From Cryobacterium sp. Y57 (GTDB taxonomy: Bacteria; Actinomycetota; Actinomycetes; Actinomycetales; Microbacteriaceae), in the NCBI RefSeq assembly GCF_002929505.1, contig NZ_PJJL01000067.1, positions 124,001 to 188,000 on the forward strand: DNA of 64,000 nt, read 5' to 3'. Below, piece by piece: positions 1 through 64,000 of the stretch. The notes under the pieces were generated by a model. It was not told where the DNA came from and searched no databases. It saw nothing but the letters and a program-made list of their open reading frames with translations. The position numbers were made by a program, and so were the translations under genes. Within the stretch, counting starts at the first letter, position 1. Each line of letters starts with the position of its first letter.

Positions 1-88
1 TCGTCATCCTCAGTTCCGACCGCGAAGGCGTCTTAGGTAGATGGCGCTGGCAAAGACGGTTTCCCAAGTCATCCGTTTGGAGCACCCC

Positions 89-517
89 GTGATCAATGGT
101 TTCAAAGAATTCATCATGCGTGGCAACGTCATCGATCTCGCCGTGGCCGTCGTCATCGGCACGGCGTTCACCGCGCTCGTCACTGCCATCGTCGTCAATA
201 TCTTCAACCCGCTCATCGCCTCGATCTTCGAAGCCGAATCGCTCGCGCAGGCCCTCCCCCTGACCCTTCCCGGTGGCGACAAGATCCTGTTCGGCGCCGT
301 CATCGGCGCGCTCATCAACTTTCTGCTGATCGCCGCGGTCGTCTACTTCGTGATCGTGCTGCCGCTGAACAAGCTCAAGGAGGCCCAAGACCGTCGTCGC
401 GCTGCGGGCGTACCCTCCGCCGTCGTGGCCGATCCCACCACCGAACTCGATCTGCTCACGGAGATCCGCGACCTGCTGGCCAAGAACGCTGCAGCCGAGC
501 AGGGTCCCAAGCACTAG
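89..517 (+). CDS. mscL: Large-conductance mechanosensitive channel MscL
   Basis: Forms the homopentameric inner-membrane channel that opens under high membrane tension and releases solutes during hypo-osmotic shock. The N-terminus carries the MscL signature: a short amphipathic helix (FKEFIMRGN), then TM1 beginning VIDLAVAVVIGTAF. TM2 lies around residues 85-107 (LINFLLIAAVVYFVIVLPLN), followed by a charged cytoplasmic helix ending in LLTEIRDLLA, as in the family. I chose the GTG at 89 because a GGAG lies just upstream and it places the N-terminus where MscL proteins start; the reading frame is open back to 41. The length of 142 residues is normal. It converges on a small ORF that ends 3 bp away. 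Confidence 0.93.
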   Translation: MINGFKEFIMRGNVIDLAVAVVIGTAFTALVTAIVVNIFNPLIASIFEAESLAQALPLTLPGGDKILFGAVIGALINFLLIAAVVYFVIVLPLNKLKEAQDRRRAAGVPSAVVADPTTELDLLTEIRDLLAKNAAAEQGPKH

Positions 518-520
518 CAG

Positions 521-739
521 CTACCAGTGTGGTGGGCGATCCTGCCGCAGCTGTGCCTCGTTCGCGCTGGGCGCGCTTCCGGTGTGCGCCACGCCCCCCT
601 CTTCGCGGAGCACCGGCGGGTGCGGGTTCGGGTCGGTATCCGGTGCTGGCAGCAGCTTCGCGCGCCGAGCCGTGCCGCCAGACTTCACGATGGGCTGGCG
701 GGTCGATCCGAGGGGCGGCTTAGCCTCCGAACCGCTCAC
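521..739 (-). CDS. Small hypothetical protein coupled to the helicase-like gene
   Basis: A 72-residue ORF whose GTG start overlaps the stop of the large helicase-like gene by 4 bp (GTGA), an arrangement typical of translational coupling. The product is hydrophilic, rich in Pro, Arg and Asp, without membrane segments, and ends LRQDRPPHW. I do not recognise a domain and assign no function. It could be a chance ORF in GC-rich DNA, but the exact 4-bp overlap and the fact that it fills the gap down to mscL argue that it is real. Confidence 0.45.
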   Translation of the reverse strand: MSGSEAKPPLGSTRQPIVKSGGTARRAKLLPAPDTDPNPHPPVLREEGGVAHTGSAPSANEAQLRQDRPPHW

Positions 740-3700
740 GCGCCCGGACGTTTCGGGGTGATGGTGGAGGCGTCGCCGGTCGAAAAGGGCCGGGCATCCG
801 CTAGCGGAACACCAGCGATTGCGGCCACGCGTGCCGCAACGGCGTCGGGGTTGCTGAAGAGTTCGAAGCTATGCACGCGCAGGTAGTGCCAGCCGAGCCG
901 GCGCAGCACCTCAGGGCGCAGCCGCAACGACTCGCGCAGGCTGGCCCGATTGACGACGGCATCCGTTTCGACCACGATCGCGCGGGTTCCGTAAGACGCG
1001 GCCAGGGCGAGCTTGCCACGGTGGCCGAGGCGCACACTGAGACCGAGCTTTTCGAGACGCTTGCCGAGATCGACCAGCATGGCTTCGCTCGCGTCGGGAA
1101 CCAGCACCTCGTCACGACGAGCTTCGGTCTCGCTGAGAACCTGAGACAGGGCGAGGATACCGTGACGCTGGCGGTCTTCGTCAATGTCGGCGGGGCGAAA
1201 GCAGGAGACGATGTCCAGCGCGCGACGTGCACGGGTCATGCCGATCGCGAGCAGGCGTTCACCACCGGGTTCACCGAGGGAACCGAAGTTCGACAGCAGA
1301 CGACCGTGCGGGGTGCGGCCGTAGCCGATCGAGAAGATGACGCGGTCGCGGCTCTGTGCCACAGCCTGCTCGAGGGTGAGTACGGTGAACGGTTCGCTGC
1401 GGTCTTTGAGAATGAAATCGGAGAGGTCGGTGCGCTTGGCAAACGCCGCGAGCACGGCCTGCTGCACCCGCACGGCATGCCGGGTGCTTGCGGTGATCAC
1501 CATGAGCGATTCGCGCGGACGCTTTGAGGCGTGGTCGAGCACAAGGTCGACGACCTTAACGACCTCCGCGTCGACGCTCTCGATGGCGCCGCTATCGGCG
1601 TCGGGCATGCCGCGGCCGCCGGCCACATAGTTGATGGTGAGGCTTCCGTGGCCGAGATAACTTCCGGCCCAGGGCAGGGAGTCGATGCGTCCGCCGTAGA
1701 AGCGGTGGTTGACCAGCTCGGCGAGATCCTCACCGCCAGCCCGGTAGCTGCGGGTGAGGGTGAGAGTCGGCAGCAACTCGCCGAGACGGGCCAGGGCAGA
1801 ATCGGCGTGCAGGGCGTCCACCGATGCGTCAGGCGCGGCGGTGTCCCCCGAGCCGGCAATGCCGGTTTCGAAGGCGGACGGCGTCTGGGTGACCGGATCG
1901 CCGAACGCTACGATCTGTCGGCCACGGCGAATCGCACCGACGTTCTCGGCCAGGGTCGTGGCTCCGGCGTCGACCAGCAGCACGGTGTCGAACGTGATCT
2001 GGTCGCTGATTCCGGCGATTTCGTAGGGTGAGGCCAGCCAGACCGGGGCAAGCACTCGACCGAGGTGCGGTGCAACCTCATTGAGCCGGGCTGGGGTGGC
2101 ACGGTCGGCGCGCAGCAGGCGGCGCAACTGGTCCGCCTCCTCGGGAAAGTCGACGACGCCGATCTTCCACGTTTCGGCGAGCAGCCAGGCCAGCAACTTG
2201 CCGGTAGCGGATGCGTGCGCTTCGTCGACGAGTTTGAAATCCGCCTCGAGGCGGTCCAGTACCTGGGTGTTGGCGCCCAGCAGTGCCCGGTCGCTCGCAA
2301 GCATGATCTCGAGCACGGACTGCCACCAGGCCAGCTCGAGCTCGACGGCGACGTTCTCTTCCGACACGTGGCGCTGGGACAGGTCGGTCATCAGCGGGTC
2401 GAGGTTGTGCTCGCGCAACGTCGCCAGCAGCGCTGTGCGCTCGTGCAGGTTCGCGAGCACCTCGCTCTCAGCGGCGAGGCCGGAGATCATCGAGACGAGC
2501 TCATTCAGCTGACGCCCGGCAAGGGCTCGGGGCGTACCGCTGGTGCCGAGCGGAATGTCGAGCAGACCGAGGTCTTCCCACACTCGCTGAAATGCAACGT
2601 GCACGTCGTTGATGCCCACCGGCACCTCCGGAGTAACACCGGCGGCCGCATAGCGCTGCCAGAGCGTGCGCTGGCCCTGGATGCGCCGCAGGCTCTCGTT
2701 CATGTCGGTCACCCGCACGCCGGGGCGCTGGTATTCCTCGGCGAGCTTGCGCAGCCGACGCCGACTGGCCGAACTCATCTCAGACGATTCGCGCCGCGAT
2801 GACGTGGCGGCGATCAACTCGGTGAGAGACCGGTCGTAGACGCCGGGCTGAAATTTGTCGAGGGTTTCGCGAATATCCAGCAGCAGACGCAGGTAGATAC
2901 CGAGTTCATTGATCGTCTCGAACGGGCGCAACCGGGTCTGACCGATCAGGCCGTTGGCGCGTTCAAGCAGCCGCGGCAGTTCGATCTGGTTGATGCGTTT
3001 AGCGAGCTGGTGCGAGTTGGAGGCATCCGCCGTGGAGGTGAACGAGGCCCCGTACCAAGGCGAGTCGCCGGGCCCGTACCGAAACTCGCCAAGAACAGCG
3101 GCCTTGATCAGGGTGTTCGCGGCGGCCGACCGCGAATGTGCGAGAAGCTCGAGAGCGTGCCGGTCGAGACGAGCAGTGGTCGACGGCGGCTCGGGCAGCT
3201 GGGCGAGCCGGGCCAGTTCGCCCAGCGCGTCGAGCACAGAGACACCGAGAGCGGAGTCGCGACGAGTGAGCGCCGAACGGTAGTCGAGCAGCACCTTACG
3301 CAAGCGCACCAGGGCGTCATCGACGTCGCCGACCCGCGGCTGGGCCGCTTGCTCGTTTCGGGTGATCGACTGGATCAAGTCGCGGCGCAGGGTGCGCGGG
3401 GTCACGGCAATGCCGGGCAGACCCACTTGCACGAGGCGGCCGTGGATACCATCGAGGCTGGAGCGGCGGGCGCTCACCACGAGCACCCGCTTGTGCTGGG
3501 CCACGAGCGAGCCGATCGCGTTGACGATGGTTTGGGTGCCGCCGGTGCCGGGCAGCGTTTTCACAACGAGGGAGTTGCCGGCCGCGATCTGCGCGACGAC
3601 GTTCTCCTGCTCGGAGTCGGCGTCACCGAGCAGCGTGTCTGTGGCGGGCGGACGGGCGTCTTGGCCGATCGGTACGACCGGATTATACGCGGTCTCGATG

Positions 3701-4512
3701 TTGCGCCGAGCGGTCATGTTACCGGCAACGGCGTCGAGCAAAGGGTGGTCGAGCGATGAGGCATCGGCGGCCAGCGCCCGGCCGACATCGGCGAAGCTCG
3801 ATACCACCAGGCGCGGTACGACATTGAACCAGGGCAGGTGCGAGGTAAGCCCGCGTAGCCGATCAATGACCGGCTGCGGCTTGAACGCACCATTGGTGAC
3901 GGCGAGCGCCACGAAAGCGTCGGCGTCGAGCACGATCTGAAACTGGTCCTTCAAGGCTCGGGCAAGCTCAGGGTTGAGAAAGGGCTGACCTTTGAGCTTG
4001 AGCTCGTAGTCGCGTCCATACCGGCGAATAGCGAGGGGACGCAGCAGCACCGGGGCACTGTAGTCGACGTCTTGGTAACGCCACTCGGCGAGGCCGATGG
4101 CGAGGTTGACCGATTCGAGGCCGCGCATGGAGCGCAGTTCGATGCCCTTCTGGGTGATCTCGTTCGCGGCCAAACGGGCGTTGCGCAGCGCCAGCTCGTC
4201 GCGAATGAGGTTGGACAACAGGGTGGTCTTGCCGATGATGAACTGTGGCAGGCCGCCGGGGTGCGTGGCGCTGAGTTCGATGCGGGTGCGAGCCTCGTCG
4301 GTGAAGTGCAGCAGCGGCGAACGACCGCCGAGCGCGGCGAGTTCGTCGCGCCAGCGCTGCCAGACCGGCTCAGCAATATTCCCGGCCGTGAAGGCCGGGT
4401 CGCCCAGGCTGAGGTTGTGTGGACTGGTCACGTTTTGCGGGTCGACAGGGACGGCGCCCAGGTACTTGGAAAGCACGTCGTCGTCGTCTTGTTTTTTATC
4501 GAGGTGCCACAC
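736..4512 (-). CDS. DUF4011/AAA-type helicase-like protein with eroded Walker motifs
   Basis: A 1258-residue protein with the layout of large SF1 (UPF1-like) DUF4011 helicases. It has an N-terminal DUF4011-like region (about 50-290), an ATPase core split by a long helical insert (about 300-1130), and a C-terminal endonuclease-like domain (about 1140-1240, ending near LRRLGWHYLRVHSFELF). Late helicase motifs are recognisable: VAFGDPVTQTPSAF (III), LTRSYRAGGEDLAELVN (IV), DRVIFSIGYGRTP (V) and LAIGMTRARRALD (VI). The P-loop at about residue 320 reads LPGTGGTQT, where PPGTGKSQT is expected, so the catalytic lysine is missing. Motif II (FDTVLLVDAG) lacks the usual DEAS. It may therefore bind nucleic acid or act as a scaffold without hydrolysing ATP. 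The neighbouring genes do not reveal its role. Confidence 0.75.
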   Translation of the reverse strand: MWHLDKKQDDDDVLSKYLGAVPVDPQNVTSPHNLSLGDPAFTAGNIAEPVWQRWRDELAALGGRSPLLHFTDEARTRIELSATHPGGLPQFIIGKTTLLSNLIRDELALRNARLAANEITQKGIELRSMRGLESVNLAIGLAEWRYQDVDYSAPVLLRPLAIRRYGRDYELKLKGQPFLNPELARALKDQFQIVLDADAFVALAVTNGAFKPQPVIDRLRGLTSHLPWFNVVPRLVVSSFADVGRALAADASSLDHPLLDAVAGNMTARRNIETAYNPVVPIGQDARPPATDTLLGDADSEQENVVAQIAAGNSLVVKTLPGTGGTQTIVNAIGSLVAQHKRVLVVSARRSSLDGIHGRLVQVGLPGIAVTPRTLRRDLIQSITRNEQAAQPRVGDVDDALVRLRKVLLDYRSALTRRDSALGVSVLDALGELARLAQLPEPPSTTARLDRHALELLAHSRSAAANTLIKAAVLGEFRYGPGDSPWYGASFTSTADASNSHQLAKRINQIELPRLLERANGLIGQTRLRPFETINELGIYLRLLLDIRETLDKFQPGVYDRSLTELIAATSSRRESSEMSSASRRRLRKLAEEYQRPGVRVTDMNESLRRIQGQRTLWQRYAAAGVTPEVPVGINDVHVAFQRVWEDLGLLDIPLGTSGTPRALAGRQLNELVSMISGLAAESEVLANLHERTALLATLREHNLDPLMTDLSQRHVSEENVAVELELAWWQSVLEIMLASDRALLGANTQVLDRLEADFKLVDEAHASATGKLLAWLLAETWKIGVVDFPEEADQLRRLLRADRATPARLNEVAPHLGRVLAPVWLASPYEIAGISDQITFDTVLLVDAGATTLAENVGAIRRGRQIVAFGDPVTQTPSAFETGIAGSGDTAAPDASVDALHADSALARLGELLPTLTLTRSYRAGGEDLAELVNHRFYGGRIDSLPWAGSYLGHGSLTINYVAGGRGMPDADSGAIESVDAEVVKVVDLVLDHASKRPRESLMVITASTRHAVRVQQAVLAAFAKRTDLSDFILKDRSEPFTVLTLEQAVAQSRDRVIFSIGYGRTPHGRLLSNFGSLGEPGGERLLAIGMTRARRALDIVSCFRPADIDEDRQRHGILALSQVLSETEARRDEVLVPDASEAMLVDLGKRLEKLGLSVRLGHRGKLALAASYGTRAIVVETDAVVNRASLRESLRLRPEVLRRLGWHYLRVHSFELFSNPDAVAARVAAIAGVPLADARPFSTGDASTITPKRPGA

Positions 4513-4591
4513 AGGCCTACCCTAATTGCGAAAACACCGGTTTGCCCTGAGGCGGCCGGGGTTTCGCGCGTTTTAGACGCAATCGTGGCAC

Positions 4592-5608
4592 TCACAGCCA
4601 GTCCCGACGTTTGAAGACCGTGTAGAGGGTGACGCCCATCGCGAGCATCAAGGCGAGGGCGAAGGGGTAGCCCAGTGCCCAGTGAAGCTCGGGCATGTGG
4701 TCGAAGTTCATGCCGTAGATCGTTCCCACCAGTGTCGGTGCGAATAGGATGGCCGCCCAGCTTGAGATTTTCTTGACCTCTTCGCTCTGGGCCAGGCTGG
4801 TCTCGGACAGGTGTCGCATTTCGTCGTTCTGGCGTTGCCCGACCAGGGTGCTGTGCACGGTGAGGGCGCTCTGCAGCAGCTGTCGGAACGCGTCACCGCG
4901 TTCCACGACGCGCAGGGTGTGGTCAAGCACGTCGCGCAGGTGCCGGTGCAGTTCGAGGTCGACGTTGTACTTATCGAATCCACGCTGCATCGACTCGAAC
5001 ATGCCGACAAGCGGCTGGGTGGCCCGCTGAAACTCGATCACCTCCCGAGACAGGGCGTAGATGCGGCGGGACACCTCGGGGTCGCCGTCGAACAGCTGGT
5101 CTTCGATCTCGTCGATATCGTTCTCGAGGCCGGCGACGACCGGCCCGTACTCGTCGACGACCTGGTCGAGGATGGCATAGAGCACGGCCTCCGGGCCGAG
5201 GGCGAGCAGGTGCGGGGTGCTTTCCATGCGTTCTCGTACCTGCGCGAGGTCGGGCGATTCGGCGTGGCGAATGGTGACCACGAAATCCGGACCGACGAAA
5301 ACGTGCAGCTCACCGAATTCGACGCGCTCCTCGTCGTCCATGTAGCGTGCCGGGCGCAGCACCACGAACAAAATGTCGCCGTACCGTTCGATCTTCGATC
5401 GCTGATGGCCGGCGAGCGCATCTTCCACGGCCAGATGGTGCAGGCTGAACTCGGTGGCGACTGCCCGCACTTCCAGCTCGCTCGGCCGATACAGGCCGAT
5501 CCAGGCGAAACCCTTGTTCTGCTTCATAACTTCAAAGGTCTCGTCGAGCGTGTGCGGGGTGGATACCCGGTGCCCGTCCACGTAAACCGCGTTATCAACC
5601 AGCGCCAT
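4592..5608 (-). CDS. corA: CorA-type magnesium/cobalt transporter
   Basis: A 338-residue member of the CorA family of pentameric Mg2+/Co2+ channels. It has a long N-terminal alpha/beta cytoplasmic domain and two C-terminal helices. The hallmark selectivity-filter motif YGMNF follows the first membrane helix near residue 298, and a positively charged tail (FKRRDWL) follows the second. The ATG at 5608 is preceded by a strong AAGGAGA at 5-bp spacing. The gene is divergent from the phosphopantetheinyl transferase gene. Specificity for Mg2+ over Co2+, Ni2+ or Zn2+ cannot be read from the sequence. Confidence 0.93.
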   Translation of the reverse strand: MALVDNAVYVDGHRVSTPHTLDETFEVMKQNKGFAWIGLYRPSELEVRAVATEFSLHHLAVEDALAGHQRSKIERYGDILFVVLRPARYMDDEERVEFGELHVFVGPDFVVTIRHAESPDLAQVRERMESTPHLLALGPEAVLYAILDQVVDEYGPVVAGLENDIDEIEDQLFDGDPEVSRRIYALSREVIEFQRATQPLVGMFESMQRGFDKYNVDLELHRHLRDVLDHTLRVVERGDAFRQLLQSALTVHSTLVGQRQNDEMRHLSETSLAQSEEVKKISSWAAILFAPTLVGTIYGMNFDHMPELHWALGYPFALALMLAMGVTLYTVFKRRDWL

Positions 5609-5670
5609 CGGCTCTCCTTGTTCGATCTTCTAGTGTGTCATTCGCCTCCACCGCCCGGTAACGTTTGAAG

Positions 5671-6276
5671 GTGCCGCAACCGGATGTCTCCCTTTTTCTG
5701 GCTCCACGCGCGCCGCTCCCCCAAACGGACCGCGCACGACTCGCCGCCGCCGTTGCCCGGGTCTGCCCGACGTCGGGCCCGGTCATCGTTCAGCAGCGCT
5801 GCGAGCGCTGCGGCGGAGCGCATGGTCGCCCACGCGTACTCGCACCCGACGGGGTGCACGTGAGTCTGAGCCGCGCCGGCGACACAATGGTTGTGGCCGT
5901 ATCGGTGGTCGGGCCGATCGGTGTTGACCTCGAGAGCATCAGCGCCGTCGGGCGCGCCGGGTTCGACGACGTGGCCTTCAACGCGCTCGAGCGCGCGGCG
6001 CTGTTCGAAATACCTTTCTCCGACCGCAATCGGGCGCGCGCGGGCCTCTGGACGACGAAGGAGGCGCTGCTCAAGTTATCGGGTGAAGGGCTGACGGTGG
6101 ACCCGCGGCACGTGACGGTGGGGTGGACTGGCGCGGGAGCATCCGTTTTGCTGGACTGGCCCACGGCCACCCTCGATCTGGCTCGGGTGCACTTGGCGAA
6201 TTTCGACGCCGGCCCCGGCCTGATCGGCACACTCGCCGTGCTCGGCGGGGCGGCCCCACGAATATCGGTGCGTTAG
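5671..6276 (+). CDS. 4'-phosphopantetheinyl transferase family protein
   Basis: Transfers 4'-phosphopantetheine from CoA to a serine of carrier proteins. Sfp-type hallmarks are present in order: RCERCGGAHGRP (about 45), the Mg-binding GVDLE (about 88), and WTTKEALLK (about 128). The length of about 200 residues fits the family. The start is uncertain: GTG at 5671 or TTG at 5665, neither with a clear Shine-Dalgarno. The gene converges on the M1 peptidase gene with a 4-bp stop-stop overlap. The next operon encodes a synthetase with a carrier domain, so this enzyme is the obvious candidate to activate it; that link is inference from proximity. Confidence 0.88.
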   Translation: MPQPDVSLFLAPRAPLPQTDRARLAAAVARVCPTSGPVIVQQRCERCGGAHGRPRVLAPDGVHVSLSRAGDTMVVAVSVVGPIGVDLESISAVGRAGFDDVAFNALERAALFEIPFSDRNRARAGLWTTKEALLKLSGEGLTVDPRHVTVGWTGAGASVLLDWPTATLDLARVHLANFDAGPGLIGTLAVLGGAAPRISVR

Positions 6277-7601
6277 AGGCTCGGCAGCGCGCTCTGCTGC
6301 ACCCAGCGCGCGACGAAGCCGCCGATCGCCCGACTGCCGGTGTGTTCGGAGAAGAAATCTACGAAGTCGTCGGTCGAGACCTGCCCGTGTCGCCGAGCCG
6401 CCGTGTAGGCGCGCAGTGCCGCGAAGAAGGCCTCGTCACCGAGAGATTTGCGAATGGCGTGCAGGGCGAGTGCGCCTCGTTTGTAGACACGGTCATCGAA
6501 CATGGCGTGCGGGCCGGGGTCGCCGACGACGATGTCGCGGGGCAGTGCCGCCACCCGGCCGCGGTGCAGCACCGCGAGGGCGTCGGCCGTGCGACCACCG
6601 CGCTGCTCCTCCCAGAGCCATTCCGCGTAGCACGCGAAACCCTCCTGCAACCAGATGTCCTGCCAGCGGGCCACGGTCAGGCTGTTGCCGTACCACTGGT
6701 GCGCCAGCTCATGGGCGATCAGGCGGTCGCTACCATGGTTGCCGTCAACATGGTTGCTGCCGAATATGGCCAGGCCGTGGGCCTCGAGTGGAATCTCCAA
6801 CTCGTCCTCGGTCACGACGACGGAGTAGGACGCGAACGGATAGGACCCGAACCGGTCGGCGAAGAACGCGATCATCTCGGTGAGGCGGGCGAAGTCGGTT
6901 TCGACACGGGTTGCGAGTCGGGCGGGAAAGTACAGGTTGTACGCGACCGGAGCGTCGGCCTGGTCGCGGCGGCGGTAGCGGCCGATCAGCACTGTGGCGA
7001 GATAGGTCGCCATCGGCTCGCGCACATCGAAGGTCCAGCTGGTACGGCCGGAGCGGCTCGACCGACTCGAGAGCACCCCGTTCGACACCACGGTATAGGC
7101 CGATTCGCAGGCGATCTCGATGCGATAGGTGGCCTTGTCGCTCGGATGGTCGTTGCACGGAAACCAGGACGCGGCACCACAGGGCTGCCCGGAGACGAGC
7201 ACGCCGTCATCGAGTTCTTCCCAGCCCACGTCACCCCAGGCGCTGCGCACCGGATGCGGCGCCCCGCGATAACGCACCATCACCTCGAACACGGCCTCGG
7301 CCGCGATCGTCGTGGCGGGACTGATGACGAGTTTGCGTGACGAGTGCGTCACCTTGGACGGCCGCACACCGTTCACCAGTACTTTTTCGATGCTCAGCCC
7401 CGCGAAGTCGAGGCTGAACCGGTCGAGGGGCATGAGGGCGCGTGCGGTGATGATCGCGGTCGCGTTCAAGCGGTTGGTGGCTACCCGATAGGAGAGGTTC
7501 AGGTCGTAATGTTCCGCCCTGTAGCCGCCATTGCCGCCGGTGGGAATATAGGGGTCGCCAGCGCTAATCGAGCCGTAGGTCGTGCGTTCAGTCTGAGCCA
7601 T
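6273..7601 (-). CDS. M1-family zinc metallopeptidase
   Basis: A 442-residue gluzincin of the aminopeptidase N family. The zinc site is complete: HELAHQWYG (HExxH) followed about 18 residues later by the third ligand in WLQEGFACYAEW. The usual GxMEN substrate motif is replaced by LEAHGLAIFG, so specificity may differ from PepN. No signal peptide is evident. The length is about half that of full PepN, as in the short actinobacterial M1 forms. It lies 18 bp downstream of the Pls/PosA-type synthetase on the same strand, almost certainly in one operon. That placement suggests it trims, degrades or gives immunity against the poly-amino-acid product (inference). Confidence 0.88.
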   Translation of the reverse strand: MAQTERTTYGSISAGDPYIPTGGNGGYRAEHYDLNLSYRVATNRLNATAIITARALMPLDRFSLDFAGLSIEKVLVNGVRPSKVTHSSRKLVISPATTIAAEAVFEVMVRYRGAPHPVRSAWGDVGWEELDDGVLVSGQPCGAASWFPCNDHPSDKATYRIEIACESAYTVVSNGVLSSRSSRSGRTSWTFDVREPMATYLATVLIGRYRRRDQADAPVAYNLYFPARLATRVETDFARLTEMIAFFADRFGSYPFASYSVVVTEDELEIPLEAHGLAIFGSNHVDGNHGSDRLIAHELAHQWYGNSLTVARWQDIWLQEGFACYAEWLWEEQRGGRTADALAVLHRGRVAALPRDIVVGDPGPHAMFDDRVYKRGALALHAIRKSLGDEAFFAALRAYTAARRHGQVSTDDFVDFFSEHTGSRAIGGFVARWVQQSALPSL

Positions 7602-7619
7602 CGTCTTACTATTCCTTGC

Positions 7620-10600
7620 TCAACGATCCCACGGCGGCTGGTGCCACGGCGTGATCGGGTTGCCCGACCAGAGCGAACCGGGCGGTACTCGTTCGCCGCG
7701 CATCACGAGAGAGCCGGGCCCGACCGTCGCCCCGGCATCGATGGACGCCGCCGGCAGGATGACTCCGTTCGGGCCGAGCGTGGCTCCTTCGGCGAGCACG
7801 ACCGCGTCGAGCTGCATGATGCGATCGTGAAACAGGTGGGTCTGCACGACACAGCCGCGGTTCACCGTGCTGCCGGCGCCCAGCCGCACCAAATCAGCTT
7901 CGGGCAGCCAGTACGTTTCGCACCAGACGCCCTTTCCCACGGTGGCACCGAGGGTGCTCAGCCATACGGCGAGCGCCGGTGTGCCTGAAGCTTTCTCCGC
8001 GAACCAGGGTCGGGCTACCATCTCGACGAAGCTGTCCGAGACCTCGTTGCGCCAGATGAATGAGGACCAGAGCGGATGCTCCGACGCGTCGATGCGCCCG
8101 ACCAGCGTCCACTTGACCACCGTCGTGACGCCGGCAGCCACCGCGCCGGCCGTGAGCATGACCACACCCGAGAGGCCGATCGCCGCGCCGAGGCCGAGCT
8201 GCAGCCATAGCAGGTCCAGCAGTGCGAGCACCAGCAGCGCGATCCACGCGGTGGTGAAGCCGGCGACGATGCGCAGTAGTTCCCACAGCGACCGGGCCAC
8301 TTTCAGGCGAACGGGAGGGTGGAAGGTTCGCGAGTCGTCGGCATCCGTTTGCCTGCGGCGCAGGCGGGCCGGCGGGTTGCCGAGCCAGCTCGAGCCGCGT
8401 TTGGCCTTGCGAGGTGTCGACGAAAGCACCGCGACCAGCCCGTTGCGCGGCACGGTGCGGCCGGGGCCGGCCATGCCGCTGTTGCCGAGAAAAGCCCGGC
8501 GGCCTACCTTGGCGGGCCCGATGTGCATCCAGCCGCCGCCGAGTTCGTAGCAGGCGACCATGGTGTCGTCGGCGAGGAATGCGGCTGGCGCGATGGTCGT
8601 CAGCGAGGGCAGCAGCAACACGGTCGATGCCTCGACATCGGCACCGACTTTAGCCCCGAGCAGCCGCAGCCAGGTGGGCGTGAGCAGGCTCGCGTAGACC
8701 GGAAACAACACGGTGCGGGCGCCGTCGAGGATACGTTCGGTCATCCAGACCTGCCAGCCGATGCGGCTGCGCACCGGATAGTAGCCCTCCCGCAGGCCCA
8801 CTCCGAGCCCGCGTACGAAGGCAATCACCAAAAGCGCGTAGGCGAGCCCGCCGACAACGACGGCTACCGGCATGATCAGGGCCGCGCGTAGCACGGCAAC
8901 GCCGAGGTTATCGGCATTGCCGACAGCGACGCCGACGATGAGCGCGCCGAGCACGATTGCGATCGTGGGGATGGCGGTCATCGCCACCGATCCGGCCGCG
9001 AAGGCGCCGAGCCAGCGACTAGCACGCGGCGGACGTTCAGCCGGCCACGGGCGGCGGCCCGACCCCACGCGGTGAGCAGGGGAACCGGCCCACCGCTCCC
9101 CGGCTGGTACACGCGACGAGACTACGGAACCGGGTTCAACCTCGGCGCCGTTGCCAACGTGGGCGCCCCCGAGTAGGGTGCTGCGGGAACCGATCCGGGC
9201 ATCGGCACCGACATGCACATGACCGATGCGCAGCACGTCTCCGTCGATCCAGTGCCCGGCCAGGTCGACCTCGGGTTCGATCGAGGCCTGGGCGCCGATG
9301 GTGAGCAGCCCGGTAACCGGGGGCAACGAGTGCAGGTCGACGTCGGAGCTGATCTCAGCGCCGAGAGCCCGCGCGTAGTAACTGATCCAGGGCGCCCCGG
9401 CGAGGCTCGCCGCGTCGACGAGCAGCGCGATCTGCTCGGCCAGCCACAGTCGCAAGTGCACGGACCCGCCCCGCGGATAGTTTCCAGGCATCACGTCGTG
9501 CAGCAACAGTCGGGCCGCCACGACGGCGATGAGCATTTTGCCGGGCGGGGTCACGAACAGCACAAATCCAAGCGCCACCCACCACCACGACAGGGTCGGG
9601 CCGAAGGTTGCGCCGGCCAGGCTGAGCAGATTGTTGGCGATGGCGAGGTAAACCAGCCAGCGGGCGCCGCTCAGCACATGCAGCGGAATGCCGAGCACTG
9701 TCTGTGCGAATTGGCTGCGAGCAGGCGTCGGCACCACCTGCCGTACTGCCGGCGGTGTCACGGGGGTGCGGGCGTCGAGTTCCTCGGCGAGCGACCCGAT
9801 CCGCGGGTGGTCGTACAAATCGGCGACGGTGGTTTCGGGGTGGCGGATGCGCACGGCCGACACGAATTGGGCGGCCGAGAGCGAGCCGCCGCCCTGGGCG
9901 AAGAAATCATCGTCGGGCCCGGTCACCGGCACCCCTAAAATCGAAGCCCATGCCTCCGCCAGCCAGGCCGCCGTCGGTGACAGCGCCCCAGCATCGTCGT
10001 CCGACCCGGGCTGGGAGGCGGGCAATGGCCACGGCAATGCCGCCCGGTCGACCTTGCCCGAGGTGCGGGTGGGTAGCGCATCGACAATGGCGAGCAGCGG
10101 CACGAGCGCGGCGGGCAGTTCTTCCCGCAGTCTGGCAATTGCGGCCTGCCGGTCGAAGGGCGTTCCGGCGGTCGCAAGGGCGATGTAGCCGACCAGAACG
10201 TGGTTGCCGGCAGGGGTGGTCTGCACCACGGTGGCACCGCCGGCCACTCCGTCGAGGACGCTTAGGGCGGCATCCACTTCGCCGAGCTCGATACGTCGCC
10301 CGCCGAGTTTCACCTGGTCGTCGGCGCGGCCGGCGAAGACCAGACCGGCTCGGTCGAAACGCACGAGGTCGCCGCTACGGTAGGCGCGGCGCCAGCCGAG
10401 CTCGTCGTGCGGAGCATACTTCTCGGCGTCTTTCTCGGCGTCGAGGTAACGGGCCAGACCCACGCCGCCGATGATGAGCTCGCCGGTCTCTCCCTCGGCG
10501 ACCCGGTTGCCGTGGGCGTCGACGACGGCGAGGTCCCAGCCGTCAAGCGGCAGGCCAATGCGCATCTCACCGACACCGTCGACGAGTGCGCCGCAGGCCA

Positions 10601-11579
10601 CGACGGTCGCTTCGGTGGGGCCGTAGGTGTTCCACACTTCCCGGCCACGGGCATTGATGCGGGCGACCAGTTCGGGCGGGCAGGCCTCGCCGCCGAAGAT
10701 CAGCAGCCGCACTGCCTCGAGTGATTCTTCCGGCCAGAGTGCGGCGAGGGTTGGCACGGTCGAGACGACGGTGATGCCGTGGGCGATCAGCCAGGGACCA
10801 AGGTCGGCACCGCTGCGCACCAGGGAGCGCGGGGCCGGCACCAGGCAGGCGCCGTTGCGCCAGGCCAGCCACATCTCTTCGCAGCTCGCGTCGAAGGCCA
10901 CGGACAGGCCGGCCAGAACCCGGTCGCTGGTGCCAATCGGCTCGTCGCGCAGGAACAGTCCGGCCTCGGCGTCTACAAAGGCGGCCGCTGAACGATGCGT
11001 GACCGCGACGCCCTTGGGTAAGCCCGTCGAGCCGGAGGTGAAGATGATCCATGCGTCATCGCCGGGCGTGGGAATGCTGCCATCCGGAAAGACCAACGCC
11101 GGGTCGTCGTGCGGCGACACGGGGCGTCCCCGGAGCGACTGCAGGTCGAGGCCCGCGCGCGGCGCAAAAAAACTGCTCTCCCCGATGATGCCGACCACAT
11201 GGGCCTCGGCAAAGACCAGCCGTGCGCGTTCTTCCGGGTCGTCGGCGTCGACTGGAACGTAGGCGGCCCCCACGAACAACGTGGCCAGAATCGACACATA
11301 CAGGTCGCGCGTACCGGAGGGAATGCGAATGCCCACGGTGTCCCCTCGGCGCACTCCGGCCAGGCTCAGCGCGTTCGCCTGGGCCTGCACGCGCTGCAGC
11401 ATGCCGCGATAGCTGATGGTGCCAGCCGCGTCTTCCAGGGCCAGGGCATCGGGATGCTGCGCCGCGGTCTGCGAAAGGATGTCGACCAGGGTGCGGGCGG
11501 GCTTTGCCCGGTGGCCCGCCACGAGTACAGCCTGGGTATGCCCGCTGTCGCCCGCTGGGCTGTACTGGTGCTCGCTCAC
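7620..11579 (-). CDS. Pls/PosA-type single-module non-ribosomal peptide synthetase
   Basis: A 1319-residue membrane synthetase with the architecture of epsilon-poly-L-lysine synthetase (Pls). The adenylation domain (about 30-510) shows IIFTSGSTGLPKG, NTYGPTEA, YRSGDL and RTSGKVDR. The carrier domain has its phosphopantetheine serine in QGGGSLSAAQ (Ser at about 565). The remainder contains six hydrophobic segments arranged as pairs, separating three soluble blocks with hexapeptide beta-helix character (about 755-820, 985-1050, 1230-1300), matching the tandem acyltransferase-like domains of Pls. There is no canonical condensation or thioesterase domain. The expected product is a homopolymer of one amino acid built at the membrane; the monomer (Lys, Orn, Dab or other) cannot be read by eye. 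The GTG start at 11579 has a GAGGAG ahead of it. The M1 peptidase follows and a phosphopantetheinyl transferase lies beyond. Confidence 0.9.
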   Translation of the reverse strand: MSEHQYSPAGDSGHTQAVLVAGHRAKPARTLVDILSQTAAQHPDALALEDAAGTISYRGMLQRVQAQANALSLAGVRRGDTVGIRIPSGTRDLYVSILATLFVGAAYVPVDADDPEERARLVFAEAHVVGIIGESSFFAPRAGLDLQSLRGRPVSPHDDPALVFPDGSIPTPGDDAWIIFTSGSTGLPKGVAVTHRSAAAFVDAEAGLFLRDEPIGTSDRVLAGLSVAFDASCEEMWLAWRNGACLVPAPRSLVRSGADLGPWLIAHGITVVSTVPTLAALWPEESLEAVRLLIFGGEACPPELVARINARGREVWNTYGPTEATVVACGALVDGVGEMRIGLPLDGWDLAVVDAHGNRVAEGETGELIIGGVGLARYLDAEKDAEKYAPHDELGWRRAYRSGDLVRFDRAGLVFAGRADDQVKLGGRRIELGEVDAALSVLDGVAGGATVVQTTPAGNHVLVGYIALATAGTPFDRQAAIARLREELPAALVPLLAIVDALPTRTSGKVDRAALPWPLPASQPGSDDDAGALSPTAAWLAEAWASILGVPVTGPDDDFFAQGGGSLSAAQFVSAVRIRHPETTVADLYDHPRIGSLAEELDARTPVTPPAVRQVVPTPARSQFAQTVLGIPLHVLSGARWLVYLAIANNLLSLAGATFGPTLSWWWVALGFVLFVTPPGKMLIAVVAARLLLHDVMPGNYPRGGSVHLRLWLAEQIALLVDAASLAGAPWISYYARALGAEISSDVDLHSLPPVTGLLTIGAQASIEPEVDLAGHWIDGDVLRIGHVHVGADARIGSRSTLLGGAHVGNGAEVEPGSVVSSRVPAGERWAGSPAHRVGSGRRPWPAERPPRASRWLGAFAAGSVAMTAIPTIAIVLGALIVGVAVGNADNLGVAVLRAALIMPVAVVVGGLAYALLVIAFVRGLGVGLREGYYPVRSRIGWQVWMTERILDGARTVLFPVYASLLTPTWLRLLGAKVGADVEASTVLLLPSLTTIAPAAFLADDTMVACYELGGGWMHIGPAKVGRRAFLGNSGMAGPGRTVPRNGLVAVLSSTPRKAKRGSSWLGNPPARLRRRQTDADDSRTFHPPVRLKVARSLWELLRIVAGFTTAWIALLVLALLDLLWLQLGLGAAIGLSGVVMLTAGAVAAGVTTVVKWTLVGRIDASEHPLWSSFIWRNEVSDSFVEMVARPWFAEKASGTPALAVWLSTLGATVGKGVWCETYWLPEADLVRLGAGSTVNRGCVVQTHLFHDRIMQLDAVVLAEGATLGPNGVILPAASIDAGATVGPGSLVMRGERVPPGSLWSGNPITPWHQPPWDR

Positions 11580-11750
11580 ACGACTCCTCGTTCAGGTCGT
11601 GGCACTTGTACGGCACGCCGCGAAAGTAACAGTCTAGAACTCTCTCGGAACGCGCAGGTGCTGCACACGATCGAGGCGGTCCTTGGCTTGTCGCCACGCG
11701 GCGTTGCCGCCGCCCCCAGCACGAGCCGAAACGAATATCCGGCAGCCCGC

Positions 11751-12095
11751 TTACTCCAGCACCTTTGCCCGCGCCGTTTCCAAGGCACGCTCGCGCATCG
11801 CGAGGAACAGCGGAAAGGTGAAGGCGAAGGCGGTGACTCCCGACAGTGCGACATAAAGCCAGCCCCGCTTCATGCCGAGCCGTCGCGCCTCGACGATGAT
11901 CAGGATGCTCCCGGCCACCGCCGCGATGAGCAAGTCAACGGTGAGCGACGAGACCGCCGGTCCACTGTCCACCCAGTCGACGATGAAGTCGCGCATCTGC
12001 ACGATCGCGACAACGTTGTACGTCCAGGTCCCAGCGAGCCCGGCGAGACTCAGTCCGAGGTAGACGAGAGCGAGCGGCGTCCAGTGTTTGTTCAT
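11751..12095 (-). CDS. DUF2834 family membrane protein
   Basis: A 114-residue protein starting MNKHWTPLALVYL with three predicted membrane helices (about 6-28, 48-70 and 80-97) and the DUF2834-like arrangement WTYNVVA...FIVDW...DLLIAA. Function is unknown for the family. The frame is open upstream to 12152, but the ATG at 12095 gives an N-terminus beginning directly at the first helix, as in relatives. It stands upstream of the Pls/PosA gene on the same strand with a gap of about 170 bp, so co-transcription is possible but not evident. Confidence 0.75.
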   Translation of the reverse strand: MNKHWTPLALVYLGLSLAGLAGTWTYNVVAIVQMRDFIVDWVDSGPAVSSLTVDLLIAAVAGSILIIVEARRLGMKRGWLYVALSGVTAFAFTFPLFLAMRERALETARAKVLE

Positions 12096-12600
12096 GCCGA
12101 CATTATGCGCGCCGCAGATTTGGGACGGGCCCCTGTTGGATCTTTCTGCCACCGGGGAACGCCTGAAGGACGAGGCGGCCGTTCACCCCTATGGCCAGTT
12201 GCAGCGCGATGCGCGGAACGTCGACCCTGCGATTTTCGCTCCGGAGACCACTCCGATCACGGTGCACCGCCCAGTGGATTCACGACCCCCAGCTTCCATC
12301 CCGGGTGAGCGGACAAACGGTCGCGTCCCCCTGCGTCGAGTTGATCTCGAGTCAGTTCGTGATTGCCGAGAGGCGGAGGGCTGTCGAATGAAACGCCCTA
12401 TCGCCCGAAATATACCGACCGATGAACGCGGGGCGCAGCCCGCAGCCCGACCGATTCACCGGACTCGACGCCGAATAATGCATCGATCATGCACCGGTAC
12501 GACCACCGCCAGATCAATCAACCGACACTGTGCTGTTTCTCTCGGCGAGCTCCTAGGCAGGGGACTGCTGCAGCATAGACACGGGCCCGATAGTTTCTGC
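12096..12600. other. Non-coding stretch between divergent genes
   Basis: About 500 bp between the divergent DUF2834 and glycosyltransferase genes. The forward frame stays open here, but codon usage is unlike the neighbours and no domain appears until the ATG at 12601. Promoters for both flanking genes must lie here; I see no convincing -35/-10 pair and no clear operator. Confidence 0.5.
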
Positions 12601-13293
12601 ATGACCGCATCAGTTCTCGCTCTCGACGTCGTTGTGCCCGTCTACAACGAACAACAGATCCTCGCGCGCAGCATTCGTGTGTTGCACGCGTACTTGGCCG
12701 CCCAATTCAGCGAGTCCTGGCGCATCACCATCGCGAACAACGCCAGTACCGACCAAACCGCTTCCATCGCCGACTCCCTCGTGTCGGAACTGTCGGGTGT
12801 TCATGCCGTGCACCTCGTCGAAAAAGGACGCGGCCGGGCGCTCAAGGAGGTCTGGCTAGCTTCACCGGCCGCCGTCGTCGTAGATGTCGACGTGGACCTC
12901 TCCACCGACCTCCGAGGGCTCCCGCCCCTCGTCGCTGCGCTGCGCTCCGGGCATTCCGACATCGCAATCGGCAGCCGACTGTCGCACGGTTCACGAGTTA
13001 CCCGCGGCGGCAAACGCGAACTCATCTCACGCAGTTACAACGCCTTGGTGCGCACGACGATGGGTGTCGAATTCAGCGACGCCCAGTGCGGCTTCAAGGC
13101 CATGCGCCGCGAAGTTGCCCCGCGTGTTCTCCCGCTCGTAGAAGACAACGGGTGGTTCTTCGACACCGAGCTGCTCATCATCGCCGAACGCGCCGGACTC
13201 CGGATCCACGAGGTGCCGGTCGACTGGACCGACGACGCCGACAGTCGTGTCGACGTGGTCAGCACGGCCGTCGACGATCTCAAGGTCTCGTGA
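12601..13293 (+). CDS. GT2-family glycosyltransferase (polyprenyl-phosphate sugar synthase-like)
   Basis: A 230-residue GT-A fold enzyme of the dolichol-phosphate mannose synthase type, which moves a sugar from a nucleotide donor to a polyprenyl phosphate on the cytoplasmic face. Visible motifs are VVVPVYNEQQ (nucleotide site), the metal-binding VVDVDVDLSTD where DxD is expected, IGSRL, and SDAQCGFKAMRR near residue 165. There is no membrane anchor of its own. The reading frame is open upstream to 12088; I chose the ATG at 12601 because the homologous region begins there. The next gene, a GtrA protein, overlaps it by 4 bp (GTGA), so the two are translationally coupled and probably act as a GtrB-GtrA-like pair. 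Confidence 0.85.
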   Translation: MTASVLALDVVVPVYNEQQILARSIRVLHAYLAAQFSESWRITIANNASTDQTASIADSLVSELSGVHAVHLVEKGRGRALKEVWLASPAAVVVDVDVDLSTDLRGLPPLVAALRSGHSDIAIGSRLSHGSRVTRGGKRELISRSYNALVRTTMGVEFSDAQCGFKAMRREVAPRVLPLVEDNGWFFDTELLIIAERAGLRIHEVPVDWTDDADSRVDVVSTAVDDLKVS

Positions 13294-13838
13294 GGGTAGC
13301 GCACTCCCTCATCACCGGAAGAATTCCCGTCGACGAACTCTACGCCGAACTGGGCCGTCCGCCGTTCGCACCGCCGACGCCGCCGACGTTCCTGGGCCAG
13401 GTGCTGCGCTTCGGCGTGATCGGCGGGCTGTCGACGATCGCCTTTGCACTGCTCTACCTTGTACTCCAAGTGGCGATGCCAGCCCAACTAGCGAATTCCC
13501 TCGCCCTGCTGATCACTGCAGTGTTGAACACCTGGGCCAACCGTCGACTCACTTTCGGCGTGCACGGGCGGCGAGGCGCGATCAAGCATCAGGCGCAGGG
13601 CCTGGTGATTTTCGGCTGGGCCTGGCTCGTGACCAGCGGGTCACTCCTTGGACTGCACGTCATCCGAGCGGATGCCAGTGCGCAGGCCGAACTCATTGTG
13701 CTCACCGCAGCCAACTTGATCGCGACCGTCATGCGTTTCGTGCTTTTACGGCTCTGGGTCTTTCGGAGCGAGCGTTCTCCGGCTCCGACCGAATCTACGA
13801 TCGCGTCCCGTACATCGCGCGAAGAGGTCCTCTTCTGA
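13290..13838 (+). CDS. GtrA-family membrane protein
   Basis: A 182-residue GtrA/DPMS-like protein with four membrane helices (first about 40-60, beginning LRFGVIGGLSTIAFALLY) and the family motif NTWANRRLTF near residue 85. GtrA proteins are thought to help flip polyprenyl-linked sugars across the membrane. The GTG start overlaps the stop of the preceding GT2 gene by 4 bp. The third gene of the set, a GT39-type transferase that would use the flipped sugar, is broken, so this gene may now lack a partner or may serve another transferase. Confidence 0.82.
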   Translation: MRVAHSLITGRIPVDELYAELGRPPFAPPTPPTFLGQVLRFGVIGGLSTIAFALLYLVLQVAMPAQLANSLALLITAVLNTWANRRLTFGVHGRRGAIKHQAQGLVIFGWAWLVTSGSLLGLHVIRADASAQAELIVLTAANLIATVMRFVLLRLWVFRSERSPAPTESTIASRTSREEVLF

Positions 13839-13873
13839 ATCGATGCTCCTTCCCTACAGAAAGCAGCCAATTC

Positions 13874-15977
13874 ATGACGATCCAGGCCAACGAACAGCCT
13901 CCCCTGTCCCCAGTCCTGGCCCACTTCGCGGGCCGGACAACGAGCCTGATGCGCGCCATCATCCGGGGCAGGCCCGGCTCCGCGCGATGGGAACGCCCGG
14001 CCCTCTTGAGCCTCCTGCTCGCCACCGCCGTCCTGTACACCTGGGATCTGGGCGCCAGCGGCTGGGCGAATTCGTTCTATTCTGCGGCGGTGCAGGCCGG
14101 ATCGGCCGACTGGACCGCGTTCTTCTTCGGATCTTCCGACGCCGGCAACGTGATCACTGTCGATAAACCTCCCGCGAGTCTCTGGTTGATGGCCCTGTCG
14201 GTGCGATTATTCGGACTCAGCTCGTGGAGCATCCTCATACCCGAGGCGCTTCTCGGTGTCGCCTCGGTCGGCGTGCTCTACGCCACCGTCCGCCGACGCT
14301 TTTCGGCTGGCACCGCCTTGCTCGCTGGCGTCGTGCTCGCCGTGACTCCGGTCGCTGCGCTGATGTTCCGGTACAACAACCCCGACGCCTTGCTCGTTCT
14401 GCTCCTGAGCCTTGCAACCTACTGCACCTTGCGCGGCATCGAGACGGGCCGGCTCAAATGGTTGCTCTGGGCCGGGGCAATGGTGGGTTTGGGTTTTCTC
14501 ACCAAACAGCTGCAGGCGTTCCTCATCCTGCCAGCTCTGGCCAGCGTGTACGTGTATGCGGCGCCACATAGGCTCTTCACCCGGGGTCTGGCATTCACTC
14601 GCGGCGCTCGGCGTCGTGCTTTTCTCGGCCGGCTGATGGGTCGCCATCGTTGAGCTGCTTCCAGCGGACTGGCGCCTCTATGTCGGTGGCTCAAAGACAA
14701 ACAGTTTTCTCGAGTTGACCTTCGGCTACAACGGGTTCAGCCGCCTCATCGGCAACAAGACTGGCAGCGTTGCCGGCGACGCCGTCACGCCCGCCGTGGG
14801 AACGAGAAATTCGACCGGAATCTTGCGGATCTTCCTTGGCGAGGTCGGGGGTCAGGTCACCTGGCTCCTGCCCGCTGCCCTGCTGCTCCTCGGTACAGCA
14901 CTGATCGTGCTGCGGCATGCGCAGCGCGTTTCGTTGCGTCGGGCCACCCTGCTGCTCTTCGCCGGCCACTTACTCGTGTCCACGCTCGCCTTCAGCTTCA
15001 TGGCCGGAATCTTCCATGCGTACTACACCTTGGCCCTCGCGCCAGCGCTCGCCGGAACCGCTGCAATCGGTGCAAGCCTCGTCTGGATGAAACGTAAGGC
15101 GCTCTGGGCCCGCATCATCGCGGCCGTCGCGATGCTTGTGACGAGCGTCTGGGCCTGGGTGCTCCTCGACCGAACCACCGACTGGCTGCCGTCGCTGAAG
15201 TTCATCATCGCTGTGCTCGGCGTGCTCGCAACCGTGCTGTTGTTGGCCCCGCCCCGAGCAGGGACGCTCGGCGCTCCCACCAGGACCTGGATCGGGCGGG
15301 TGACCGTAGCGGCAGTCCTCGGCTGTGCCCTCATGGCTCCGGTTGCTTATTCCCTCCAAACCGTGTTGACGCCCCACAGCGGTTCATTCGTCACGGCCGG
15401 ACCGAATGCCGCTGGCGGCAGGCGCGATAGAGGAACGGCCGATCAGGGAGAATCATTTCTCCCCGGGGCCACCAGCGGTGCTGGCGGCCCACCACCCGAA
15501 CAAATCGGTGCGAGCGGCCGGACCGGTCCCGTACAGCAGGGCAAATCCGGCATCAGCGCCAGCGGAACCACTGCGGGCAGTACCGGTATCGCTGCACTGC
15601 TCACCGTGAATTCCGGGAGCTACACCTGGGTCGCAGCGACCATCGGATCGGATCGGGCTGCCAGTTATCAGCTCTCCACGGAGCTGCCGGTGATGGCGGT
15701 TGGCGGTTTCAGAGGCACCGATCCGGCACCGACGCTCGCCCAGTTCCAGGCTGACGTAGCCGCCCGAGAAATCCACTACTTCATTGGAGGAACTTCTCCA
15801 CAGGCCATCGGCCGTTCGAGCGATTCGAACGCGATCGCTCGCTGGGTTGCGGCGACGTATACCGCGCGAGTCGTCGGTGGTGTCAGGGTGTACAACCTCT
15901 CTGTGTCCCGACATGCTGCTGCACAGCCCCGGTCACCGGCGTACTCCTGGTCCTTCAAGAACGTGCTCGGCACGTGA
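13874..15977 (+). pseudogene. GT39 (ArnT/YkcB-like) glycosyltransferase, frameshift plus nonsense
   Basis: The first part (13874 to about 14580) encodes a GT39 polyprenyl-sugar-dependent glycosyltransferase start with the catalytic-loop region VITVDKPPASLW and several membrane helices. Homology then moves to the +1 frame (TRVWHSLAALGVVLFSAG), consistent with one extra G in the GGGG run near 14583. A TGA at 14634-14636 then sits where tryptophan is expected (FSAGW-WVAIVELLP). Coding resumes in that second frame to 15977, with more membrane helices and the usual soluble C-terminal domain (YTWVAATIGSDRAASYQL, VMAVGGFRGTDPAPT). Two independent lesions favour a true pseudogene over one sequencing error. 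The rest of the gene looks well preserved, so the damage is probably recent. Confidence 0.8.
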
Positions 15978-16004
15978 GGCACACGATGAAGGGAGCGGAG
16001 AAAG

Positions 16005-17321
16005 TCAGGACCCCTTACTGCAGGTTTGCTGGGCCGTGCTCTGGCCGATGATGGTCGAGGGGAACAGCGCGTCAGCCGGCGAGTTGGGCGCCGTGGTCGG
16101 CGAGGCGCTGGCAGGCGGCACGTTCGGCGTTGACATGGCGCTGGCGGATGCAACAGGGCTGGGGCTGGCCGTCGCGGACCCAACTGCGGCTCGTCCCGGT
16201 GCACCGCTCAGGCGAAGAAGGGCGTCAGCGACCAACGCAGCATTCAGGATCCCGGCGCCCGCCTTCTCCGGCACGACGCGGTTCACGTCGCTGGGGTCGA
16301 CAACGGTCGGGTACTGCAGAAAGATCATGTTCTCCAAGCCGGTGTCCTTCAGAGCCAGCGCTATTTGAACGAGCGTGATGGGATCTGTCAACGTGTCCGA
16401 GAGAATCATGTTGTTTGTCGCTGCCTTGGCCAGAGAGAAAAGCGTGATCGGGTTGGCGAGCATGCCGCCGCCCTCGACTTTTCGGGCCAGGGCGCCCAGG
16501 AAAACCTGTTGATTACTGATCCGGCCCAAGTCGCTTCCATCGCCGACGCCGTGCCTGCTGCGCAAGAAAGACAACGCTTCCCCACCGACGATGGTGTGCT
16601 CGCCCGCCGCAAGGTGCAGCGGAGGGTTGGTGTACAGGTCGTTGATCGGCGACGCGACGCACACTGTGACGCCACCGACGGCGTCGGACATTGCCGTCAC
16701 GCCCGCAAAACTAATCTGGGCAGCGAACGGAATCTGCAGGCCGGTGAGCTTTTCAATCGAGAGCACCACGCAGGAGAGACCACCGCGCGCGAGTGTGGAG
16801 TTGAGGATCACCCGACTAGACGAGGCATACGTGCCGCCGTCCGGATGTGCACACGCGGGAACGGCGATCATCAGGTCCCTGGGAAAACTGATCACACTCA
16901 CGCTTTGATGATTCTGGGAGATGTGAAGCAGCATTGTGACGTCGTTGTGCCCCGCACCGGAGCTGCTCGTCAAATCAGCGTTTGACGAGAACGCTGCGCC
17001 CTGACCTGTGCGCGTATCCGTTCCGGTGATGAGAAGGTTGACGCCGCCGCCGATCGCGCTCACATCGACGGCGGTAGGATCTGCCTGACTGGCGCCGGGT
17101 GCGACATGGTTCAGGTGTACGCCGGGTTTCACACTGCTGGCGACATCCCATGCGGCAATCACAGCGAGAGCACCTCCACTGACCACAACGACGCCGAACG
17201 CGAGAAGCAGAACAGAAGCCACCGCTGCCAACGATCGACGACGAGCCAGCCGCCCGTGACGCACCGCAACAGCCGCCACGTGCGTTCGCGGTCGCGGTCG
17301 CGGGGAATCACCATCTGTCAC
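16005..17321 (-). CDS. LytR-CpsA-Psr (LCP) family protein
   Basis: LCP enzymes attach polyprenyl-linked glycopolymers to peptidoglycan on the outer face of the membrane. This 438-residue protein has a basic cytoplasmic tail, one membrane helix (about 30-55), and an LCP domain with NLLITGTDTRTG, HNDVTMLLHIS, VISFPRDLM and LSFLRSRHGVGDGSDLGRI. A Ser/Ala/Pro-rich C-terminal tail follows. The GTG at 17321 is preferred over 17330 because GGAGG lies at good spacing before it and would overlap the earlier codon. It follows glycosyltransferase genes on the opposite strand (convergent), which fits a cell-wall glycopolymer locus. Confidence 0.9.
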   Translation of the reverse strand: MTDGDSPRPRPRTHVAAVAVRHGRLARRRSLAAVASVLLLAFGVVVVSGGALAVIAAWDVASSVKPGVHLNHVAPGASQADPTAVDVSAIGGGVNLLITGTDTRTGQGAAFSSNADLTSSSGAGHNDVTMLLHISQNHQSVSVISFPRDLMIAVPACAHPDGGTYASSSRVILNSTLARGGLSCVVLSIEKLTGLQIPFAAQISFAGVTAMSDAVGGVTVCVASPINDLYTNPPLHLAAGEHTIVGGEALSFLRSRHGVGDGSDLGRISNQQVFLGALARKVEGGGMLANPITLFSLAKAATNNMILSDTLTDPITLVQIALALKDTGLENMIFLQYPTVVDPSDVNRVVPEKAGAGILNAALVADALLRLSGAPGRAAVGSATASPSPVASASAMSTPNVPPASASPTTAPNSPADALFPSTIIGQSTAQQTCSKGS

Positions 17322-17554
17322 AGCGTGCACCTCCGCCCTCGACGACAGCGCAGAAACGTGTCAGGTGTGACTCTATGCAGCAACGCTATCGGCACCCTGT
17401 AAGACCGCAATCAGTCACCGGCTCCGTGCCACGCATGGGCAGGCGTCGCGCTGTGGGCAGTGAGGCGTTCAGGTTCACCCAAAGTTTTTTCGCATGTTGG
17501 CACGCTTGCGGGGAGCACGCGTTCCCAGTGGCTCGAGGAATCAGGAGAGGCGCC

Positions 17555-18178
17555 CTAGCGCATGCCTTCCCGGCGGAGGGCGGTGGTGATGGCGGCACCC
17601 CGGGTGTCGACACCGAGTTTCGCGTAGATGTGGGCCAGATGGGTTTTGACTGTGGCCTCGGAGATGAAGAGGCGTTTGCTCAGCTCACGGTTGCTGAGCC
17701 CCTCGGTGAGGAGGCTGAGCAGTTCGGCTTCCCGCGGGGTGAGCACCTCGCCGGGGTTCCTTAGCTGCTGGAACAGTCGCGACGCGACGGGCGCGCTCAT
17801 GAAACTCCTGCCCTGGATGGCGCCGCGGATGGCGGCGAAGATCTCCTCCGGGTCAGCGTCCTTGAGGAGATAGCCCATGGCTCCGGCGTCGACGGCGCGA
17901 ACAATGTCGGCATCGGAATCGTAGGTGGTGAAGACGAGGATCGCTGGCTGCGGGGTACGCCGACGGAGTTGCCGGATCGACTCGATGCCGTCCATCCCTG
18001 CGCCGAGGGCCAGGTCCATCATCACAACGTCCGGGGAGCAGCGCTCAACGGCGGCGAGTGCTTCTTCTCCGGAGGCGGCTTCGGCGATGACGTCGAGGTC
18101 GAATTGGGTCCCCAGGAGTGCCCGCAGCCCGGTGCGGACCACCAAATGGTCATCCACTAGGAGGACGGAGATTGTCAT
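17555..18178 (-). CDS. NarL/LuxR-type response regulator (SenR-like)
   Basis: A 207-residue regulator. The receiver domain (1-120) has acidic pocket LLVDDH, phospho-acceptor Asp in VVMMDLALG (about 55), and the conserved Lys in GYLLKDADPEEI. The LuxR helix-turn-helix (145-205) reads LTPREAELLSLLTEGLSN...EATVKTHLAHIYAKLGV. The ATG overlaps the stop of the kinase gene (ATGA), so the pair is coupled. The divergent neighbour is a secreted HbpS-like protein, which matches the SenS-SenR-HbpS gene neighbourhood known from Streptomyces reticuli. The reading frame is open upstream to 18424, but that part lies inside the kinase gene. Confidence 0.9.
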   Translation of the reverse strand: MTISVLLVDDHLVVRTGLRALLGTQFDLDVIAEAASGEEALAAVERCSPDVVMMDLALGAGMDGIESIRQLRRRTPQPAILVFTTYDSDADIVRAVDAGAMGYLLKDADPEEIFAAIRGAIQGRSFMSAPVASRLFQQLRNPGEVLTPREAELLSLLTEGLSNRELSKRLFISEATVKTHLAHIYAKLGVDTRGAAITTALRREGMR

Positions 18179-19428
18179 GGTGCTTGCACCCGCACTTTCG
18201 CCGGCACTTCCGCCGGCTGCGCATGCCCCGTGGCGGGGACCGGGAGTTGTGCTGCGACGATGGTACCTTCGCCCGGAACGCTTTCCACCGCGAAGACGCC
18301 GCCCAGCTGTTCCACGCGTTGGCGCATGGCCCGCAGGCCGTATCCTCCGCTTTCCGAGGGCTCGGCAAGGGCCCCGGGGTCGAAGCCGCGGCCGTCGTCG
18401 TAGATGTCGAGCGTCACCGTGCACGGAAGGTACCCGAGGGTCAGGCTGGCATTGCCGGCATCAGCGTGGAGCCTGATGTTCGCTGCGGCACTCTGTGTCA
18501 CACGAAGCAGGGCATGCCGAACGTCGGCCGGGACCGGACGTGCCTCACCGGTGACCTTCACCTGAACGCTCTCCAGGTAAAGCGACGCTGCTTCACGGAG
18601 CGCCTCCGCCAGCGGCGCGTCGGTTCTCGGTACGGAGAGTTCGTGCACCAGACGGCGCGTGTCGGCGAGGTTCTGGCGGAGCAGGGACCCAGCCCTGCTG
18701 ATATCCGTGCGTGCCGCAGGATCCGGCCAGGTACGCAGCGCGGCTTCGAGCAGGAGCACGCCGGAGGCCAGGCCCTGGGTCACCGTGTCATGAATTTCGC
18801 GGGATACCCGCTCACGCTCGGCAGCGATTCCGGCATCGCGTGCGCCGACCGCCAACTGCTGCTGTGCATTGGAGACCTCCGCGGCAAGCTGTCGCTGGAG
18901 GGCTGTATCGTGCTCCATCCGGTCGTAGACCAGGGTCAGCAACACTCCGGCGGCCAGCGGACCCAGCAACATGGCGATGTCCGTGGACCCGCTCAGACGG
19001 AATAGCCCGATGGCGGTGGAGACCGCCGTCGCACCCCCGGCCAGATAGGCGGCCCAGCCGCTGAAGGCGGCGCGGCAGAGGAAGAAAACGGCAAGCGAAC
19101 ACCAGGCAAAGCTGGGCGCGAGGATCACCAGGGCTGCCCAGCCCACCACGAGGGTGAACACCCAAGGCGTCCAGGGCCGCCGGCGTTGCGCAAGCACGGC
19201 GATTCCAGCATATAGGGCGCAGACTGCTGCTACGAGTATCAGCACCGGAACATTGTCGGCGGGGCTGTGCCGAAGCACATACCGAACCCCGGACGTCACC
19301 ATGAGCAAGGCGAAACTCAGGTGGACGACAGCGTCGATCCGGCCGAGCTCTGGGCGATCGCCCGATACGGGGGGCGGGATGGCTGCGGCAGGCATGAAGG
19401 TCCAGTCGATGTGGGGCGCTGCGACCAT
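18175..19428 (-). CDS. HisKA_3 sensor histidine kinase (SenS-like)
   Basis: A 417-residue membrane kinase. Five to six N-terminal hydrophobic helices (about 30-190) are followed by a coiled linker, the HisKA_3 box ERVSREIHDTVTQGL (His about 220), and an HATPase_c domain with DDGRGFDP and GGYGLRAMRQRV. The region before the H-box has no large extracellular sensor, as in SenS, where sensing depends on the accessory protein HbpS. The stop overlaps the regulator's start by 4 bp. The gene is divergent from hbpS across about 156 bp holding an inverted repeat. A role in sensing haem or oxidative stress is inference from the neighbour. Confidence 0.88.
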   Translation of the reverse strand: MVAAPHIDWTFMPAAAIPPPVSGDRPELGRIDAVVHLSFALLMVTSGVRYVLRHSPADNVPVLILVAAVCALYAGIAVLAQRRRPWTPWVFTLVVGWAALVILAPSFAWCSLAVFFLCRAAFSGWAAYLAGGATAVSTAIGLFRLSGSTDIAMLLGPLAAGVLLTLVYDRMEHDTALQRQLAAEVSNAQQQLAVGARDAGIAAERERVSREIHDTVTQGLASGVLLLEAALRTWPDPAARTDISRAGSLLRQNLADTRRLVHELSVPRTDAPLAEALREAASLYLESVQVKVTGEARPVPADVRHALLRVTQSAAANIRLHADAGNASLTLGYLPCTVTLDIYDDGRGFDPGALAEPSESGGYGLRAMRQRVEQLGGVFAVESVPGEGTIVAAQLPVPATGHAQPAEVPAKVRVQAP

Positions 19429-19453
19429 CCTAGAGGTCCCGCCGTTACGGCCC

Positions 19454-19494
19454 GCTCAACCATTCGGCTGATATTGCCATCACAACGGTTGAGC
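19454..19494. promoter_or_regulatory. Inverted repeat in the kinase/HbpS divergent promoter region
   Basis: GCTCAACC (19454-19461) and GGTTGAGC (19487-19494) form a perfect 8-bp inverted repeat with a 25-bp AT-richer spacer, midway between the two divergent genes. It is a plausible operator for the LuxR-type regulator encoded next door. The centre-to-centre distance is about 33 bp, roughly three helical turns. No binding data are implied. Confidence 0.45.
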
Positions 19495-19584
19495 CCGAGA
19501 CCGACCGATGCCTGATGCAGGAGGACCTGCAGCCCGCCAGCATAAGAAAACAGCCGATTGCAAGACCATCTAAAGGAGAATGTC

Positions 19585-20130
19585 ATGAAGAAGTCCCACA
19601 AGGTTTTTGCCACCGTCGCCACCGCAGCACTGTTGCTGACCGCGGGAGTCGGCGCCGCTGCTATGGCAACGCCGGCTCCCGCAACTGACATCCAACCGGG
19701 TGCTGGCACCGTGGTGGCCCAGAACCGGATCACAGTCGGCGCATCGGCCGATGCAGTGGGGGCAGCCCTGGCGAAGTGCCAGGCGGACAACCTACCGTTC
19801 GTCACCGTCGCACTGGTAGACCGCTTCGGCACTGTCCAGGCGCTGCTGCGTGGTGACAATGCCGCCGAACATACCATCGAAGCCGCCAAGCAGAAGGCCT
19901 ACACCGCAGCGGCCTTCGGGGCGCCCACGAGCGAACTCGCCAAGCGCCTCACCGGGAACGGCTCAGGCATCGACGATCTCCCCGGTACCCTATTCCTGCC
20001 CGGCGGCGTGCCCCTGAAGGTTGACGGCGTCTCAGTAGCCGGCATCGGAGTGGGCGGTGCCCCGGACGGCAAGCTCGACGAAGCTTGCGCAGCAGCCGGA
20101 GCCGCTGCAGTCACCGGCGCTGAAGGGTAA
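19585..20130 (+). CDS. Secreted HbpS/GlcG-type haem-binding protein
   Basis: A 181-residue protein starting MKKSHKVFATVATAALL. It has a Sec signal peptide cut near MATPAPA, then a GlcG/HbpS domain (about 45-180) with AVGAALAKCQADNLPFVTVALVDRFG, KAYTAAAFGAPTSELA, GTLFLPGGVPL and GVGGAPDGKLDEACAAAG. In Streptomyces, HbpS is exported, binds haem and iron, and modulates the kinase SenS. The ATG at 19585 has AAAGGAG at 6-bp spacing, so the upstream in-frame codon at 19558 is not used. It is divergent from the SenS/SenR-like pair. Haem ligands cannot be verified by eye. Confidence 0.87.
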   Translation: MKKSHKVFATVATAALLLTAGVGAAAMATPAPATDIQPGAGTVVAQNRITVGASADAVGAALAKCQADNLPFVTVALVDRFGTVQALLRGDNAAEHTIEAAKQKAYTAAAFGAPTSELAKRLTGNGSGIDDLPGTLFLPGGVPLKVDGVSVAGIGVGGAPDGKLDEACAAAGAAAVTGAEG

Positions 20131-20669
20131 TTTCCTTCCATCGCGACCTCCCGAAGTTTAGGCTGGACTGGCTCCAAGACCCAGGCCTGCACCGCAAAGT
20201 CGCCGCCGGTTCCCACAACGAGAATTCCGGCGATGGAAACCAAGATCGAGGCCGTAACGGGGACGACGGCGTTCCGAATCAGCTCGCGCGAGACAGCTGC
20301 CATGGCGACGATGATGACAACGGAAAGCAGTGCGCCAAAGACTCCGAACTAGGTCGAAACGGCAGATGCAAACGAGGCGACCGCGGTATCGAAACGATCG
20401 AATATGAAAACTTGTCGTGGGTCTTTCAGGTTCAGCACTTCAAAAGTCGAAACACATTTCTCAACGTAACCCAGAACCTTCGCTGGCGACCTCTCGTGGC
20501 AACGCCGATCGCCCACACGCCACTCGTGATCGGACAGATTGCGGACTTCAAGATCGTCGGCTGCGCACGGTGCCTGTTGGGGATACGACACTGAAGTCCT
20601 TTCGTTGTGAGCGATGCGGACCGGCCACACCTCGACCAATCCCTCAATGTTGCGAGTAGCACTTGTCAT
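20131..20669 (-). pseudogene. Broken membrane-protein ORF (in-frame amber, no own stop)
   Basis: Reading from an ATG at 20669 (preceded by AAAGAGAG), a frame runs 106 codons to a TAG at 20349-20351. The same frame then continues with two strongly hydrophobic segments (about FGVFGALLSVVIIVAMAAV and VTASILVSIAGILVVG) and reaches the end of hbpS without a stop of its own. The persistence of membrane-type sequence past the amber codon suggests one gene of about 180 residues, interrupted by a nonsense mutation and truncated at its 3' end. I do not recognise the family. The first 106 codons could still be expressed. Confidence 0.4.
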
Positions 20670-21461
20670 CACGGCTCTCTTTCATTTCGAAGGTGGGGGC
20701 TGCGCGCGTGCACGCGGCCATCTGCACGGGAGCCCACTGCTTCCAGGCGGCCAGTTTGATGCCATGCAGGCAGCGAATGAGGGTATTACGTTGCGACATG
20801 TGCTCCTCAGAATCGTCGGCGTGTGTAACGCAGTCACGAGTAGGACGTTTCCTCGTCCACAAATGTCATGAAAATTCAGAAAAAACACCCCGAAGTCTTT
20901 CGCGGCGACGCCGTGGTGTGCACGTGGACCTCGCTGAACGTCGAAGCACTGTCACAGAGCGCGCACTGTAGCCAACGCAGAGGATGTGTCCGGGCAGCAC
21001 AAGTACGCAGGACGCCGGACGGTTCCCAACGGGTGGTCCCAGAACTTGCCGTCGATCGGCGCCCGATTCGTCTTAACCCAGCCTCGAATCAACTCCGAGT
21101 TCTGTGCTACCTTCCGACCAATTTCAGCGTCCAACCCTTCCGATCCTGGCCTTTGGACCAACTGTGAACCTTGGTCATCAAAGCACTGCGACCGCGGCGC
21201 TCTAGCCTGAACGTCGAGTGGCCTAACGGGCCTTGTGGATAATCAGCTGGGGGAAGTATCTGCCGCGCTGCGAGGTGACGGTCCAGGCAGTGGACAGCAC
21301 GATGAATATCGTTGAACCCGCCTGTTCGTTGAGGGCGGCGAGCCGTTTCAGCGACCACAGATCACACCTAAATTTTGTGAAGTTTGGGCAACCGCCATTC
21401 TTGAGAATGGCGAAAGCCCTACAGCCCATTCTTTACACGGAATGCAGGGCTCAAAGCGTGG
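20670..21461. other. Gene-poor, compositionally different stretch
   Basis: About 790 bp with only short ORFs in every frame, none with a convincing domain or start signal, and with visibly more A/T than the flanks. The two longest short ORFs, around 20644-20862 and 20952-21161 on the minus strand, could be eroded remnants. I cannot identify anything here. Together with the broken ORF before it and the tRNA-Arg after it, this looks like a decayed accessory segment. Confidence 0.4.
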
Positions 21462-21533
21462 TGCCCCTGGAGGGATTCGAACCCCCGGCCATTTCCTTAG
21501 GACGGAATTGCTCTTCCACTGAGCTACAGAGGC
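21462..21533 (-). tRNA. tRNA-Arg (CCT)
   Basis: A full cloverleaf on the minus strand. The 7-bp acceptor GCCTCTG pairs with CAGGGGC, the D-arm is GCTC...GAGC, and the T-arm loop is TTCGAAT. The anticodon stem is TTCC/GGAA with loop GTCCTAA, giving anticodon CCT (Arg, AGG codon). The discriminator is A, and CCA is not encoded. It lies at the edge of the gene-poor segment, a common place for integration events, but no repeated tRNA 3' end was seen nearby. Confidence 0.93.
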
Positions 21534-21675
21534 GGATCTGGCAAGTTTAGCCGATCAGTCCGCTCAGTCGGGCGCGCCACCCGCATTGACACGGGGCAAG
21601 CGCTGCCCCGTCAATACGCTCCTGATCGTGAGTTCGATTTCGACCCTCCTGATGGCCGCGCGTCAGAGCGTGGTC

Positions 21676-22173
21676 CTAGGCGGCCGGGGCCAGATAGGCG
21701 TCCCATTCCTGCTCGGGGCGCTCGACTCCCCGCACAATCCAGGTCGTGCCCTGCGGCATCCGAGGGGTGAAGCGCAGCTTCCAGCCCATTTCGGCCGGGG
21801 TGTGGTCGCTCTTGAGGTTATTGCACCGCAGACAACACGCGGCAAGGTTGTCCCAGGTATCACGGCCACCACGCGAGCGCGGCAACACGTGGTCGATCGT
21901 GGCAGCCGACTTGCCGCAATAGCAGCAACGATGCTCGTCACGGCGTAAGACTCCGCGGCGACTGACCGGAACCAGGCGCGACATGGGGATGCGCACGTAC
22001 CGCGTGAGCAGAATGACGCTCGGGCGATCCCACGAGCCCGAAGTCGCGAAAACGGGGTGGCCCTGATCGGACTGCACGATCGTTGCCTTCTGGTTCATCA
22101 CCAGAATAAGCGCTCGTTTGAACGAGACGACGGCGAGGGGCTCGTAGCCCGCATTGAGTACCAGTGTGCGCAT
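21676..22173 (-). CDS. HNH endonuclease family protein
   Basis: A 165-residue protein beginning MRTLVLNAGYEPLAVVS with a C-terminal HNH domain. Paired cysteines (CCYCGK and CLRCNN) surround the catalytic core IDHVLPRSRGGRDTWDNLAACC. Such stand-alone HNH proteins are widespread and conserved in actinobacteria; their substrate is not established. The ATG at 22173 has GAAAGGA ahead of it; the open frame upstream to 22269 runs through the spacer and is not convincing. A terminator and a small ORF lie just upstream. Confidence 0.88.
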   Translation of the reverse strand: MRTLVLNAGYEPLAVVSFKRALILVMNQKATIVQSDQGHPVFATSGSWDRPSVILLTRYVRIPMSRLVPVSRRGVLRRDEHRCCYCGKSAATIDHVLPRSRGGRDTWDNLAACCLRCNNLKSDHTPAEMGWKLRFTPRMPQGTTWIVRGVERPEQEWDAYLAPAA

Positions 22174-22266
22174 GCGCTTCCTTTCGAAGGAGACTGGACG
22201 GCTTCCAGCCATTCGAACTACATCCGATGCGTAAAGAACAGGAGCGCGACGGGGCGAAAAAGAGTA

Positions 22267-22299
22267 CAAAAAAAGGCGCCGTCACAATGACAACGCCTT
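22267..22299 (-). terminator. Intrinsic terminator upstream of the HNH gene
   Basis: On the minus strand a 12-bp stem (AAGGCGTTGTCA with TGACGGCGCCTT, two G-T wobbles) with a 3-nt loop is followed by seven T residues. It stands about 95 bp before the HNH start and downstream of a small ORF, so it either ends an independent short transcript or attenuates the HNH gene. Confidence 0.75.
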
Positions 22300-22395
22300 A
22301 TGGCTGCTCACACAGCTCTGCTCGCTCTGACAACTATGCCGAAAGCACTCGCGACCGCGCACATCCATGGTGTGGATAGTGCGTCGCTCATGCAT
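22282..22395 (-). CDS. Candidate small ORF ending inside a terminator
   Basis: A 37-codon ORF starting ATG at 22395 with a strong AAAGGAGA about 5 bp ahead. It encodes a Cys/Arg/His/Ser-rich peptide (start MHERRTIHTMDV) whose stop codon lies inside the stem of the terminator. A second ATG 4 bp on (22391) opens another frame of 27 codons (start MSDALSTPWMCAV) that ends at 22308. Only one of the two would be translated. The good ribosome site plus the overlapping terminator suggests either a leader peptide controlling the HNH gene or a short independent transcript. No homologue is recognised. Confidence 0.4.
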   Translation of the reverse strand: MHERRTIHTMDVRGRECFRHSCQSEQSCVSSHKALSL

Positions 22396-22446
22396 TGGCT
22401 CTCCTTTTGAACCTACAAATTACATCAGGGCACAAGGTTAACCCAC

Positions 22447-22481
22447 AAATGGCGCAACAGGTGAACCTGTATGCGCCATTT
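22447..22481 (-). terminator. Stem-loop terminator after the NlpC/P60 gene
   Basis: A 10-bp outer stem (AAATGGCGCA with TGCGCCATTT) continues into an inner stem ACAGG/CCTGT with a TGAA loop. It lies about 40 bp behind the NlpC/P60 stop. In minus-strand direction it is followed by a T/G-rich run (TTTGTGGGTT) and not a clean T tract. Confidence 0.6.
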
Positions 22482-22519
22482 GAGTGAGCTGTTACCCAGC
22501 GTTCATTGACAGGGGCGAA

Positions 22520-23350
22520 TTAGATACCGATCCGCACGATGTAGTAGTCGCTGGTCCAGATGGGCTGAATCCGCACGGACTGGCCGGTGTACGGCGCGTG
22601 CAGGATGTTTCCGTTGCCCGCGTAGAAACCATCGTGACCGTCCATGATCACCAGATCGCCTGGCACGGCGTCCTCGATCGAGATCTTTGTTCCGGCCGCT
22701 GCCTGGCCCACAGAGGAGTGCGGCAGGCTGATCCCGAACTGCGCGTACACGTACATAATGAAGCCTGAGCAGTCGAACCCGGCCGGTGTGGCGCCGCCAT
22801 AGACGTACGGCGTTCCCTGATACTGCGAGGCAACATTGAAAACGGATGCGAGATCGAAATTCGGATACGTCGGGTTTGCCAGGAAGTCAGCAACACTCGG
22901 ACCGGAATAGCTCGCTGCATAGGTGGTCATCTGCGCGGCGACCTCAACACGACGGGTTTCTGCGGCGACGGCAGCAGCGGCAGCACTGGCAGCGGCAGCA
23001 AGTTCTTCGGGCGTGGTAGCAGTGAACCCTTCGCGAGCGACGCTCACGGTTGCCGCCTGGGCATCGACTTCAACGGCCTGCGCCTGCGTCTTGGACATCT
23101 CCGTGGACTCGGTGGCCTTGAAGGAAACGTCTTGCGAGCCGGGAGCAAAGGCATAGGCCGGGAGCGCCATGGTGGCAACGAGTCCAGTGGCGAGGGTCAT
23201 GACGACGATGTTGGCGATACCGCCACGTCGCTTCTTCGGTGCCGCCCGGGGCCGGGCGCGGTGAGAGCTTGCCGACGATTCCACTTTTTCCACAGACTCC
23301 ACCGTTCGGCTCAGCCCGCGACGGGACCTTCTCGTTCTTAATGCAGCCAA
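22520..23350 (-). CDS. Secreted NlpC/P60 (C40) peptidoglycan peptidase
   Basis: A 276-residue exported protein. It has a long basic N-region (about 1-45), a membrane/signal helix ending MALPAYAFAPG, an Ala-rich helical linker (about 95-150), and a C-terminal NlpC/P60 domain. The catalytic cysteine is in GFDCSGFIMYVY and the histidine in DGHDGFYAGNGNILH. These enzymes cut peptide stems of peptidoglycan. The TTG at 23350 is chosen because GGAGG lies 9 bp before it. A leader of about 250 nt with several hairpins precedes the gene, and a terminator follows. Confidence 0.87.
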   Translation of the reverse strand: MAALRTRRSRRGLSRTVESVEKVESSASSHRARPRAAPKKRRGGIANIVVMTLATGLVATMALPAYAFAPGSQDVSFKATESTEMSKTQAQAVEVDAQAATVSVAREGFTATTPEELAAAASAAAAAVAAETRRVEVAAQMTTYAASYSGPSVADFLANPTYPNFDLASVFNVASQYQGTPYVYGGATPAGFDCSGFIMYVYAQFGISLPHSSVGQAAAGTKISIEDAVPGDLVIMDGHDGFYAGNGNILHAPYTGQSVRIQPIWTSDYYIVRIGI

Positions 23351-23618
23351 AGTTGTAACCTCCGGCGCCTCGACACCACCAGGTTGTCGTCCCGTCCACT
23401 TCGCTAATCGCGGGTGTGTTCGTAAATCAAGAGACGGGGTAAGCAGGCGTCTTGACTAGAGTCCTTCGACCTTTCATGGTCTGTGGGACCCCCCGAGGCT
23501 ACAAGAGCGACGCGCATTTGTCACCCTGAAGCGGCACATTTCTAACGGATTGGTAACGAACCTGCGAGCAGGTCGAGACGACTGGCTCGATTCACGGCGC
23601 TACGAACCCCGTGCAATT
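23351..23618 (-). promoter_or_regulatory. Structured leader/promoter region of the NlpC/P60 gene
   Basis: 268 bp without a gene between the DtxR stop and the NlpC/P60 start. On the minus strand it contains hairpins such as GACC-ATGAAA-GGTC and TCAAGACG pairing with CGTCTCTTGA (bulged), plus a run of six G. This could be a regulatory leader. I could not match it to a known riboswitch; the conserved core of the c-di-AMP (ydaO) class, common upstream of such genes, is not recognisable. Confidence 0.3.
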
Positions 23619-24338
23619 TCAGTGAGCGACCGGGCTGTGGCCGGTCGGTGTCGTAACGAATATGTGCCCGGCTACCTCATTGGGGAGCTCTAAACCGGCA
23701 CCGAAACCTTCGACCTGAACTAGAACGTACGATCCGGCGGCCGAAAACACCCCGGTCGCGCCGGGCATGACGCCGCTCTGTTTGAGTTGCAAGAGCAGCT
23801 CGGGGTCAAACTGCACCGGTTCACCGAGACGGCGGATGACTGCGGTTACCGGCACGGTCGAACTCGCCACCACCGACAGCACGTTGGTCACGCCCGCCAT
23901 GAAGGCGACTGCCGGCGAATCACCGAGCTCGTCAAGCCCCGGAATCGGATTGCCGTAGGGAGATTCGGTCGGGTGACCGAGCATCTCCAAAATCTTGCGT
24001 TCGACCTGTTCGCTCATCACGTGTTCCCAGCGGCAGGCTTCATCGTGCACGAACTCCCACTCGAGTCCGATCACGTCGCTGAGCAGGCGTTCCGCCAAGC
24101 GATGCTTACGCATTACGTGCACGGCTTTGCTGCGGCCGGTCGGGGTGAGTTCCAGGTGCCGATCGCCGGACACGATGACGAGGCCGTCACGTTCCATCCG
24201 CGCGACGGTCTGCGAGACGGTCGGGCCGGAGTGTCCGAGTCGTTCGGAGATGCGGGCCCGCAGGGGCACGATCTGTTCTTCCTCCAGGTCGAGGATCGTG
24301 CGGAGATACATTTCGGTGGTGTCGATCAGATCGCTCAT
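23619..24338 (-). CDS. DtxR/IdeR-family metal-dependent regulator
   Basis: A 239-residue repressor with an N-terminal winged helix (SGPTVSQTVARMERDGLV), a metal-binding/dimerisation domain (HRLAERLLSDVIG, VHDEACRWEHVMSEQVE) and a C-terminal FeoA/SH3-like domain (about 160-230). The full three-domain length matches DtxR/IdeR more than the short MntR. It would control iron or manganese genes from DNA operators. The ATG at 24338 is chosen because homology starts at MSDLIDTTEMYLRTI; the frame is open upstream to 24458. It is divergent from serC. Confidence 0.9.
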   Translation of the reverse strand: MSDLIDTTEMYLRTILDLEEEQIVPLRARISERLGHSGPTVSQTVARMERDGLVIVSGDRHLELTPTGRSKAVHVMRKHRLAERLLSDVIGLEWEFVHDEACRWEHVMSEQVERKILEMLGHPTESPYGNPIPGLDELGDSPAVAFMAGVTNVLSVVASSTVPVTAVIRRLGEPVQFDPELLLQLKQSGVMPGATGVFSAAGSYVLVQVEGFGAGLELPNEVAGHIFVTTPTGHSPVAH

Positions 24339-24471
24339 CCGCAGCCCTTCATTCGGCTCGTGCGCGCACCGCTCATCGAGTGATAGAACGGCGCTCCGTT
24401 GGCGGCCTCGGCAGTGGCCCGCACAGCGTCCCAAGCCTACCCGCCCGTGGCAGGGCAACTAGAATCGCCGT

Positions 24472-25584
24472 ATGGCCGACCTACTGATACCCACCGATCT
24501 ACTCCCCCTCGACGGACGATTCGGCTGCGGCCCATCGAAAATCCGGCGTGAACAGCTCGACCATCTTCTCGGATTCGGCACCGGAGTACTCGGCACCTCG
24601 CACCGCCAGGCACCCGTGAAAGAACTCGTCGCCCGAGTGCGCGCCGGCTTGGGTGAACTGTTTCGCATTCCCGACGGCTACGAAGTCGTGCTCGGCAACG
24701 GCGGCTCGACCGCATTCTGGGACGCCGCAGCCTTTTCCCTGATCGAAAACCGCGCGCAGAACCTCGTCTTTGGCGAGTTCGGCGGCAAGTTCGCCAAGGC
24801 GGCGGCTGCCCCCTGGCTTGCAGCTCCCGACGTGATCAAGGCCGACACTGGCTCACGCAGCGATTTCGTGGTGCGTGAGGGCATCGACGTCTACGCCTGG
24901 CCCCAGAATGAAACCTCGACGGGCGTCATGGCCCCGGTCTCCCGGGTCAACGGTGACGCGGGCGCGCTCACCGTCATCGATGCCACCAGCGCCGCCGCCG
25001 GCATCGACTTCGACGCGAGCCAGGCGGATGTCTATTATTTCGCCCCACAGAAAAACCTCGCTTCGGACGGTGGCCTATGGCTCGCCTTGTTCTCACCGGC
25101 GGCCCTCGAACGGGTCGAGCGCGTCGCAGCGAGCGGCCGGTACATTCCCGAGTTTCTCAGCCTCAAGAACGCCGTCGACAACTCGCGCCTGAACCAGACG
25201 CTGAACACGCCGGCTCTCAGCACCCTCCTGCTGATGGAGAACCAGATCGACTGGATCAACCAGAGCGGCGGCCTGGAGTGGGCGTCATTGCGAACGAGGG
25301 AGTCGTCGTCCGTTCTCTATGACTGGGCGGCGGGCGTCGACTATGCGACCCCATTCGTGGCCGATCCGACGCACCGCTCACAGGTCGTCGTGACGATCGA
25401 CTTCGATGACGCCATCGACGCCTCATCGATCAGCAAAACCCTGCGTGCCAATGGCATCCTCGACACCGAGCCGTACCGCAAGCTCGGCCGCAACCAACTG
25501 CGCATCGCGACTTTCACTGCCATCGACCCGGAAGACGTCAAGAAGCTCGTGACATCCATCGAGCACGTCGTGGCACACCTCTGA
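24472..25584 (+). CDS. serC: Phosphoserine transaminase
   Basis: Converts 3-phosphohydroxypyruvate and glutamate to phosphoserine in serine synthesis. This 370-residue PLP enzyme of fold type I is of the actinobacterial SerC type. The PLP lysine is in YYFAPQKNLASDGG (about 194), preceded by VIDATSAAAGIDFD, and the substrate region GPSKIRREQLDHLL lies near the start. It is divergent from the DtxR-family gene and followed by a DUF2530 gene 36 bp on. Confidence 0.92.
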   Translation: MADLLIPTDLLPLDGRFGCGPSKIRREQLDHLLGFGTGVLGTSHRQAPVKELVARVRAGLGELFRIPDGYEVVLGNGGSTAFWDAAAFSLIENRAQNLVFGEFGGKFAKAAAAPWLAAPDVIKADTGSRSDFVVREGIDVYAWPQNETSTGVMAPVSRVNGDAGALTVIDATSAAAGIDFDASQADVYYFAPQKNLASDGGLWLALFSPAALERVERVAASGRYIPEFLSLKNAVDNSRLNQTLNTPALSTLLLMENQIDWINQSGGLEWASLRTRESSSVLYDWAAGVDYATPFVADPTHRSQVVVTIDFDDAIDASSISKTLRANGILDTEPYRKLGRNQLRIATFTAIDPEDVKKLVTSIEHVVAHL

Positions 25585-25773
25585 AGTCAGCTGCACGAAA
25601 CGCAACGAAAGGATCGCACGATGCGCCTGTGGTTGAAAGACAGCGAACGCCGGCCCGATCCGCTGCCCGCACGAACGGATGCTCGCACGGCACTGATCGT
25701 CGGCACCCTGCTCTGGCTGGTCGCACTCGGCGCCGCCCTCTTCTTTGACGAAGCGGCGCCGGGCGCCTCAAAG

Positions 25774-26431
<658 letters not shown>

Positions 26432-26439
<8 letters not shown>

Positions 26440-26812
26440 CCAGTTCCTCGGCGACCTTGCGCAGCATCGCCGCGATCTTCTTACTGTGACTAGATTCGGG
26501 GTACCGACCGCGCTTGAGATTTGTGCCGATACCGTCGAGCAGCTTCACCAAATCTTCAACGATGATCGACATATCATCGGCTGGCTTGCGGTTGAATTTA
26601 GACAGGCTCGGAGGAGCTTCGATCACGCGCACCGACAGCGCCTGGGCGCCGCGTTTGCCGTCGGCGATACCAAATTCGAGCTTCGCACCGGCCTTGATGG
26701 TCACTCCGGATGGCAAAGCGGAAGCGTGGAGAAAGACCTCCTGCCCGTCATCGGACGTGATGAAGCCAAAGCCTTTCTCCTCGTCGTAAAACTTGACCTT
26801 GCCGGTGGGCAT
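26432..26812 (-). CDS. Cold-shock domain protein with C-terminal extension
   Basis: A 126-residue protein. An N-terminal cold-shock domain (1-65) has RNP1 KGFGFITSDDG and RNP2 VFLHASAL, followed by a helical extension (about 70-126) not found in the 67-residue CspA class. It should bind single-stranded RNA or DNA. The upstream gap to the divergent membrane-protein gene is about 95 bp. Its stop overlaps the start of the DUF3027 gene, implying an operon. Confidence 0.88.
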
Positions 26813-26906
26813 CTGAACCTCATTTGAGTTTTAGGCGCACAATATAGTGCGGGATGTAAACCCAGCATATTCGGTTGCGGCACCCGTGTGCCCGTATCCT
26901 TAGGCT

Positions 26907-27182
26907 GTGACCAATCAAACTCCACAAGCCGTCAGCCGGCTTGAACGTGTGCTCGCTTACATGGTGGCGAGCGTGGTGGGGCTGTCGATTCTCGCGTTCC
27001 TTGCGGTGATCATCGCGACCGCGATGGGCGTCGGCCAAAACGACGGGTTCAGCCGCGGTTTCTGGCCGCCGATCTTCATCCTTCCGCTCTACGGCCTGCC
27101 CATCGGTTTTGTGCTCATCATCGTGCTCATCATCTCTGCGGGAGTTCGCCGCAGTCGCGAAGCTCGACGAGACCGCGAGTAA
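26907..27182 (+). CDS. Small two-helix membrane protein
   Basis: A 91-residue protein with two hydrophobic helices (about 18-42 and 55-75), an FSRGFWPPIFILPLYGLP segment between them, and a charged tail RRSREARRDRE. GTG start. The stop overlaps the start of the next gene by one base (TAATG), so it is co-translated with the XPB-associated protein. I do not recognise a characterised family. Confidence 0.72.
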   Translation: MTNQTPQAVSRLERVLAYMVASVVGLSILAFLAVIIATAMGVGQNDGFSRGFWPPIFILPLYGLPIGFVLIIVLIISAGVRRSREARRDRE

Positions 27183-29074
27183 TGCTCGGCCTCGCATCGA
27201 GACTTCGGGTCCTACCCGATGCTGAGCTGCGGCACGTCATTAAGGTGCGCGGCGTTTCTGCGAACGGCATCAACGACTTCTTCGATCTGGCCGAAGCCCT
27301 GCTTGAAGCAGGCAATGTGCAACTGGCCCTCAGCCACCTGGACCGCTCGACCCTTGCCGTTCTGGCCGTGGCCGGGCAACTTACCAGCAACAATTCCGTG
27401 CCGACGCTGGTCGCAGTGACTGACCGATTATTTGAACTCGGTTCAACCGAGGTCACGCTGGCCGATGTGGCCCGCCGGGTCGACGCCCTGCACGCCGTAC
27501 TTTTGGCCGAGCGAAACGACGGATGCTGCATCCCATACGACGCCGTCTCGGCTCATCTGGCGCGCTGGCCGTCTCAGAGTCTGCCGGATACCGCCGACCT
27601 CGCCGTCACTTCGCCCCCGATCGCCCTCGCCGCCGTGCCCGACAGCGAGATTGCGTTCATCGACCAGCTGGCCGCTGAACGCGCCTTCGGGATGGTGTCG
27701 TCGATCGCCGAGCTGGTCAACGAGCTGTGCCGCGAGCCCGCCCGGCAACTCAGTCGAGGGGGGATTGGCCTGCCCGACACCAAGCGCCTCGCCGCCGTAA
27801 TGACGGTCGACGTCGATCTGGTTGCCCCGATCCTGGCCTTGGCTTCCCGGGCCGACCTGCTCGCCCACTCCGACGGTTACTGGATGGAAACCGAAGCCGG
27901 CGAGGCCTGGCTGCTCGAACACACGACCACCCGTTGGGCGGCCTTGGCCGTGGCCTGGTTGGCGGCGCTCCCGCCGACCGTGGCCGACATTCTTCCGCGC
28001 CAGGCCGGGCTGCCCTGGGGTGGTGGACTGACCGCGTTTATCGCCTGGCTCTATCCGGCCGGCGGCGAGTGGATGCTCTCCCAGCTAACCGAGTTCGCCC
28101 GCGACGCTGAGTTGCTCGGTATCACTGCAAACGACACCACCAGCACCGCCGGCGCCAACGTGCTGCGCGGTGACCTCGAAATAGCCGTCGACATCATGGC
28201 GGGTGCGCTGCCGACTGAAGTCGGCGCGGTATATCTGCAGCACGACCTCTCGATCGTCGCGCCCGGCCCACTTGCACCGTCGATCGACTCCCGGCTGCGC
28301 GGAATGGCCGACGTGGAAAGTCGAGAACTCGCCTCGAGTTATCGCATCACCGCGGCATCCGTCAATCGCGCCCTGGCCGCGGGAGAAAATGCAGACTCAC
28401 TGCTCGCTTTTCTGACGTCGATCTCACTCACCGGCATTCCACAGCCGGTCGATTACCTCATCAACGAATCGGCTTCGCGGTACGGTCGGGTGCGAGTGGG
28501 ACGTCTCACCGACGGACCGAACGCCCCGATCGCCCCACCCGGCAATGACACCGTTTTTCTCAGCTACGTCTGCTCAGCTGATGCCGCACTGCTCGGCACT
28601 ATAGCCGTCGACCAGACCCTGGCGCCGCTCGCGCTCGTGCGCGCCGGCGACAGTGAACACCTGCTCAGCCGCTTCGCCGGTGACGCCGTGTTTTGGGCGC
28701 TCAGTGACGCCCGTTATCCCGCCGCTGCCGAAGACGACCTCGGTGAGATCGTGCACTTGCGCCGACACCAGATCGCCCGTGTCACGCTGACACCAACGGT
28801 TGACACCACCCGCAACCTGGTCGACAAGCTGCGGCTTCGCGCTGAAAGTGGCGTTTCAGTAGCGGATGCCTGGCTGGCCCGCCAGCTCGACACCGCCATC
28901 AAGGCCAAGCAGACCATCCTGGTCAGCATCGCAATGCCCGGGGGCGCGGTAGTGGACTACCTGCTCGAACCGGCCAGCGTCAGCAACGGACGCTTCCGAG
29001 CCCGCGACCGGCGGGCCGACATCGAGCGCACCCTGCCACTTAAGAGCATCCTCAGCATCACCCCGGCCCCGTGA
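27182..29074 (+). CDS. Helicase-associated (XPB/Ssl2 N-terminal-like) protein
   Basis: A 630-residue protein of the helicase-associated family commonly found directly upstream of bacterial XPB in actinobacteria. It has repeated winged-helix-like segments, conserved RYGRVRVG near residue 434, and LSRFAGDAVFWALSDARYPAAAEDD near the C-terminus. It has no Walker motif, so it is not itself an ATPase. It most likely assists the XPB helicase encoded 63 bp downstream in DNA repair or transcription; that role is inferred from family and neighbour. Confidence 0.82.
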   Translation: MLGLASRLRVLPDAELRHVIKVRGVSANGINDFFDLAEALLEAGNVQLALSHLDRSTLAVLAVAGQLTSNNSVPTLVAVTDRLFELGSTEVTLADVARRVDALHAVLLAERNDGCCIPYDAVSAHLARWPSQSLPDTADLAVTSPPIALAAVPDSEIAFIDQLAAERAFGMVSSIAELVNELCREPARQLSRGGIGLPDTKRLAAVMTVDVDLVAPILALASRADLLAHSDGYWMETEAGEAWLLEHTTTRWAALAVAWLAALPPTVADILPRQAGLPWGGGLTAFIAWLYPAGGEWMLSQLTEFARDAELLGITANDTTSTAGANVLRGDLEIAVDIMAGALPTEVGAVYLQHDLSIVAPGPLAPSIDSRLRGMADVESRELASSYRITAASVNRALAAGENADSLLAFLTSISLTGIPQPVDYLINESASRYGRVRVGRLTDGPNAPIAPPGNDTVFLSYVCSADAALLGTIAVDQTLAPLALVRAGDSEHLLSRFAGDAVFWALSDARYPAAAEDDLGEIVHLRRHQIARVTLTPTVDTTRNLVDKLRLRAESGVSVADAWLARQLDTAIKAKQTILVSIAMPGGAVVDYLLEPASVSNGRFRARDRRADIERTLPLKSILSITPAP

Positions 29075-29137
29075 CCACTTAGGGGCGGCAGCGACCGGTA
29101 CCGTAAAAACTGCCGAACGGGCGTAGAATTTGGGGTT

Positions 29138-30793
29138 ATGTCTGATGGCCCCCTGATTGTGCAAAGTGACCGCACGGTGTTGCTCGAAGTTGCCCATCCT
29201 CTTGCCGAGGATGCTCGTCACGACCTCGCCGTTTTCGCAGAGCTCGAACGCGCCCCCGAGCACATTCACACCTACCGCATCACCCGGCTGGGCCTGTGGA
29301 ATGCCCGGGCGGCGGGGCACGACGCGTCCGACATGCTCGCGACGCTCGAGAAGTATTCTAAATTCGCGATACCTCAGACGGTCAGTGTGGATATCACCGA
29401 GACGGTCGGTCGCTATGGGCGACTCGTCATTGAACGTGACCCCGAGGGTTCCCTCGTACTGCACAGCAGTGACCAAGCCGTTCTCACCGAGATCGCCGGG
29501 GCGAAGCGCATTGCGCCACTATTGATCGGGCATCCTTCCCCGGAAACGTATCTCGTCGGGGCCTGGGCGCGCGGGCAGCTCAAGCAGGAACTGGTGAAGC
29601 TCGGGTGGCCCGCCGAGGACCTTGCCGGGTACACGCCGGGCACCCCGCACGATATTGCGCTGAAGGAAGACGGCTGGGCGCTGCGTGACTATCAGAACAA
29701 GGCCGTAGCGAGCTTCTTTGACGGCGGCAGCGGCGTCGTTGTGTTGCCCTGTGGCGCTGGCAAGACCCTCGTCGGCGCCGGGGCCATGGCCACCGCAAAG
29801 ACCAACACGCTCATTCTGGTGACCAACACCGTCTCGGCCCGCCAATGGCGCGACGAACTGCTCAAGCGCACGACGCTGACACCGGAGGAGATCGGCGAAT
29901 ACTCCGGACAGGTGAAAGAGGTCAAGCCGGTGACCATCGCGACCTATCAAATCCTCACGGCGAAGCGCAAGGGCGAGTACGCCCACCTGGAGCTGCTCGA
30001 CGCCATGGACTGGGGCCTGGTGATCTACGACGAGGTACACCTGTTGCCGGCACCCGTGTTCAAGCTCACCGCCGAATTGCAGGCGCGCCGCCGCCTCGGT
30101 CTCACCGCCACTCTGGTGCGCGAGGACGGCCGCGAGGGCGACGTGTTCAGCCTGATCGGCCCGAAGCGGTTCGACGCCCCATGGAAGGAGATCGAGGCCC
30201 AGGGCTTCATCTCCCCGGCCAACTGCTACGAGGTGCGCATCGACCTGCCGCAGTCCGAGCGACTCAGCTATGCCGCCGCAGCGGACGATGAGCGCTACCG
30301 CATGGCTGCGACCGCGCCGGCCAAGCTCAGCGTGGTGCAGGCGCTGATCAAGAAGCACGATGGCGAACGCATCCTCGTGATCGGCCAATACCTCGACCAG
30401 ATCGATGAGCTCGCCGAGGTCTTGCATGCCCCCCAGCTCACCGGTGCCACCCCGATCGACGAACGCGAACGTTTGTACCAGGCGTTCCGCGTGGGCGAGG
30501 TGAAGGTACTCGTGGTGTCGAAGGTCGCGAACTTCTCGGTCGACCTGCCCGAGGCGACCGTAGCCATCCAGGTGTCTGGCTCGTTCGGCTCCCGCCAGGA
30601 GGAGGCCCAGCGCCTCGGACGACTGCTGCGCCCGAAGGAATCTGGCCTGTCGGCGAACTTCTACACGCTCGTCGCCCGCGACACCGTCGACCAGGACTTC
30701 GCGCAGAACCGCCAGCGTTTTCTTGCTGAACAGGGCTACAGCTACACGATCCTCGACGCCCAGAGCCTTACCGCCCAGACCCTGGTCGCCTGA
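29138..30793 (+). CDS. DNA repair helicase XPB
   Basis: A 551-residue SF2 helicase homologous to eukaryotic and archaeal XPB (3'-5' DNA unwinding). An N-terminal accessory region (1-180) precedes the Q-motif/Walker A VVVLPCGAGKTLVGAGA (about 205), DEVH box VIYDEVHLL (about 295), motif III LGLTATLVREDGRE with the XPB-typical RED-like element, and C-terminal motifs VATIQVSGSFGSRQEEAQRLGR (V-VI, about 475-495). The length is as expected. It is preceded by its associated protein, and a palindromic repeat element lies 28 bp after the stop. Confidence 0.93.
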   Translation: MSDGPLIVQSDRTVLLEVAHPLAEDARHDLAVFAELERAPEHIHTYRITRLGLWNARAAGHDASDMLATLEKYSKFAIPQTVSVDITETVGRYGRLVIERDPEGSLVLHSSDQAVLTEIAGAKRIAPLLIGHPSPETYLVGAWARGQLKQELVKLGWPAEDLAGYTPGTPHDIALKEDGWALRDYQNKAVASFFDGGSGVVVLPCGAGKTLVGAGAMATAKTNTLILVTNTVSARQWRDELLKRTTLTPEEIGEYSGQVKEVKPVTIATYQILTAKRKGEYAHLELLDAMDWGLVIYDEVHLLPAPVFKLTAELQARRRLGLTATLVREDGREGDVFSLIGPKRFDAPWKEIEAQGFISPANCYEVRIDLPQSERLSYAAAADDERYRMAATAPAKLSVVQALIKKHDGERILVIGQYLDQIDELAEVLHAPQLTGATPIDERERLYQAFRVGEVKVLVVSKVANFSVDLPEATVAIQVSGSFGSRQEEAQRLGRLLRPKESGLSANFYTLVARDTVDQDFAQNRQRFLAEQGYSYTILDAQSLTAQTLVA

Positions 30794-30820
30794 CCCATGT
30801 CACCTGACCCCTGTCAGTAC

Positions 30821-30889
30821 GGACGGGGCCCGGGCCCCGTCCCCCGGCCCAGCTTATAAACTGGGCCCAGGACCATAAGGTGGGCCCAG
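30821..30889 (+). repeat. Palindromic 3' element, copy 1
   Basis: Copy 1 of a five-member family. It starts with a perfect 22-bp palindrome centred on GGGCCCGGGCCC. This is followed by a slightly imperfect dyad centred on CAGCTTATAAACTG flanked by GGCCC/GGGCC, and then by GGACCATAAGGTGGGCCCA. It lies 28 bp behind the XPB stop, in plus orientation relative to that gene, between convergent genes. Confidence 0.9.
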
Positions 30890-30906
30890 CGCATGCCGCC
30901 TGCCCG

Positions 30907-30931
30907 GCTCAGCTCAGCTCAGCTCAGCTCA
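30907..30931. repeat. Five tandem GCTCA pentamers
   Basis: Five perfect copies of GCTCA. The last one supplies the stop codon of the RibD_C-type reductase gene on the minus strand. Expansion or contraction lies downstream of that stop and would not change the protein beyond its last codon. Confidence 0.85.
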
Positions 30932-31651
30932 AGATTGTCGACGGGCATACCGCAGGAACAGCATGTCTGCCGCGCGCAACACGTGCACCAATTCCATAGC
31001 GCGGATCGCCGCGCTCGTCCCGACGGCGATGCGCCCGGCGGAACCCCCCTCGAGTACCGGGGCGAGGCTCAAGCAGAGCTCGTCGACGCGGTCCGCCGCC
31101 ACGAGGTCTCCGAATAGGTGTGGACCGCCCTCGCAGAGAATCTGGGGCAGGCCGCGCTCAGCGAGCTCCGCCACCATGCGTCGCGGGTCAACCCGGTCTT
31201 CGCCGCAGTCGACCACATCAGCGCGCGAGGCGAGAGCGGCCCGCCGGTCGGTCGGCGCTGCGGCATGGGTCAGCACAATTGGTCGGGTCGCCGCATTCGT
31301 GAAAACCGGATGCCCGGGGTCAAGATCCAGCCGTCCCGACACGATTGCGATCCGGGGCTGGGCGGCCAAGCCGGCCTGCACGCGCCAGGTCACGTCATCC
31401 GCTGGCAGGAGAATGCCGCCGTAGCCCTCGGCGCGCACCGTTCCGGCACCGACCAGAATGACGTCGGTAAGCAGCCGTAAGGTGTCGAAGACGATTTTGT
31501 CGTCGGCGTTGTTCAGGCCGCCGCTGAGCCCCTCGTGCGTTGCAGCACCATCAAGGCTGGTGATGAAGTTGACGCGCACCCACGGCACCGATCGGACGGC
31601 CACTCGGTAGTGCTCGATCAGTTCGGCCCGAGGCGGCAGTTCGGCCCGCAT
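30929..31651 (-). CDS. RibD C-terminal-type pyrimidine reductase family protein
   Basis: A 240-residue NADPH-dependent reductase-like protein of the RibD_C/dihydrofolate reductase fold. Motifs are VRVNFITSLDGAAT, DVILVGAGTVRAEGYG and LPQILCEGGPHLFGDL, followed by the C-terminal VDELCLSLAPVLEGG. It lacks the deaminase half of RibD, so it is either a separate riboflavin-pathway reductase or a paralogue with another pteridine-like substrate. It overlaps the FolP-like gene by one base (TGATG) and is probably co-translated, hinting at folate or pterin chemistry. Confidence 0.87.
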   Translation of the reverse strand: MRAELPPRAELIEHYRVAVRSVPWVRVNFITSLDGAATHEGLSGGLNNADDKIVFDTLRLLTDVILVGAGTVRAEGYGGILLPADDVTWRVQAGLAAQPRIAIVSGRLDLDPGHPVFTNAATRPIVLTHAAAPTDRRAALASRADVVDCGEDRVDPRRMVAELAERGLPQILCEGGPHLFGDLVAADRVDELCLSLAPVLEGGSAGRIAVGTSAAIRAMELVHVLRAADMLFLRYARRQS

Positions 31652-32559
31652 CAGGCGAGGTTGTGGCGCTCGTAGGCGGGCTCACGAAAGCCGAGGATGG
31701 CCTCGGTCATGCGCACGGCGTCGACGGCTGCCCGCACGTTGTGCATGCGCACGATGCGGGCACCCTGCAAAATACACACCGTCATGGCTGCCAGAGAACC
31801 CTCCACGCGTTCACCGCGTGGTCGGTCCAGGCTCTCCCCCACAAAATCTTTGTTGGACACGGCAACCAAAGTCGGCAGGCCGAGTGCGGTGATCTCGCCG
31901 AGCCGCCGGGTCAGCTCGAGCGAGTGTCTGGTGGTCTTGTTGAGATCGTGGCCCGGGTCGATGATGATTCGCTCTCGCAAAACGCCGCGTCCCATAGCCC
32001 GGTCGACCCGGGCCAGCAAAAACTCGCTGACATCGGCGACGACGTCGTCATAGTGCGGCGCCGGGTAGGGCCTACGCGGCGCTGCCAGGCTATGGGTTAT
32101 CACGAGGGTGGCGTCGCTGTCCGCGACGATGTCAGCCATGGCCGGATCGTGTACTCCGGTAGTGTCGTTGATCACGTGCGCGCCGGCGGCGATGCTCGCG
32201 GCGGCCACTGCCGGGTGAAAAGTATCGACCGAGATGACCACGCCTGAGCCGCGCAGTGCCTCGACCACCGGCACCACACGGTCGATTTCCTGCTCGATAG
32301 GCACTGCCGGACCGGGCGCGAACTTGGCACCGCCGATGTCGATCCAGTCGGCCCCATCGGCAATTGCCTGATGCGCCGCCACAACGGATGCGTCGAGCGC
32401 GAACGTTGCGCCCTGGTCGTAGAACGAGTCCGGCGTGCGATTGACGATGGCCATCACGGCCACTTCTCGATCGAAGTTGAAGGTACGGCCGCCGATCACC
32501 CGGCGCGGGGCATCTATTCGAGGCAACGTCTGTGCTGTTTCGGGGGTCGTGCGGTTCAT
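31651..32559 (-). CDS. Dihydropteroate synthase-like protein (FolP2 type)
   Basis: A 302-residue TIM-barrel protein of the pterin-binding family. The substrate loop reads MAIVNRTPDSFYDQG, and the segment that in true DHPS is VGGESTRPG is here IGGAKFAPG. This matches the mycobacterial FolP2 type, for which DHPS activity was not found. Other conserved elements are HVINDTTGVHD, IIDPGHDLNKT and VAVSNKDFVGESL. The ATG at 32559 is chosen because GAGGA lies 6 bp before it; the frame is open to 32640. It is coupled to a RibD_C reductase and divergent from a two-component operon. Confidence 0.85.
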   Translation of the reverse strand: MNRTTPETAQTLPRIDAPRRVIGGRTFNFDREVAVMAIVNRTPDSFYDQGATFALDASVVAAHQAIADGADWIDIGGAKFAPGPAVPIEQEIDRVVPVVEALRGSGVVISVDTFHPAVAAASIAAGAHVINDTTGVHDPAMADIVADSDATLVITHSLAAPRRPYPAPHYDDVVADVSEFLLARVDRAMGRGVLRERIIIDPGHDLNKTTRHSLELTRRLGEITALGLPTLVAVSNKDFVGESLDRPRGERVEGSLAAMTVCILQGARIVRMHNVRAAVDAVRMTEAILGFREPAYERHNLA

Positions 32560-32702
32560 AGCGGTCCTCACCTGTGAAGCGAATCGATCGTCCATGACCA
32601 TCATGTCGGTAATCCGGGTCGCGCAACGGATATCTGCCACCCATCTCCGTACACACCGTGCACTATCAGCAAAGCTCCAGCTAACGCGCAGATACTGGGG
32701 TC

Positions 32703-33395
32703 ATGACTGACGGCCCCCGAATCCTTATCGTCGATGACGAACCCAATATCCGCGATCTCCTCACCACCAGCCTCCGTTTCGCCGGTTTCGCCGTGCGCGC
32801 TGTTGGCAATGGCGCGCAAGCCATCTCCGCTGTACTCGAGGAGGAACCGGACCTCATCATTCTCGACGTCATGCTGCCGGACATGAACGGCTTCGGGGTA
32901 ACCAAACGCCTGCGTTCGGCCGGCTATACCGCCCCGATCCTGTTCCTGACCGCCAAGGACGACACCGAAGACAAGATCACCGGACTCACCGTCGGCGGTG
33001 ACGACTACGTGACCAAGCCATTCAGCCTCGACGAGATCGTCGCCCGCATCAAGGCGATCCTGCGTCGCACCATGCACGCTGACGAAGACGCCGTGATCCG
33101 TGCTGGCGAGCTCACCATGGATCAGGACACCCACGAGGTTCTCGTCGGCACGGAAGCCATCGAACTGAGCCCTACCGAGTTCAAGCTGCTGCGCTACCTC
33201 ATGCTCAACCCCAACCGCGTGCTGTCCAAAGCGCAGATTCTGGACCATGTCTGGGAATACGACTTCAACGGTGACGCCGGAATTGTGGAGAGCTACATTT
33301 CCTACCTGCGTCGCAAGGTCGATGTGCACTCGAGCGAACCACTCATTCAGACCAAGCGTGGCTTCGGCTACATGCTCAAGGCTGCCAAGGCTTAG
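32703..33395 (+). CDS. OmpR-family response regulator
   Basis: A 230-residue regulator. The receiver domain (1-120) has ILIVDDEPNIRDLL, phospho-acceptor Asp in LIILDVMLPDMNG (about 56) and Lys in DDYVTKPFSLDE. The C-terminal winged helix (about 135-225) reads LSPTEFKLLRYLMLNP...YDFNGDAGIVESYISYLRRKVD. It resembles mycobacterial PhoP/TrcR regulators. The kinase follows after 31 bp, forming an operon. The regulon cannot be read from this window. Confidence 0.92.
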   Translation: MTDGPRILIVDDEPNIRDLLTTSLRFAGFAVRAVGNGAQAISAVLEEEPDLIILDVMLPDMNGFGVTKRLRSAGYTAPILFLTAKDDTEDKITGLTVGGDDYVTKPFSLDEIVARIKAILRRTMHADEDAVIRAGELTMDQDTHEVLVGTEAIELSPTEFKLLRYLMLNPNRVLSKAQILDHVWEYDFNGDAGIVESYISYLRRKVDVHSSEPLIQTKRGFGYMLKAAKA

Positions 33396-33426
33396 TCCCA
33401 GAGAACTTTCGTAGGCTGAAGCCATC

Positions 33427-35160
33427 ATGCACGAAACCCTGTCGAGACGGTGGAGCAGCATCTCCCTCCGTTCCAAAATCACCGGCGTCACGGTCCTGAT
33501 GCTCACTCTCGGCCTGCTCGTTTCGGGCATCGGCACCATGGCAATGCTGAAGCAGTACGTGGTGACGCAGGTCGACACGCAGCTGCAGGTCGACACGCAA
33601 ACCGCGCTTAGCGGCTACTCGTCGAGCGTATTCTCGCAGGGAGACACCGAGGGCGTCGCGTCGGACTACTTCGTAGCACTCTACGACCAGAACGGCACCC
33701 TGATCACGCGTACCTGGCAGGAACGCACACACGCCGAACTGCCGGTCGTGGGCATGCCGCTCGACCTGAAACGGGTCTCTCAACTTGACGGGCAGATCCA
33801 AACCTTGTGGGACGCTGCCCACGACACCGAGTTCCACGCAATCATGGTTCCCGTCGTGATCAGCCCCACCGGCACCTATGGCACCCTCGTCATGGCGGTG
33901 TCGCTGCGGCCGACCGAGAACACCATGGCTACCTACCTCACGATTTTTCTCGGCTTCGGCGCTGGCGTTGTCTTGATCGGGGCCATGCTCACCCGGGTGC
34001 TCGTCACGACCACCTTCGTGCCGCTGCGTGAGGCAGAGCAGACCGCAGCTGCCATCGCCGACGGTGACTTCAGTCAGCGTCTCGGTGGTGCCACGCCGAA
34101 CACCGAGGTCGGCCGCCTCAACCGTTCGCTCAACATCATGCTCAGCCGCATCGACCGTGCCTTCAAGGACCGCGCCCGCACCATCGACCAGATGCGCCGT
34201 TTCGTCGGCGATGCGAGCCACGAATTGCGCACCCCCCTCGTCTCCGTTCGTGGCTACGCCGAGCTGTACCGCATGGGCGCGCTGCAGACGCCCGAAGATG
34301 TTGCCCAAGCCATGGAACGCATCGAAAAAGAGGCTATTCGCATGGGCGGCCTGGTCGAGGATTTGCTCGAACTGGCCCGTCTCGATGAGACCAAGCCGCT
34401 GGCTTTGACCCCGGTCGATCTCGTTCCGCTGGCCCGCGACGCCGCCCTCGACACGATGGCCAGTTCCCCCGGCCGCCAAGTCACCGTACTCACTCCCCCC
34501 CCGCCGGTGGGGCCACGCGGCGACGACAACGACGTGACTCTTGACGGGCACTCGGGTGAAATTCTTCCCGTCGGGCATGACGCATCGGAGAGCGTCACCA
34601 CCGGCACCATAACCCGGCCGTCGGGAACCGGCACACCAACCGGAGCGATCGCCTTTGCCGGAGCCACCCTGGCCCGGCTGCGCACGCGCAAGCCCCGTCG
34701 GGGAAGCCCCGTCATGCCCGACGCCGACCTGACCGCGGTGCCGGTGAATACGCAACTACCACCGATCGTCATGGCTGAAGAGAATAAGATTCGCCAGGTC
34801 ATCACCAACCTCATGGGCAACGCGATGCGCTTCACCGCCACTGACAGCCCGATCGAACTCGAAGTCATGGTGGATTCGCACACCCAGCGCGCATCGATCG
34901 CCGTGATCGACCACGGCGAAGGTATTCCACCGCAGATTCGAGAGAAAATCTTTCAGCGCTTCTGGCGCGCCGACTCCTCGCGCGCCCGTGAAACCGGCGG
35001 CAGCGGGCTCGGCCTGGCGATCGTCGCGGCGATTGTCGCGAGCCACAACGGCACGGTCGATGTCGTTGAAACCCCGGGTGGAGGCGCGACTTTTCGCGTG
35101 TCACTCCCACTGGCCGGCTCACCCAGCGCCCCGCAGCGCGCGCAGCCCGTCATTCCGTAG
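33427..35160 (+). CDS. Membrane sensor histidine kinase with an inserted linker
   Basis: A 577-residue kinase. TM1 (about 20-42), an extracytoplasmic sensor of about 130 residues and TM2 (about 175-200) are followed by HAMP, then HisKA with FVGDASHELRTPLVSVRGYAELY (H about 270), and HATPase_c with NKIRQVITNLMGNA, IDHGEGIPP and GGSGLGLAIVAAI. Between HisKA and HATPase_c there is an insert of about 80 residues (355-438), Pro/Gly/Thr-rich with a basic LRTRKPRRG patch, not usual for PhoR/TrcS-type kinases. It is co-transcribed with the regulator upstream. Confidence 0.9.
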   Translation: MHETLSRRWSSISLRSKITGVTVLMLTLGLLVSGIGTMAMLKQYVVTQVDTQLQVDTQTALSGYSSSVFSQGDTEGVASDYFVALYDQNGTLITRTWQERTHAELPVVGMPLDLKRVSQLDGQIQTLWDAAHDTEFHAIMVPVVISPTGTYGTLVMAVSLRPTENTMATYLTIFLGFGAGVVLIGAMLTRVLVTTTFVPLREAEQTAAAIADGDFSQRLGGATPNTEVGRLNRSLNIMLSRIDRAFKDRARTIDQMRRFVGDASHELRTPLVSVRGYAELYRMGALQTPEDVAQAMERIEKEAIRMGGLVEDLLELARLDETKPLALTPVDLVPLARDAALDTMASSPGRQVTVLTPPPPVGPRGDDNDVTLDGHSGEILPVGHDASESVTTGTITRPSGTGTPTGAIAFAGATLARLRTRKPRRGSPVMPDADLTAVPVNTQLPPIVMAEENKIRQVITNLMGNAMRFTATDSPIELEVMVDSHTQRASIAVIDHGEGIPPQIREKIFQRFWRADSSRARETGGSGLGLAIVAAIVASHNGTVDVVETPGGGATFRVSLPLAGSPSAPQRAQPVIP

Positions 35161-35293
35161 CTATTTCGCCGTATCCTCCACAGGCCACCAGCGGCGGCAT
35201 GCGCGCACAGATCCGTTTCGACGAGCGGATGCCGCCCGCCCGCCTTCTACTCTCACAGTCACCAACCACTGTTATGTAGGAGAAGGGCACACC

Positions 35294-35584
35294 ATGACAA
35301 GCTTTCAGGTCGACAGCGATGCGGTACAAAGCACGGCGAGTACCGCCCGTGGCACCATTGCGCGCGTGCAGGCAGATGTCGGCGACCTCAACGCCCAGCT
35401 GACCAGCCTCGAAGGCTTCTGGACCGGCCAGGCTTCCGCGGCCTTCCAAGGGGCATTCGCCGAGTGGCGCGGGATGCACCAGCAGCTGGAAGAGAGCCTG
35501 ACTCTGCTCAATCAGGCCTTGAGTGTTGCCGGGCAGCAGTACGCCGAGACCGAGCAGGCGAACACCCGTCTGTTTGTGCGATAG
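35294..35584 (+). CDS. WXG100-family (ESAT-6-like) protein
   Basis: A 96-residue helical-hairpin protein with the central turn FWTGQA (WxG) near residue 43 and the start MTSFQVDSDAVQSTASTARG. WXG100 proteins are usually substrates of type VII secretion, but no EccC, EccB, EccD or toxin gene lies in this window. The ATG at 35294 has TAGGAGAAGGG ahead of it. It follows a sensor kinase gene after about 130 bp and precedes the groEL terminator. It could be exported by a system elsewhere in the genome. Confidence 0.88.
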   Translation: MTSFQVDSDAVQSTASTARGTIARVQADVGDLNAQLTSLEGFWTGQASAAFQGAFAEWRGMHQQLEESLTLLNQALSVAGQQYAETEQANTRLFVR

Positions 35585-35679
35585 GTATCCGCTGTAATCC
35601 TGGGGTTGCCGGTCATCCCTTCAGCAATGAGTTGCGTGCGCCCTGAGACCACAAACTCACGGGCGGCCGTCTGAAAAAC

Positions 35680-35717
35680 ACACAGTGGGCGCCTCCCGAG
35701 GGAGACGCCCACTGTGT
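35680..35717 (-). terminator. Rho-independent terminator of groEL
   Basis: An 18-bp stem with one mismatch (ACACAGTGGGCG arm and its complement) and a tiny loop is followed on the minus strand by GTTTTT. It lies 26 bp behind the groEL stop. Confidence 0.88.
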
Positions 35718-35742
35718 GGTGTTTGTTGGTGCTGGCTCGGAC

Positions 35743-37441
<1,699 letters not shown>

Positions 37442-37448
37442 ATCGATT

Positions 37449-37475
37449 CTGGCACTCTGGGGTCGAGAGTGCAAG
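37449..37475 (-). promoter_or_regulatory. CIRCE operator, distal copy
   Basis: CTGGCACTC-N9-GAGTGCAAG. The core GGCACTC/GAGTGC is kept with the exact 9-bp spacer, but the ends are more degenerate than in the proximal copy. The centres of the two sites are 34 bp apart, so HrcA dimers could bind both on one face of the DNA. Confidence 0.82.
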
Positions 37476-37512
37476 CGAGCATCTGGGGTTACGCCGGGCC
37501 AGTTACAGACCG

Positions 37513-38565
37513 TCAGGGAACGAGATCGGTCGAGCCGGTGCCGTTGGGCACCAATTGAAACCAGGTATTGCCCGGAGCTAGCCGAATTGTTACTCCATGA
37601 GCGTCGACAAGGCGGATCGGTGCGGTCTGAGAGCTCTTACTCCAGGTGGCCGCGAGCGTCTTTCCACCGGTCGAAATCGACGCCTCGCCCGAAGCGATGA
37701 GCTCGGTCTTGGGGATGCTGTGGTCGACGGTGACGTCTACCCGAAGCACCACAACATTGGTGGCCGCCAGCTGCACACCGTCGCCGGTGAGGTCGGGCGC
37801 GCCGTCCTGCGCGCGCAGGTAAGCGGTGGCTTCAGCATTCCAGGTCCAGCTGCGGGCACTCGAGCTGGAGAACCGCGTGTTGATCACTGAAATCGGAGCG
37901 CCGTCCACGACAGCGGATGCCCCGGCGAGCGTGGGCGCATAGGAGTACTGCTGCGCAGGCGAGGCAACTGTAACGTTGCGGTTGGCGAATTCCGAGGCGG
38001 CGAGGATTACGTTATGCGGGGCCGCGGTAGCTTTCGAACGGGAAAACAAACCGGTCGTGTCGTAGTCGAAGATGGCGCTGATCTGACCGGTTGCGGTCAT
38101 GGCATCGACAAACTGCTGCTGCCCGCCCGAATACGAAACGAGGCCGCCGAACGGGGCGATAATATCGGGGTCCATCGGGCGGATCGACCGTACCGGCCCG
38201 ACCTGGTCGGGAATGCTCGACTGCCACACGGCGACGTACCGGGTGATGCCACCCTCGACCAGTTCTTCGAACACGAGGTCGGTGCGGTCGATCGCGACCT
38301 GCGGGCGGGCGGCCACGTGGTTGTCGATCTTGACTGCGAGGGAGGGATGCGCCGACGACCCGACTGCTACAGCAATACCGGTAAGCGGTGCGATCTCCGT
38401 GGCGGCGGGGGCAACATAGCCCGAAGCCCAAGCGGGAGTTGGAGTCTGGGTCGGCGTCGCACTACCGCCGGAGCATCCGCTCAGCAGCAGTGCCGGCACG
38501 ATCAGAGTGAGCAGGATCGCGGACTTCAACGGTCGTGTCTTGCGGGTTATCTTTTTCTTGGTCAC
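37513..38565 (-). CDS. DUF3048 (YerB-like) lipoprotein
   Basis: A 350-residue exported lipoprotein. A basic N-region and hydrophobic helix end in the lipobox LLLSGCSGG, followed by a Thr/Pro linker. The DUF3048 domains have ARPQVAIDRTDLVFEELVEGG, VGPVRSIRPMDPD, TTGLFSRSKATAAPHN and the C-terminal half WSKSSQTAPIRL. Function is not established; YerB is membrane-associated in Bacillus. It ends just upstream of the groEL promoter region, in the same orientation. Confidence 0.88.
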   Translation of the reverse strand: MTKKKITRKTRPLKSAILLTLIVPALLLSGCSGGSATPTQTPTPAWASGYVAPAATEIAPLTGIAVAVGSSAHPSLAVKIDNHVAARPQVAIDRTDLVFEELVEGGITRYVAVWQSSIPDQVGPVRSIRPMDPDIIAPFGGLVSYSGGQQQFVDAMTATGQISAIFDYDTTGLFSRSKATAAPHNVILAASEFANRNVTVASPAQQYSYAPTLAGASAVVDGAPISVINTRFSSSSARSWTWNAEATAYLRAQDGAPDLTGDGVQLAATNVVVLRVDVTVDHSIPKTELIASGEASISTGGKTLAATWSKSSQTAPIRLVDAHGVTIRLAPGNTWFQLVPNGTGSTDLVP

Positions 38566-38574
38566 CGGTAAACA

Positions 38575-38606
38575 CTAATGCCGCCCGTTGCAGCGGGCGG
38601 CATTAG
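38575..38606 (-). terminator. Terminator of the cspA-type gene
   Basis: A perfect 13-bp stem (CTAATGCCGCCCG and complement) with loop TTGCAG lies about 30 bp behind the csp stop. A second, shorter hairpin (CCCCG/CGGGG) sits between it and the stop. No long T tract follows. Confidence 0.72.
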
Positions 38607-38636
38607 GTGGGGGACAGACCCCGATTACGGGGTGTG

Positions 38637-38840
38637 TCAGGCCGGTCGAACCGATTCAGCCTGGGGGCCCTTCGCTCCGGCACCGACCTCAAAGACGACC
38701 TGCTGGCCTTCTTCAAGAACTTTGTACCCGCTCATGTCGATGGCGGAGTAGTGGACGAAAACGTCTTGCCCTCCTCCATCGACAGTGATGAAGCCGAAAC
38801 CCTTTTCAGCGTTGAACCACTTCACGGTTCCGTTCGCCAT
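38637..38840 (-). CDS. CspA-type cold-shock protein
   Basis: A 67-residue single cold-shock domain starting [19 protein letters not shown] (RNP1), with RNP2 VFVHYSAI, then [19 protein letters not shown]. It is a nucleic-acid chaperone that melts RNA structure at low temperature or during growth. A 5' region of about 280 bp with inverted repeats precedes it, typical of csp genes with long leaders. Confidence 0.95.
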
Positions 38841-39122
38841 GTGTTACTCCTTGCTCAATTTCGACGGCACCGCCCATTGGCTGTTCCGGGCCCTGTCGCA
38901 AAAACTGCGTTCATTCTGTGAGAGCAGCAAATCCCCGAGAGCAAGTCTTCTGTTTCAAGTTACCTACTGGTGCAAGTTACCTTGGGCGAGCGTTCTTGAT
39001 CCGGGCGGGTATTGCCCGAACAAAATGTTTGACCAAGTCCAGATAGTACTGAAGCCACGGCGAAAGAACAGGGGCTTGACGAATCGGGCAATGCCCACTA
39101 AGTCCGAAGTTTTTACTACCTA
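38841..39122 (-). promoter_or_regulatory. Long upstream region of cspA with inverted repeats
   Basis: About 280 bp without a gene, more AT-rich than its surroundings. ATTGCCCGA (39011-39019) and TCGGGCAAT (39084-39092) form a perfect 9-bp inverted repeat about 64 bp apart, and CGGGC/GCCCG forms a local hairpin at 39002-39018. It probably carries the csp promoter and an untranslated leader; the repeat could instead be the 3' terminator of the LytR_C gene on the same strand. Confidence 0.4.
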
Positions 39123-39686
39123 TCAGCCTGCTGGCAGCACGTAGTCGTTGCCGACCACGACGGTGAGCGCCGCTCCCGAATCGACAAAGCTGGTCGAGAC
39201 AACGATCTGCGATCCCGGCAGCAAAGCAGCGACGCCGCGGGCGGCGCCTGCCTGGCTGGCATCGGCGTAGTAAACGACGGTAATCGATTCGGTGTCGGTG
39301 CTCGCGTTGCCGGTGGCGCTGACCACCCAGCCAGCGGCGGTCAGCGTGTCGCTGACGGATGCTGCGACGCCGTTGCTCGAGGAGCCGTTCAACACATTCA
39401 CGGTCAGCGCCGGGTCGACGGTTGCTTCGGCGGTCGGAATAGCGGTCTCGGTGGGGACCGGAGTCGAGCCGGGCGACGTCAAGCCGGGGATACTGGGAAA
39501 GTCGAGGCGGTTGTTGATCGCGAAGATTCCGACCACGCCGACCGCGATCAAGAGCACGGTGGCGCCGAGCGCCCACCAGAACCCGATCCAGCCGCGGCCC
39601 CTTCTACGGGGAGCACGGTGGGCACCGACTCGGTCGAGGGCATGCATGTGGGTATCGAAACGGTCTTTCGCAAATTTTCGCGCCAT
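39123..39686 (-). CDS. LytR C-terminal (LytR_C/CpsA_C) domain membrane protein
   Basis: A 187-residue protein with a basic cytoplasmic N-terminus (PRRRGRG), one membrane helix (about 35-60), a Pro/Thr linker and an extracellular LytR_C domain (about 95-185; LTVNVLNGSSSNGVAASVSDTL, VVYYADASQAGAA). Such proteins are common in actinobacteria without the LCP catalytic domain. The ATG at 39686 has AAGGATC ahead of it. It lies downstream of the DUF3263 gene in the same direction with a gap of about 56 bp. Confidence 0.85.
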   Translation of the reverse strand: MARKFAKDRFDTHMHALDRVGAHRAPRRRGRGWIGFWWALGATVLLIAVGVVGIFAINNRLDFPSIPGLTSPGSTPVPTETAIPTAEATVDPALTVNVLNGSSSNGVAASVSDTLTAAGWVVSATGNASTDTESITVVYYADASQAGAARGVAALLPGSQIVVSTSFVDSGAALTVVVGNDYVLPAG

Positions 39687-39742
39687 AGTGATTGGATCCT
39701 TGTTTGGCCGGTTGCCCCATGCCGGCGAAATGCGGTCAGGTA

Positions 39743-40060
39743 CTAGTCGTGAGTGGGCAGCGAACGACTGGCGCGCGCCTCGGATCGGGCGGAACGCATC
39801 CGCTGCAGTCGGTTCACGAGCATCGGGTCGAAGGCCAGTGCCAACGGTGAATCGACCAGCGCCGCCAATAGCTGATAGTAGCGTGCGGCCGAGAGACTGA
39901 AGGTGGAGCGGATAGCTTCTTCTTTGGCGCCGACATGCCGCCACCACTGCCGTTCAAAGGTAAGCACCGCTGCGTCGCGTTCGCTGAGTTGCGTCAAATC
40001 GGCTGCGCTTCTGGCGGGCGGAGCGGGAGGTTGTATGTGGGTCGGTGTTCTTTCACTCAT
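39743..40060 (-). CDS. DUF3263 family protein
   Basis: A 105-residue protein with the DUF3263 pattern LTQLSERDAAVLTFERQWW, GAKEEAIRSTFSLSAARYYQ, and PLALAFDPMLVNRLQRMR. The helical middle resembles a DNA-binding helix-turn-helix, but the function is unknown. The ATG at 40060 is chosen because homology starts soon after it; the frame runs open to 40111. The pairing with a LytR_C protein is a conserved actinobacterial neighbourhood. Confidence 0.87.
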   Translation of the reverse strand: MSERTPTHIQPPAPPARSAADLTQLSERDAAVLTFERQWWRHVGAKEEAIRSTFSLSAARYYQLLAALVDSPLALAFDPMLVNRLQRMRSARSEARASRSLPTHD

Positions 40061-40288
40061 TGATGTTTCTTTCCCCCAAAGCAGTTTTGACGGAACATCC
40101 GACGCCCTCATCCTATTTGCGAGCGACTGGATGTTGCCTCCGGCACGCCCGGAACGACGGAGTCGCGGGGTCTATCGCCGTGCAAATACTGCGAAACGGC
40201 CGGGCCTGGAATGCGGGTACCGCCACACGAGTTTAGGCTGAGTAGACGTTGTCCGTTTGTGGACGGCCGGATCGAAGGGACATCCACC

Positions 40289-40690
40289 ATGGACTACGCA
40301 ATCAAGAAGTCAAACAGCGAGTGGCGCTCCGAACTGGGCGACGAAAAATTCGCCGTGCTGCGCGAGGCCGGTACCGAGCGCCCCGGAACCGGCAAGCTGC
40401 TCGACGAGAGTCGGGCTGGCACGTACACCTGCGGTGCCTGTGACGCCGAGCTGTTCAAGAGCGGTACCAAGTTCGATTCCGACTGCGGCTGGCCAAGTTT
40501 CTACGAGTCGGTGCGACCCGAAGCGGTCGAGCTGCTCGAAGACCGGTCGCTCGGCACCGTGCGCACGGAGGTCCGCTGCGCACACTGCGGCTCGCACCTG
40601 GGTCACGTTTTTCCCGACGGATTTGGCACTCCGACTGGCGACCGCTATTGCATGAACTCGATCTCGCTCACCTTCACGCCCGCCGAGTAG
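40289..40690 (+). CDS. msrB: Peptide-methionine (R)-S-oxide reductase
   Basis: A 133-residue MsrB that reduces the R-epimer of methionine sulfoxide in proteins. The zinc-binding CxxC pairs are present (YTCGACDAELF and VRCAHCGSHLGHVF), as are the GWPSFYE substrate motif and the catalytic cysteine in DRYCMNSISL. The ATG at 40289 is preceded by GAAGGGA. A nitroreductase-like gene follows after 4 bp, suggesting a small redox operon. Confidence 0.94.
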   Translation: MDYAIKKSNSEWRSELGDEKFAVLREAGTERPGTGKLLDESRAGTYTCGACDAELFKSGTKFDSDCGWPSFYESVRPEAVELLEDRSLGTVRTEVRCAHCGSHLGHVFPDGFGTPTGDRYCMNSISLTFTPAE

Positions 40691-40694
40691 AGCG

Positions 40695-41276
40695 GTGAGC
40701 CTGCCTCCTTCAACAACGAATGTTGTCCCGTCTGCGGTTTTCCAAGCCGTCAATTGCCGGCGCAGCTACTCCAAAGTGACGGCGTCCGCGCCTACCCGGG
40801 CCGAGTTGTTGCCCTTGGTGAGCGCAGCGGCGCGGGTAGCTGATCACGGGGCGCTGCGGCCGTGGCGCCTACTCGAACTACGCGGCGAAGCGTTGGAGCG
40901 GCTGGGAGCGGCATTTGTGGCGGCATCCGCTTGCCAAGGCACTGAGGCCGTCAAACTAGCCGGCAAGCCGTTGCGGGCGCCACTGCTGATTGCCGTCGTC
41001 GCCGTGCGGCGGACCAGTGACAAGGTGGCCGACTGGGAGCAGGATGCGTCGGCGGCGGGCGTCGCGCACCTGCTCACGCTGCTACTCGACGATGCCGGCT
41101 GGGGTGTGATGTGGCGCACCGGACCGTTCGTGCGCACGGCAGCGGTGCGTGCGGTGCACGGCCTCGCCGACAACGAGGAACTGCTCGGATGGCTGTATGT
41201 CGGAGGGATTCCGGCGGACTGCAAGCCTGGTGTGCGGCTGTCGATAGACCCCGTCGAGTTTCTCGACGTTCTGTGA
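40695..41276 (+). CDS. Nitroreductase-family protein
   Basis: A 193-residue FMN-dependent nitroreductase-type protein. The N-terminal RRSYSKVTASAPTRAEL, DHGALRPWRLLELRGE and AGVAHLLTLLLDDAGWGVMW fit the fold. It has the short length of the smaller Nfn/RutE-like group. The GTG start is 4 bp after the msrB stop. The substrate is unknown. It converges on a transporter gene across an intergenic region almost entirely made of 13-bp tandem repeats. Confidence 0.82.
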   Translation: MSLPPSTTNVVPSAVFQAVNCRRSYSKVTASAPTRAELLPLVSAAARVADHGALRPWRLLELRGEALERLGAAFVAASACQGTEAVKLAGKPLRAPLLIAVVAVRRTSDKVADWEQDASAAGVAHLLTLLLDDAGWGVMWRTGPFVRTAAVRAVHGLADNEELLGWLYVGGIPADCKPGVRLSIDPVEFLDVL

Positions 41277-41280
41277 TCGA

Positions 41281-41358
41281 ACGCTGGTTCTAGGCGCTGG
41301 ATCTGGGCGCTGGATCTGGGCGCTGGTTCTAGGCGCTGGATCTGGGCGCTGGTTCTAG
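41281..41358. repeat. Six tandem 13-bp repeats between convergent genes
   Basis: Two unit variants, A (GCGCTGGTTCTAG) and B (GCGCTGGATCTGG), occur in the order A-B-B-A-B-A, the first with one change. They fill the gap between the nitroreductase stop and the transporter stop; the last unit contains the transporter's TAG. Confidence 0.92.
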
Positions 41359-42353
41359 GCGCGAACATGGCCGGGGCGACGCCAGCGCACCGCGGCAATG
41401 ATCACGGCCACGAGCGCCAGCGCGGTTCCGACGATGGTCGTCACGCCGAGCGGATGCCCCGCCGTCGGCGCAAGCAGATCCAGCACGAGAGCGCAGACCA
41501 ACTGGCCGGCCACGATGCACAGGCCGAGCATGAGCACCCCGGTGGTGCGCACGACGAGCGCGGCACCGGCGATGAAGACGCAGCCGATGAGTCCGCCGGT
41601 GTACAGCCACGGATTTCCCGGCAAGTCGAACGCGAAACCGACCAGCAGGCCGTGCACGAGGGCGGCGAGTACCAGCGCGATGGTGCCGGTGAGAAAATTT
41701 AGAAAGGTCGCCGTGAGCGCGCTTTGGGCAGTGACCCGCACCTGACCGTTGACGGCCTGCTGCCAGCCCTGGCCGATACCGGCGATCAGTGGCAGCGCTA
41801 GCAGCCAGAGCGCGCCGCTGCCGCGCAGCTCGCCGCTCACCGTGAAGGCGACGGCGATCAGGGCGAGCACGGCACCAACGATTTTGGACGCGTGCAGAGG
41901 ACGTCGCCCGCCCGGCCCGATGCCGAAGCGGTCCATGAGCACGCCGCTCACGGTTTGGCCGGCCACTACGGCGACCGTGAACAGGGCGATGCCGAGCGGT
42001 ACGGCGACGAGGCCCTGCGACAGCACGAACAAAGCGCCGGCCAGTCCACCGAACAGGTGCCACCAAGACAGGTGATTAGCGGCAACGCCGCGCGCGACGA
42101 GTTGCAGGCCGCGGCGTCCGCTGCGGAACACGATGAGTCCGAGGCTGAGAACAATCAGGCCGGAACCGAAAGAGATGACGGCGGCGGTGAATCCGTCGCC
42201 GATTCGATGCCCGAGTTCGCCGTTCACCCGTGATTGCACGGCATATAACGCGCCGATCAGCACGGAGAAGACGAGGGCGAGCCAGACCGGCACAGCGGAT
42301 GCCGAAAGCGCGGCCGACGCATCCGTTCGTTTTCGTGCGCGGGCCTGGGTCAC
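41355..42353 (-). CDS. DMT-family transporter (double YdcZ/DUF606 domain)
   Basis: A 332-residue membrane protein with about ten helices, made of two DUF606/YdcZ repeats. The first begins VFSVLIGALYAVQSRVNGELG, and the second repeats the pattern at GIGQGWQQAVNGQVRVTAQS. YdcZ proteins normally have one five-helix repeat, so this is a fused pair as seen in many actinobacteria. The substrate is unknown. GTG start. A palindromic repeat element lies upstream, between it and the ABC-F gene. Confidence 0.85.
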   Translation of the reverse strand: MTQARARKRTDASAALSASAVPVWLALVFSVLIGALYAVQSRVNGELGHRIGDGFTAAVISFGSGLIVLSLGLIVFRSGRRGLQLVARGVAANHLSWWHLFGGLAGALFVLSQGLVAVPLGIALFTVAVVAGQTVSGVLMDRFGIGPGGRRPLHASKIVGAVLALIAVAFTVSGELRGSGALWLLALPLIAGIGQGWQQAVNGQVRVTAQSALTATFLNFLTGTIALVLAALVHGLLVGFAFDLPGNPWLYTGGLIGCVFIAGAALVVRTTGVLMLGLCIVAGQLVCALVLDLLAPTAGHPLGVTTIVGTALALVAVIIAAVRWRRPGHVRA

Positions 42354-42420
42354 CCGGTAATTCTACGAGAGAGAATATGTTGCCGCGCCGCTCGGCCTCC
42401 CCGGACCTTCCGACCAACAA

Positions 42421-42448
42421 TGGGCTGCTGGGCTGCTGGGCTGCTGGG
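42421..42448. repeat. Tandem TGGGCTGC octamers
   Basis: Three perfect TGGGCTGC units plus a partial fourth run directly into palindromic element copy 2. Confidence 0.8.
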
Positions 42449-42513
42449 CCCACCTTGTGACCATGGGCCCAGTTTATAAACTGGGCCCATGGTCCGGGCC
42501 CGGGCCCCGTCCG
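42445..42513 (-). repeat. Palindromic 3' element, copy 2
   Basis: In plus-strand order: GGGCCCACCTTGTGACC, then a perfect 32-bp palindrome centred on CAGTTTATAAACTG with CCATGGGCC arms, then a GGGCCCGGGCCC palindrome. It lies about 22 bp behind the stop of the ABC-F gene (minus strand), with the GC palindrome nearest that gene. Confidence 0.92.
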
Positions 42514-42534
42514 TGAAAGACAGAGCGGGGTGAC

Positions 42535-44130
42535 TCAAGCGGCGCGCATTTGGATCTGGCCGGGGGCCGCTCCGTCGCTGCCGAAGACCAGACGGCGGTT
42601 GGCGATCTTGTCGGTGAAGAAGCGGTCGTGGCTGACCACCACGACGGCACCAGGAAAGTGCACGAGGGCGCGTTCCATCACCTGGGTGCTCGACATGTCG
42701 AGATGGTTGGTCGGTTCGTCGAGCAGCAGCACCGATGCTCCGGAAAGCAAACACTGGGCCATCGCCACGCGGGCGCGCTGACCACCCGAGAGCGCACCGA
42801 TCTTCTGCTTGAGATCGGCCTCGCTGAACTGGAACATGGTCAAAAAACGGTTGACCGATTTTTTCGTCGCGGTGAGGGCGAGGCTGCCGGGCAGGGCGTT
42901 GACGGCATGGCTGACGGTGTCGGTCTCGTCGAGTTCGGCCAGAATGTGATTGTACGAGACGACGCCGGCGCCGCTGGCCCAGGCGACCGAGCCGTGGTCG
43001 GCCGTCTCCTCACCGGTGAGCACCCGCAACAGGGTGGTTTTGCCGCTGCCGTTGCTGCCGAGTACGACGATGCGGTTGCCGCGGTGCACCTCGAAGCTGA
43101 GGTTTTCGAACAAGAGTTTGTCGCCGTAGCTCTTGGCGAGGCCGTCGACCCGACACAGCACGTCCTTGACGTGCAAATTACCGTAGATCTCGGTGATGAT
43201 CTGGTCCACGGGACGCGGCGTGCGCAACTTTTTGATGTGGGCCAGCTGGTTGCCGAGCTGGCGGCTCTCCGCCTTGGCGGCTTCCCGACGGTCGGCGATG
43301 CCCTCGGCCTCGAAAGCAAGCAGCTCAGATTCGTGCACGAACTGAGCCTGAAGAGTCTTGAGCCGAAACTGCTTCTGCACGATGTACTCACCGAAGTTGC
43401 CGGGATACTCGTGCAGGTGAAAGTTTTCCACCTCGATAATGCGGGTGACGACGGCGTCAAGAAACTTGCGGTCGTGGGAGACGACGATGGCGGCACCCTT
43501 GAAGCCCGTAAACCAGGCTTCCAGCCACTCAACGCCGGCCACGTCGAGATAGTTGGTGGGTTCGTCGAGCAGCAGCACGTCGGGGGCTTCGAGCACGATC
43601 TTGGCCAGGGCCGCACGGTTGCGCCAGCCGCCGGACAACTCGTCAATCGTGCAGACGCGGTGCGCCTCGTTGAACCCGAGGGTGGTCAGCGCAGTGTCAA
43701 TGTGGCGTTTGTAGTCCCAACCGTCCAGGCGGTCCATCTCCTCGAATAGCTCGCCCTGCCGGGTGATCAGCCGGTCGAGTTCTGCGCTGGCCGAAGCGTC
43801 GAGGGTGATTGCCGCGTCGATCGCCGCGAGTTCAGCCTCGATCGCTTTCACGTCCACGAACAATGCGTCGAGCACTTCGGTGATGGTTTGGGCGCCGTTG
43901 AGTTCTGAGAACTGGGAGAAGTAGCCGACCCGGATATTGTCTTCAAGCGTGACTTCGCCGGTGTCGGGCGAGACCTGGTCGAGGATGAGCTTGAGAATGG
44001 TGGATTTGCCGGAGCCGTTCTTGCCGATCAGGCCGACCCGGTCACCGGGTTCAAGGCGAAAGAACGCTTCGCGCAGAATTTGCGTGTTCTCCAAGCGAAT
44101 ACTGACGTCGTTCAGCCGGATCAGACTCAT
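42535..44130 (-). CDS. ABC-F family ATPase
   Basis: A 531-residue soluble protein with two ABC cassettes and no membrane domain. Cassette 1 has Walker A GLIGKNGSGKST, signature LSGGWRNRAAL and LLLDEPTNYLD. A charged linker (about 240-300) follows. Cassette 2 has VLGSNGSGKTTLL, LSGGQRARVAM and LLLDEPTNHLD. ABC-F proteins act on the ribosome in translation or antibiotic protection, but the subfamily is not certain. The ATG at 44130 has GAGGAAA ahead of it. Confidence 0.92.
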   Translation of the reverse strand: MSLIRLNDVSIRLENTQILREAFFRLEPGDRVGLIGKNGSGKSTILKLILDQVSPDTGEVTLEDNIRVGYFSQFSELNGAQTITEVLDALFVDVKAIEAELAAIDAAITLDASASAELDRLITRQGELFEEMDRLDGWDYKRHIDTALTTLGFNEAHRVCTIDELSGGWRNRAALAKIVLEAPDVLLLDEPTNYLDVAGVEWLEAWFTGFKGAAIVVSHDRKFLDAVVTRIIEVENFHLHEYPGNFGEYIVQKQFRLKTLQAQFVHESELLAFEAEGIADRREAAKAESRQLGNQLAHIKKLRTPRPVDQIITEIYGNLHVKDVLCRVDGLAKSYGDKLLFENLSFEVHRGNRIVVLGSNGSGKTTLLRVLTGEETADHGSVAWASGAGVVSYNHILAELDETDTVSHAVNALPGSLALTATKKSVNRFLTMFQFSEADLKQKIGALSGGQRARVAMAQCLLSGASVLLLDEPTNHLDMSSTQVMERALVHFPGAVVVVSHDRFFTDKIANRRLVFGSDGAAPGQIQMRAA

Positions 44131-44340
44131 GCGTGTTTCCTCTCAGGGCGCGCGGGCATCCGCACCTAAAAACCCCGCCATCAGTGTACGTGTCGACCCT
44201 GTTTTGCCCGGCGGCGTGGGCCATCGGGTAGACCCATGACGCATCGCCGTCACCCTCACGGTGTCTTACGCTGCGCCAGGCCCATCGCGGGCGAGCGCCA
44301 ATTTGGCTGAAACTCACTCACGCTTCTAGCGCAGGAGTCG

Positions 44341-44416
44341 TGGGGCCGGCCACGGGACTTGAACCCGTAACCCCCACTTTACAAGAGTGGTGCGCTACCA
44401 ATTGCGCCAGGCCGGC
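44341..44416 (-). tRNA. tRNA-Thr (TGT)
   Basis: A cloverleaf on the minus strand. Acceptor GCCGGCC pairs with GGCCGGC, the D-arm is GCGC...GCGC, and the anticodon stem CCACT/AGTGG has loop CTTGTAA, giving anticodon TGT. The T-arm is ACGGG-TTCAAGT-CCCGT. CCA is encoded. The discriminator base is C, which is uncommon for tRNA-Thr. Confidence 0.93.
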
Positions 44417-44530
44417 ATGAGACGCGAGGCCTCAGTCAACTATCCTAAATGATTTCAGCGCTGCCACGGGCAACAGCCAAGCGGATGCGCGTGGCGCGAG
44501 TTGAAGCATCCGCTTCGGTCACGAGGCGTT

Positions 44531-45445
44531 CTACCCGGCGGGGGTGGGATCTGGCGTCGGCGTCGAGGTGGAATACGTCTCGCCGAGGGCCACCTGCACG
44601 AAGGACGCGAACTCTTTCGGGTCTTCGAGCGATCCGGTGTACGGCTTGCCGTTGACCAGAATGGTCGGCGTTCCGATGATGGACTCCATCGAGGAATTGG
44701 GGATAGGACCGTCGAGCGCACGGTTGGTTGCCGCTGTGACCCACGACTCGTAGGTGCCGTCCTCGATACAGGCATTGATGTCGGAGAGGGCTGTGCTCAC
44801 ACCGGATTTCCGAACGACGTCTTTGATCTCGTCGTCGCTGCGGCCGGGCGATGTTTCTTTCGGCTGGTCGACGAACAGGGCTGAGCTGAAGGCGAAGAAA
44901 TCATTCGGTGAGTAATTGGCAACGCACGCTGTCGCGTTCGCTGCGCGCAAGGAGTACTTGGTGCCGGCGGATTTGCTCGTGAGAATGGCCACCGGGTGGA
45001 TTTCTACTGTTGCCGCGCCGGAGTCGACCCACTGGGCGATTTGTTCGTTGTTGGCGTCCTCGAAGTCGCCGCAGAGCGGGCAGAGGTAGTCGACGTAGAC
45101 CCGGATGTTGGCCACGGCGCCGGTGGTATCCCGCTTGGACGGCTTCGGCTCCGCATCGGGCTGCAATGCGGGTGTCAGAGTGGTGACCATTCCCTCGCCG
45201 ATGAGAGCGCCGTCACTGGCCATGTTCTTCGGGCCCGGACCGGCCGGTTTGATCGAATTCACGATGATGACAGAAACCAATGCGACGATCGCGACGGCTG
45301 CGATCGCGATGCCGCCTTGCAAAAATACCTTGTTCCGGCGGTCCTTCTTTTTTTGACTGACTCGAAGCTGCTTGGCTTTTACCCGCGCGGCGTCACGCCG
45401 CCGGTTTTTTGCAGGACTGCCGTCGCCTGATCCGCCAATAGTCAT
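44531..45445 (-). CDS. Membrane-anchored DsbA-like thioredoxin-fold protein
   Basis: A 304-residue protein with a very basic cytoplasmic tail (RRRDAARVKAKQLR, KKKDRRNK), one membrane helix (about 45-65) and an extracellular DsbA/thioredoxin_4 domain. The redox motif is YVDYLCPLCGDFED (CPLC, about residue 125), and the cis-Pro loop is GTPTILVNGKPY. A Thr/Pro tail follows. It probably acts in oxidative folding or disulfide exchange outside the membrane. The ATG at 45445 is chosen because the basic tail starts there; its ribosome site is weak. Confidence 0.87.
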   Translation of the reverse strand: MTIGGSGDGSPAKNRRRDAARVKAKQLRVSQKKKDRRNKVFLQGGIAIAAVAIVALVSVIIVNSIKPAGPGPKNMASDGALIGEGMVTTLTPALQPDAEPKPSKRDTTGAVANIRVYVDYLCPLCGDFEDANNEQIAQWVDSGAATVEIHPVAILTSKSAGTKYSLRAANATACVANYSPNDFFAFSSALFVDQPKETSPGRSDDEIKDVVRKSGVSTALSDINACIEDGTYESWVTAATNRALDGPIPNSSMESIIGTPTILVNGKPYTGSLEDPKEFASFVQVALGETYSTSTPTPDPTPAG

Positions 45446-45656
45446 AAAAAATCGCTTTCCAGAAAGAGTGAGCGCGCGTGAAGGCGCCTTTGAAATAGTA
45501 GGACCCGTGACTGGGAATCGACCAAACGGGCTGCGGGCCCGCGCCGGGGCATCCGTCGTGTAATATTGATGGAAACGCGTGCTGTGGCACACGAAGCATG
45601 AATCCTACTCACAACGGATCGTCCGGCACGTTCCTGCCGGTGAAGGAGAAATAATT

Positions 45657-46754
45657 ATGGCTTCAGTGACCTTTGACAAGGCAACCCGGCTGTACCCGGG
45701 GTCCACCAGGCCGGCTGTTGACCAACTCGACCTCCAAGTCGCCGATGGCGAATTTCTGGTCTTGGTCGGCCCGTCCGGCTGCGGCAAATCCACGTCACTG
45801 CGCATGCTCGCCGGTCTCGAAGAGGTCAACGACGGCAATATCTTCATCGGCGAGCGTAATGTGACGGATGTTCCCCCGAAAGACCGCGATATCGCCATGG
45901 TCTTTCAGAACTACGCGCTGTATCCGCACATGACCGTCGCCGAGAACATGGGTTTCGCGCTCAAGATCGCCGGCATCAACAAGGACGAGCGCGCTGCCCG
46001 CGTGCTCGAAGCGGCCAAACTGCTCGATCTGGAACCGTACCTCAGCCGCAAGCCGAAGGCACTCTCCGGCGGCCAACGTCAGCGCGTTGCCATGGGCCGT
46101 GCGATCGTTCGTCAGCCGCAGGTGTTCCTGATGGATGAGCCGCTCTCCAACCTCGACGCCAAACTGCGCGTGCAGACGCGCACCCAGATCGCTTCGTTGC
46201 AGCGTCGGCTCGGCGTCACCACCGTCTACGTAACCCACGACCAGACCGAGGCTCTCACCATGGGCGACCGGATTGCGGTCCTGAAGGATGGTGTCCTGCA
46301 GCAGGTCGGTTCGCCCCGCGACCTGTACGCGAAGCCGCAGAACGTGTTCGTGGCCGGTTTTATCGGCAGCCCCGCGATGAACCTGTTCCTCGCGGACACC
46401 GTCGATGGCGGCATCAAGTTCGGCACGGCCACCGTTCCCGTGCAGCGCGAGACGCTCGCCAACTCGACCGGCAAGAAGGTCACCGTTGGCATTCGCCCGG
46501 AAGACATTCAGATGTCGTCCGCCGCCGGCGAAGGGCTGCAGATCGAGGTCGACCTGGTTGAGGAACTCGGCGCAGACGGCTACCTCTACGGCCACTCCAC
46601 GATCGAGGGCAAGCGCACCGACATCGTCGCGCGCGTCGACGGCCGTTCGCACCCGAACGCCGGTGAAACGGTGTACCTCACGGCCACACCGAACCACCTG
46701 CACGTGTTCGACGCTGAAAGCGGCCTGCGCCTCGGCGGCGCCGTCACCGACTAG
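45657..46754 (+). CDS. Sugar ABC transporter ATP-binding protein (MsmK/UgpC type)
   Basis: A 365-residue ATPase of the MalK/MsmK/UgpC group. Walker A is VGPSGCGKST, the signature is LSGGQRQRVAMGRAI, Walker B is VFLMDEPLSNLD, the H-loop is YVTHDQTEA, and a C-terminal OB-type regulatory domain (about 240-360) follows. No permease or binding-protein genes are adjacent, which fits a shared ATPase serving several carbohydrate importers, as MsiK does in Streptomyces. The ATG at 45657 has GAAGGAG at good spacing. A strong terminator follows. Confidence 0.92.
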   Translation: MASVTFDKATRLYPGSTRPAVDQLDLQVADGEFLVLVGPSGCGKSTSLRMLAGLEEVNDGNIFIGERNVTDVPPKDRDIAMVFQNYALYPHMTVAENMGFALKIAGINKDERAARVLEAAKLLDLEPYLSRKPKALSGGQRQRVAMGRAIVRQPQVFLMDEPLSNLDAKLRVQTRTQIASLQRRLGVTTVYVTHDQTEALTMGDRIAVLKDGVLQQVGSPRDLYAKPQNVFVAGFIGSPAMNLFLADTVDGGIKFGTATVPVQRETLANSTGKKVTVGIRPEDIQMSSAAGEGLQIEVDLVEELGADGYLYGHSTIEGKRTDIVARVDGRSHPNAGETVYLTATPNHLHVFDAESGLRLGGAVTD

Positions 46755-46765
46755 TCAGTATCGTA

Positions 46766-46801
46766 AAACGGCTGGCGGGAGTGCGCTCCCGCCAGCCGTT
46801 T
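46766..46801 (+). terminator. Strong intrinsic terminator after the ABC ATPase gene
   Basis: A perfect 16-bp stem (AAACGGCTGGCGGGAG and complement) with loop TGCG, followed by TGTTGTTTGTT. It lies 11 bp behind the stop. Confidence 0.92.
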
Positions 46802-46822
46802 GTTGTTTGTTAGGGTCAAATA

Positions 46823-48139
46823 ATGAGCGGTTCACTCAACATCATCTCGGCTACGGTCGATCCTGCCCTGCTCGACCTGCCGTGGCAGCTGCCCCTCGAC
46901 GCCTGGCCGAATGAGAACATCGCCTCACTGCCCAAGGGCATCTCGCGCCACCTCGTGCGGTTCGCTCACTTGAGCGGGCGGGTGGTGGCCATCAAGGAGA
47001 CCACGAGCGAGATGGCCAAGCGCGAATACGACATGTTGCGCACCCTGGCCAACCTGGAAATTCCCTGCGTCGAGCCGGTAGCCGTCATCACCGACAGAAC
47101 GGATGCCGCGCTCGACCCGCTTAATTCGGTTCTGGTTACCCGTCATCTCAAGTTCTCACTCCCGTACCGCGCGCTGTACTCGCACGAACTGCGCCCGGAT
47201 ACCGCCACCCGACTGGTCGATGCCCTCGCGGTACTACTGGTGCGCCTGCACATGATCGGTTTTTTCTGGGGCGACGTTTCACTTTCGAATACCTTATTTC
47301 GTCGCGACGCAGGTGCCTTCGCCGCCTACCTCGTCGATGCTGAAACGGGACAGCTGTACTCGGGCGGGCTCTCGAACGGTCAGCGCGAGAACGACCTCGA
47401 AATTGCCCGGGTGAACATCGCCGGCGAGCTGATGGATCTGGAAGCCGGCGGTCGCGTCGCCGACGAGTTGGACCCGGTGCGCATCAGCAACGGCATCGTC
47501 GCGGCCTATCGGCTGCTCTGGCAGGAACTCACCGGCTCCGAATCCTTCTCCAACTCCGAACGCTGGCGAATTGCACAGCGGGTGGAACGTCTCAACGACC
47601 TCGGTTTCGACATCGAGGAACTCGCTATCAAGACCGACAGCACGGGTTCGAGCGTGCGCATCCAACCGAAAGTCGTCGACGCCGGCCACCACCAGCGCCG
47701 GCTCCTGCGCTTGACCGGCCTCGACGCGGAAGAAAATCAGGCCCGCCGTCTGCTGAACGACCTCGACTCTTATCGAGCTGCTTACGGCGACCCTGGAGCC
47801 GACGAAGAAATGGTCGCACACGAGTGGCTGGTGCGGGTGTTCGAACCGGTCGTGCGCGCCATCCCCGAGGAGTTGCGAGGCAAGCTCGAGCGGGCAGAGG
47901 TGTTTCACCAGTTGCTCGATCACCGCTGGTTCATGGCGCAAAACCAGTCGCGGGATATTCCGCTCGCCGAGGCCGTCACTTCGTACGTGCAGGACGTGCT
48001 GCGCCACCGCCGCGACGAGGCGACCGTGATCGACCCGCTCACCGGAGCCATCACCCTGCCAATTCGCGTGCAGCTGGGCGACGACGCGTCCGCCGACCCG
48101 GACGATGCCGATGCCGATGACTGGATGCTCAAGGTCTAG
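46823..48139 (+). CDS. DUF4032 kinase-like protein
   Basis: A 438-residue protein. The N-terminal half has a lipopolysaccharide-kinase-like fold: RVVAIKET (ATP-lysine region, about 55), MIGFFWGDVSLSNTLF (catalytic-loop-like, about 155) and YLVDAETGQ in place of DFG. The C-terminal half is the DUF4032 domain (LNDLGFDIEELAI, HEWLVRVFEPVV, LDHRWFMAQNQSRDIPL). Substrate and biological role are unknown. It has its own promoter region after a terminator. Palindromic element copy 3 lies about 41 bp behind its stop. Confidence 0.85.
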   Translation: MSGSLNIISATVDPALLDLPWQLPLDAWPNENIASLPKGISRHLVRFAHLSGRVVAIKETTSEMAKREYDMLRTLANLEIPCVEPVAVITDRTDAALDPLNSVLVTRHLKFSLPYRALYSHELRPDTATRLVDALAVLLVRLHMIGFFWGDVSLSNTLFRRDAGAFAAYLVDAETGQLYSGGLSNGQRENDLEIARVNIAGELMDLEAGGRVADELDPVRISNGIVAAYRLLWQELTGSESFSNSERWRIAQRVERLNDLGFDIEELAIKTDSTGSSVRIQPKVVDAGHHQRRLLRLTGLDAEENQARRLLNDLDSYRAAYGDPGADEEMVAHEWLVRVFEPVVRAIPEELRGKLERAEVFHQLLDHRWFMAQNQSRDIPLAEAVTSYVQDVLRHRRDEATVIDPLTGAITLPIRVQLGDDASADPDDADADDWMLKV

Positions 48140-48180
48140 CCTGCTGTGTCGCTTCCCGAGCCCGTTCAGCACGTCTCCCG

Positions 48181-48249
48181 TGGACGGGGCCCAGGCCCCG
48201 TCCACGGGCCCAGTTTACAAACTGGGCCCCAGGTCACAGGGTGGGCCCA
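48181..48249 (+). repeat. Palindromic 3' element, copy 3
   Basis: Plus orientation, like copy 1: GGACGGGGCCC and its near-complement first (CCAGG replaces CCGGG at the centre), then arms around CAGTTTACAAACTG, then AGGTCACAGGGTGGGCCCA. It lies between the convergent DUF4032 and AbiEi-like genes. Confidence 0.9.
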
Positions 48250-48311
48250 GGCGCAGTGACGACGGGAATTCGCGCCGCTCAGGGTACGCGCGGGGCGCAT
48301 CCGCTGCAGGT

Positions 48312-49304
48312 TTAGGCGCGCGGAATGTCGTGCTGAATCATGAATTCGTAGAATAAGCGGGGAGAGTAGGCCGTGTCCCAGTCCCAGCGGTCGAAGCTGG
48401 TGACTTCAGGACGCAGGAGATTCTCTCGATTCTTCTCGGCGACGACCACGTCGCCCGGGTGACGGTCGCCCAATAGCGCACCCCGGGTGTACTTGATTTT
48501 GCCGTCGAATTCGCCGATCTTGCGCACACCGCGCCAGAAGAAGTCGACCCAGTATTCTCGGCCCTGCACGACGAAGCGCACCTGAAGTTCGGGTATCGAG
48601 AAGCCCAGCTCGGCTATGCGTACCCGGCTCAACGACTCGCCCGGATTGGCAGACAACGAATTCGCGAATTCTATGACCCGACGCACCTGCGGGCCTCCGC
48701 GTCTGGGATGCACCATCGCTAGTTCGGCGTAGAGGTCGTCTTTGCAGAGTACCGGAGCGCTGATGCTGCCCTGCCGGCGTTCCCGCTGCCCGCGCTCCTG
48801 CTCCACGCGCAGGGCATGGTGCATCATCGTGACGCCGACGAGAAAGCTTGACGTTGCCGCCACATCGATGAGGGTGCGCGCGAGGGTGGTAGCGGCGCAT
48901 CCGTTTATCGTGACCGGCTCCGGCTCAACCACGCTGCGGTGGCTCGTGGTGAATCGGGCGCTGCTGCCCCCGGCCGTGTCGTTGTTGATCGCGTGCACGA
49001 CGTTGGGCCAAGGTCCGATGATGGGCAGATTATAAAGTGCCGCCGCCGACAGATGGGAAAGGAGAAGCGGTTCCTTGGCCGTGACCACGGTGGCACGAAC
49101 GAAGAGTCGATAATGATCGTCGCTCTCGGCCCTGCGCCAGGTGTCCCCCACGGCATAGACTCCACGACGGATGCGTACCAGATCACCATTCGCAAGCAGT
49201 GCGCGCACGGCCCGCGTGTTTAGCCCCGCCGCCCACAGGGACTCGGCGAGAATTAGGCCGTCGTTGTGGGCGCTTGGAACATCCAGAAGGTCAAGCATGA
49301 CCAA
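48312..49304 (-). CDS. AbiEi-like protein with a nuclease-like C-terminus
   Basis: A 330-residue protein. An N-terminal winged helix of the AbiEi antitoxin type (GLILAESLWAAGLNTRAVRA, LVRIRRGVYAVGD) and its central domain (LLSHLSAAALYNLP) are followed by a C-terminal PD-(D/E)xK-like core. That core has a Glu in GESLSRVRIAELG, then VDFFWRGVRKIGEFDGKIKY (D...ExDGK). The AbiEii toxin partner is absent on both sides, so this is not a complete type IV toxin-antitoxin pair. Such stand-alone proteins are common in Microbacteriaceae; function unknown. Confidence 0.75.
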   Translation of the reverse strand: MVMLDLLDVPSAHNDGLILAESLWAAGLNTRAVRALLANGDLVRIRRGVYAVGDTWRRAESDDHYRLFVRATVVTAKEPLLLSHLSAAALYNLPIIGPWPNVVHAINNDTAGGSSARFTTSHRSVVEPEPVTINGCAATTLARTLIDVAATSSFLVGVTMMHHALRVEQERGQRERRQGSISAPVLCKDDLYAELAMVHPRRGGPQVRRVIEFANSLSANPGESLSRVRIAELGFSIPELQVRFVVQGREYWVDFFWRGVRKIGEFDGKIKYTRGALLGDRHPGDVVVAEKNRENLLRPEVTSFDRWDWDTAYSPRLFYEFMIQHDIPRA

Positions 49305-49425
49305 TTGTCATCATGCTCAGGACCTGGAAGGAGTGACGTCGAGTGATCTGTGGAAAGCGGACAGAAGCATCCGCTGTGGAGGGCGGGCACTGGTCGGGAA
49401 CGTTCAGTCAATCGCGATGGCCACC

Positions 49426-49492
49426 GGGCCCACCTTATGACCGTGGGCCCAGTTTATAAACTGGGCCCACGGACGGGGCCCGGGCCCCATCC
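49426..49492 (-). repeat. Palindromic 3' element, copy 4
   Basis: Same orientation as copy 2: GGGCCCACCTTATGACC, then a perfect 32-bp palindrome (49441-49472) around CAGTTTATAAACTG with CCGTGGGCC arms, then GGGCCCGGGCCCC. It lies about 15 bp behind the rlmB-type stop on the minus strand. Confidence 0.92.
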
Positions 49493-49506
49493 GAGAAGGA
49501 GCGGGG

Positions 49507-50640
49507 CTAGAGCTTCGCGGCGGCCTTGGCCTGCTTGATCTGGGCACGCAGGCGCGCCACCTCGTACAGGGTGACTCCGGCAGCGATTCCGGCGTTGAGC
49601 GACTCGGTCGCGGCGCTGATGGGAATCGAGACGATCGCGTCGCAGGTCTCGGTGACGAGGCGCGACAGCCCCTTGCCCTCGCTGCCGACGACGATCACGA
49701 CGGGGCGCTCGGCGAAGCCCGTGCCGAGGTCGGGCAGCGACACGTCACCGTCGCCGTCGAGACCGAGCACGAACACGCCCTGCGCTTTGAGCGCTTTCAG
49801 GGTCTGGGTGAGGTTGCTCGCCATGGCAACGGGGGTGCGGGCGGCCGCTCCGGCGCTGGTCTTCCAGGCCGAGGCGGTCACGCCGACCGAGCGACGCTGC
49901 GGCACGATGATTCCGTGGCCGCCGAACGCAGCGGTCGAGCGGATGATCGCACCCAGGTTGCGCGGGTCCGTGATGCCGTCAAGGGCCACGAACAACGGCT
50001 TGTGGCCGCGGCTGATGGTCAGTTCGAGCAACTCCATCGGGTGCGCGTACTCGTAGGCGGGAACCTTGAGCGCGAGCCCCTGGTGCACGGCGTCACGACC
50101 GGCGAGCCGGTCGAGTTCGGGGCGCATGACCTCGAGGATGGGGATGTTGCGGCTCGTCGCCATGAGCAGCACCTCTTTGACCCGTTCATCCATTTCGATG
50201 CGCGCGGCGATGTACAGCGTCAGCGCGGGGATCTTCGCCCGCAGTGCTTCGAGCACCGAGTTGCGGCCGGTGACAATCTCGTGCTCGTCGATCTGCTTGG
50301 CTCGACGAGTCGAAGACCCGCCGCCGCCGGTGTTGCCCGTGCCGCGGTGGGGTGCACCCTGCGAGGCGCCGCGGGCGCCGCCACGAGGGGTACCGCCACG
50401 CGCTCCGCCACGGTTGGCGGAAGCATCCGTAGCGGGGCGCGAGTTGAAGCCGCCGGCCGCGGTGAACCGCTCGGCCGCAGCCTTGCGCTTACCGGCGGGG
50501 TGGTACGGACGGTCTTCGGCCTTGGGAGTGGGCTTTTTACCCTCGAGCGCCTGACGCCCTTGGCCGCCGGAGCCGACCTGGGCTCCGCGGCTACCCTTAC
50601 GCACCGATCCGGTGCGCGATTTGCGGTCTAAGTTCTTCAT
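49507..50640 (-). CDS. rlmB: TrmH/SpoU-family 23S rRNA ribose methyltransferase
   Basis: A 377-residue RNA 2'-O-methyltransferase. A long basic, Gly/Arg-rich tail (1-120) precedes the substrate-binding domain (TGRNSVLEALRAKIPAL) and the SPOUT knot with motifs LDGITDPRNLGAIIRSTAAFG, VIVVGSEGKGLSRLV and SIPISAATESLNAGIAAGV. It probably methylates G2251 of 23S rRNA. The start overlaps the cysS stop by one base (TGATG). It is part of the carD-ispDF-cysS-rlmB block common in actinobacteria. Confidence 0.91.
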   Translation of the reverse strand: MKNLDRKSRTGSVRKGSRGAQVGSGGQGRQALEGKKPTPKAEDRPYHPAGKRKAAAERFTAAGGFNSRPATDASANRGGARGGTPRGGARGASQGAPHRGTGNTGGGGSSTRRAKQIDEHEIVTGRNSVLEALRAKIPALTLYIAARIEMDERVKEVLLMATSRNIPILEVMRPELDRLAGRDAVHQGLALKVPAYEYAHPMELLELTISRGHKPLFVALDGITDPRNLGAIIRSTAAFGGHGIIVPQRRSVGVTASAWKTSAGAAARTPVAMASNLTQTLKALKAQGVFVLGLDGDGDVSLPDLGTGFAERPVVIVVGSEGKGLSRLVTETCDAIVSIPISAATESLNAGIAAGVTLYEVARLRAQIKQAKAAAKL

Positions 50641-52055
50641 CAGTCAAAGCTCCAATGGGCACCCGACGGGGTGTCTTCGATGGTGATTCCGGCGGCGACG
50701 AGTTCGTCCCGGATTCGGTCTGCGGCCGCGTAGTCGCGGTTTTCCCTGGCGAGGTTGCGGTCGCTGAGCAGTCGCTCGACCAACGCGCTCAGGGCCACCA
50801 TGGCCGGTTCGTCCGTCGCCACGGCCCAGCCGGGCGACAAAGGGTTGATTCCCAGTACTTCGCTCATCGCGAGTACTTCACTGCGAGCGGATGCCGCAGC
50901 GTGCAGGTCTTCGGCATCCAGCGCAGCGTTGCCGGCGCGCACGGTGTCGTGGAGTACGCCGAGCGCCTGCGGAACGGCGAGGTCGTCGTCCATGGCCGCG
51001 GCGAAGTCATCCGGCACGATCTCGACGCCGGTTCCGGCGAATCGGGTTCCGGCGAGCCTTCGGTCGGCACGATCGAGAAAACTTTCGACGCGCTCGAGCG
51101 CAGCTTCAGCCTCGAGCAGCGAGCCGTCGTTGTAGTCGATGGTGGAGCGGTAGTGGGCAGCGCCGAGGAAATAGCGCACGACGATGGCGCGGGCCTGGCT
51201 GAGCAGTTCGGCCGCGAACACCGAGTTGCCGAGCGACTTCGACATCTTCTGACCGTTCACGTTCACCAGGCCGTTGTGCACCCAGTAGTTCGCGAAGTCG
51301 CTGCCGGCCGCGTTGGACTGAGCGAGCTCGTTCTCGTGGTGCGGAAACCGCAGGTCGAGGCCGCCGCCGTGAATGTCGAAGTGCTCGCCGAGGTAGCGGG
51401 CGGCCATAGCGGAGCACTCGATGTGCCAGCCCGGACGGCCCTGCCCCCAGGGCGAGATCCAGGCGGCGGAGGCGGGCTCGCCGGCCTTGGAACCCTTCCA
51501 CAGGGCGAAGTCGCGCGGGTCTTTCTTGCCGCGGGGGGAGGCGTCCGCTGCCGCTTCCATATTGCCGGGCGACTGGTGGGTGAGGGCGCCGTAGGCCGCC
51601 CAGCTCGCACTGTCGAAGTAGACGTCGCCGGACGAATCGGGGGCGGCATAGGCGTGACCACGCTCGATCAGGGTAGTGATGAGGGTCTGCATCTCGGTGA
51701 TGCTCGCCGTCGCCCGCGGCTCGTAGGTGGGAGCGAGAATGCCGAGCCGCTGGTAGCCGGCGGTGAACTCGAGCTCGTAACGATAGGCCAGGGCCCACCA
51801 CTGCTCGCTCGATCCTTTCGCGTTGATCAAAATCTTGTCATCGATGTCGGTGACGTTGCGCACAAACGTGACGTTCAGTCCGCGGTAACTGAGCCAGCGA
51901 CGAAGCTGGTCGTAGACCAGGGCACTGCGCAGATGACCGATGTGCGGGCTGGACTGCACGGTGGGTCCACACACGTACATCGAGATTTGGCCCGCTTCGA
52001 GGGGGACGAAGTCACGCAAGGCCTGCGCCTTCGAATCGTAGAGTTGCATGGTCAC
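50640..52055 (-). CDS. cysS: Cysteinyl-tRNA synthetase
   Basis: A 471-residue class I aminoacyl-tRNA synthetase. The zinc-site cysteine and HIGH motif are in [29 protein letters not shown] follows, the zinc/His region is [11 protein letters not shown], and the KMSKSLGN loop lies near residue 270. The C-terminal DALR-like helical part ends normally. The GTG at 52055 overlaps the ispDF stop by 4 bp; an alternative ATG lies two codons on at 52049. Confidence 0.95.
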
Positions 52056-53437
52056 GTCTCCCAGTTTAGGTCAGGGCTCTGACCCGGCTCGGGCCGGGGC
52101 GCGGGCGCGGCCGGCTGCCCGATGAATCGACCTGCGCGAGGCGCGGGATAGAGCAACGCGGCAGCCGTCGCCGCCACACCTTCACCGCGGCCGGTGAAGC
52201 CGAGCGCGTCGGTCGTCGTCGCGGCAATATTGACCGGTGCCAGGAGGATGCCGGCGAGTAGCGTTTCTGCTTCGCCCCGACGCGGCGAAAACCTGGGGCG
52301 ATTGCCGATGACCTGCACCGACACATTGCCGATGCGGTAACCGGCGGCGGCGGCCAGGCGCACGGTTTCGGTGAGGAAAATCTCGCCGTGTGCATCGGTG
52401 AACCGGGGGTCGGCCGTGCCGAAAACGCTGCCGATATCCCCCAGTCCGGCGGCGCCGAGTATGGCATCACAGATAGCGTGCGCGACGACATCGCCGTCGC
52501 TGTGGCCGCTCAGGCCGCATTCCCCTGGCCAAAACAACCCGGCCAGCCAGAGCTCCGTGGTGGCGTCGGTAGCGAACGAGTGCACGTCGAGGCCGCTACC
52601 GATGCGCGGAAGGAGCCCGGCGGGCGTCGGGGACGCACTCGCCGCGTGCAGGATGGCCTCGGCACGTTCGAGGTCTTCGGGGGTCGTGATCTTGAAGGCG
52701 AGCGGATGGCCGGCAATGACGCTCACCGGGAGTCCGGCGTCGGCGACGAGGGCCGCATCGTCGGTGTGGGCTTCGAACCGGCCGTTCTGCGCGGCCTGGG
52801 CGTGGGCATCCGCAAGCATCGAGCGCGGAAAACCCTGCGGGGTCTGCACCGCGGAGAGCTCGGAACGATCGACGGTTCCGAGGATGGCGCCGGAATGAGC
52901 AATGCGCTTAATGGTGTCGACCAGGGGCAGCCCCGGAATAATGCCGTGTCCGGTGGAACGCACCGCGGCGACAACCTCGTCGCAGAGGGCGGCAGGGGTG
53001 AGTGCGCGCGCGGCGTCGTGCACGAGCACGATGTCGATGCTCGGCATCAGCGCACTCATGCCGCGGTCGACCGAGTCCTGCCGGGTGCGCCCGCCTTCGA
53101 TGATGGTGACCGTGCGCGAAGGAGGCGCGGTGATACTGCTGGTCGTGGCGGTGGGACTGGGCACGGGCGGAGCGGTGGTGTCGGGCGCCTCGTGACGAGC
53201 GGAGACCGAAGCGGCGATGCGTCGGGCATCCGTCAGCTTGTCGATGGGGGCAACCACGATGATCTGCACCGCTTCACGCATTGTGAAGATCGCCTCCAAA
53301 GCACGATCCAGGAGGGGGCGCATCTGCAGCAGGACGAATGCTTTGGGTTCGACGTGACCGAGGCGGGAACCACTTCCGGCGGCTACGACGATGACGGCGA
53401 CCGTGGGCGCAGCGGCTAATGCAGGTGAATCAGTCAT
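52052..53437 (-). CDS. ispDF: Bifunctional IspDF (MEP isoprenoid pathway)
   Basis: A fused 461-residue enzyme. The IspD half (1-290, cytidylyltransferase) shows [13 protein letters not shown] and [13 protein letters not shown], then [17 protein letters not shown] and [10 protein letters not shown]. The IspF half (about 300-455) shows [33 protein letters not shown] and [14 protein letters not shown]. The two activities are steps 3 and 5 of isoprenoid synthesis. The ATG at 53437 is chosen because IspD homology begins a few residues on; the frame is open to 53497. Confidence 0.94.
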
Positions 53438-53560
53438 ATCTGGAGGGTATCTATCCGAAGGGTAGGGCTGGAGAGCATGGTCGGGACAAGCAAGCAAAAA
53501 GGCGACGCCGGTCGGCGCCGCCTCTTACGAAGCACATTGATGAAGCTGGGCTCGAAAAAT

Positions 53561-54043
53561 TCAGGAAGCGAGGACCTCGTCGAGAACGGTGGAAGCTTTC
53601 TCTTCGTCGGTTTTTTCTGCCAAGGCCAACTCGCTGATCAGAATCTGGCGAGCCTTGGCCAACATCCGCTTTTCACCCGCGGACAGGCCGCGGTCTTGGT
53701 CGCGACGCCACAAATCGCGCACCACCTCGGATACCTTGATCACATCGCCGCTGGCCAGCTTTTCGAGATTAGCCTTGTACCGGCGGGACCAGTTGGTGGG
53801 TTCCTCGGTGAACGGTGCCCGCAGCACTTCAAAAACCCTGTCGAGGCCGTCTTGGCCGATAACATCGCGTACACCGACGAGATCAACGTTTTCTGCGGGA
53901 ACTTCGATCGTCAGATCCCCTTGGGTGACGTTCAGCTTGAGGTACAGCTTTTCTTCACCCTTGATGATGCGGGTTTTCACCTCGGTGATCATCGCCGCGC
54001 CATGGTGGGGATATACGACGGTCTCGCCAACCTCAAACAACAT
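53561..54043 (-). CDS. carD: CarD-family RNA polymerase-binding regulator
   Basis: A 160-residue CarD protein that binds the RNA polymerase beta subunit and stabilises open promoter complexes. The N-terminal RNAP-interacting domain starts [19 protein letters not shown], and the C-terminal helical DNA-binding part has [39 protein letters not shown]. The ATG at 54043 is the only start that leaves the conserved N-terminus; the frame stays open to 54118. It heads the ispDF-cysS-rlmB block after a gap of about 120 bp. Confidence 0.95.
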
Positions 54044-54220
54044 GGATGTGGTCCCTTCAGCGGACTTGAGTTTACCACAGCCAAGAGGTGCTAGAGTTCG
54101 CGCGCCCCCGCGAGGCACGTCGACGACAGTCGCGCCCCTGAACTCGCCGCTAAGCTAATAGCACAGGGAATTCTGCAGCGTCGGCCCACCGTCGAACGCT
54201 GCTTCAGTAGTGGAGGTTTT

Positions 54221-54754
54221 GTGAGAGCGCGCATCGCTGCATCCGTTGTATTGGCGGCTGGCATTCTGTTGGGCACGAGCGCGTGCGGGTTTTTCGCACC
54301 CCCGGCCACCTCGATCGCCTACAACGCGAGTGACGGCGTCAGTGGCGATGTGGGCGAGATTCACATTCGCAACGCTCTGCTGATCTCTACCGACGGAGAA
54401 CTGGCGAATCTGGTCGTCTCCGTCGTGAACCCCACAGACGCCCTGCAGACCCTGCTCGTGCAGTACGAGTCGAGCACCGGAAAGGTGTCGCAGCAGGTGC
54501 CGGTCGAGGCCAACACGACCGTGACGTTCGGCACAGCGGGCGCCCCCTCGGTGGTGCTGGAAAACATGGCCAGCCAGCCTGGTTCGCTGTTTCCGGTGTT
54601 CTTCCAGTACGGAGAAGAGACCGGTATTGAGCTTTTGCTGCCCGTTCTTTCCGGCGCCCAGAGTGAGTACTCGACTCTTCTGCCTACGCCAGCGCCGACC
54701 GTGACACCGACCCCCACAGCAGCACCGACCCCCACGACCACGCCTTCCGCCTAA
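54221..54754 (+). CDS. Putative lipoprotein of unknown function
   Basis: A 177-residue exported lipoprotein. The signal peptide ends in lipobox GTSAC (Cys about 22), followed by a beta-rich domain (GEIHIRNALLISTDGELANLVVSVVN, then QQVPVEANTTVTF), then a Thr/Pro/Ala-rich tail. The overall shape, a short immunoglobulin-like domain with a Pro/Thr tail, recalls small actinobacterial lipoproteins near regX3. I do not recognise a characterised family. GTG start with GGAGG upstream. It converges on regX3 with a shared terminator. Confidence 0.78.
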   Translation: MRARIAASVVLAAGILLGTSACGFFAPPATSIAYNASDGVSGDVGEIHIRNALLISTDGELANLVVSVVNPTDALQTLLVQYESSTGKVSQQVPVEANTTVTFGTAGAPSVVLENMASQPGSLFPVFFQYGEETGIELLLPVLSGAQSEYSTLLPTPAPTVTPTPTAAPTPTTTPSA

Positions 54755-54768
54755 CCCGCGCAACAGAC

Positions 54769-54807
54769 GAGACAGGCCGCCATCCCTCAGGGACGGCGGC
54801 CTGTCTC
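54769..54807. terminator. Bidirectional terminator between the lipoprotein gene and regX3
   Basis: A 13-bp perfect stem (GAGACAGGCCGCC and complement) with a loop that itself contains a short CCCT/AGGG hairpin. It is followed by GTTTCTCC on the plus side and lies between convergent stops, so it can serve both genes. Confidence 0.85.
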
Positions 54808-54815
54808 GTTTCTCC

Positions 54816-55499
54816 CTAGGCTTCGAACCGGTAGCCGAGACCGCGCACGGTAACGAGCATGACCGGCTCGGATGGCGCTGCCTCGATGCGTGAGCGGATG
54901 CGTTTGATATGCACGTCGAGCGTTTTCGTGTCACCAAAGTAGTCGGTACCCCAGACTCGGTCGATGAGCTGGCCGCGGGTCAGCACGCGACCGGCGTTTC
55001 GCAGCAGGAACTCGAGCAATTCGAACTCTTTCAACGGCATGTTCACGAGCTCGCCGGAAACCGCCACGGCGTGCCGTTCCACGTCCATGCTCACGGTGCC
55101 AGCCGTGAGCATGGTGTCCACGTCAGCCGCACTCTGATCCTCGTGCCGACGCAGCACCGCACGAATGCGGGCGACCAGTTCGCGGGTGGAATACGGCTTG
55201 GTGACGTAGTCGTCAGCTCCGAGCTCGAGACCAACCACGATGTCAATCTCGGAATCTTTTGCGGTGAGCATGATGATGGGTACGGTCGACCGGGTTCGAA
55301 TCTCTCGGCACACCTCGGTGCCCGGGATGCCGGGCAGCATCAGATCGAGCAGAATGAGGTCGGTGCCGTTCTGGTCGAACTCATTGATCGCGCTCGGTCC
55401 ATCTTCGGCGACGACGACCTCATAGCCCTCGCGCTCAAGCAGAAAGCTCAACGGTTCGCTCAGGGCGCTCTCGTCTTCAACTAAGAGGATGCGTGTCAT
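54816..55499 (-). CDS. regX3: Phosphate response regulator RegX3
   Basis: A 227-residue OmpR-type regulator. The receiver (ILLVEDESALSEPL, phospho-Asp in LILLDLMLPGIPG, DDYVTKPYSTREL) is followed by a winged helix with MPLKEFELLEFLLRN, WGTDYFGDTKTLDVHIKRIR and VRGLGYRFEA. The partner SenX3 overlaps it by 4 bp, and phoU is divergent, the standard actinobacterial phosphate-control locus. It activates phosphate-uptake genes under starvation. Confidence 0.94.
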   Translation of the reverse strand: MTRILLVEDESALSEPLSFLLEREGYEVVVAEDGPSAINEFDQNGTDLILLDLMLPGIPGTEVCREIRTRSTVPIIMLTAKDSEIDIVVGLELGADDYVTKPYSTRELVARIRAVLRRHEDQSAADVDTMLTAGTVSMDVERHAVAVSGELVNMPLKEFELLEFLLRNAGRVLTRGQLIDRVWGTDYFGDTKTLDVHIKRIRSRIEAAPSEPVMLVTVRGLGYRFEA

Positions 55500-56686
55500 A
55501 GTGTGTCTCCTGCGGCCGCACGAGCGACCGTTCGCGGTTTATTCGGGCGTGGTTCGATGATTGGTGCAGCCGCCTCCGGGAGGCGGATGGTGAAAGTGGA
55601 TCCGCTGCCGGGCTGCGACCAGACGCGAATGTCGCCGCCGTGGTTTTGCACGACGTGCTTGACAATGGACAGGCCGAGGCCTGTCCCACCGGTATGCCGC
55701 GATCGAGCCTGGTCGACGCGGAAGAAGCGTTCGAACACCCGGTCTATGTCGCTCTCGGCGATGCCGACTCCCTGGTCGGTCACGGTGATCTCGACGATGC
55801 CCTTCTGCAGGCGCACGCCGACGCCGACTCGCGACCCCTCAAGGGAATAGTTCACCGCGTTTGTGACGAGGTTATGCACGGCGACGGTGAGTAAAGCTTC
55901 GTCACCGAACACCCGGGCCCCGGACTTCTTGCCGATGACGATCGTGATGCGCTCGGCCTCGGCGACGACCCGACTTTGATCGACCGCTGCGGCGACGATG
56001 TCATCGACACTGAGAATCTCCGGTTCCGCGAGGGCATCCTGCGCCTGCAGTCGGGACAGCTCGATGATCTCCTGGGTGAGGCGGCCGAGCCTCGCCGACT
56101 CTGTCGTCAACCGGTTGGCAAAGCGGCGAACCTGCTCCGGTTCATCCGCTGCCTGGTTGAGAGCCTCGGCGAGCAGACCGACGGAGGCGATGGGGGTCTT
56201 CAGTTCGTGGCTGATATTGGCCACGAAGTCGCGGCGCACCTCGTCGAGGCGAAAGGCTTCGGTGCGGTCCTCCGCCAACAACAGTACATATCGCGTGCCG
56301 AGTCGGGCCAGGCGCACCCGAAAGCGCATGCTCGCGTCGCCGAACGGGCCGCGGGAGAGCACCAGGTCTTCGGAGATCGGCTCGCCGGTCTGCCGCACCC
56401 GACGGGCGAGTTCGAGCAGTTCGGGGTGCACCAGCTGCTGGTTCCAGACCAAGCCCAGACTGAGAGCACCCGGGCTGGTCTTGATGACGTTGTTCGACGG
56501 GTCGAGCACGACACCGGCGGTCTCGAGGGCGTCGAGCACCTGATCGATACCGTCGGGCACAGCGGGGTTGACGACATCCGCTGCGCGGCGGCCGTGATGC
56601 TCGGCGACGTGTATGAGCGACACGAAACCGGCGCCGACACCGAGCCCGAGTGCCAGCGACAGCAATAGCAGCCACGTCGATTCCAT
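55496..56686 (-). CDS. senX3: Phosphate sensor kinase SenX3
   Basis: A 396-residue PhoR-type kinase. One N-terminal membrane segment (about 5-27) precedes a PAS-like region (about 50-150), HisKA with VANISHELKTPIASVGLLAEAL, and HATPase_c with NLVTNAVNYS, VTDQGVGIAESD and GGTGLGLSIVKHVV. Its stop overlaps the regX3 start (ATGA). It presumably responds to the Pst-PhoU complex. It is divergent from phoU across about 180 bp that would hold both promoters. Confidence 0.93.
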   Translation of the reverse strand: MESTWLLLLSLALGLGVGAGFVSLIHVAEHHGRRAADVVNPAVPDGIDQVLDALETAGVVLDPSNNVIKTSPGALSLGLVWNQQLVHPELLELARRVRQTGEPISEDLVLSRGPFGDASMRFRVRLARLGTRYVLLLAEDRTEAFRLDEVRRDFVANISHELKTPIASVGLLAEALNQAADEPEQVRRFANRLTTESARLGRLTQEIIELSRLQAQDALAEPEILSVDDIVAAAVDQSRVVAEAERITIVIGKKSGARVFGDEALLTVAVHNLVTNAVNYSLEGSRVGVGVRLQKGIVEITVTDQGVGIAESDIDRVFERFFRVDQARSRHTGGTGLGLSIVKHVVQNHGGDIRVWSQPGSGSTFTIRLPEAAAPIIEPRPNKPRTVARAAAGDTL

Positions 56687-56865
56687 CTCTACAGATTACT
56701 GACAGTATTCGTCCCTCGTTCGCAACGCATCTGCGCCGGGCCCTGTACTTTAGTTAGTGTTCAAGTGGGCGGCACCTGCCGTTAACCTAAATTCGACACC
56801 ATATACCGGTGGCCAAGGCTGGTCACACAGATCGTGCGTGTTCGCGCGGCCGGAAGGATCACCCC

Positions 56866-57522
56866 ATGCGCGATGTATTCCAACAGGAACTCGCCGAAGT
56901 TCAACAGCGACTCGTCGATATCGCCCGGCTCGTCGCGATTTCTATGGACAAAGCAACACGCGCCTTCAATGAGAGCGACGTGAGTCTGGCCGAAGAGGCC
57001 ATCACCGAAGACGAGAAGATCGACGAACTCACCGTTGAACTCGATGAGCTCGCCATCACCATTCTTGCGCGCCAGCAGCCGGTCGCCCGCGACCTGCGCA
57101 TCGTGGTCAGCGCCTTGCGCATCAGCGCCTCTCTCGAGCGGATGGGCGACCTCGCCACCCACATCGCCCAGCTGGCCCGGTACCGGTTTCCCGACAAGGT
57201 CATCCCCAAGGGTCTGCGCAGCACCTTCGCCGAGATGGGCGCCCTTGACGTGGTCATCGCGAACATGCTCACCGAGTTGCTCACCAACCAAAACATGCAG
57301 CTCGCCGACAGGATTCGCAACGAAGACGACAAGGTCGACGCCCTGCACCTGAGCGTGTTCGACGCCGTGCTCGGCGAAACCTGGAAGGGACTAGCCGCCG
57401 ACACGGTCGACGCGACCCTGGCCAGCCGGTACCACGAACGATTTGCTGACCACGCAGTCTCCATCGCCAAAAAGGTGCAATACCTCGGCACGGGCGCCTG
57501 GCACCAGGACGACAGCGCCTGA
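56866..57522 (+). CDS. phoU: Phosphate signalling protein PhoU
   Basis: A 218-residue PhoU with two three-helix repeats: FQQELAEVQQRLVDIARLV...DEKIDELTVELDE and NMLTELLTNQNMQLADRI...DDKVDALH, plus the metal-binding type motifs around ERMGDLATHIAQLAR. It links the Pst transporter to SenX3. The ATG at 56866 follows GGAAGGATC. It is divergent from senX3-regX3 and followed by a strong terminator. Confidence 0.94.
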   Translation: MRDVFQQELAEVQQRLVDIARLVAISMDKATRAFNESDVSLAEEAITEDEKIDELTVELDELAITILARQQPVARDLRIVVSALRISASLERMGDLATHIAQLARYRFPDKVIPKGLRSTFAEMGALDVVIANMLTELLTNQNMQLADRIRNEDDKVDALHLSVFDAVLGETWKGLAADTVDATLASRYHERFADHAVSIAKKVQYLGTGAWHQDDSA

Positions 57523-57535
57523 GTTCGTGATCAAG

Positions 57536-57571
57536 AAAAGCCCCGGAGCATCCGCTTCCGGGGCCTTTTTT
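57536..57571 (+). terminator. Intrinsic terminator of phoU
   Basis: Stem AAAAGCCCCGGA with TCCGGGGCCTTTTTT and a 9-nt loop, followed by T residues, about 14 bp behind the stop. The loop contains the window's frequent GCATCCGC word. Confidence 0.93.
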
Positions 57572-57595
57572 GTAGGTTCGCTGCGGCCAGGTTCG

Positions 57596-57685
57596 CATAA
57601 CTCCTGCAATTTCATCGCCGACAGCGTGCCGACCGCGTAATCACGCGGGACGTGCTGCGGCGTCGAAGGATTTGCAGGAGTTATG
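57596..57685. repeat. 14-bp inverted repeat enclosing a nested hairpin
   Basis: CATAACTCCTGCAA (57596-57609) and its exact complement TTGCAGGAGTTATG (57672-57685) enclose about 62 bp. The enclosed segment holds a perfect CCGCGT/ACGCGG hairpin with an AATC loop. It lies between the phoU terminator and the gpmA stop. It looks like a small stem-loop element; no ORF is inside. Confidence 0.7.
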
Positions 57686-57729
57686 GGAATAAGCCGGTGC
57701 GCACCGGGCCTGTCGCGTGGGTGCGGAGG

Positions 57730-58482
57730 CTACTTAGTGTTGCCCTGGGCGGCCACAGCGGCCGCGCCGGCCGCAGCAGCTTCGGGGTCGAGGTACTCCC
57801 CCGGTGCGAGCGGCATGAGGTCTTCGCCGAGCTGGTAGACGAGCGGAATTCCGGTGGGGATGTTCAGCTCGGCGATGTCGGCGTCGCTGATTCCGTCGAG
57901 GTGCTTGACCAGGGCGCGCAGGGAGTTGCCGTGTGCGGTGACCAGTACGGTTTTGCCCGCGCGCAGATCGGGCGCGATGTCGGACTGCCAATAGGGCAGC
58001 ATCCGCTCGACAACATCTTTGAGGCACTCGGTGCGGGGCAGGTCGGCGCCGAGGCCCGCGTAGCGGATGTCGTGCGCCTGCGAGAACTCGCTCGAGTCGT
58101 CGAGCACGGGCGGTGGGGTGTCGTAGGAGCGGCGCCAGAGCATGAACTGTTCCTGGCCGAATTTCGCCTGAGTCGCGGCCTTGTCCAGGCCCTGCAGCCC
58201 GCCATAGTGGCGTTCATTGAGGCGCCAGGAACGCCTCACCGGGATCCACGAGCGGCCGGCCTCGTCGAGCGCGAGATTCGCGGTCTGGATGGCGCGGGAG
58301 AGCAGACTGGTGTGCAGCAGGTCGGGCAGCAGGCCGGCATCCCGCAGCAGCGTGCCGGCGCGCGCGGCTTCGCCAGCACCCTGCTCACTCAGGGGCACAT
58401 CGACCCAGCCGGTGAACAGGTTCTGCTGGTTCCAGGTGCTTTGGCCGTGGCGGAGAAGGACGAGTGTGTAGGGGGCAGGCAT
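57730..58482 (-). CDS. gpmA: 2,3-bisphosphoglycerate-dependent phosphoglycerate mutase
   Basis: A 250-residue glycolytic enzyme interconverting 3- and 2-phosphoglycerate. The phosphohistidine motif [20 protein letters not shown] opens the protein. [18 protein letters not shown] and [17 protein letters not shown] (second catalytic His) follow. The C-terminal Ala-rich tail is slightly longer than in E. coli. It lies downstream of the YgfZ-like gene's opposite end, in the same direction, with its own start at 58482. Confidence 0.95.
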
Positions 58483-58512
58483 GTGCCCACTCTATCGAGC
58501 GGCGGGGTGGAC

Positions 58513-59721
58513 TCAGTGACCGGGGGTACGGATGCCCAGGCGAGGCAGACGGGGGATGTCAGCGACGGACCCGGCCGACTGCGGCACGATAATCTCCTGG
58601 CTGGCCGAGATGGAGATCCCCTCGGAGGCGACGTACAGCGTCGACGCAGCCGGAATGGTGCGCTTGATCACCGCGAGCGCGATCGGCCCGAGCTCGTAGT
58701 GGATTCCGCTCGAGGTGATGACGCCGACGGTGACCCGCTCGGCTTCCTGCTCGGGCCTGACGCGATCGGCCTGGACCGGGTCGCCGGGGGAAGGTAGCAC
58801 ACCCTCTGATCCGTCGAGGTGCAGCATGACCAGCCGGCGCGGCGGGTGGCCGAGGTTGTGCACCTTCGCGACGGTTTCCTGCCCGCGGTAGCAGCCTTTG
58901 CTCAGGTGCACGGCGGTGCGCAGCCAGTCCAGTTCGTGCGGGATGCTCTTCTCATCGACCTCGCGGGCCCGGCGCGGCCGCCAGGCGGCGATGCGCAGCG
59001 CTTCGAGGGCGAGGAGTCCTGCGGGTTTCACGGACGAGGTAGCTGCGGCGCCGGTGGGCGTGACGGTCACGGTTCCAGCGGCCAGGGCATCGCGCAGGGC
59101 CGGCAGGCTGGTCCGGGGCACGAGGGTTTCCGTGTAGGTCCAGTGGGTTCCGGGGTGCTCAGGGGTTTCGGCGTACTGGTAGCCGCCGCGGGCGACTTCG
59201 GCCCATGGGTCCAGCCAGGTCAGGGGCACGTCGTTCGGGGCTGCGGGAGCGATGCCGAGGGTGGCGGGAGCATCCGTCATGGCGCCGATCGTGGCGTAAG
59301 CGAGGGTGTGGTCGACGACCTGTACGCGCAGCATGAACTTCATGCGGTCGAGGAATTTCTGGAGGCCGGGCAGCTCGGCTGCCTCGATCAGAAGCCAGGT
59401 CTCGACGCCGTCGTCGAGCACGCGGATGGCGTATTCGAGACGTCCAGTGGGGTCGAGCAGCAACATCTCGGTGGATTCGCCCGGTGCAAGGCTTTTCAGT
59501 TCCTGGCTGGCGATGGAATTGAGCCAGGTGAGGCGGTCGGGGCCGGCGACGGAGAGCACGCCGCGGTGGGACAGGTCGACGATGGAGCTGCCGGCAGCGA
59601 GCGTGCGCTGCTCGATCATGGGGTTGCCGTAGTGTGCGGCGACGCCGGTGTCGATGCCTTGGGCTTGCACCGCGCCGGGCAGGCCGAGCAGCGGGGAGGA
59701 AGTTGGGGCCGGGTCAGTCAT
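58513..59721 (-). CDS. YgfZ/GcvT-like folate-binding protein
   Basis: A 402-residue protein related to GcvT and YgfZ, which support iron-sulfur enzyme maturation using tetrahydrofolate. The family motif KGCYRGQETVAKVHNLGHPPRRL is present near residue 285, with the N-terminal GNPMIEQRTLAAGSSIVDLSHRG. The ATG at 59721 is chosen because homology begins a few residues after it; the frame is open to 59841. Neighbours on the same strand include a nitrobindin-like protein upstream across palindromic element copy 5. Confidence 0.87.
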   Translation of the reverse strand: MTDPAPTSSPLLGLPGAVQAQGIDTGVAAHYGNPMIEQRTLAAGSSIVDLSHRGVLSVAGPDRLTWLNSIASQELKSLAPGESTEMLLLDPTGRLEYAIRVLDDGVETWLLIEAAELPGLQKFLDRMKFMLRVQVVDHTLAYATIGAMTDAPATLGIAPAAPNDVPLTWLDPWAEVARGGYQYAETPEHPGTHWTYTETLVPRTSLPALRDALAAGTVTVTPTGAAATSSVKPAGLLALEALRIAAWRPRRAREVDEKSIPHELDWLRTAVHLSKGCYRGQETVAKVHNLGHPPRRLVMLHLDGSEGVLPSPGDPVQADRVRPEQEAERVTVGVITSSGIHYELGPIALAVIKRTIPAASTLYVASEGISISASQEIIVPQSAGSVADIPRLPRLGIRTPGH

Positions 59722-59849
59722 GTCGCTCAATTCTGCCGGCCCGGGTTGTGGGCGGCGATCGTGCTTCGATGCGTGGGCCAGCACTATCAACAGTACGACT
59801 ACGCGATTTATTCGGTGAAGGGGCGGGCACACGGACTTCACCGCGCGAC

Positions 59850-59918
59850 TGGGCCCACCTTATGAACGTGGGCCCAGTTTATAAACTGGGCCTGGGACGG
59901 GGCCCGGGCCCCGTCCCA
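59850..59918 (-). repeat. Palindromic 3' element, copy 5
   Basis: Same orientation as copies 2 and 4: GGGCCCACCTTATGAAC, arms around CAGTTTATAAACTG, then a perfect 26-bp palindrome (59893-59918) centred on GGGCCCGGGCCC. It lies about 17 bp behind the stop of the nitrobindin-like gene on the minus strand. Confidence 0.92.
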
Positions 59919-59934
59919 GAAAGAGCGGTGGGGG

Positions 59935-60711
59935 CTATTGCACTCGGGCCAGGCGGCCGGAGGCGTGGGTGCGCAGCTCCTGGCCGAGGGCGGCGATGTC
60001 CCAGGCCCAGAGCAGGTGGTTGTCGACCAGGCCGTAGAGGCGCGTGGCAGCAGCGTAGGGCTTGGCGCCCGCTGTGCGGAGCACGGCATCCGTCGCGAGA
60101 TCGATGCGCGGGCCCGTGACCTGACCCAGGTAGAGCTCGGCGACACCACCGGGGTGCACGAGGGTGACCTCAATATCGAAGCCGCCATCACTGTTGCGCA
60201 GCGTTTCAACGGCGGCAGCCGAGGTGAACGGACGCTCGCCCGTGCCGGGCAGCATGCCGGGGCCGGGGTCGCCGTCACCCTGATGACGGCTGAGCCGCCA
60301 GTATCCGGTTTCGGTGACCAACGGTGTTTTCTCGTCGGACATCATCTCGGGAGGCAGCGCTTGGGGCAGCGCGGGGACCACGCCGGCGGCATCGGTTTCG
60401 GCGGCAGCGGCTTCGGCGGCAGCGGCTTCGGCGGCAGCGGTTTCGGCGGCAGCGGTTTCGATAGCAGCGGACGAATCGGCGGATGCAGCGGCATCCGCTT
60501 CGCGAGAAGTGACCTCGGGCTCGAGCCAGGTGTAGGAGCTGTAGTTCAGGTGTGGCAGGCCGTCGTGGCTGAAGCTGATGCGGTGGCCGAAAGTAGCACT
60601 GACCGACTCTTCGCCGATTTTGTATTCGAGTACGCCGGAGCCCTCCCAGACTCCGATCAACCAAGAGAGTGGAACGAGTTCGGACGGCAAACCGACCGGC
60701 AGGTCACGCAT
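59935..60711 (-). CDS. Nitrobindin/FABP-like (DUF1794) protein with an Ala/Glu insert
   Basis: A 258-residue beta-barrel protein of the heme-binding nitrobindin group. The signature IGVWEGSGVLEY (GxWxGxG) lies near residue 20, and the C-terminal barrel strands include GGVAELYLGQVTGPRIDL and LYGLVDNHLLWAWDIAALGQ. Between the first strands and WRLSRHQ is an insert of about 50 residues (about 70-115) rich in Ala and Glu, built partly from a 15-bp tandem repeat. Family members are normally about 190-210 residues, so the insert explains the extra length. A 37-codon membrane ORF lies just upstream. Confidence 0.87.
   Translation of the reverse strand: MRDLPVGLPSELVPLSWLIGVWEGSGVLEYKIGEESVSATFGHRISFSHDGLPHLNYSSYTWLEPEVTSREADAAASADSSAAIETAAAETAAAEAAAAEAAAAETDAAGVVPALPQALPPEMMSDEKTPLVTETGYWRLSRHQGDGDPGPGMLPGTGERPFTSAAAVETLRNSDGGFDIEVTLVHPGGVAELYLGQVTGPRIDLATDAVLRTAGAKPYAAATRLYGLVDNHLLWAWDIAALGQELRTHASGRLARVQ
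60400..60459. repeat. Four tandem 15-bp repeats in the nitrobindin-like gene
   Basis: Four units of GGCGGCAGCGGCTTC (two with a C-to-T change) encode repeated Ala/Glu pentads on the minus strand. Copy-number change would stay in frame. Confidence 0.9.
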
Positions 60712-60717
60712 GCGTGG

Positions 60718-60831
60718 TTACCGCTGCCCCCGGAACAGCTTGAACACGACCATGCCCGATACCCAGGCGATCGACAAGCTGGCCAATCCGAGCAGGCCCA
60801 GGAAGAAAAGTTCAAGCGCTAACAGATCCAT
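60718..60831 (-). CDS. Small single-helix membrane protein
   Basis: A 37-residue ORF starting MDLLALELFFLGLLGLA, one hydrophobic helix and a basic end FKLFRGQR. It stops 6 bp before the nitrobindin-like start, so the two are likely co-translated. It is too short for a family assignment by eye. The hydrophobic run and tight spacing support it as a real gene. Confidence 0.5.
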   Translation of the reverse strand: MDLLALELFFLGLLGLASLSIAWVSGMVVFKLFRGQR

Positions 60832-60854
60832 GCTAGCGAGTCTAGTGCGAGCGG

Positions 60855-61106
60855 TCAGATCGAGACGACGATCGTGGCCGCCACCAGAATAACGATGGCC
60901 CCGGTGACGCTCATGGTGACCCGTTTGACGTAGCCCTCTTTGGTTCGGGTGGCGATCTGCAGGCCCAGCGTCACAAGGGTGCAGACAGCCAGAGTGAGAC
61001 CGATCCAGCTGATCTCCGACCCGTCGGTGGCGAGAATCGCGGTAAGAATTGCGCCCCCAATTGCCAGTAACCACACGGTCGCGATCGTTTTCCAGTGCCA
61101 GCTCAC
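60855..61106 (-). CDS. Small membrane protein of unknown function
   Basis: An 83-residue protein with three hydrophobic helices (about 8-25, 33-50 and 63-82) and a short charged loop TRTKEGYVKR. It starts MSWHWKTIATVWLL. No recognised domain. It is upstream of, and in line with, the small ORF and nitrobindin-like gene, and divergent from glnR. Confidence 0.7.
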   Translation of the reverse strand: MSWHWKTIATVWLLAIGGAILTAILATDGSEISWIGLTLAVCTLVTLGLQIATRTKEGYVKRVTMSVTGAIVILVAATIVVSI

Positions 61107-61178
61107 GTGTCTATTCTGCCTGACCGCCTGCGTTTCATGGCACGCTAGTATAAATTTCGAGATACTTGGAGGGCGCGA

Positions 61179-61871
61179 GTGGCGCAGTTGTTGATCCTGA
61201 CCTCGGTGGCCAACAATGATGTGCTCCCCGCCCTGGCGTTGCTGTCACACAGCGCGAAACTGATTCCCGCCCAGGCGGACCAACTCATCAATGCGCCCGA
61301 TTCAGATGTCATTCTGGTCGACGCCCGCAGCAATCTCGCCGCGGCCAAGTCCCTGTGCCAGATTCTGCGGACCATGGGCAGCTCCACTCCCCTGCTGTTG
61401 GTGGTCACCGAAGGCGGCCTCGCCGCTGTCAGCCCTGATTGGGGCGTCGACGACGTCATTCTCGACACGGCCGGTCCCGCCGAAGTGGATGCCCGCATTC
61501 GCCTGACCGCGGGGCGCCTCGCCCGCACGGAGTCGTCGAACACGATTCGTGCCGCCGGAGTCGTCATCGACGAGGCGAGCTATTCGGCGAAGGTGCACGG
61601 CAAGCCGCTCGACCTCACCTACAAGGAGTTCGAGTTGCTGCGGTTTCTGGCAGCGCATCCGTCGCGCGTTTTCACCCGCGAACAGCTGCTGAGCGAGGTG
61701 TGGGGCTACGACTATTTCGGCGGAACCCGCACGGTTGACGTGCACGTGCGGCGCCTGCGCGCCAAGCTCGGCGACCAGGAGTCGCTCATTGGCACGGTGC
61801 GCAATGTCGGCTACCGTTTCACTGTGCACGAAGAAAACGATGAGCGGGTTCCCAATTCTGTCCGCGCTTAG
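61179..61871 (+). CDS. glnR: Nitrogen regulator GlnR (atypical OmpR-type)
   Basis: A 230-residue regulator closely resembling Streptomyces GlnR. The degenerate receiver keeps [21 protein letters not shown] and [15 protein letters not shown] but lacks the normal phosphorylation pocket order. The winged helix has [38 protein letters not shown] and [11 protein letters not shown]. GlnR controls glutamine synthetase and ammonium/nitrate genes and has no dedicated kinase, consistent with the lack of one here. GTG start. Its 3' end overlaps the mshD start by 32 bp. Confidence 0.9.
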
Positions 61872-62712
61872 TACAGCGGATGCCGCTGGGCTGGCTACCT
61901 TTCACCGGGTCGCCGATTCCGCGCTGGCCTTCGACGGCTACGCGCCGTTTAACGAGCAGGCACTGTACGACCTGCAGGCGGGCCGGCGAACCGCCTATCT
62001 GGTGCGAATAAACGAACTCGTCGTCGGGGCGTCGCTGGGAGGGGCGGGCGAGATTGACCTTGTGATTAGCCCGACCTATCGGCGGCGCGGGTATGGGCGC
62101 ACGGCGGCGCACGATCTCGCCGAGGCCGCGCCGGATGGCGTGACCGCCTGGTCGCACGGCGATCATCCAGCAGCCCGGGCGCTCGCGAGTGAGCTTCACT
62201 TCGTCGCTGCGCGCACGTTGCTGGAAATGCGCAAGCCCCTGCTTGACGAGGCGACGGCATCCGCTCCTGCCACTGATGAAGATATTTCGGTATTTCGGGT
62301 CGGGACTGATGAGGCAGAGTGGGTGGCGCTGAACGCGCTCATTTTTGCAGCACACCCGGAACAGGGCGCTATCACCGAGGCTGACCTGGCGGCGCGGCAG
62401 GCGGAGTCATGGTTCAAAGCCGACGACTTTCTGATTTTACGTAACGCCGCCGGCCGCATGATCGGCTACAACTGGCTCAAGGTCGATGGAACGATCGGCG
62501 AGATCTATGTGATCGGGGTGCATCCGGATGCCGCTGGCCGCGGCCTGGGACGAGTGCTCATGCAGGCTGGTCTGCACCGCCTGGCCGACGCGGGTTGCAC
62601 GACCGCCTCGCTCTATGTCGAGGCCGACAGCTTCGGACCGGTGCACCTGTATCGGGCGGTGGGTTTTATCGACCACACGGTCGACGTGCAGTACCGCCGC
62701 ATCACCGACTGA
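61840..62712 (+). CDS. mshD: Mycothiol synthase (acetyltransferase)
   Basis: Acetylates Cys-GlcN-Ins in the last step of mycothiol synthesis. A 290-residue tandem GNAT protein. The first domain (about 10-140) is degenerate but keeps [23 protein letters not shown], and the second (about 145-290) has [21 protein letters not shown] and [21 protein letters not shown]. The ATG at 61840 is inside the glnR end; the open frame upstream belongs to glnR in another frame. It is the clearest sign that the host makes mycothiol. Confidence 0.92.
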
Positions 62713-62886
62713 AGGCACCTCACGGGTCGTTGTGCAGGTCGCGGCCGGAAGAAAACCGAAGTTGGGAAGCAGTGCTCCGCGCGCCTCACACGCGACACGC
62801 CGAAAAGTCAACGGCCGCCGGATTATTTCGCCAGACGTTCACCCCGTTCGTCACGGCGGCGCGACCAAGGGTGTCAGGATGGTCAG

Positions 62887-64000
62887 ATGGACGGCGAAAT
62901 CACCCAAGCAGACTCGGGACTCACAGACTTCGATGACGACTTTGACCCACTCATCGAAAAACTTGACCCGGCGCTGCCCGACGATCGCTACCTCGACCGA
63001 GAACTGAGCTGGCTCGCCTTTAACCAGCGCGTGCTCGAACTGGCCGAAGACGAGAGTCTGCCCGTGCTGGAGCGCACCAACTTTCTGGCCATCTTCGCCA
63101 GCAACCTCGACGAATTCTTCATGGTGCGTGTCGCCGGTCTGAAACGTCGTATTCTCACCGGGCTCGCGGTACCAACCAACGTGGGTCGAGCCGCCCAGGA
63201 TGTGCTCAGCGACATTTCGGCGGCCGCCCACGCTCTGCAGGATCGCCACGCCCTCGCCTTCCAGAAGCTCGTGCGCCCCGCCCTCGCCAACGCGGGGGTC
63301 GACGTCGTGGCCTGGGAAAGCCTGGATGACGCCGATCGCCGATCGCTGCGCACCTACTTCTCGAACCAGATCTTTCCGGTGCTGATGCCCCTCGCGGTCG
63401 ACCCGGCGCATCCGTTTCCCTATATCTCCGGGCTGTCGCTGAATCTGGCTGTGCGGGTGCGCAACTCGAAGACCGGCAAGCAGGAGTTCGCCCGGCTCAA
63501 GGTACCGCCGATGTTGCCGCGGTTCGTGCGGGTGGATTGCACCGAGTCGGTTGACCGCATCCGCTATATCGCGCTGGAGGACCTGATCGCCAACCAGCTC
63601 GGCGACCTGTTTCCGGGCATGGAAATTCTGGAACACCACGTCTTTCGGGTCACCCGCAACGAAGACGTCGAAATCGACGAAGACGAAACCGAGAACCTGA
63701 TCAAAGCGCTCGAGAAAGAGCTGCTGCGACGCCGGTTTGGCCCGCCCATTCGGCTGGAGGTCACCGAGGACATGGACGACGTCACCCTCGGGCTGCTCGT
63801 GCGTGAACTCGACGTGACCGAGCAGGAGGTCTATCACCTGCCAGCGCCTCTCGACCTCGGCGGCCTGTTCGACCTGCGCATCGACCGCCCGGATCTGCAC
63901 TTCGTCAAGCACGTGCCCACAACGGCCGCTCAGCTGCTGCCGAGCGAGCCGAACGCCGAGCAGGACATCTTTGCAGCGGTCGCCAACCGCGACGTGCTGC
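62887..64000 (+). CDS. ppk: Polyphosphate kinase (partial, runs off the window)
   Basis: The first 371 residues of a polyphosphate kinase. The N-terminal domain starts LDRELSWLAFNQRVLELA, with LPVLERTNFLAIFASNLDEFFMVRVAGL. The head domain contains HPFPYISGLSLNLAVRVRN, and the first phospholipase D-like catalytic part begins. The active-site histidines lie beyond 64000. The ATG at 62887 follows AGGA at 9 bp. Placement after phosphate-control and mshD genes suits a role in phosphate storage. Confidence 0.93.
   Translation, partial: MDGEITQADSGLTDFDDDFDPLIEKLDPALPDDRYLDRELSWLAFNQRVLELAEDESLPVLERTNFLAIFASNLDEFFMVRVAGLKRRILTGLAVPTNVGRAAQDVLSDISAAAHALQDRHALAFQKLVRPALANAGVDVVAWESLDDADRRSLRTYFSNQIFPVLMPLAVDPAHPFPYISGLSLNLAVRVRNSKTGKQEFARLKVPPMLPRFVRVDCTESVDRIRYIALEDLIANQLGDLFPGMEILEHHVFRVTRNEDVEIDEDETENLIKALEKELLRRRFGPPIRLEVTEDMDDVTLGLLVRELDVTEQEVYHLPAPLDLGGLFDLRIDRPDLHFVKHVPTTAAQLLPSEPNAEQDIFAAVANRDVL

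Follow-up and report, generated by a model that had tools for sequence, protein, structure and literature searches.

Poly-lysine is a natural food preservative. Operons that join a gene for its synthetase (pls) to one for a degrading peptidase have already been published for Streptomyces and Corynebacterium (PMC8117764, PMC9223678). In Streptomyces albulus the pair is Pls and PldII, and Streptomyces PldII is reported to lie on the cell surface. In the passages available to us, a survey of coryneform Pls enzymes already lists Arthrobacter, Microbacterium and Rhodococcus; it describes a peptidase in the pls operon of C. variabile and epsilon-poly-L-lysine (epsilon-PL) of 26–35 residues made by C. 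variabile Pls in S. coelicolor (PMC8117764). As C. variabile itself gave no detectable epsilon-PL in culture according to the same passages, such pls genes may, by analogy, be silent in their native hosts. PosA, a delta-poly-L-ornithine synthetase of the same family, differs in its adenylation pocket (DMEHNGTVSK) and in its single-gene operon (PMC10522769). How Pls and Pld catalyse their reactions is described as little known in the part of a review that we consulted (PMC9205021). A passage on Subtercola reports an NAPAA cluster (PMC10303725), and we found no literature on Cryobacterium with NAPAA or polylysine.

We analysed a stretch of 64,000 nucleotides from Cryobacterium sp. Y57 (the window), in which an ORF list and family searches delimit a locus of three ORFs: a Pls-family enzyme, an M1 peptidase and a convergent phosphopantetheinyl transferase (PPTase). 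The locus is not of a new kind but belongs to the known pls and degrading-peptidase operons, since these have been published for the two genera named above. Its features, in window coordinates, are as follows.

7620..11579, (-) strand: pls-like gene, 1319 aa, TIGR02353, best PDB match 7wew; adenylation domain, carrier domain, then helix pair and beta-helix block three times
10035..11474, (-) strand: adenylation domain, residues 36–515, 62.8% identical to 7wew (478 positions), same pocket
9780..9965, (-) strand: carrier (thiolation) domain, residues 539–600, PF00550, attachment Ser566 in FFAQGGGS
7653..9707, (-) strand: membrane polymerisation region, residues 625–1309, TIGR02353 and AlphaFold2 model; three beta-helix blocks with helix pairs between
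8481..8570, (-) strand: stretch of block C2 from Asp1004 to Asn1033, its two invariant polar residues, with a putative role
7824..7844, (-) strand: QTHLFHD in C3 (Gln1246, His1248, Asp1252), predicted catalytic site, from invariance
6273..7601, (-) strand: M1-family zinc peptidase, 442 aa, PldII-like partner; Peptidase_M1 and Peptidase_M1_N; HELAH 297–301, Glu320, Glu273
5665..6276, (+) strand: PPTase, 203 aa, family match ACPS (PF01648, 38.7 bits), convergent to the M1 gene

The M1 gene lies 18 nt downstream of pls, and its stop codon overlaps that of the PPTase gene. ORF coordinates and family matches thereby confirm the three genes, the 18-bp spacing and the convergent PPTase described in an earlier note on this DNA, which had started the PPTase at a GTG at 5671 where we place a TTG start at 5665. 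Scanning for promoters and terminators gave no more than shuffled sequences do, with 0 promoter-like and 2 terminator-like sites.

The synthetase scores 713.8 bits with TIGR02353, the Pls/PosA family model, whose cut-off is 423.1, and so belongs to this family. AMP-binding, PP-binding and Hexapep domains were matched as well, and the score to the epsilon-poly-L-lysine synthase 7wew was 606.9 bits. In its own genome the gene is the sole full-length match of its kind. The domain matches and an AlphaFold2 model of residues 608–1319 (mean pLDDT 89.5, pTM 0.89) bear out the order first proposed from the letters, adenylation domain, carrier and three blocks split by helix pairs; a hydropathy scan saw pairs 2 and 3 clearly and pair 1 partly. 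Ser566 of the carrier is invariant in 123 rows. The ten pocket residues (230, 231, 234, 273, 294, 296, 318, 326, 327 and 509) read DAESIGTVVK, exactly as in 7wew, a pocket common to 116 of 125 family rows, with 8 of the remaining 9 being distant members. In a tree of 37 adenylation domains, in which 7wew represents proven Pls, the query and 7wew fall together in a group of the 35 rows with the lysine pocket (support 99/98); the only two outsiders, both long-branched, have other pockets. Pocket and tree thus place the enzyme with the epsilon-PL synthetase in the comparison with Pls and PosA that the earlier note had proposed. Because its pocket equals that of 7wew, sequence assigns the enzyme to the lysine type and not to the PosA-like type.

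The first C-terminal block resembles hexapeptide acyltransferases (best VIA Z 15.2, rmsd 1.8, 96 aligned), in an alignment (VIA-align) that covered mainly this block, and Foldseek with the whole model gave TM-scores of at most 0.16 by query length among the 50 matches listed. This hexapeptide fold is real but expected for a Pls C-terminus; we rejected an unrelated hexapeptide acyltransferase, the identity that the earlier note had named as fatal to its proposal, as both pocket and tree are those of Pls. The three-fold unit is not new either, because a three-fold left-handed beta-helix C-terminal domain, the same predicted fold, has already been modelled for PosA, according to the passages compared (PMC10522769). 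Only six polar residues of the C-terminal region are invariant in the 123 rows. Asp1004 and Asn1033 are those of C2, and Gln1246, His1248 and Asp1252 of C3 stay invariant even with eight distant members with other pockets included. Because its polar residues are invariant, the QxHxxxD motif in C3 suggests itself as a candidate polymerisation or catalytic site.

The peptidase keeps HExxH-x18-E with its zinc-site residues intact, and this motif and Glu273 recur in 97% or more of the 112 rows aligned. The claim that it lacks GAMEN is literally right, as the position reads E-I-P-L-E-A-H-G, but a glutamate is kept there, Glu273 presumably standing at the Glu of GAMEN. Its best solved relative by sequence is PDB 6a8z (186 bits, residues 9–441), named 'zinc metalloprotease, putative', which we take to come from Deinococcus radiodurans. 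A hydropathy scan, used here in place of a trained predictor, finds no export-signal-like N-terminus on the Cryobacterium M1; because of this the enzyme is probably cytosolic, and any protection by the peptidase would have to act inside the cell. Of the 112 M1 loci, only the Streptomyces locus L117 passes the limit set for hydropathy; a second Streptomyces locus, L116, begins with the same twin-arginine-like stretch when inspected by eye. By the same scan the other M1 partners, wider-sample loci included, have no signal-like N-terminus. Through these two loci we compared the locus with S. albulus Pls/PldII: their adenylation domains share 93.4% (L116) and 82.2% (L117) identity with 7wew, and in both the M1 start overlaps the stop of pls. 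Domain order, pocket, adenylation domain and an M1 gene coupled downstream are alike. In contrast, overall identity of the Cryobacterium Pls to the two is about 52%, its M1 is without the twin-arginine-like N-terminus, and this M1 is predicted to be cytoplasmic, unlike Streptomyces PldII with its reported surface location.

M1 lies downstream of pls on the same strand in all 80 named loci, which are the best 80 of at least 592 and lean toward close relatives; in 71 of them a possible M1 start falls no more than 60 nt from the end of pls. It is also found in the flank of 14/14 loci from a wider sample. M1 was beside none of eight distant family members and was missing beside three of six lysine-type plasmid records (L118, L119 and L145). 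Within the genus, 34 of 37 genomes have pls, M1 (>500 bits) and PPTase, and three have none of them. A GlmS tree prefers 2–3 presence/absence changes and its well-supported branches force no more than one, and the three absences may be a single loss; genome G028 is 91% complete and in 270 contigs. Among 23 other genomes of the order, M1 matches above 400 bits occur in exactly the six with Pls above 1400 bits. In a phylum sample, Pls was found in 14 of 296 genomes, our own included (E <= 1e-100), and three other genomes of the same family had no match at this threshold; the distribution of the gene in the phylum is patchy.

We consider it probable (roughly 0.8) that the locus encodes a synthetase for a lysine-type cationic homopoly(amino acid), most likely epsilon-PL. 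The PPTase would place a phosphopantetheine arm on Ser566, the adenylation domain would activate L-lysine, and the M1 peptidase encoded beside the synthetase would cut the polymer. As the peptidase is without a signal-like N-terminus, its most likely place of action is the cytoplasm, where it would clear polymer that has remained in the cell or come back into it. A lysine-activating enzyme could instead make a product other than a secreted homopolymer, such as an oligomer of few residues or lysine attached to an acceptor in the membrane or cytosol, which a cytosolic M1 would trim or recycle. Apart from L116 and L117, the M1 partners fit such an internal role, and so do the presence of the gene in most of the genus, an adenylation-domain tree that mostly tracks host families and the undetectable epsilon-PL in C. 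variabile culture. However, the C. variabile enzyme yielded epsilon-PL of 26–35 residues in S. coelicolor (PMC8117764), the whole length of the polymerisation region is conserved, with the same invariant residues, and the patchy distribution argues against a general house-keeping role, so we regard this alternative as unlikely.

The genome has only two PF01648 genes, the linked PPTase and an AcpS-like gene that sits between glmS-like and alanine-racemase-like ORFs (both names read from sequence), which makes the linked PPTase distinct from AcpS. The linked enzyme carries what we take to be the GVDLES and WxxKEA motifs of the Sfp type. Because the other PF01648 gene is AcpS-like, the linked PPTase probably primes Pls. 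In the PF01648 count, four genomes outside the genus and without lysine-type Pls (G037, G043, G045 and G053) had been picked as lacking a PPTase match, and that half is not independent. Of 40 Micrococcales loci 35 showed linkage to pls, against none of the 40 others, and a PPTase was likewise not found in the flanks of L116 and L117. Within the order but outside the genus, PPTase matches occur in six genomes with lysine-type Pls and in two without (G046, which has large NRPS genes, and G052). With linkage only in Micrococcales and these two matches, the tie between PPTase and Pls is not universal. Clustering of flank ORFs, spurious antisense ORFs included, ranked the PPTase first among families, with 23 loci at the threshold used; those after it reach at most 17 loci and are mostly from single lineages, and a few (for example those of 13 and 11 loci) mix lineages at varying places. 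Conservation of the three-gene set, the second check named in the earlier note, came out in favour of that note for M1 and within the genus, although linkage of the PPTase is confined to Micrococcales; with these results and those of pocket and tree, the interpretation in the note is supported. These gaps in PPTase linkage and the plasmid records without M1 would suit two unrelated neighbours kept by chance. Yet M1 at every named locus, the all-or-none trio and the lead of the PPTase among flank families make that very improbable, and because of these conservation counts we conclude that the arrangement is not due to chance.

Least credible is a PosA-like synthetase for ornithine or another diamino acid, which shares the family model TIGR02353 but is rejected on the pocket, Ala231 of the lysine enzymes standing where PosA, in the passages compared, has Met (PMC10522769), and on the member with a PosA-like pocket (L140, DMEHNGTVTK), 31.2% identical and with different neighbours, so that of 'Pls/PosA-like' only the first half stands.

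The coryneform enzymes resemble this one in being actinobacterial, lysine-type and encoded in an operon with a peptidase, C. variabile being known by description, and we found no mention of Cryobacterium, PPTase linkage or the peptidase N-terminus in the survey passages compared (PMC8117764). Beyond the published passages compared, from a search not aimed at PPTase linkage or peptidase location, the locus adds a probably non-exported M1, PPTase linkage in Micrococcales and a candidate QxHxxxD site. Synthesis of lysine-type poly(amino acids) would be extended to most of the genus Cryobacterium among the genomes searched. Cryobacterium is known for cold habitats. Rather doubtfully, we suggest that most actinobacterial lineages bearing lysine-type Pls might run an intracellular or membrane-side poly-lysine cycle. 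In such a cycle the membrane would be the place of synthesis, a cytosolic M1 devoted to this task would turn the polymer over within the cell, and the polymer would serve in stress, in storage or in binding polyanions; the secreted antibiotic and exported PldII of S. albulus would be a derived case. Between an antibiotic and an intracellular natural role, the location of the peptidase decides much, and the locus also bears on two further questions: whether Pls is activated by the linked PPTase, and whether polymerisation takes place at QxHxxxD in C3.

The window (G000:C71:124001-188000 of the 4.01-Mb, 73-contig own genome) holds a lysine-type poly(amino acid) synthetase gene, a peptidase gene and a phosphopantetheinyl transferase (PPTase) gene. 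Open reading frames confirm the arrangement described in the earlier note, and family scans agree for all three:

7620-11579, minus strand: pls-like synthetase, 1319 aa
6273-7601, minus strand: M1 peptidase, 442 aa, after an 18-nt gap behind pls
5665-6276, plus strand: PPTase, 203 aa, convergent

The stop codons of the M1 and PPTase genes overlap. Among the 80 top-ranking of at least 592 matches to the synthetase, the closest with a name is Cryobacterium ruanii (90%), on which the genus assignment rests. Upstream of pls, at a distance of 171 bp and in the same orientation, a gene at 11751-12095 (minus strand) encodes a DUF2834 protein of 114 aa. At 736-4512 (minus strand) lies a helicase-like protein of 1258 aa with a sub-threshold MTES_1575 nuclease match; it shows similarity to portions of candidate defence proteins (PDC-S37 at 308.6 bits and Hhe at 127.8 bits), scores far under the cut-off of the NCBIfam ProA model and also occurs near corA in relatives L036 and L106.

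Among solved structures, the adenylation domain is closest to the epsilon-poly-L-lysine synthase 7wew (606.9 bits, 62.8% identity over the domain). The pocket of 7wew, read at ten residues placed through GrsA motif anchors, is identical to that of the query (DAESIGTVVK), so that the monomer check proposed earlier returns the lysine-type code. The second pocket place is Ala in lysine enzymes and Met in the ornithine-type PosA, according to PMC10522769. In a tree of 37 adenylation domains, the query groups with 7wew (support 99/98; two outsiders, both on long branches); the tree otherwise largely tracks host families, with the query inside Microbacteriaceae. Thus, the Pls half of the former 'Pls/PosA-like' label stands, but the PosA half does not. 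In an enlarged set, 116 of 125 rows carry exactly DAESIGTVVK, and L023 differs by a single Ile-to-Val change. The remaining eight are distant members (26–32% identical) with other pocket codes; their annotated neighbours, where any, differ (diaminobutyrate transaminase in two, PPTase in one), and M1 was found in none of their eight fetched flanks.

Several Pls-family enzymes with other pockets were seen on the way. One on a Streptomyces sp. NBC_00648 plasmid (L120, 4935-8954) has DSECYGGVTK and is followed by three hypothetical proteins of similar size; in PMC10522769 this code belongs to a homologue from Bdellovibrionales whose activity with arginine is modest. On a Sphingomonas parapaucimobilis plasmid (L140, 2300-6861), the pocket is PosA-like (DMEHNGTVTK) and the Pls-family gene is followed immediately, in the same orientation, by a PPTase gene, a further case of such linkage. 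L141 (DFECLSAVTK) and L143 (DFECLSVVTK), whose hosts are Streptomyces and the proteobacterium Skermanella, perhaps make diaminobutyrate polymers, because both genes adjoin diaminobutyrate transaminase genes.

Residues 608-1319, modelled from 70 aligned sequences (pLDDT 89.5, pTM 0.89), are predicted to form three blocks of short strands with helix pairs between them, as the earlier reading of three soluble blocks had it. Hexapeptide enzymes, serine acetyltransferases among them, are the structural matches of the first block (Z 15.2, rmsd 1.8, 96 aligned), and a profile search links the first and third blocks to hexapeptide enzymes. The PosA model has three left-handed beta-helices packed with three-fold symmetry (PMC10522769); on this model and the strand pattern, we read the second block (C2) as a probable left-handed beta-helix. 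Across 123 rows (L106 and 7wew excluded), the sole invariant polar residues of the region are Trp712, Asp1004, Asn1033, Gln1246, His1248 and Asp1252. Five of the six fall in C2 and the third block (C3), and their invariance leads us to predict that they form the bond-making site.

Linkage was followed in these 80 named loci, a set biased to relatives because it takes only the top of at least 592 matches. In all 80, M1 lies downstream of pls in the same orientation, and in 71 of them it could start at most 60 nt from the pls stop. The nine exceptions comprise five Tsukamurella and Williamsia loci with 0.4–2.1 kb between the genes, L106 with a broken pls frame, two loci whose short examined stretch yielded no start codon, and one at 76 nt. 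Six plasmid records with a lysine-type Pls divide evenly: M1 is close by in three and absent from the fetched flanks of the others, L118, L119 and L145. The PPTase is more restricted: it flanks 35 of the 80 loci, 35 of 40 in Micrococcales and 0 of 40 others (the latter including L054, a Rhodococcus MAG mislabelled in the taxonomy table), and under 2.2 kb of flank remains in five of the 45 that lack it. Where linked, it lies up to 2.5 kb from M1 and is downstream and convergent in 33 of 35 loci (L101, upstream of pls; L078, same strand). Within the 80 named loci, the proposed three-gene set holds for M1 throughout and for the PPTase in Micrococcales only.

Within the genus, all three genes are present in 34 of 37 genomes (own included) and absent in three: G001, G021 and G028 have no full pls, and both the PPTase and M1 above 500 bits are missing from the same three genomes and no others, an outcome in favour of the three-gene set proposed earlier. 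PPTase–M1 spacing is at most 400 nt in 24 of the 34 genomes and at most 10 kb in all. Contig ends or a frame change interrupt pls in G025, G027 and G029. Frame changes near residue 800-815 split pls in C. ruanii L106 (7001-10982) and G029 (G029:C22:89598-93576), where the matches to M1 and PPTase are nearly full-length; either sequencing error or recent loss may account for this. In a GlmS tree of 25 genomes the three pls-less genomes are not united and 2–3 changes are needed; its well-supported branches still allow a single pls loss. The order is represented by 23 further genomes, in which an M1 above 400 bits coincides exactly with a Pls above 1400 bits (six genomes); G046 lacks such an M1 but encodes a 35% identical Pls-family protein, and in G040 an M1 paralogue of 247 bits occurs without pls. 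PPTase matches outside the genus fall in eight genomes, these six plus G046, which carries large NRPS genes, and G052. Among 14 chosen genomes, the 7 lacking lysine-type pls each have one PF01648 gene and the 7 possessing it each have two or three, a comparison for which only three genus genomes are a fair test because the other four were picked from those already without a PPTase match. The second PF01648 gene of the own genome is AcpS-like, between frames reading as glmS and alanine racemase. Over the phylum, pls is patchy: Pls was found at E ≤ 1e-100 in 14 of 296 sampled genomes, own included, and in none of the three others of the same family.

The zinc site of the own M1 is intact (HELAH-x18-E and Tyr373). 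Other M1 enzymes have a GAMEN motif at the corresponding place; here, most of the set shows P-[LIV]-E-A-[HQ]. The motif is thus replaced, as the earlier note held, but its Glu is retained in at least 97% of 112 M1 rows. Two Streptomyces loci, L116 and L117, differ from most others in having P-V-E-N-Q and a signal-like start, RRALLRG followed by a hydrophobic stretch. Their M1 proteins are 467 aa long, the length implied by the 1404 bp of pldII (PMC9223678), which encodes a Streptomyces epsilon-poly-L-lysine-degrading enzyme, and this start fits the surface location reported for PldII in PMC9205021. Among the 112 loci, only L117 passed the hydropathy limit, followed by L033 (1.50, owing to residues that precede its likely start) and L116 (1.36); the own M1 lies far below both. 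For the 20 highest-scoring M1 proteins and ten more of the 112, the N-termini were inspected by eye, and in a wider sample, own gene included again, 14 of 14 M1 look cytosolic. From this comparison, which left out the Kitasatospora M1 (L144), we infer that, except in the group of L116 and L117, M1 probably acts inside the cell.

A degrading peptidase encoded next to Pls is on record for Streptomyces and for Corynebacterium variabile, whose Pls was proven in S. coelicolor (PMC8117764); the Cryobacterium locus, known here from its genes, is therefore of an already known type. To the published descriptions of pls–peptidase loci that were consulted, our analysis adds that 34 of the 37 genomes of this genus carry the set, that in Micrococcales a PPTase gene joins it as the third linked member, and that the peptidase is predicted to be cytosolic.
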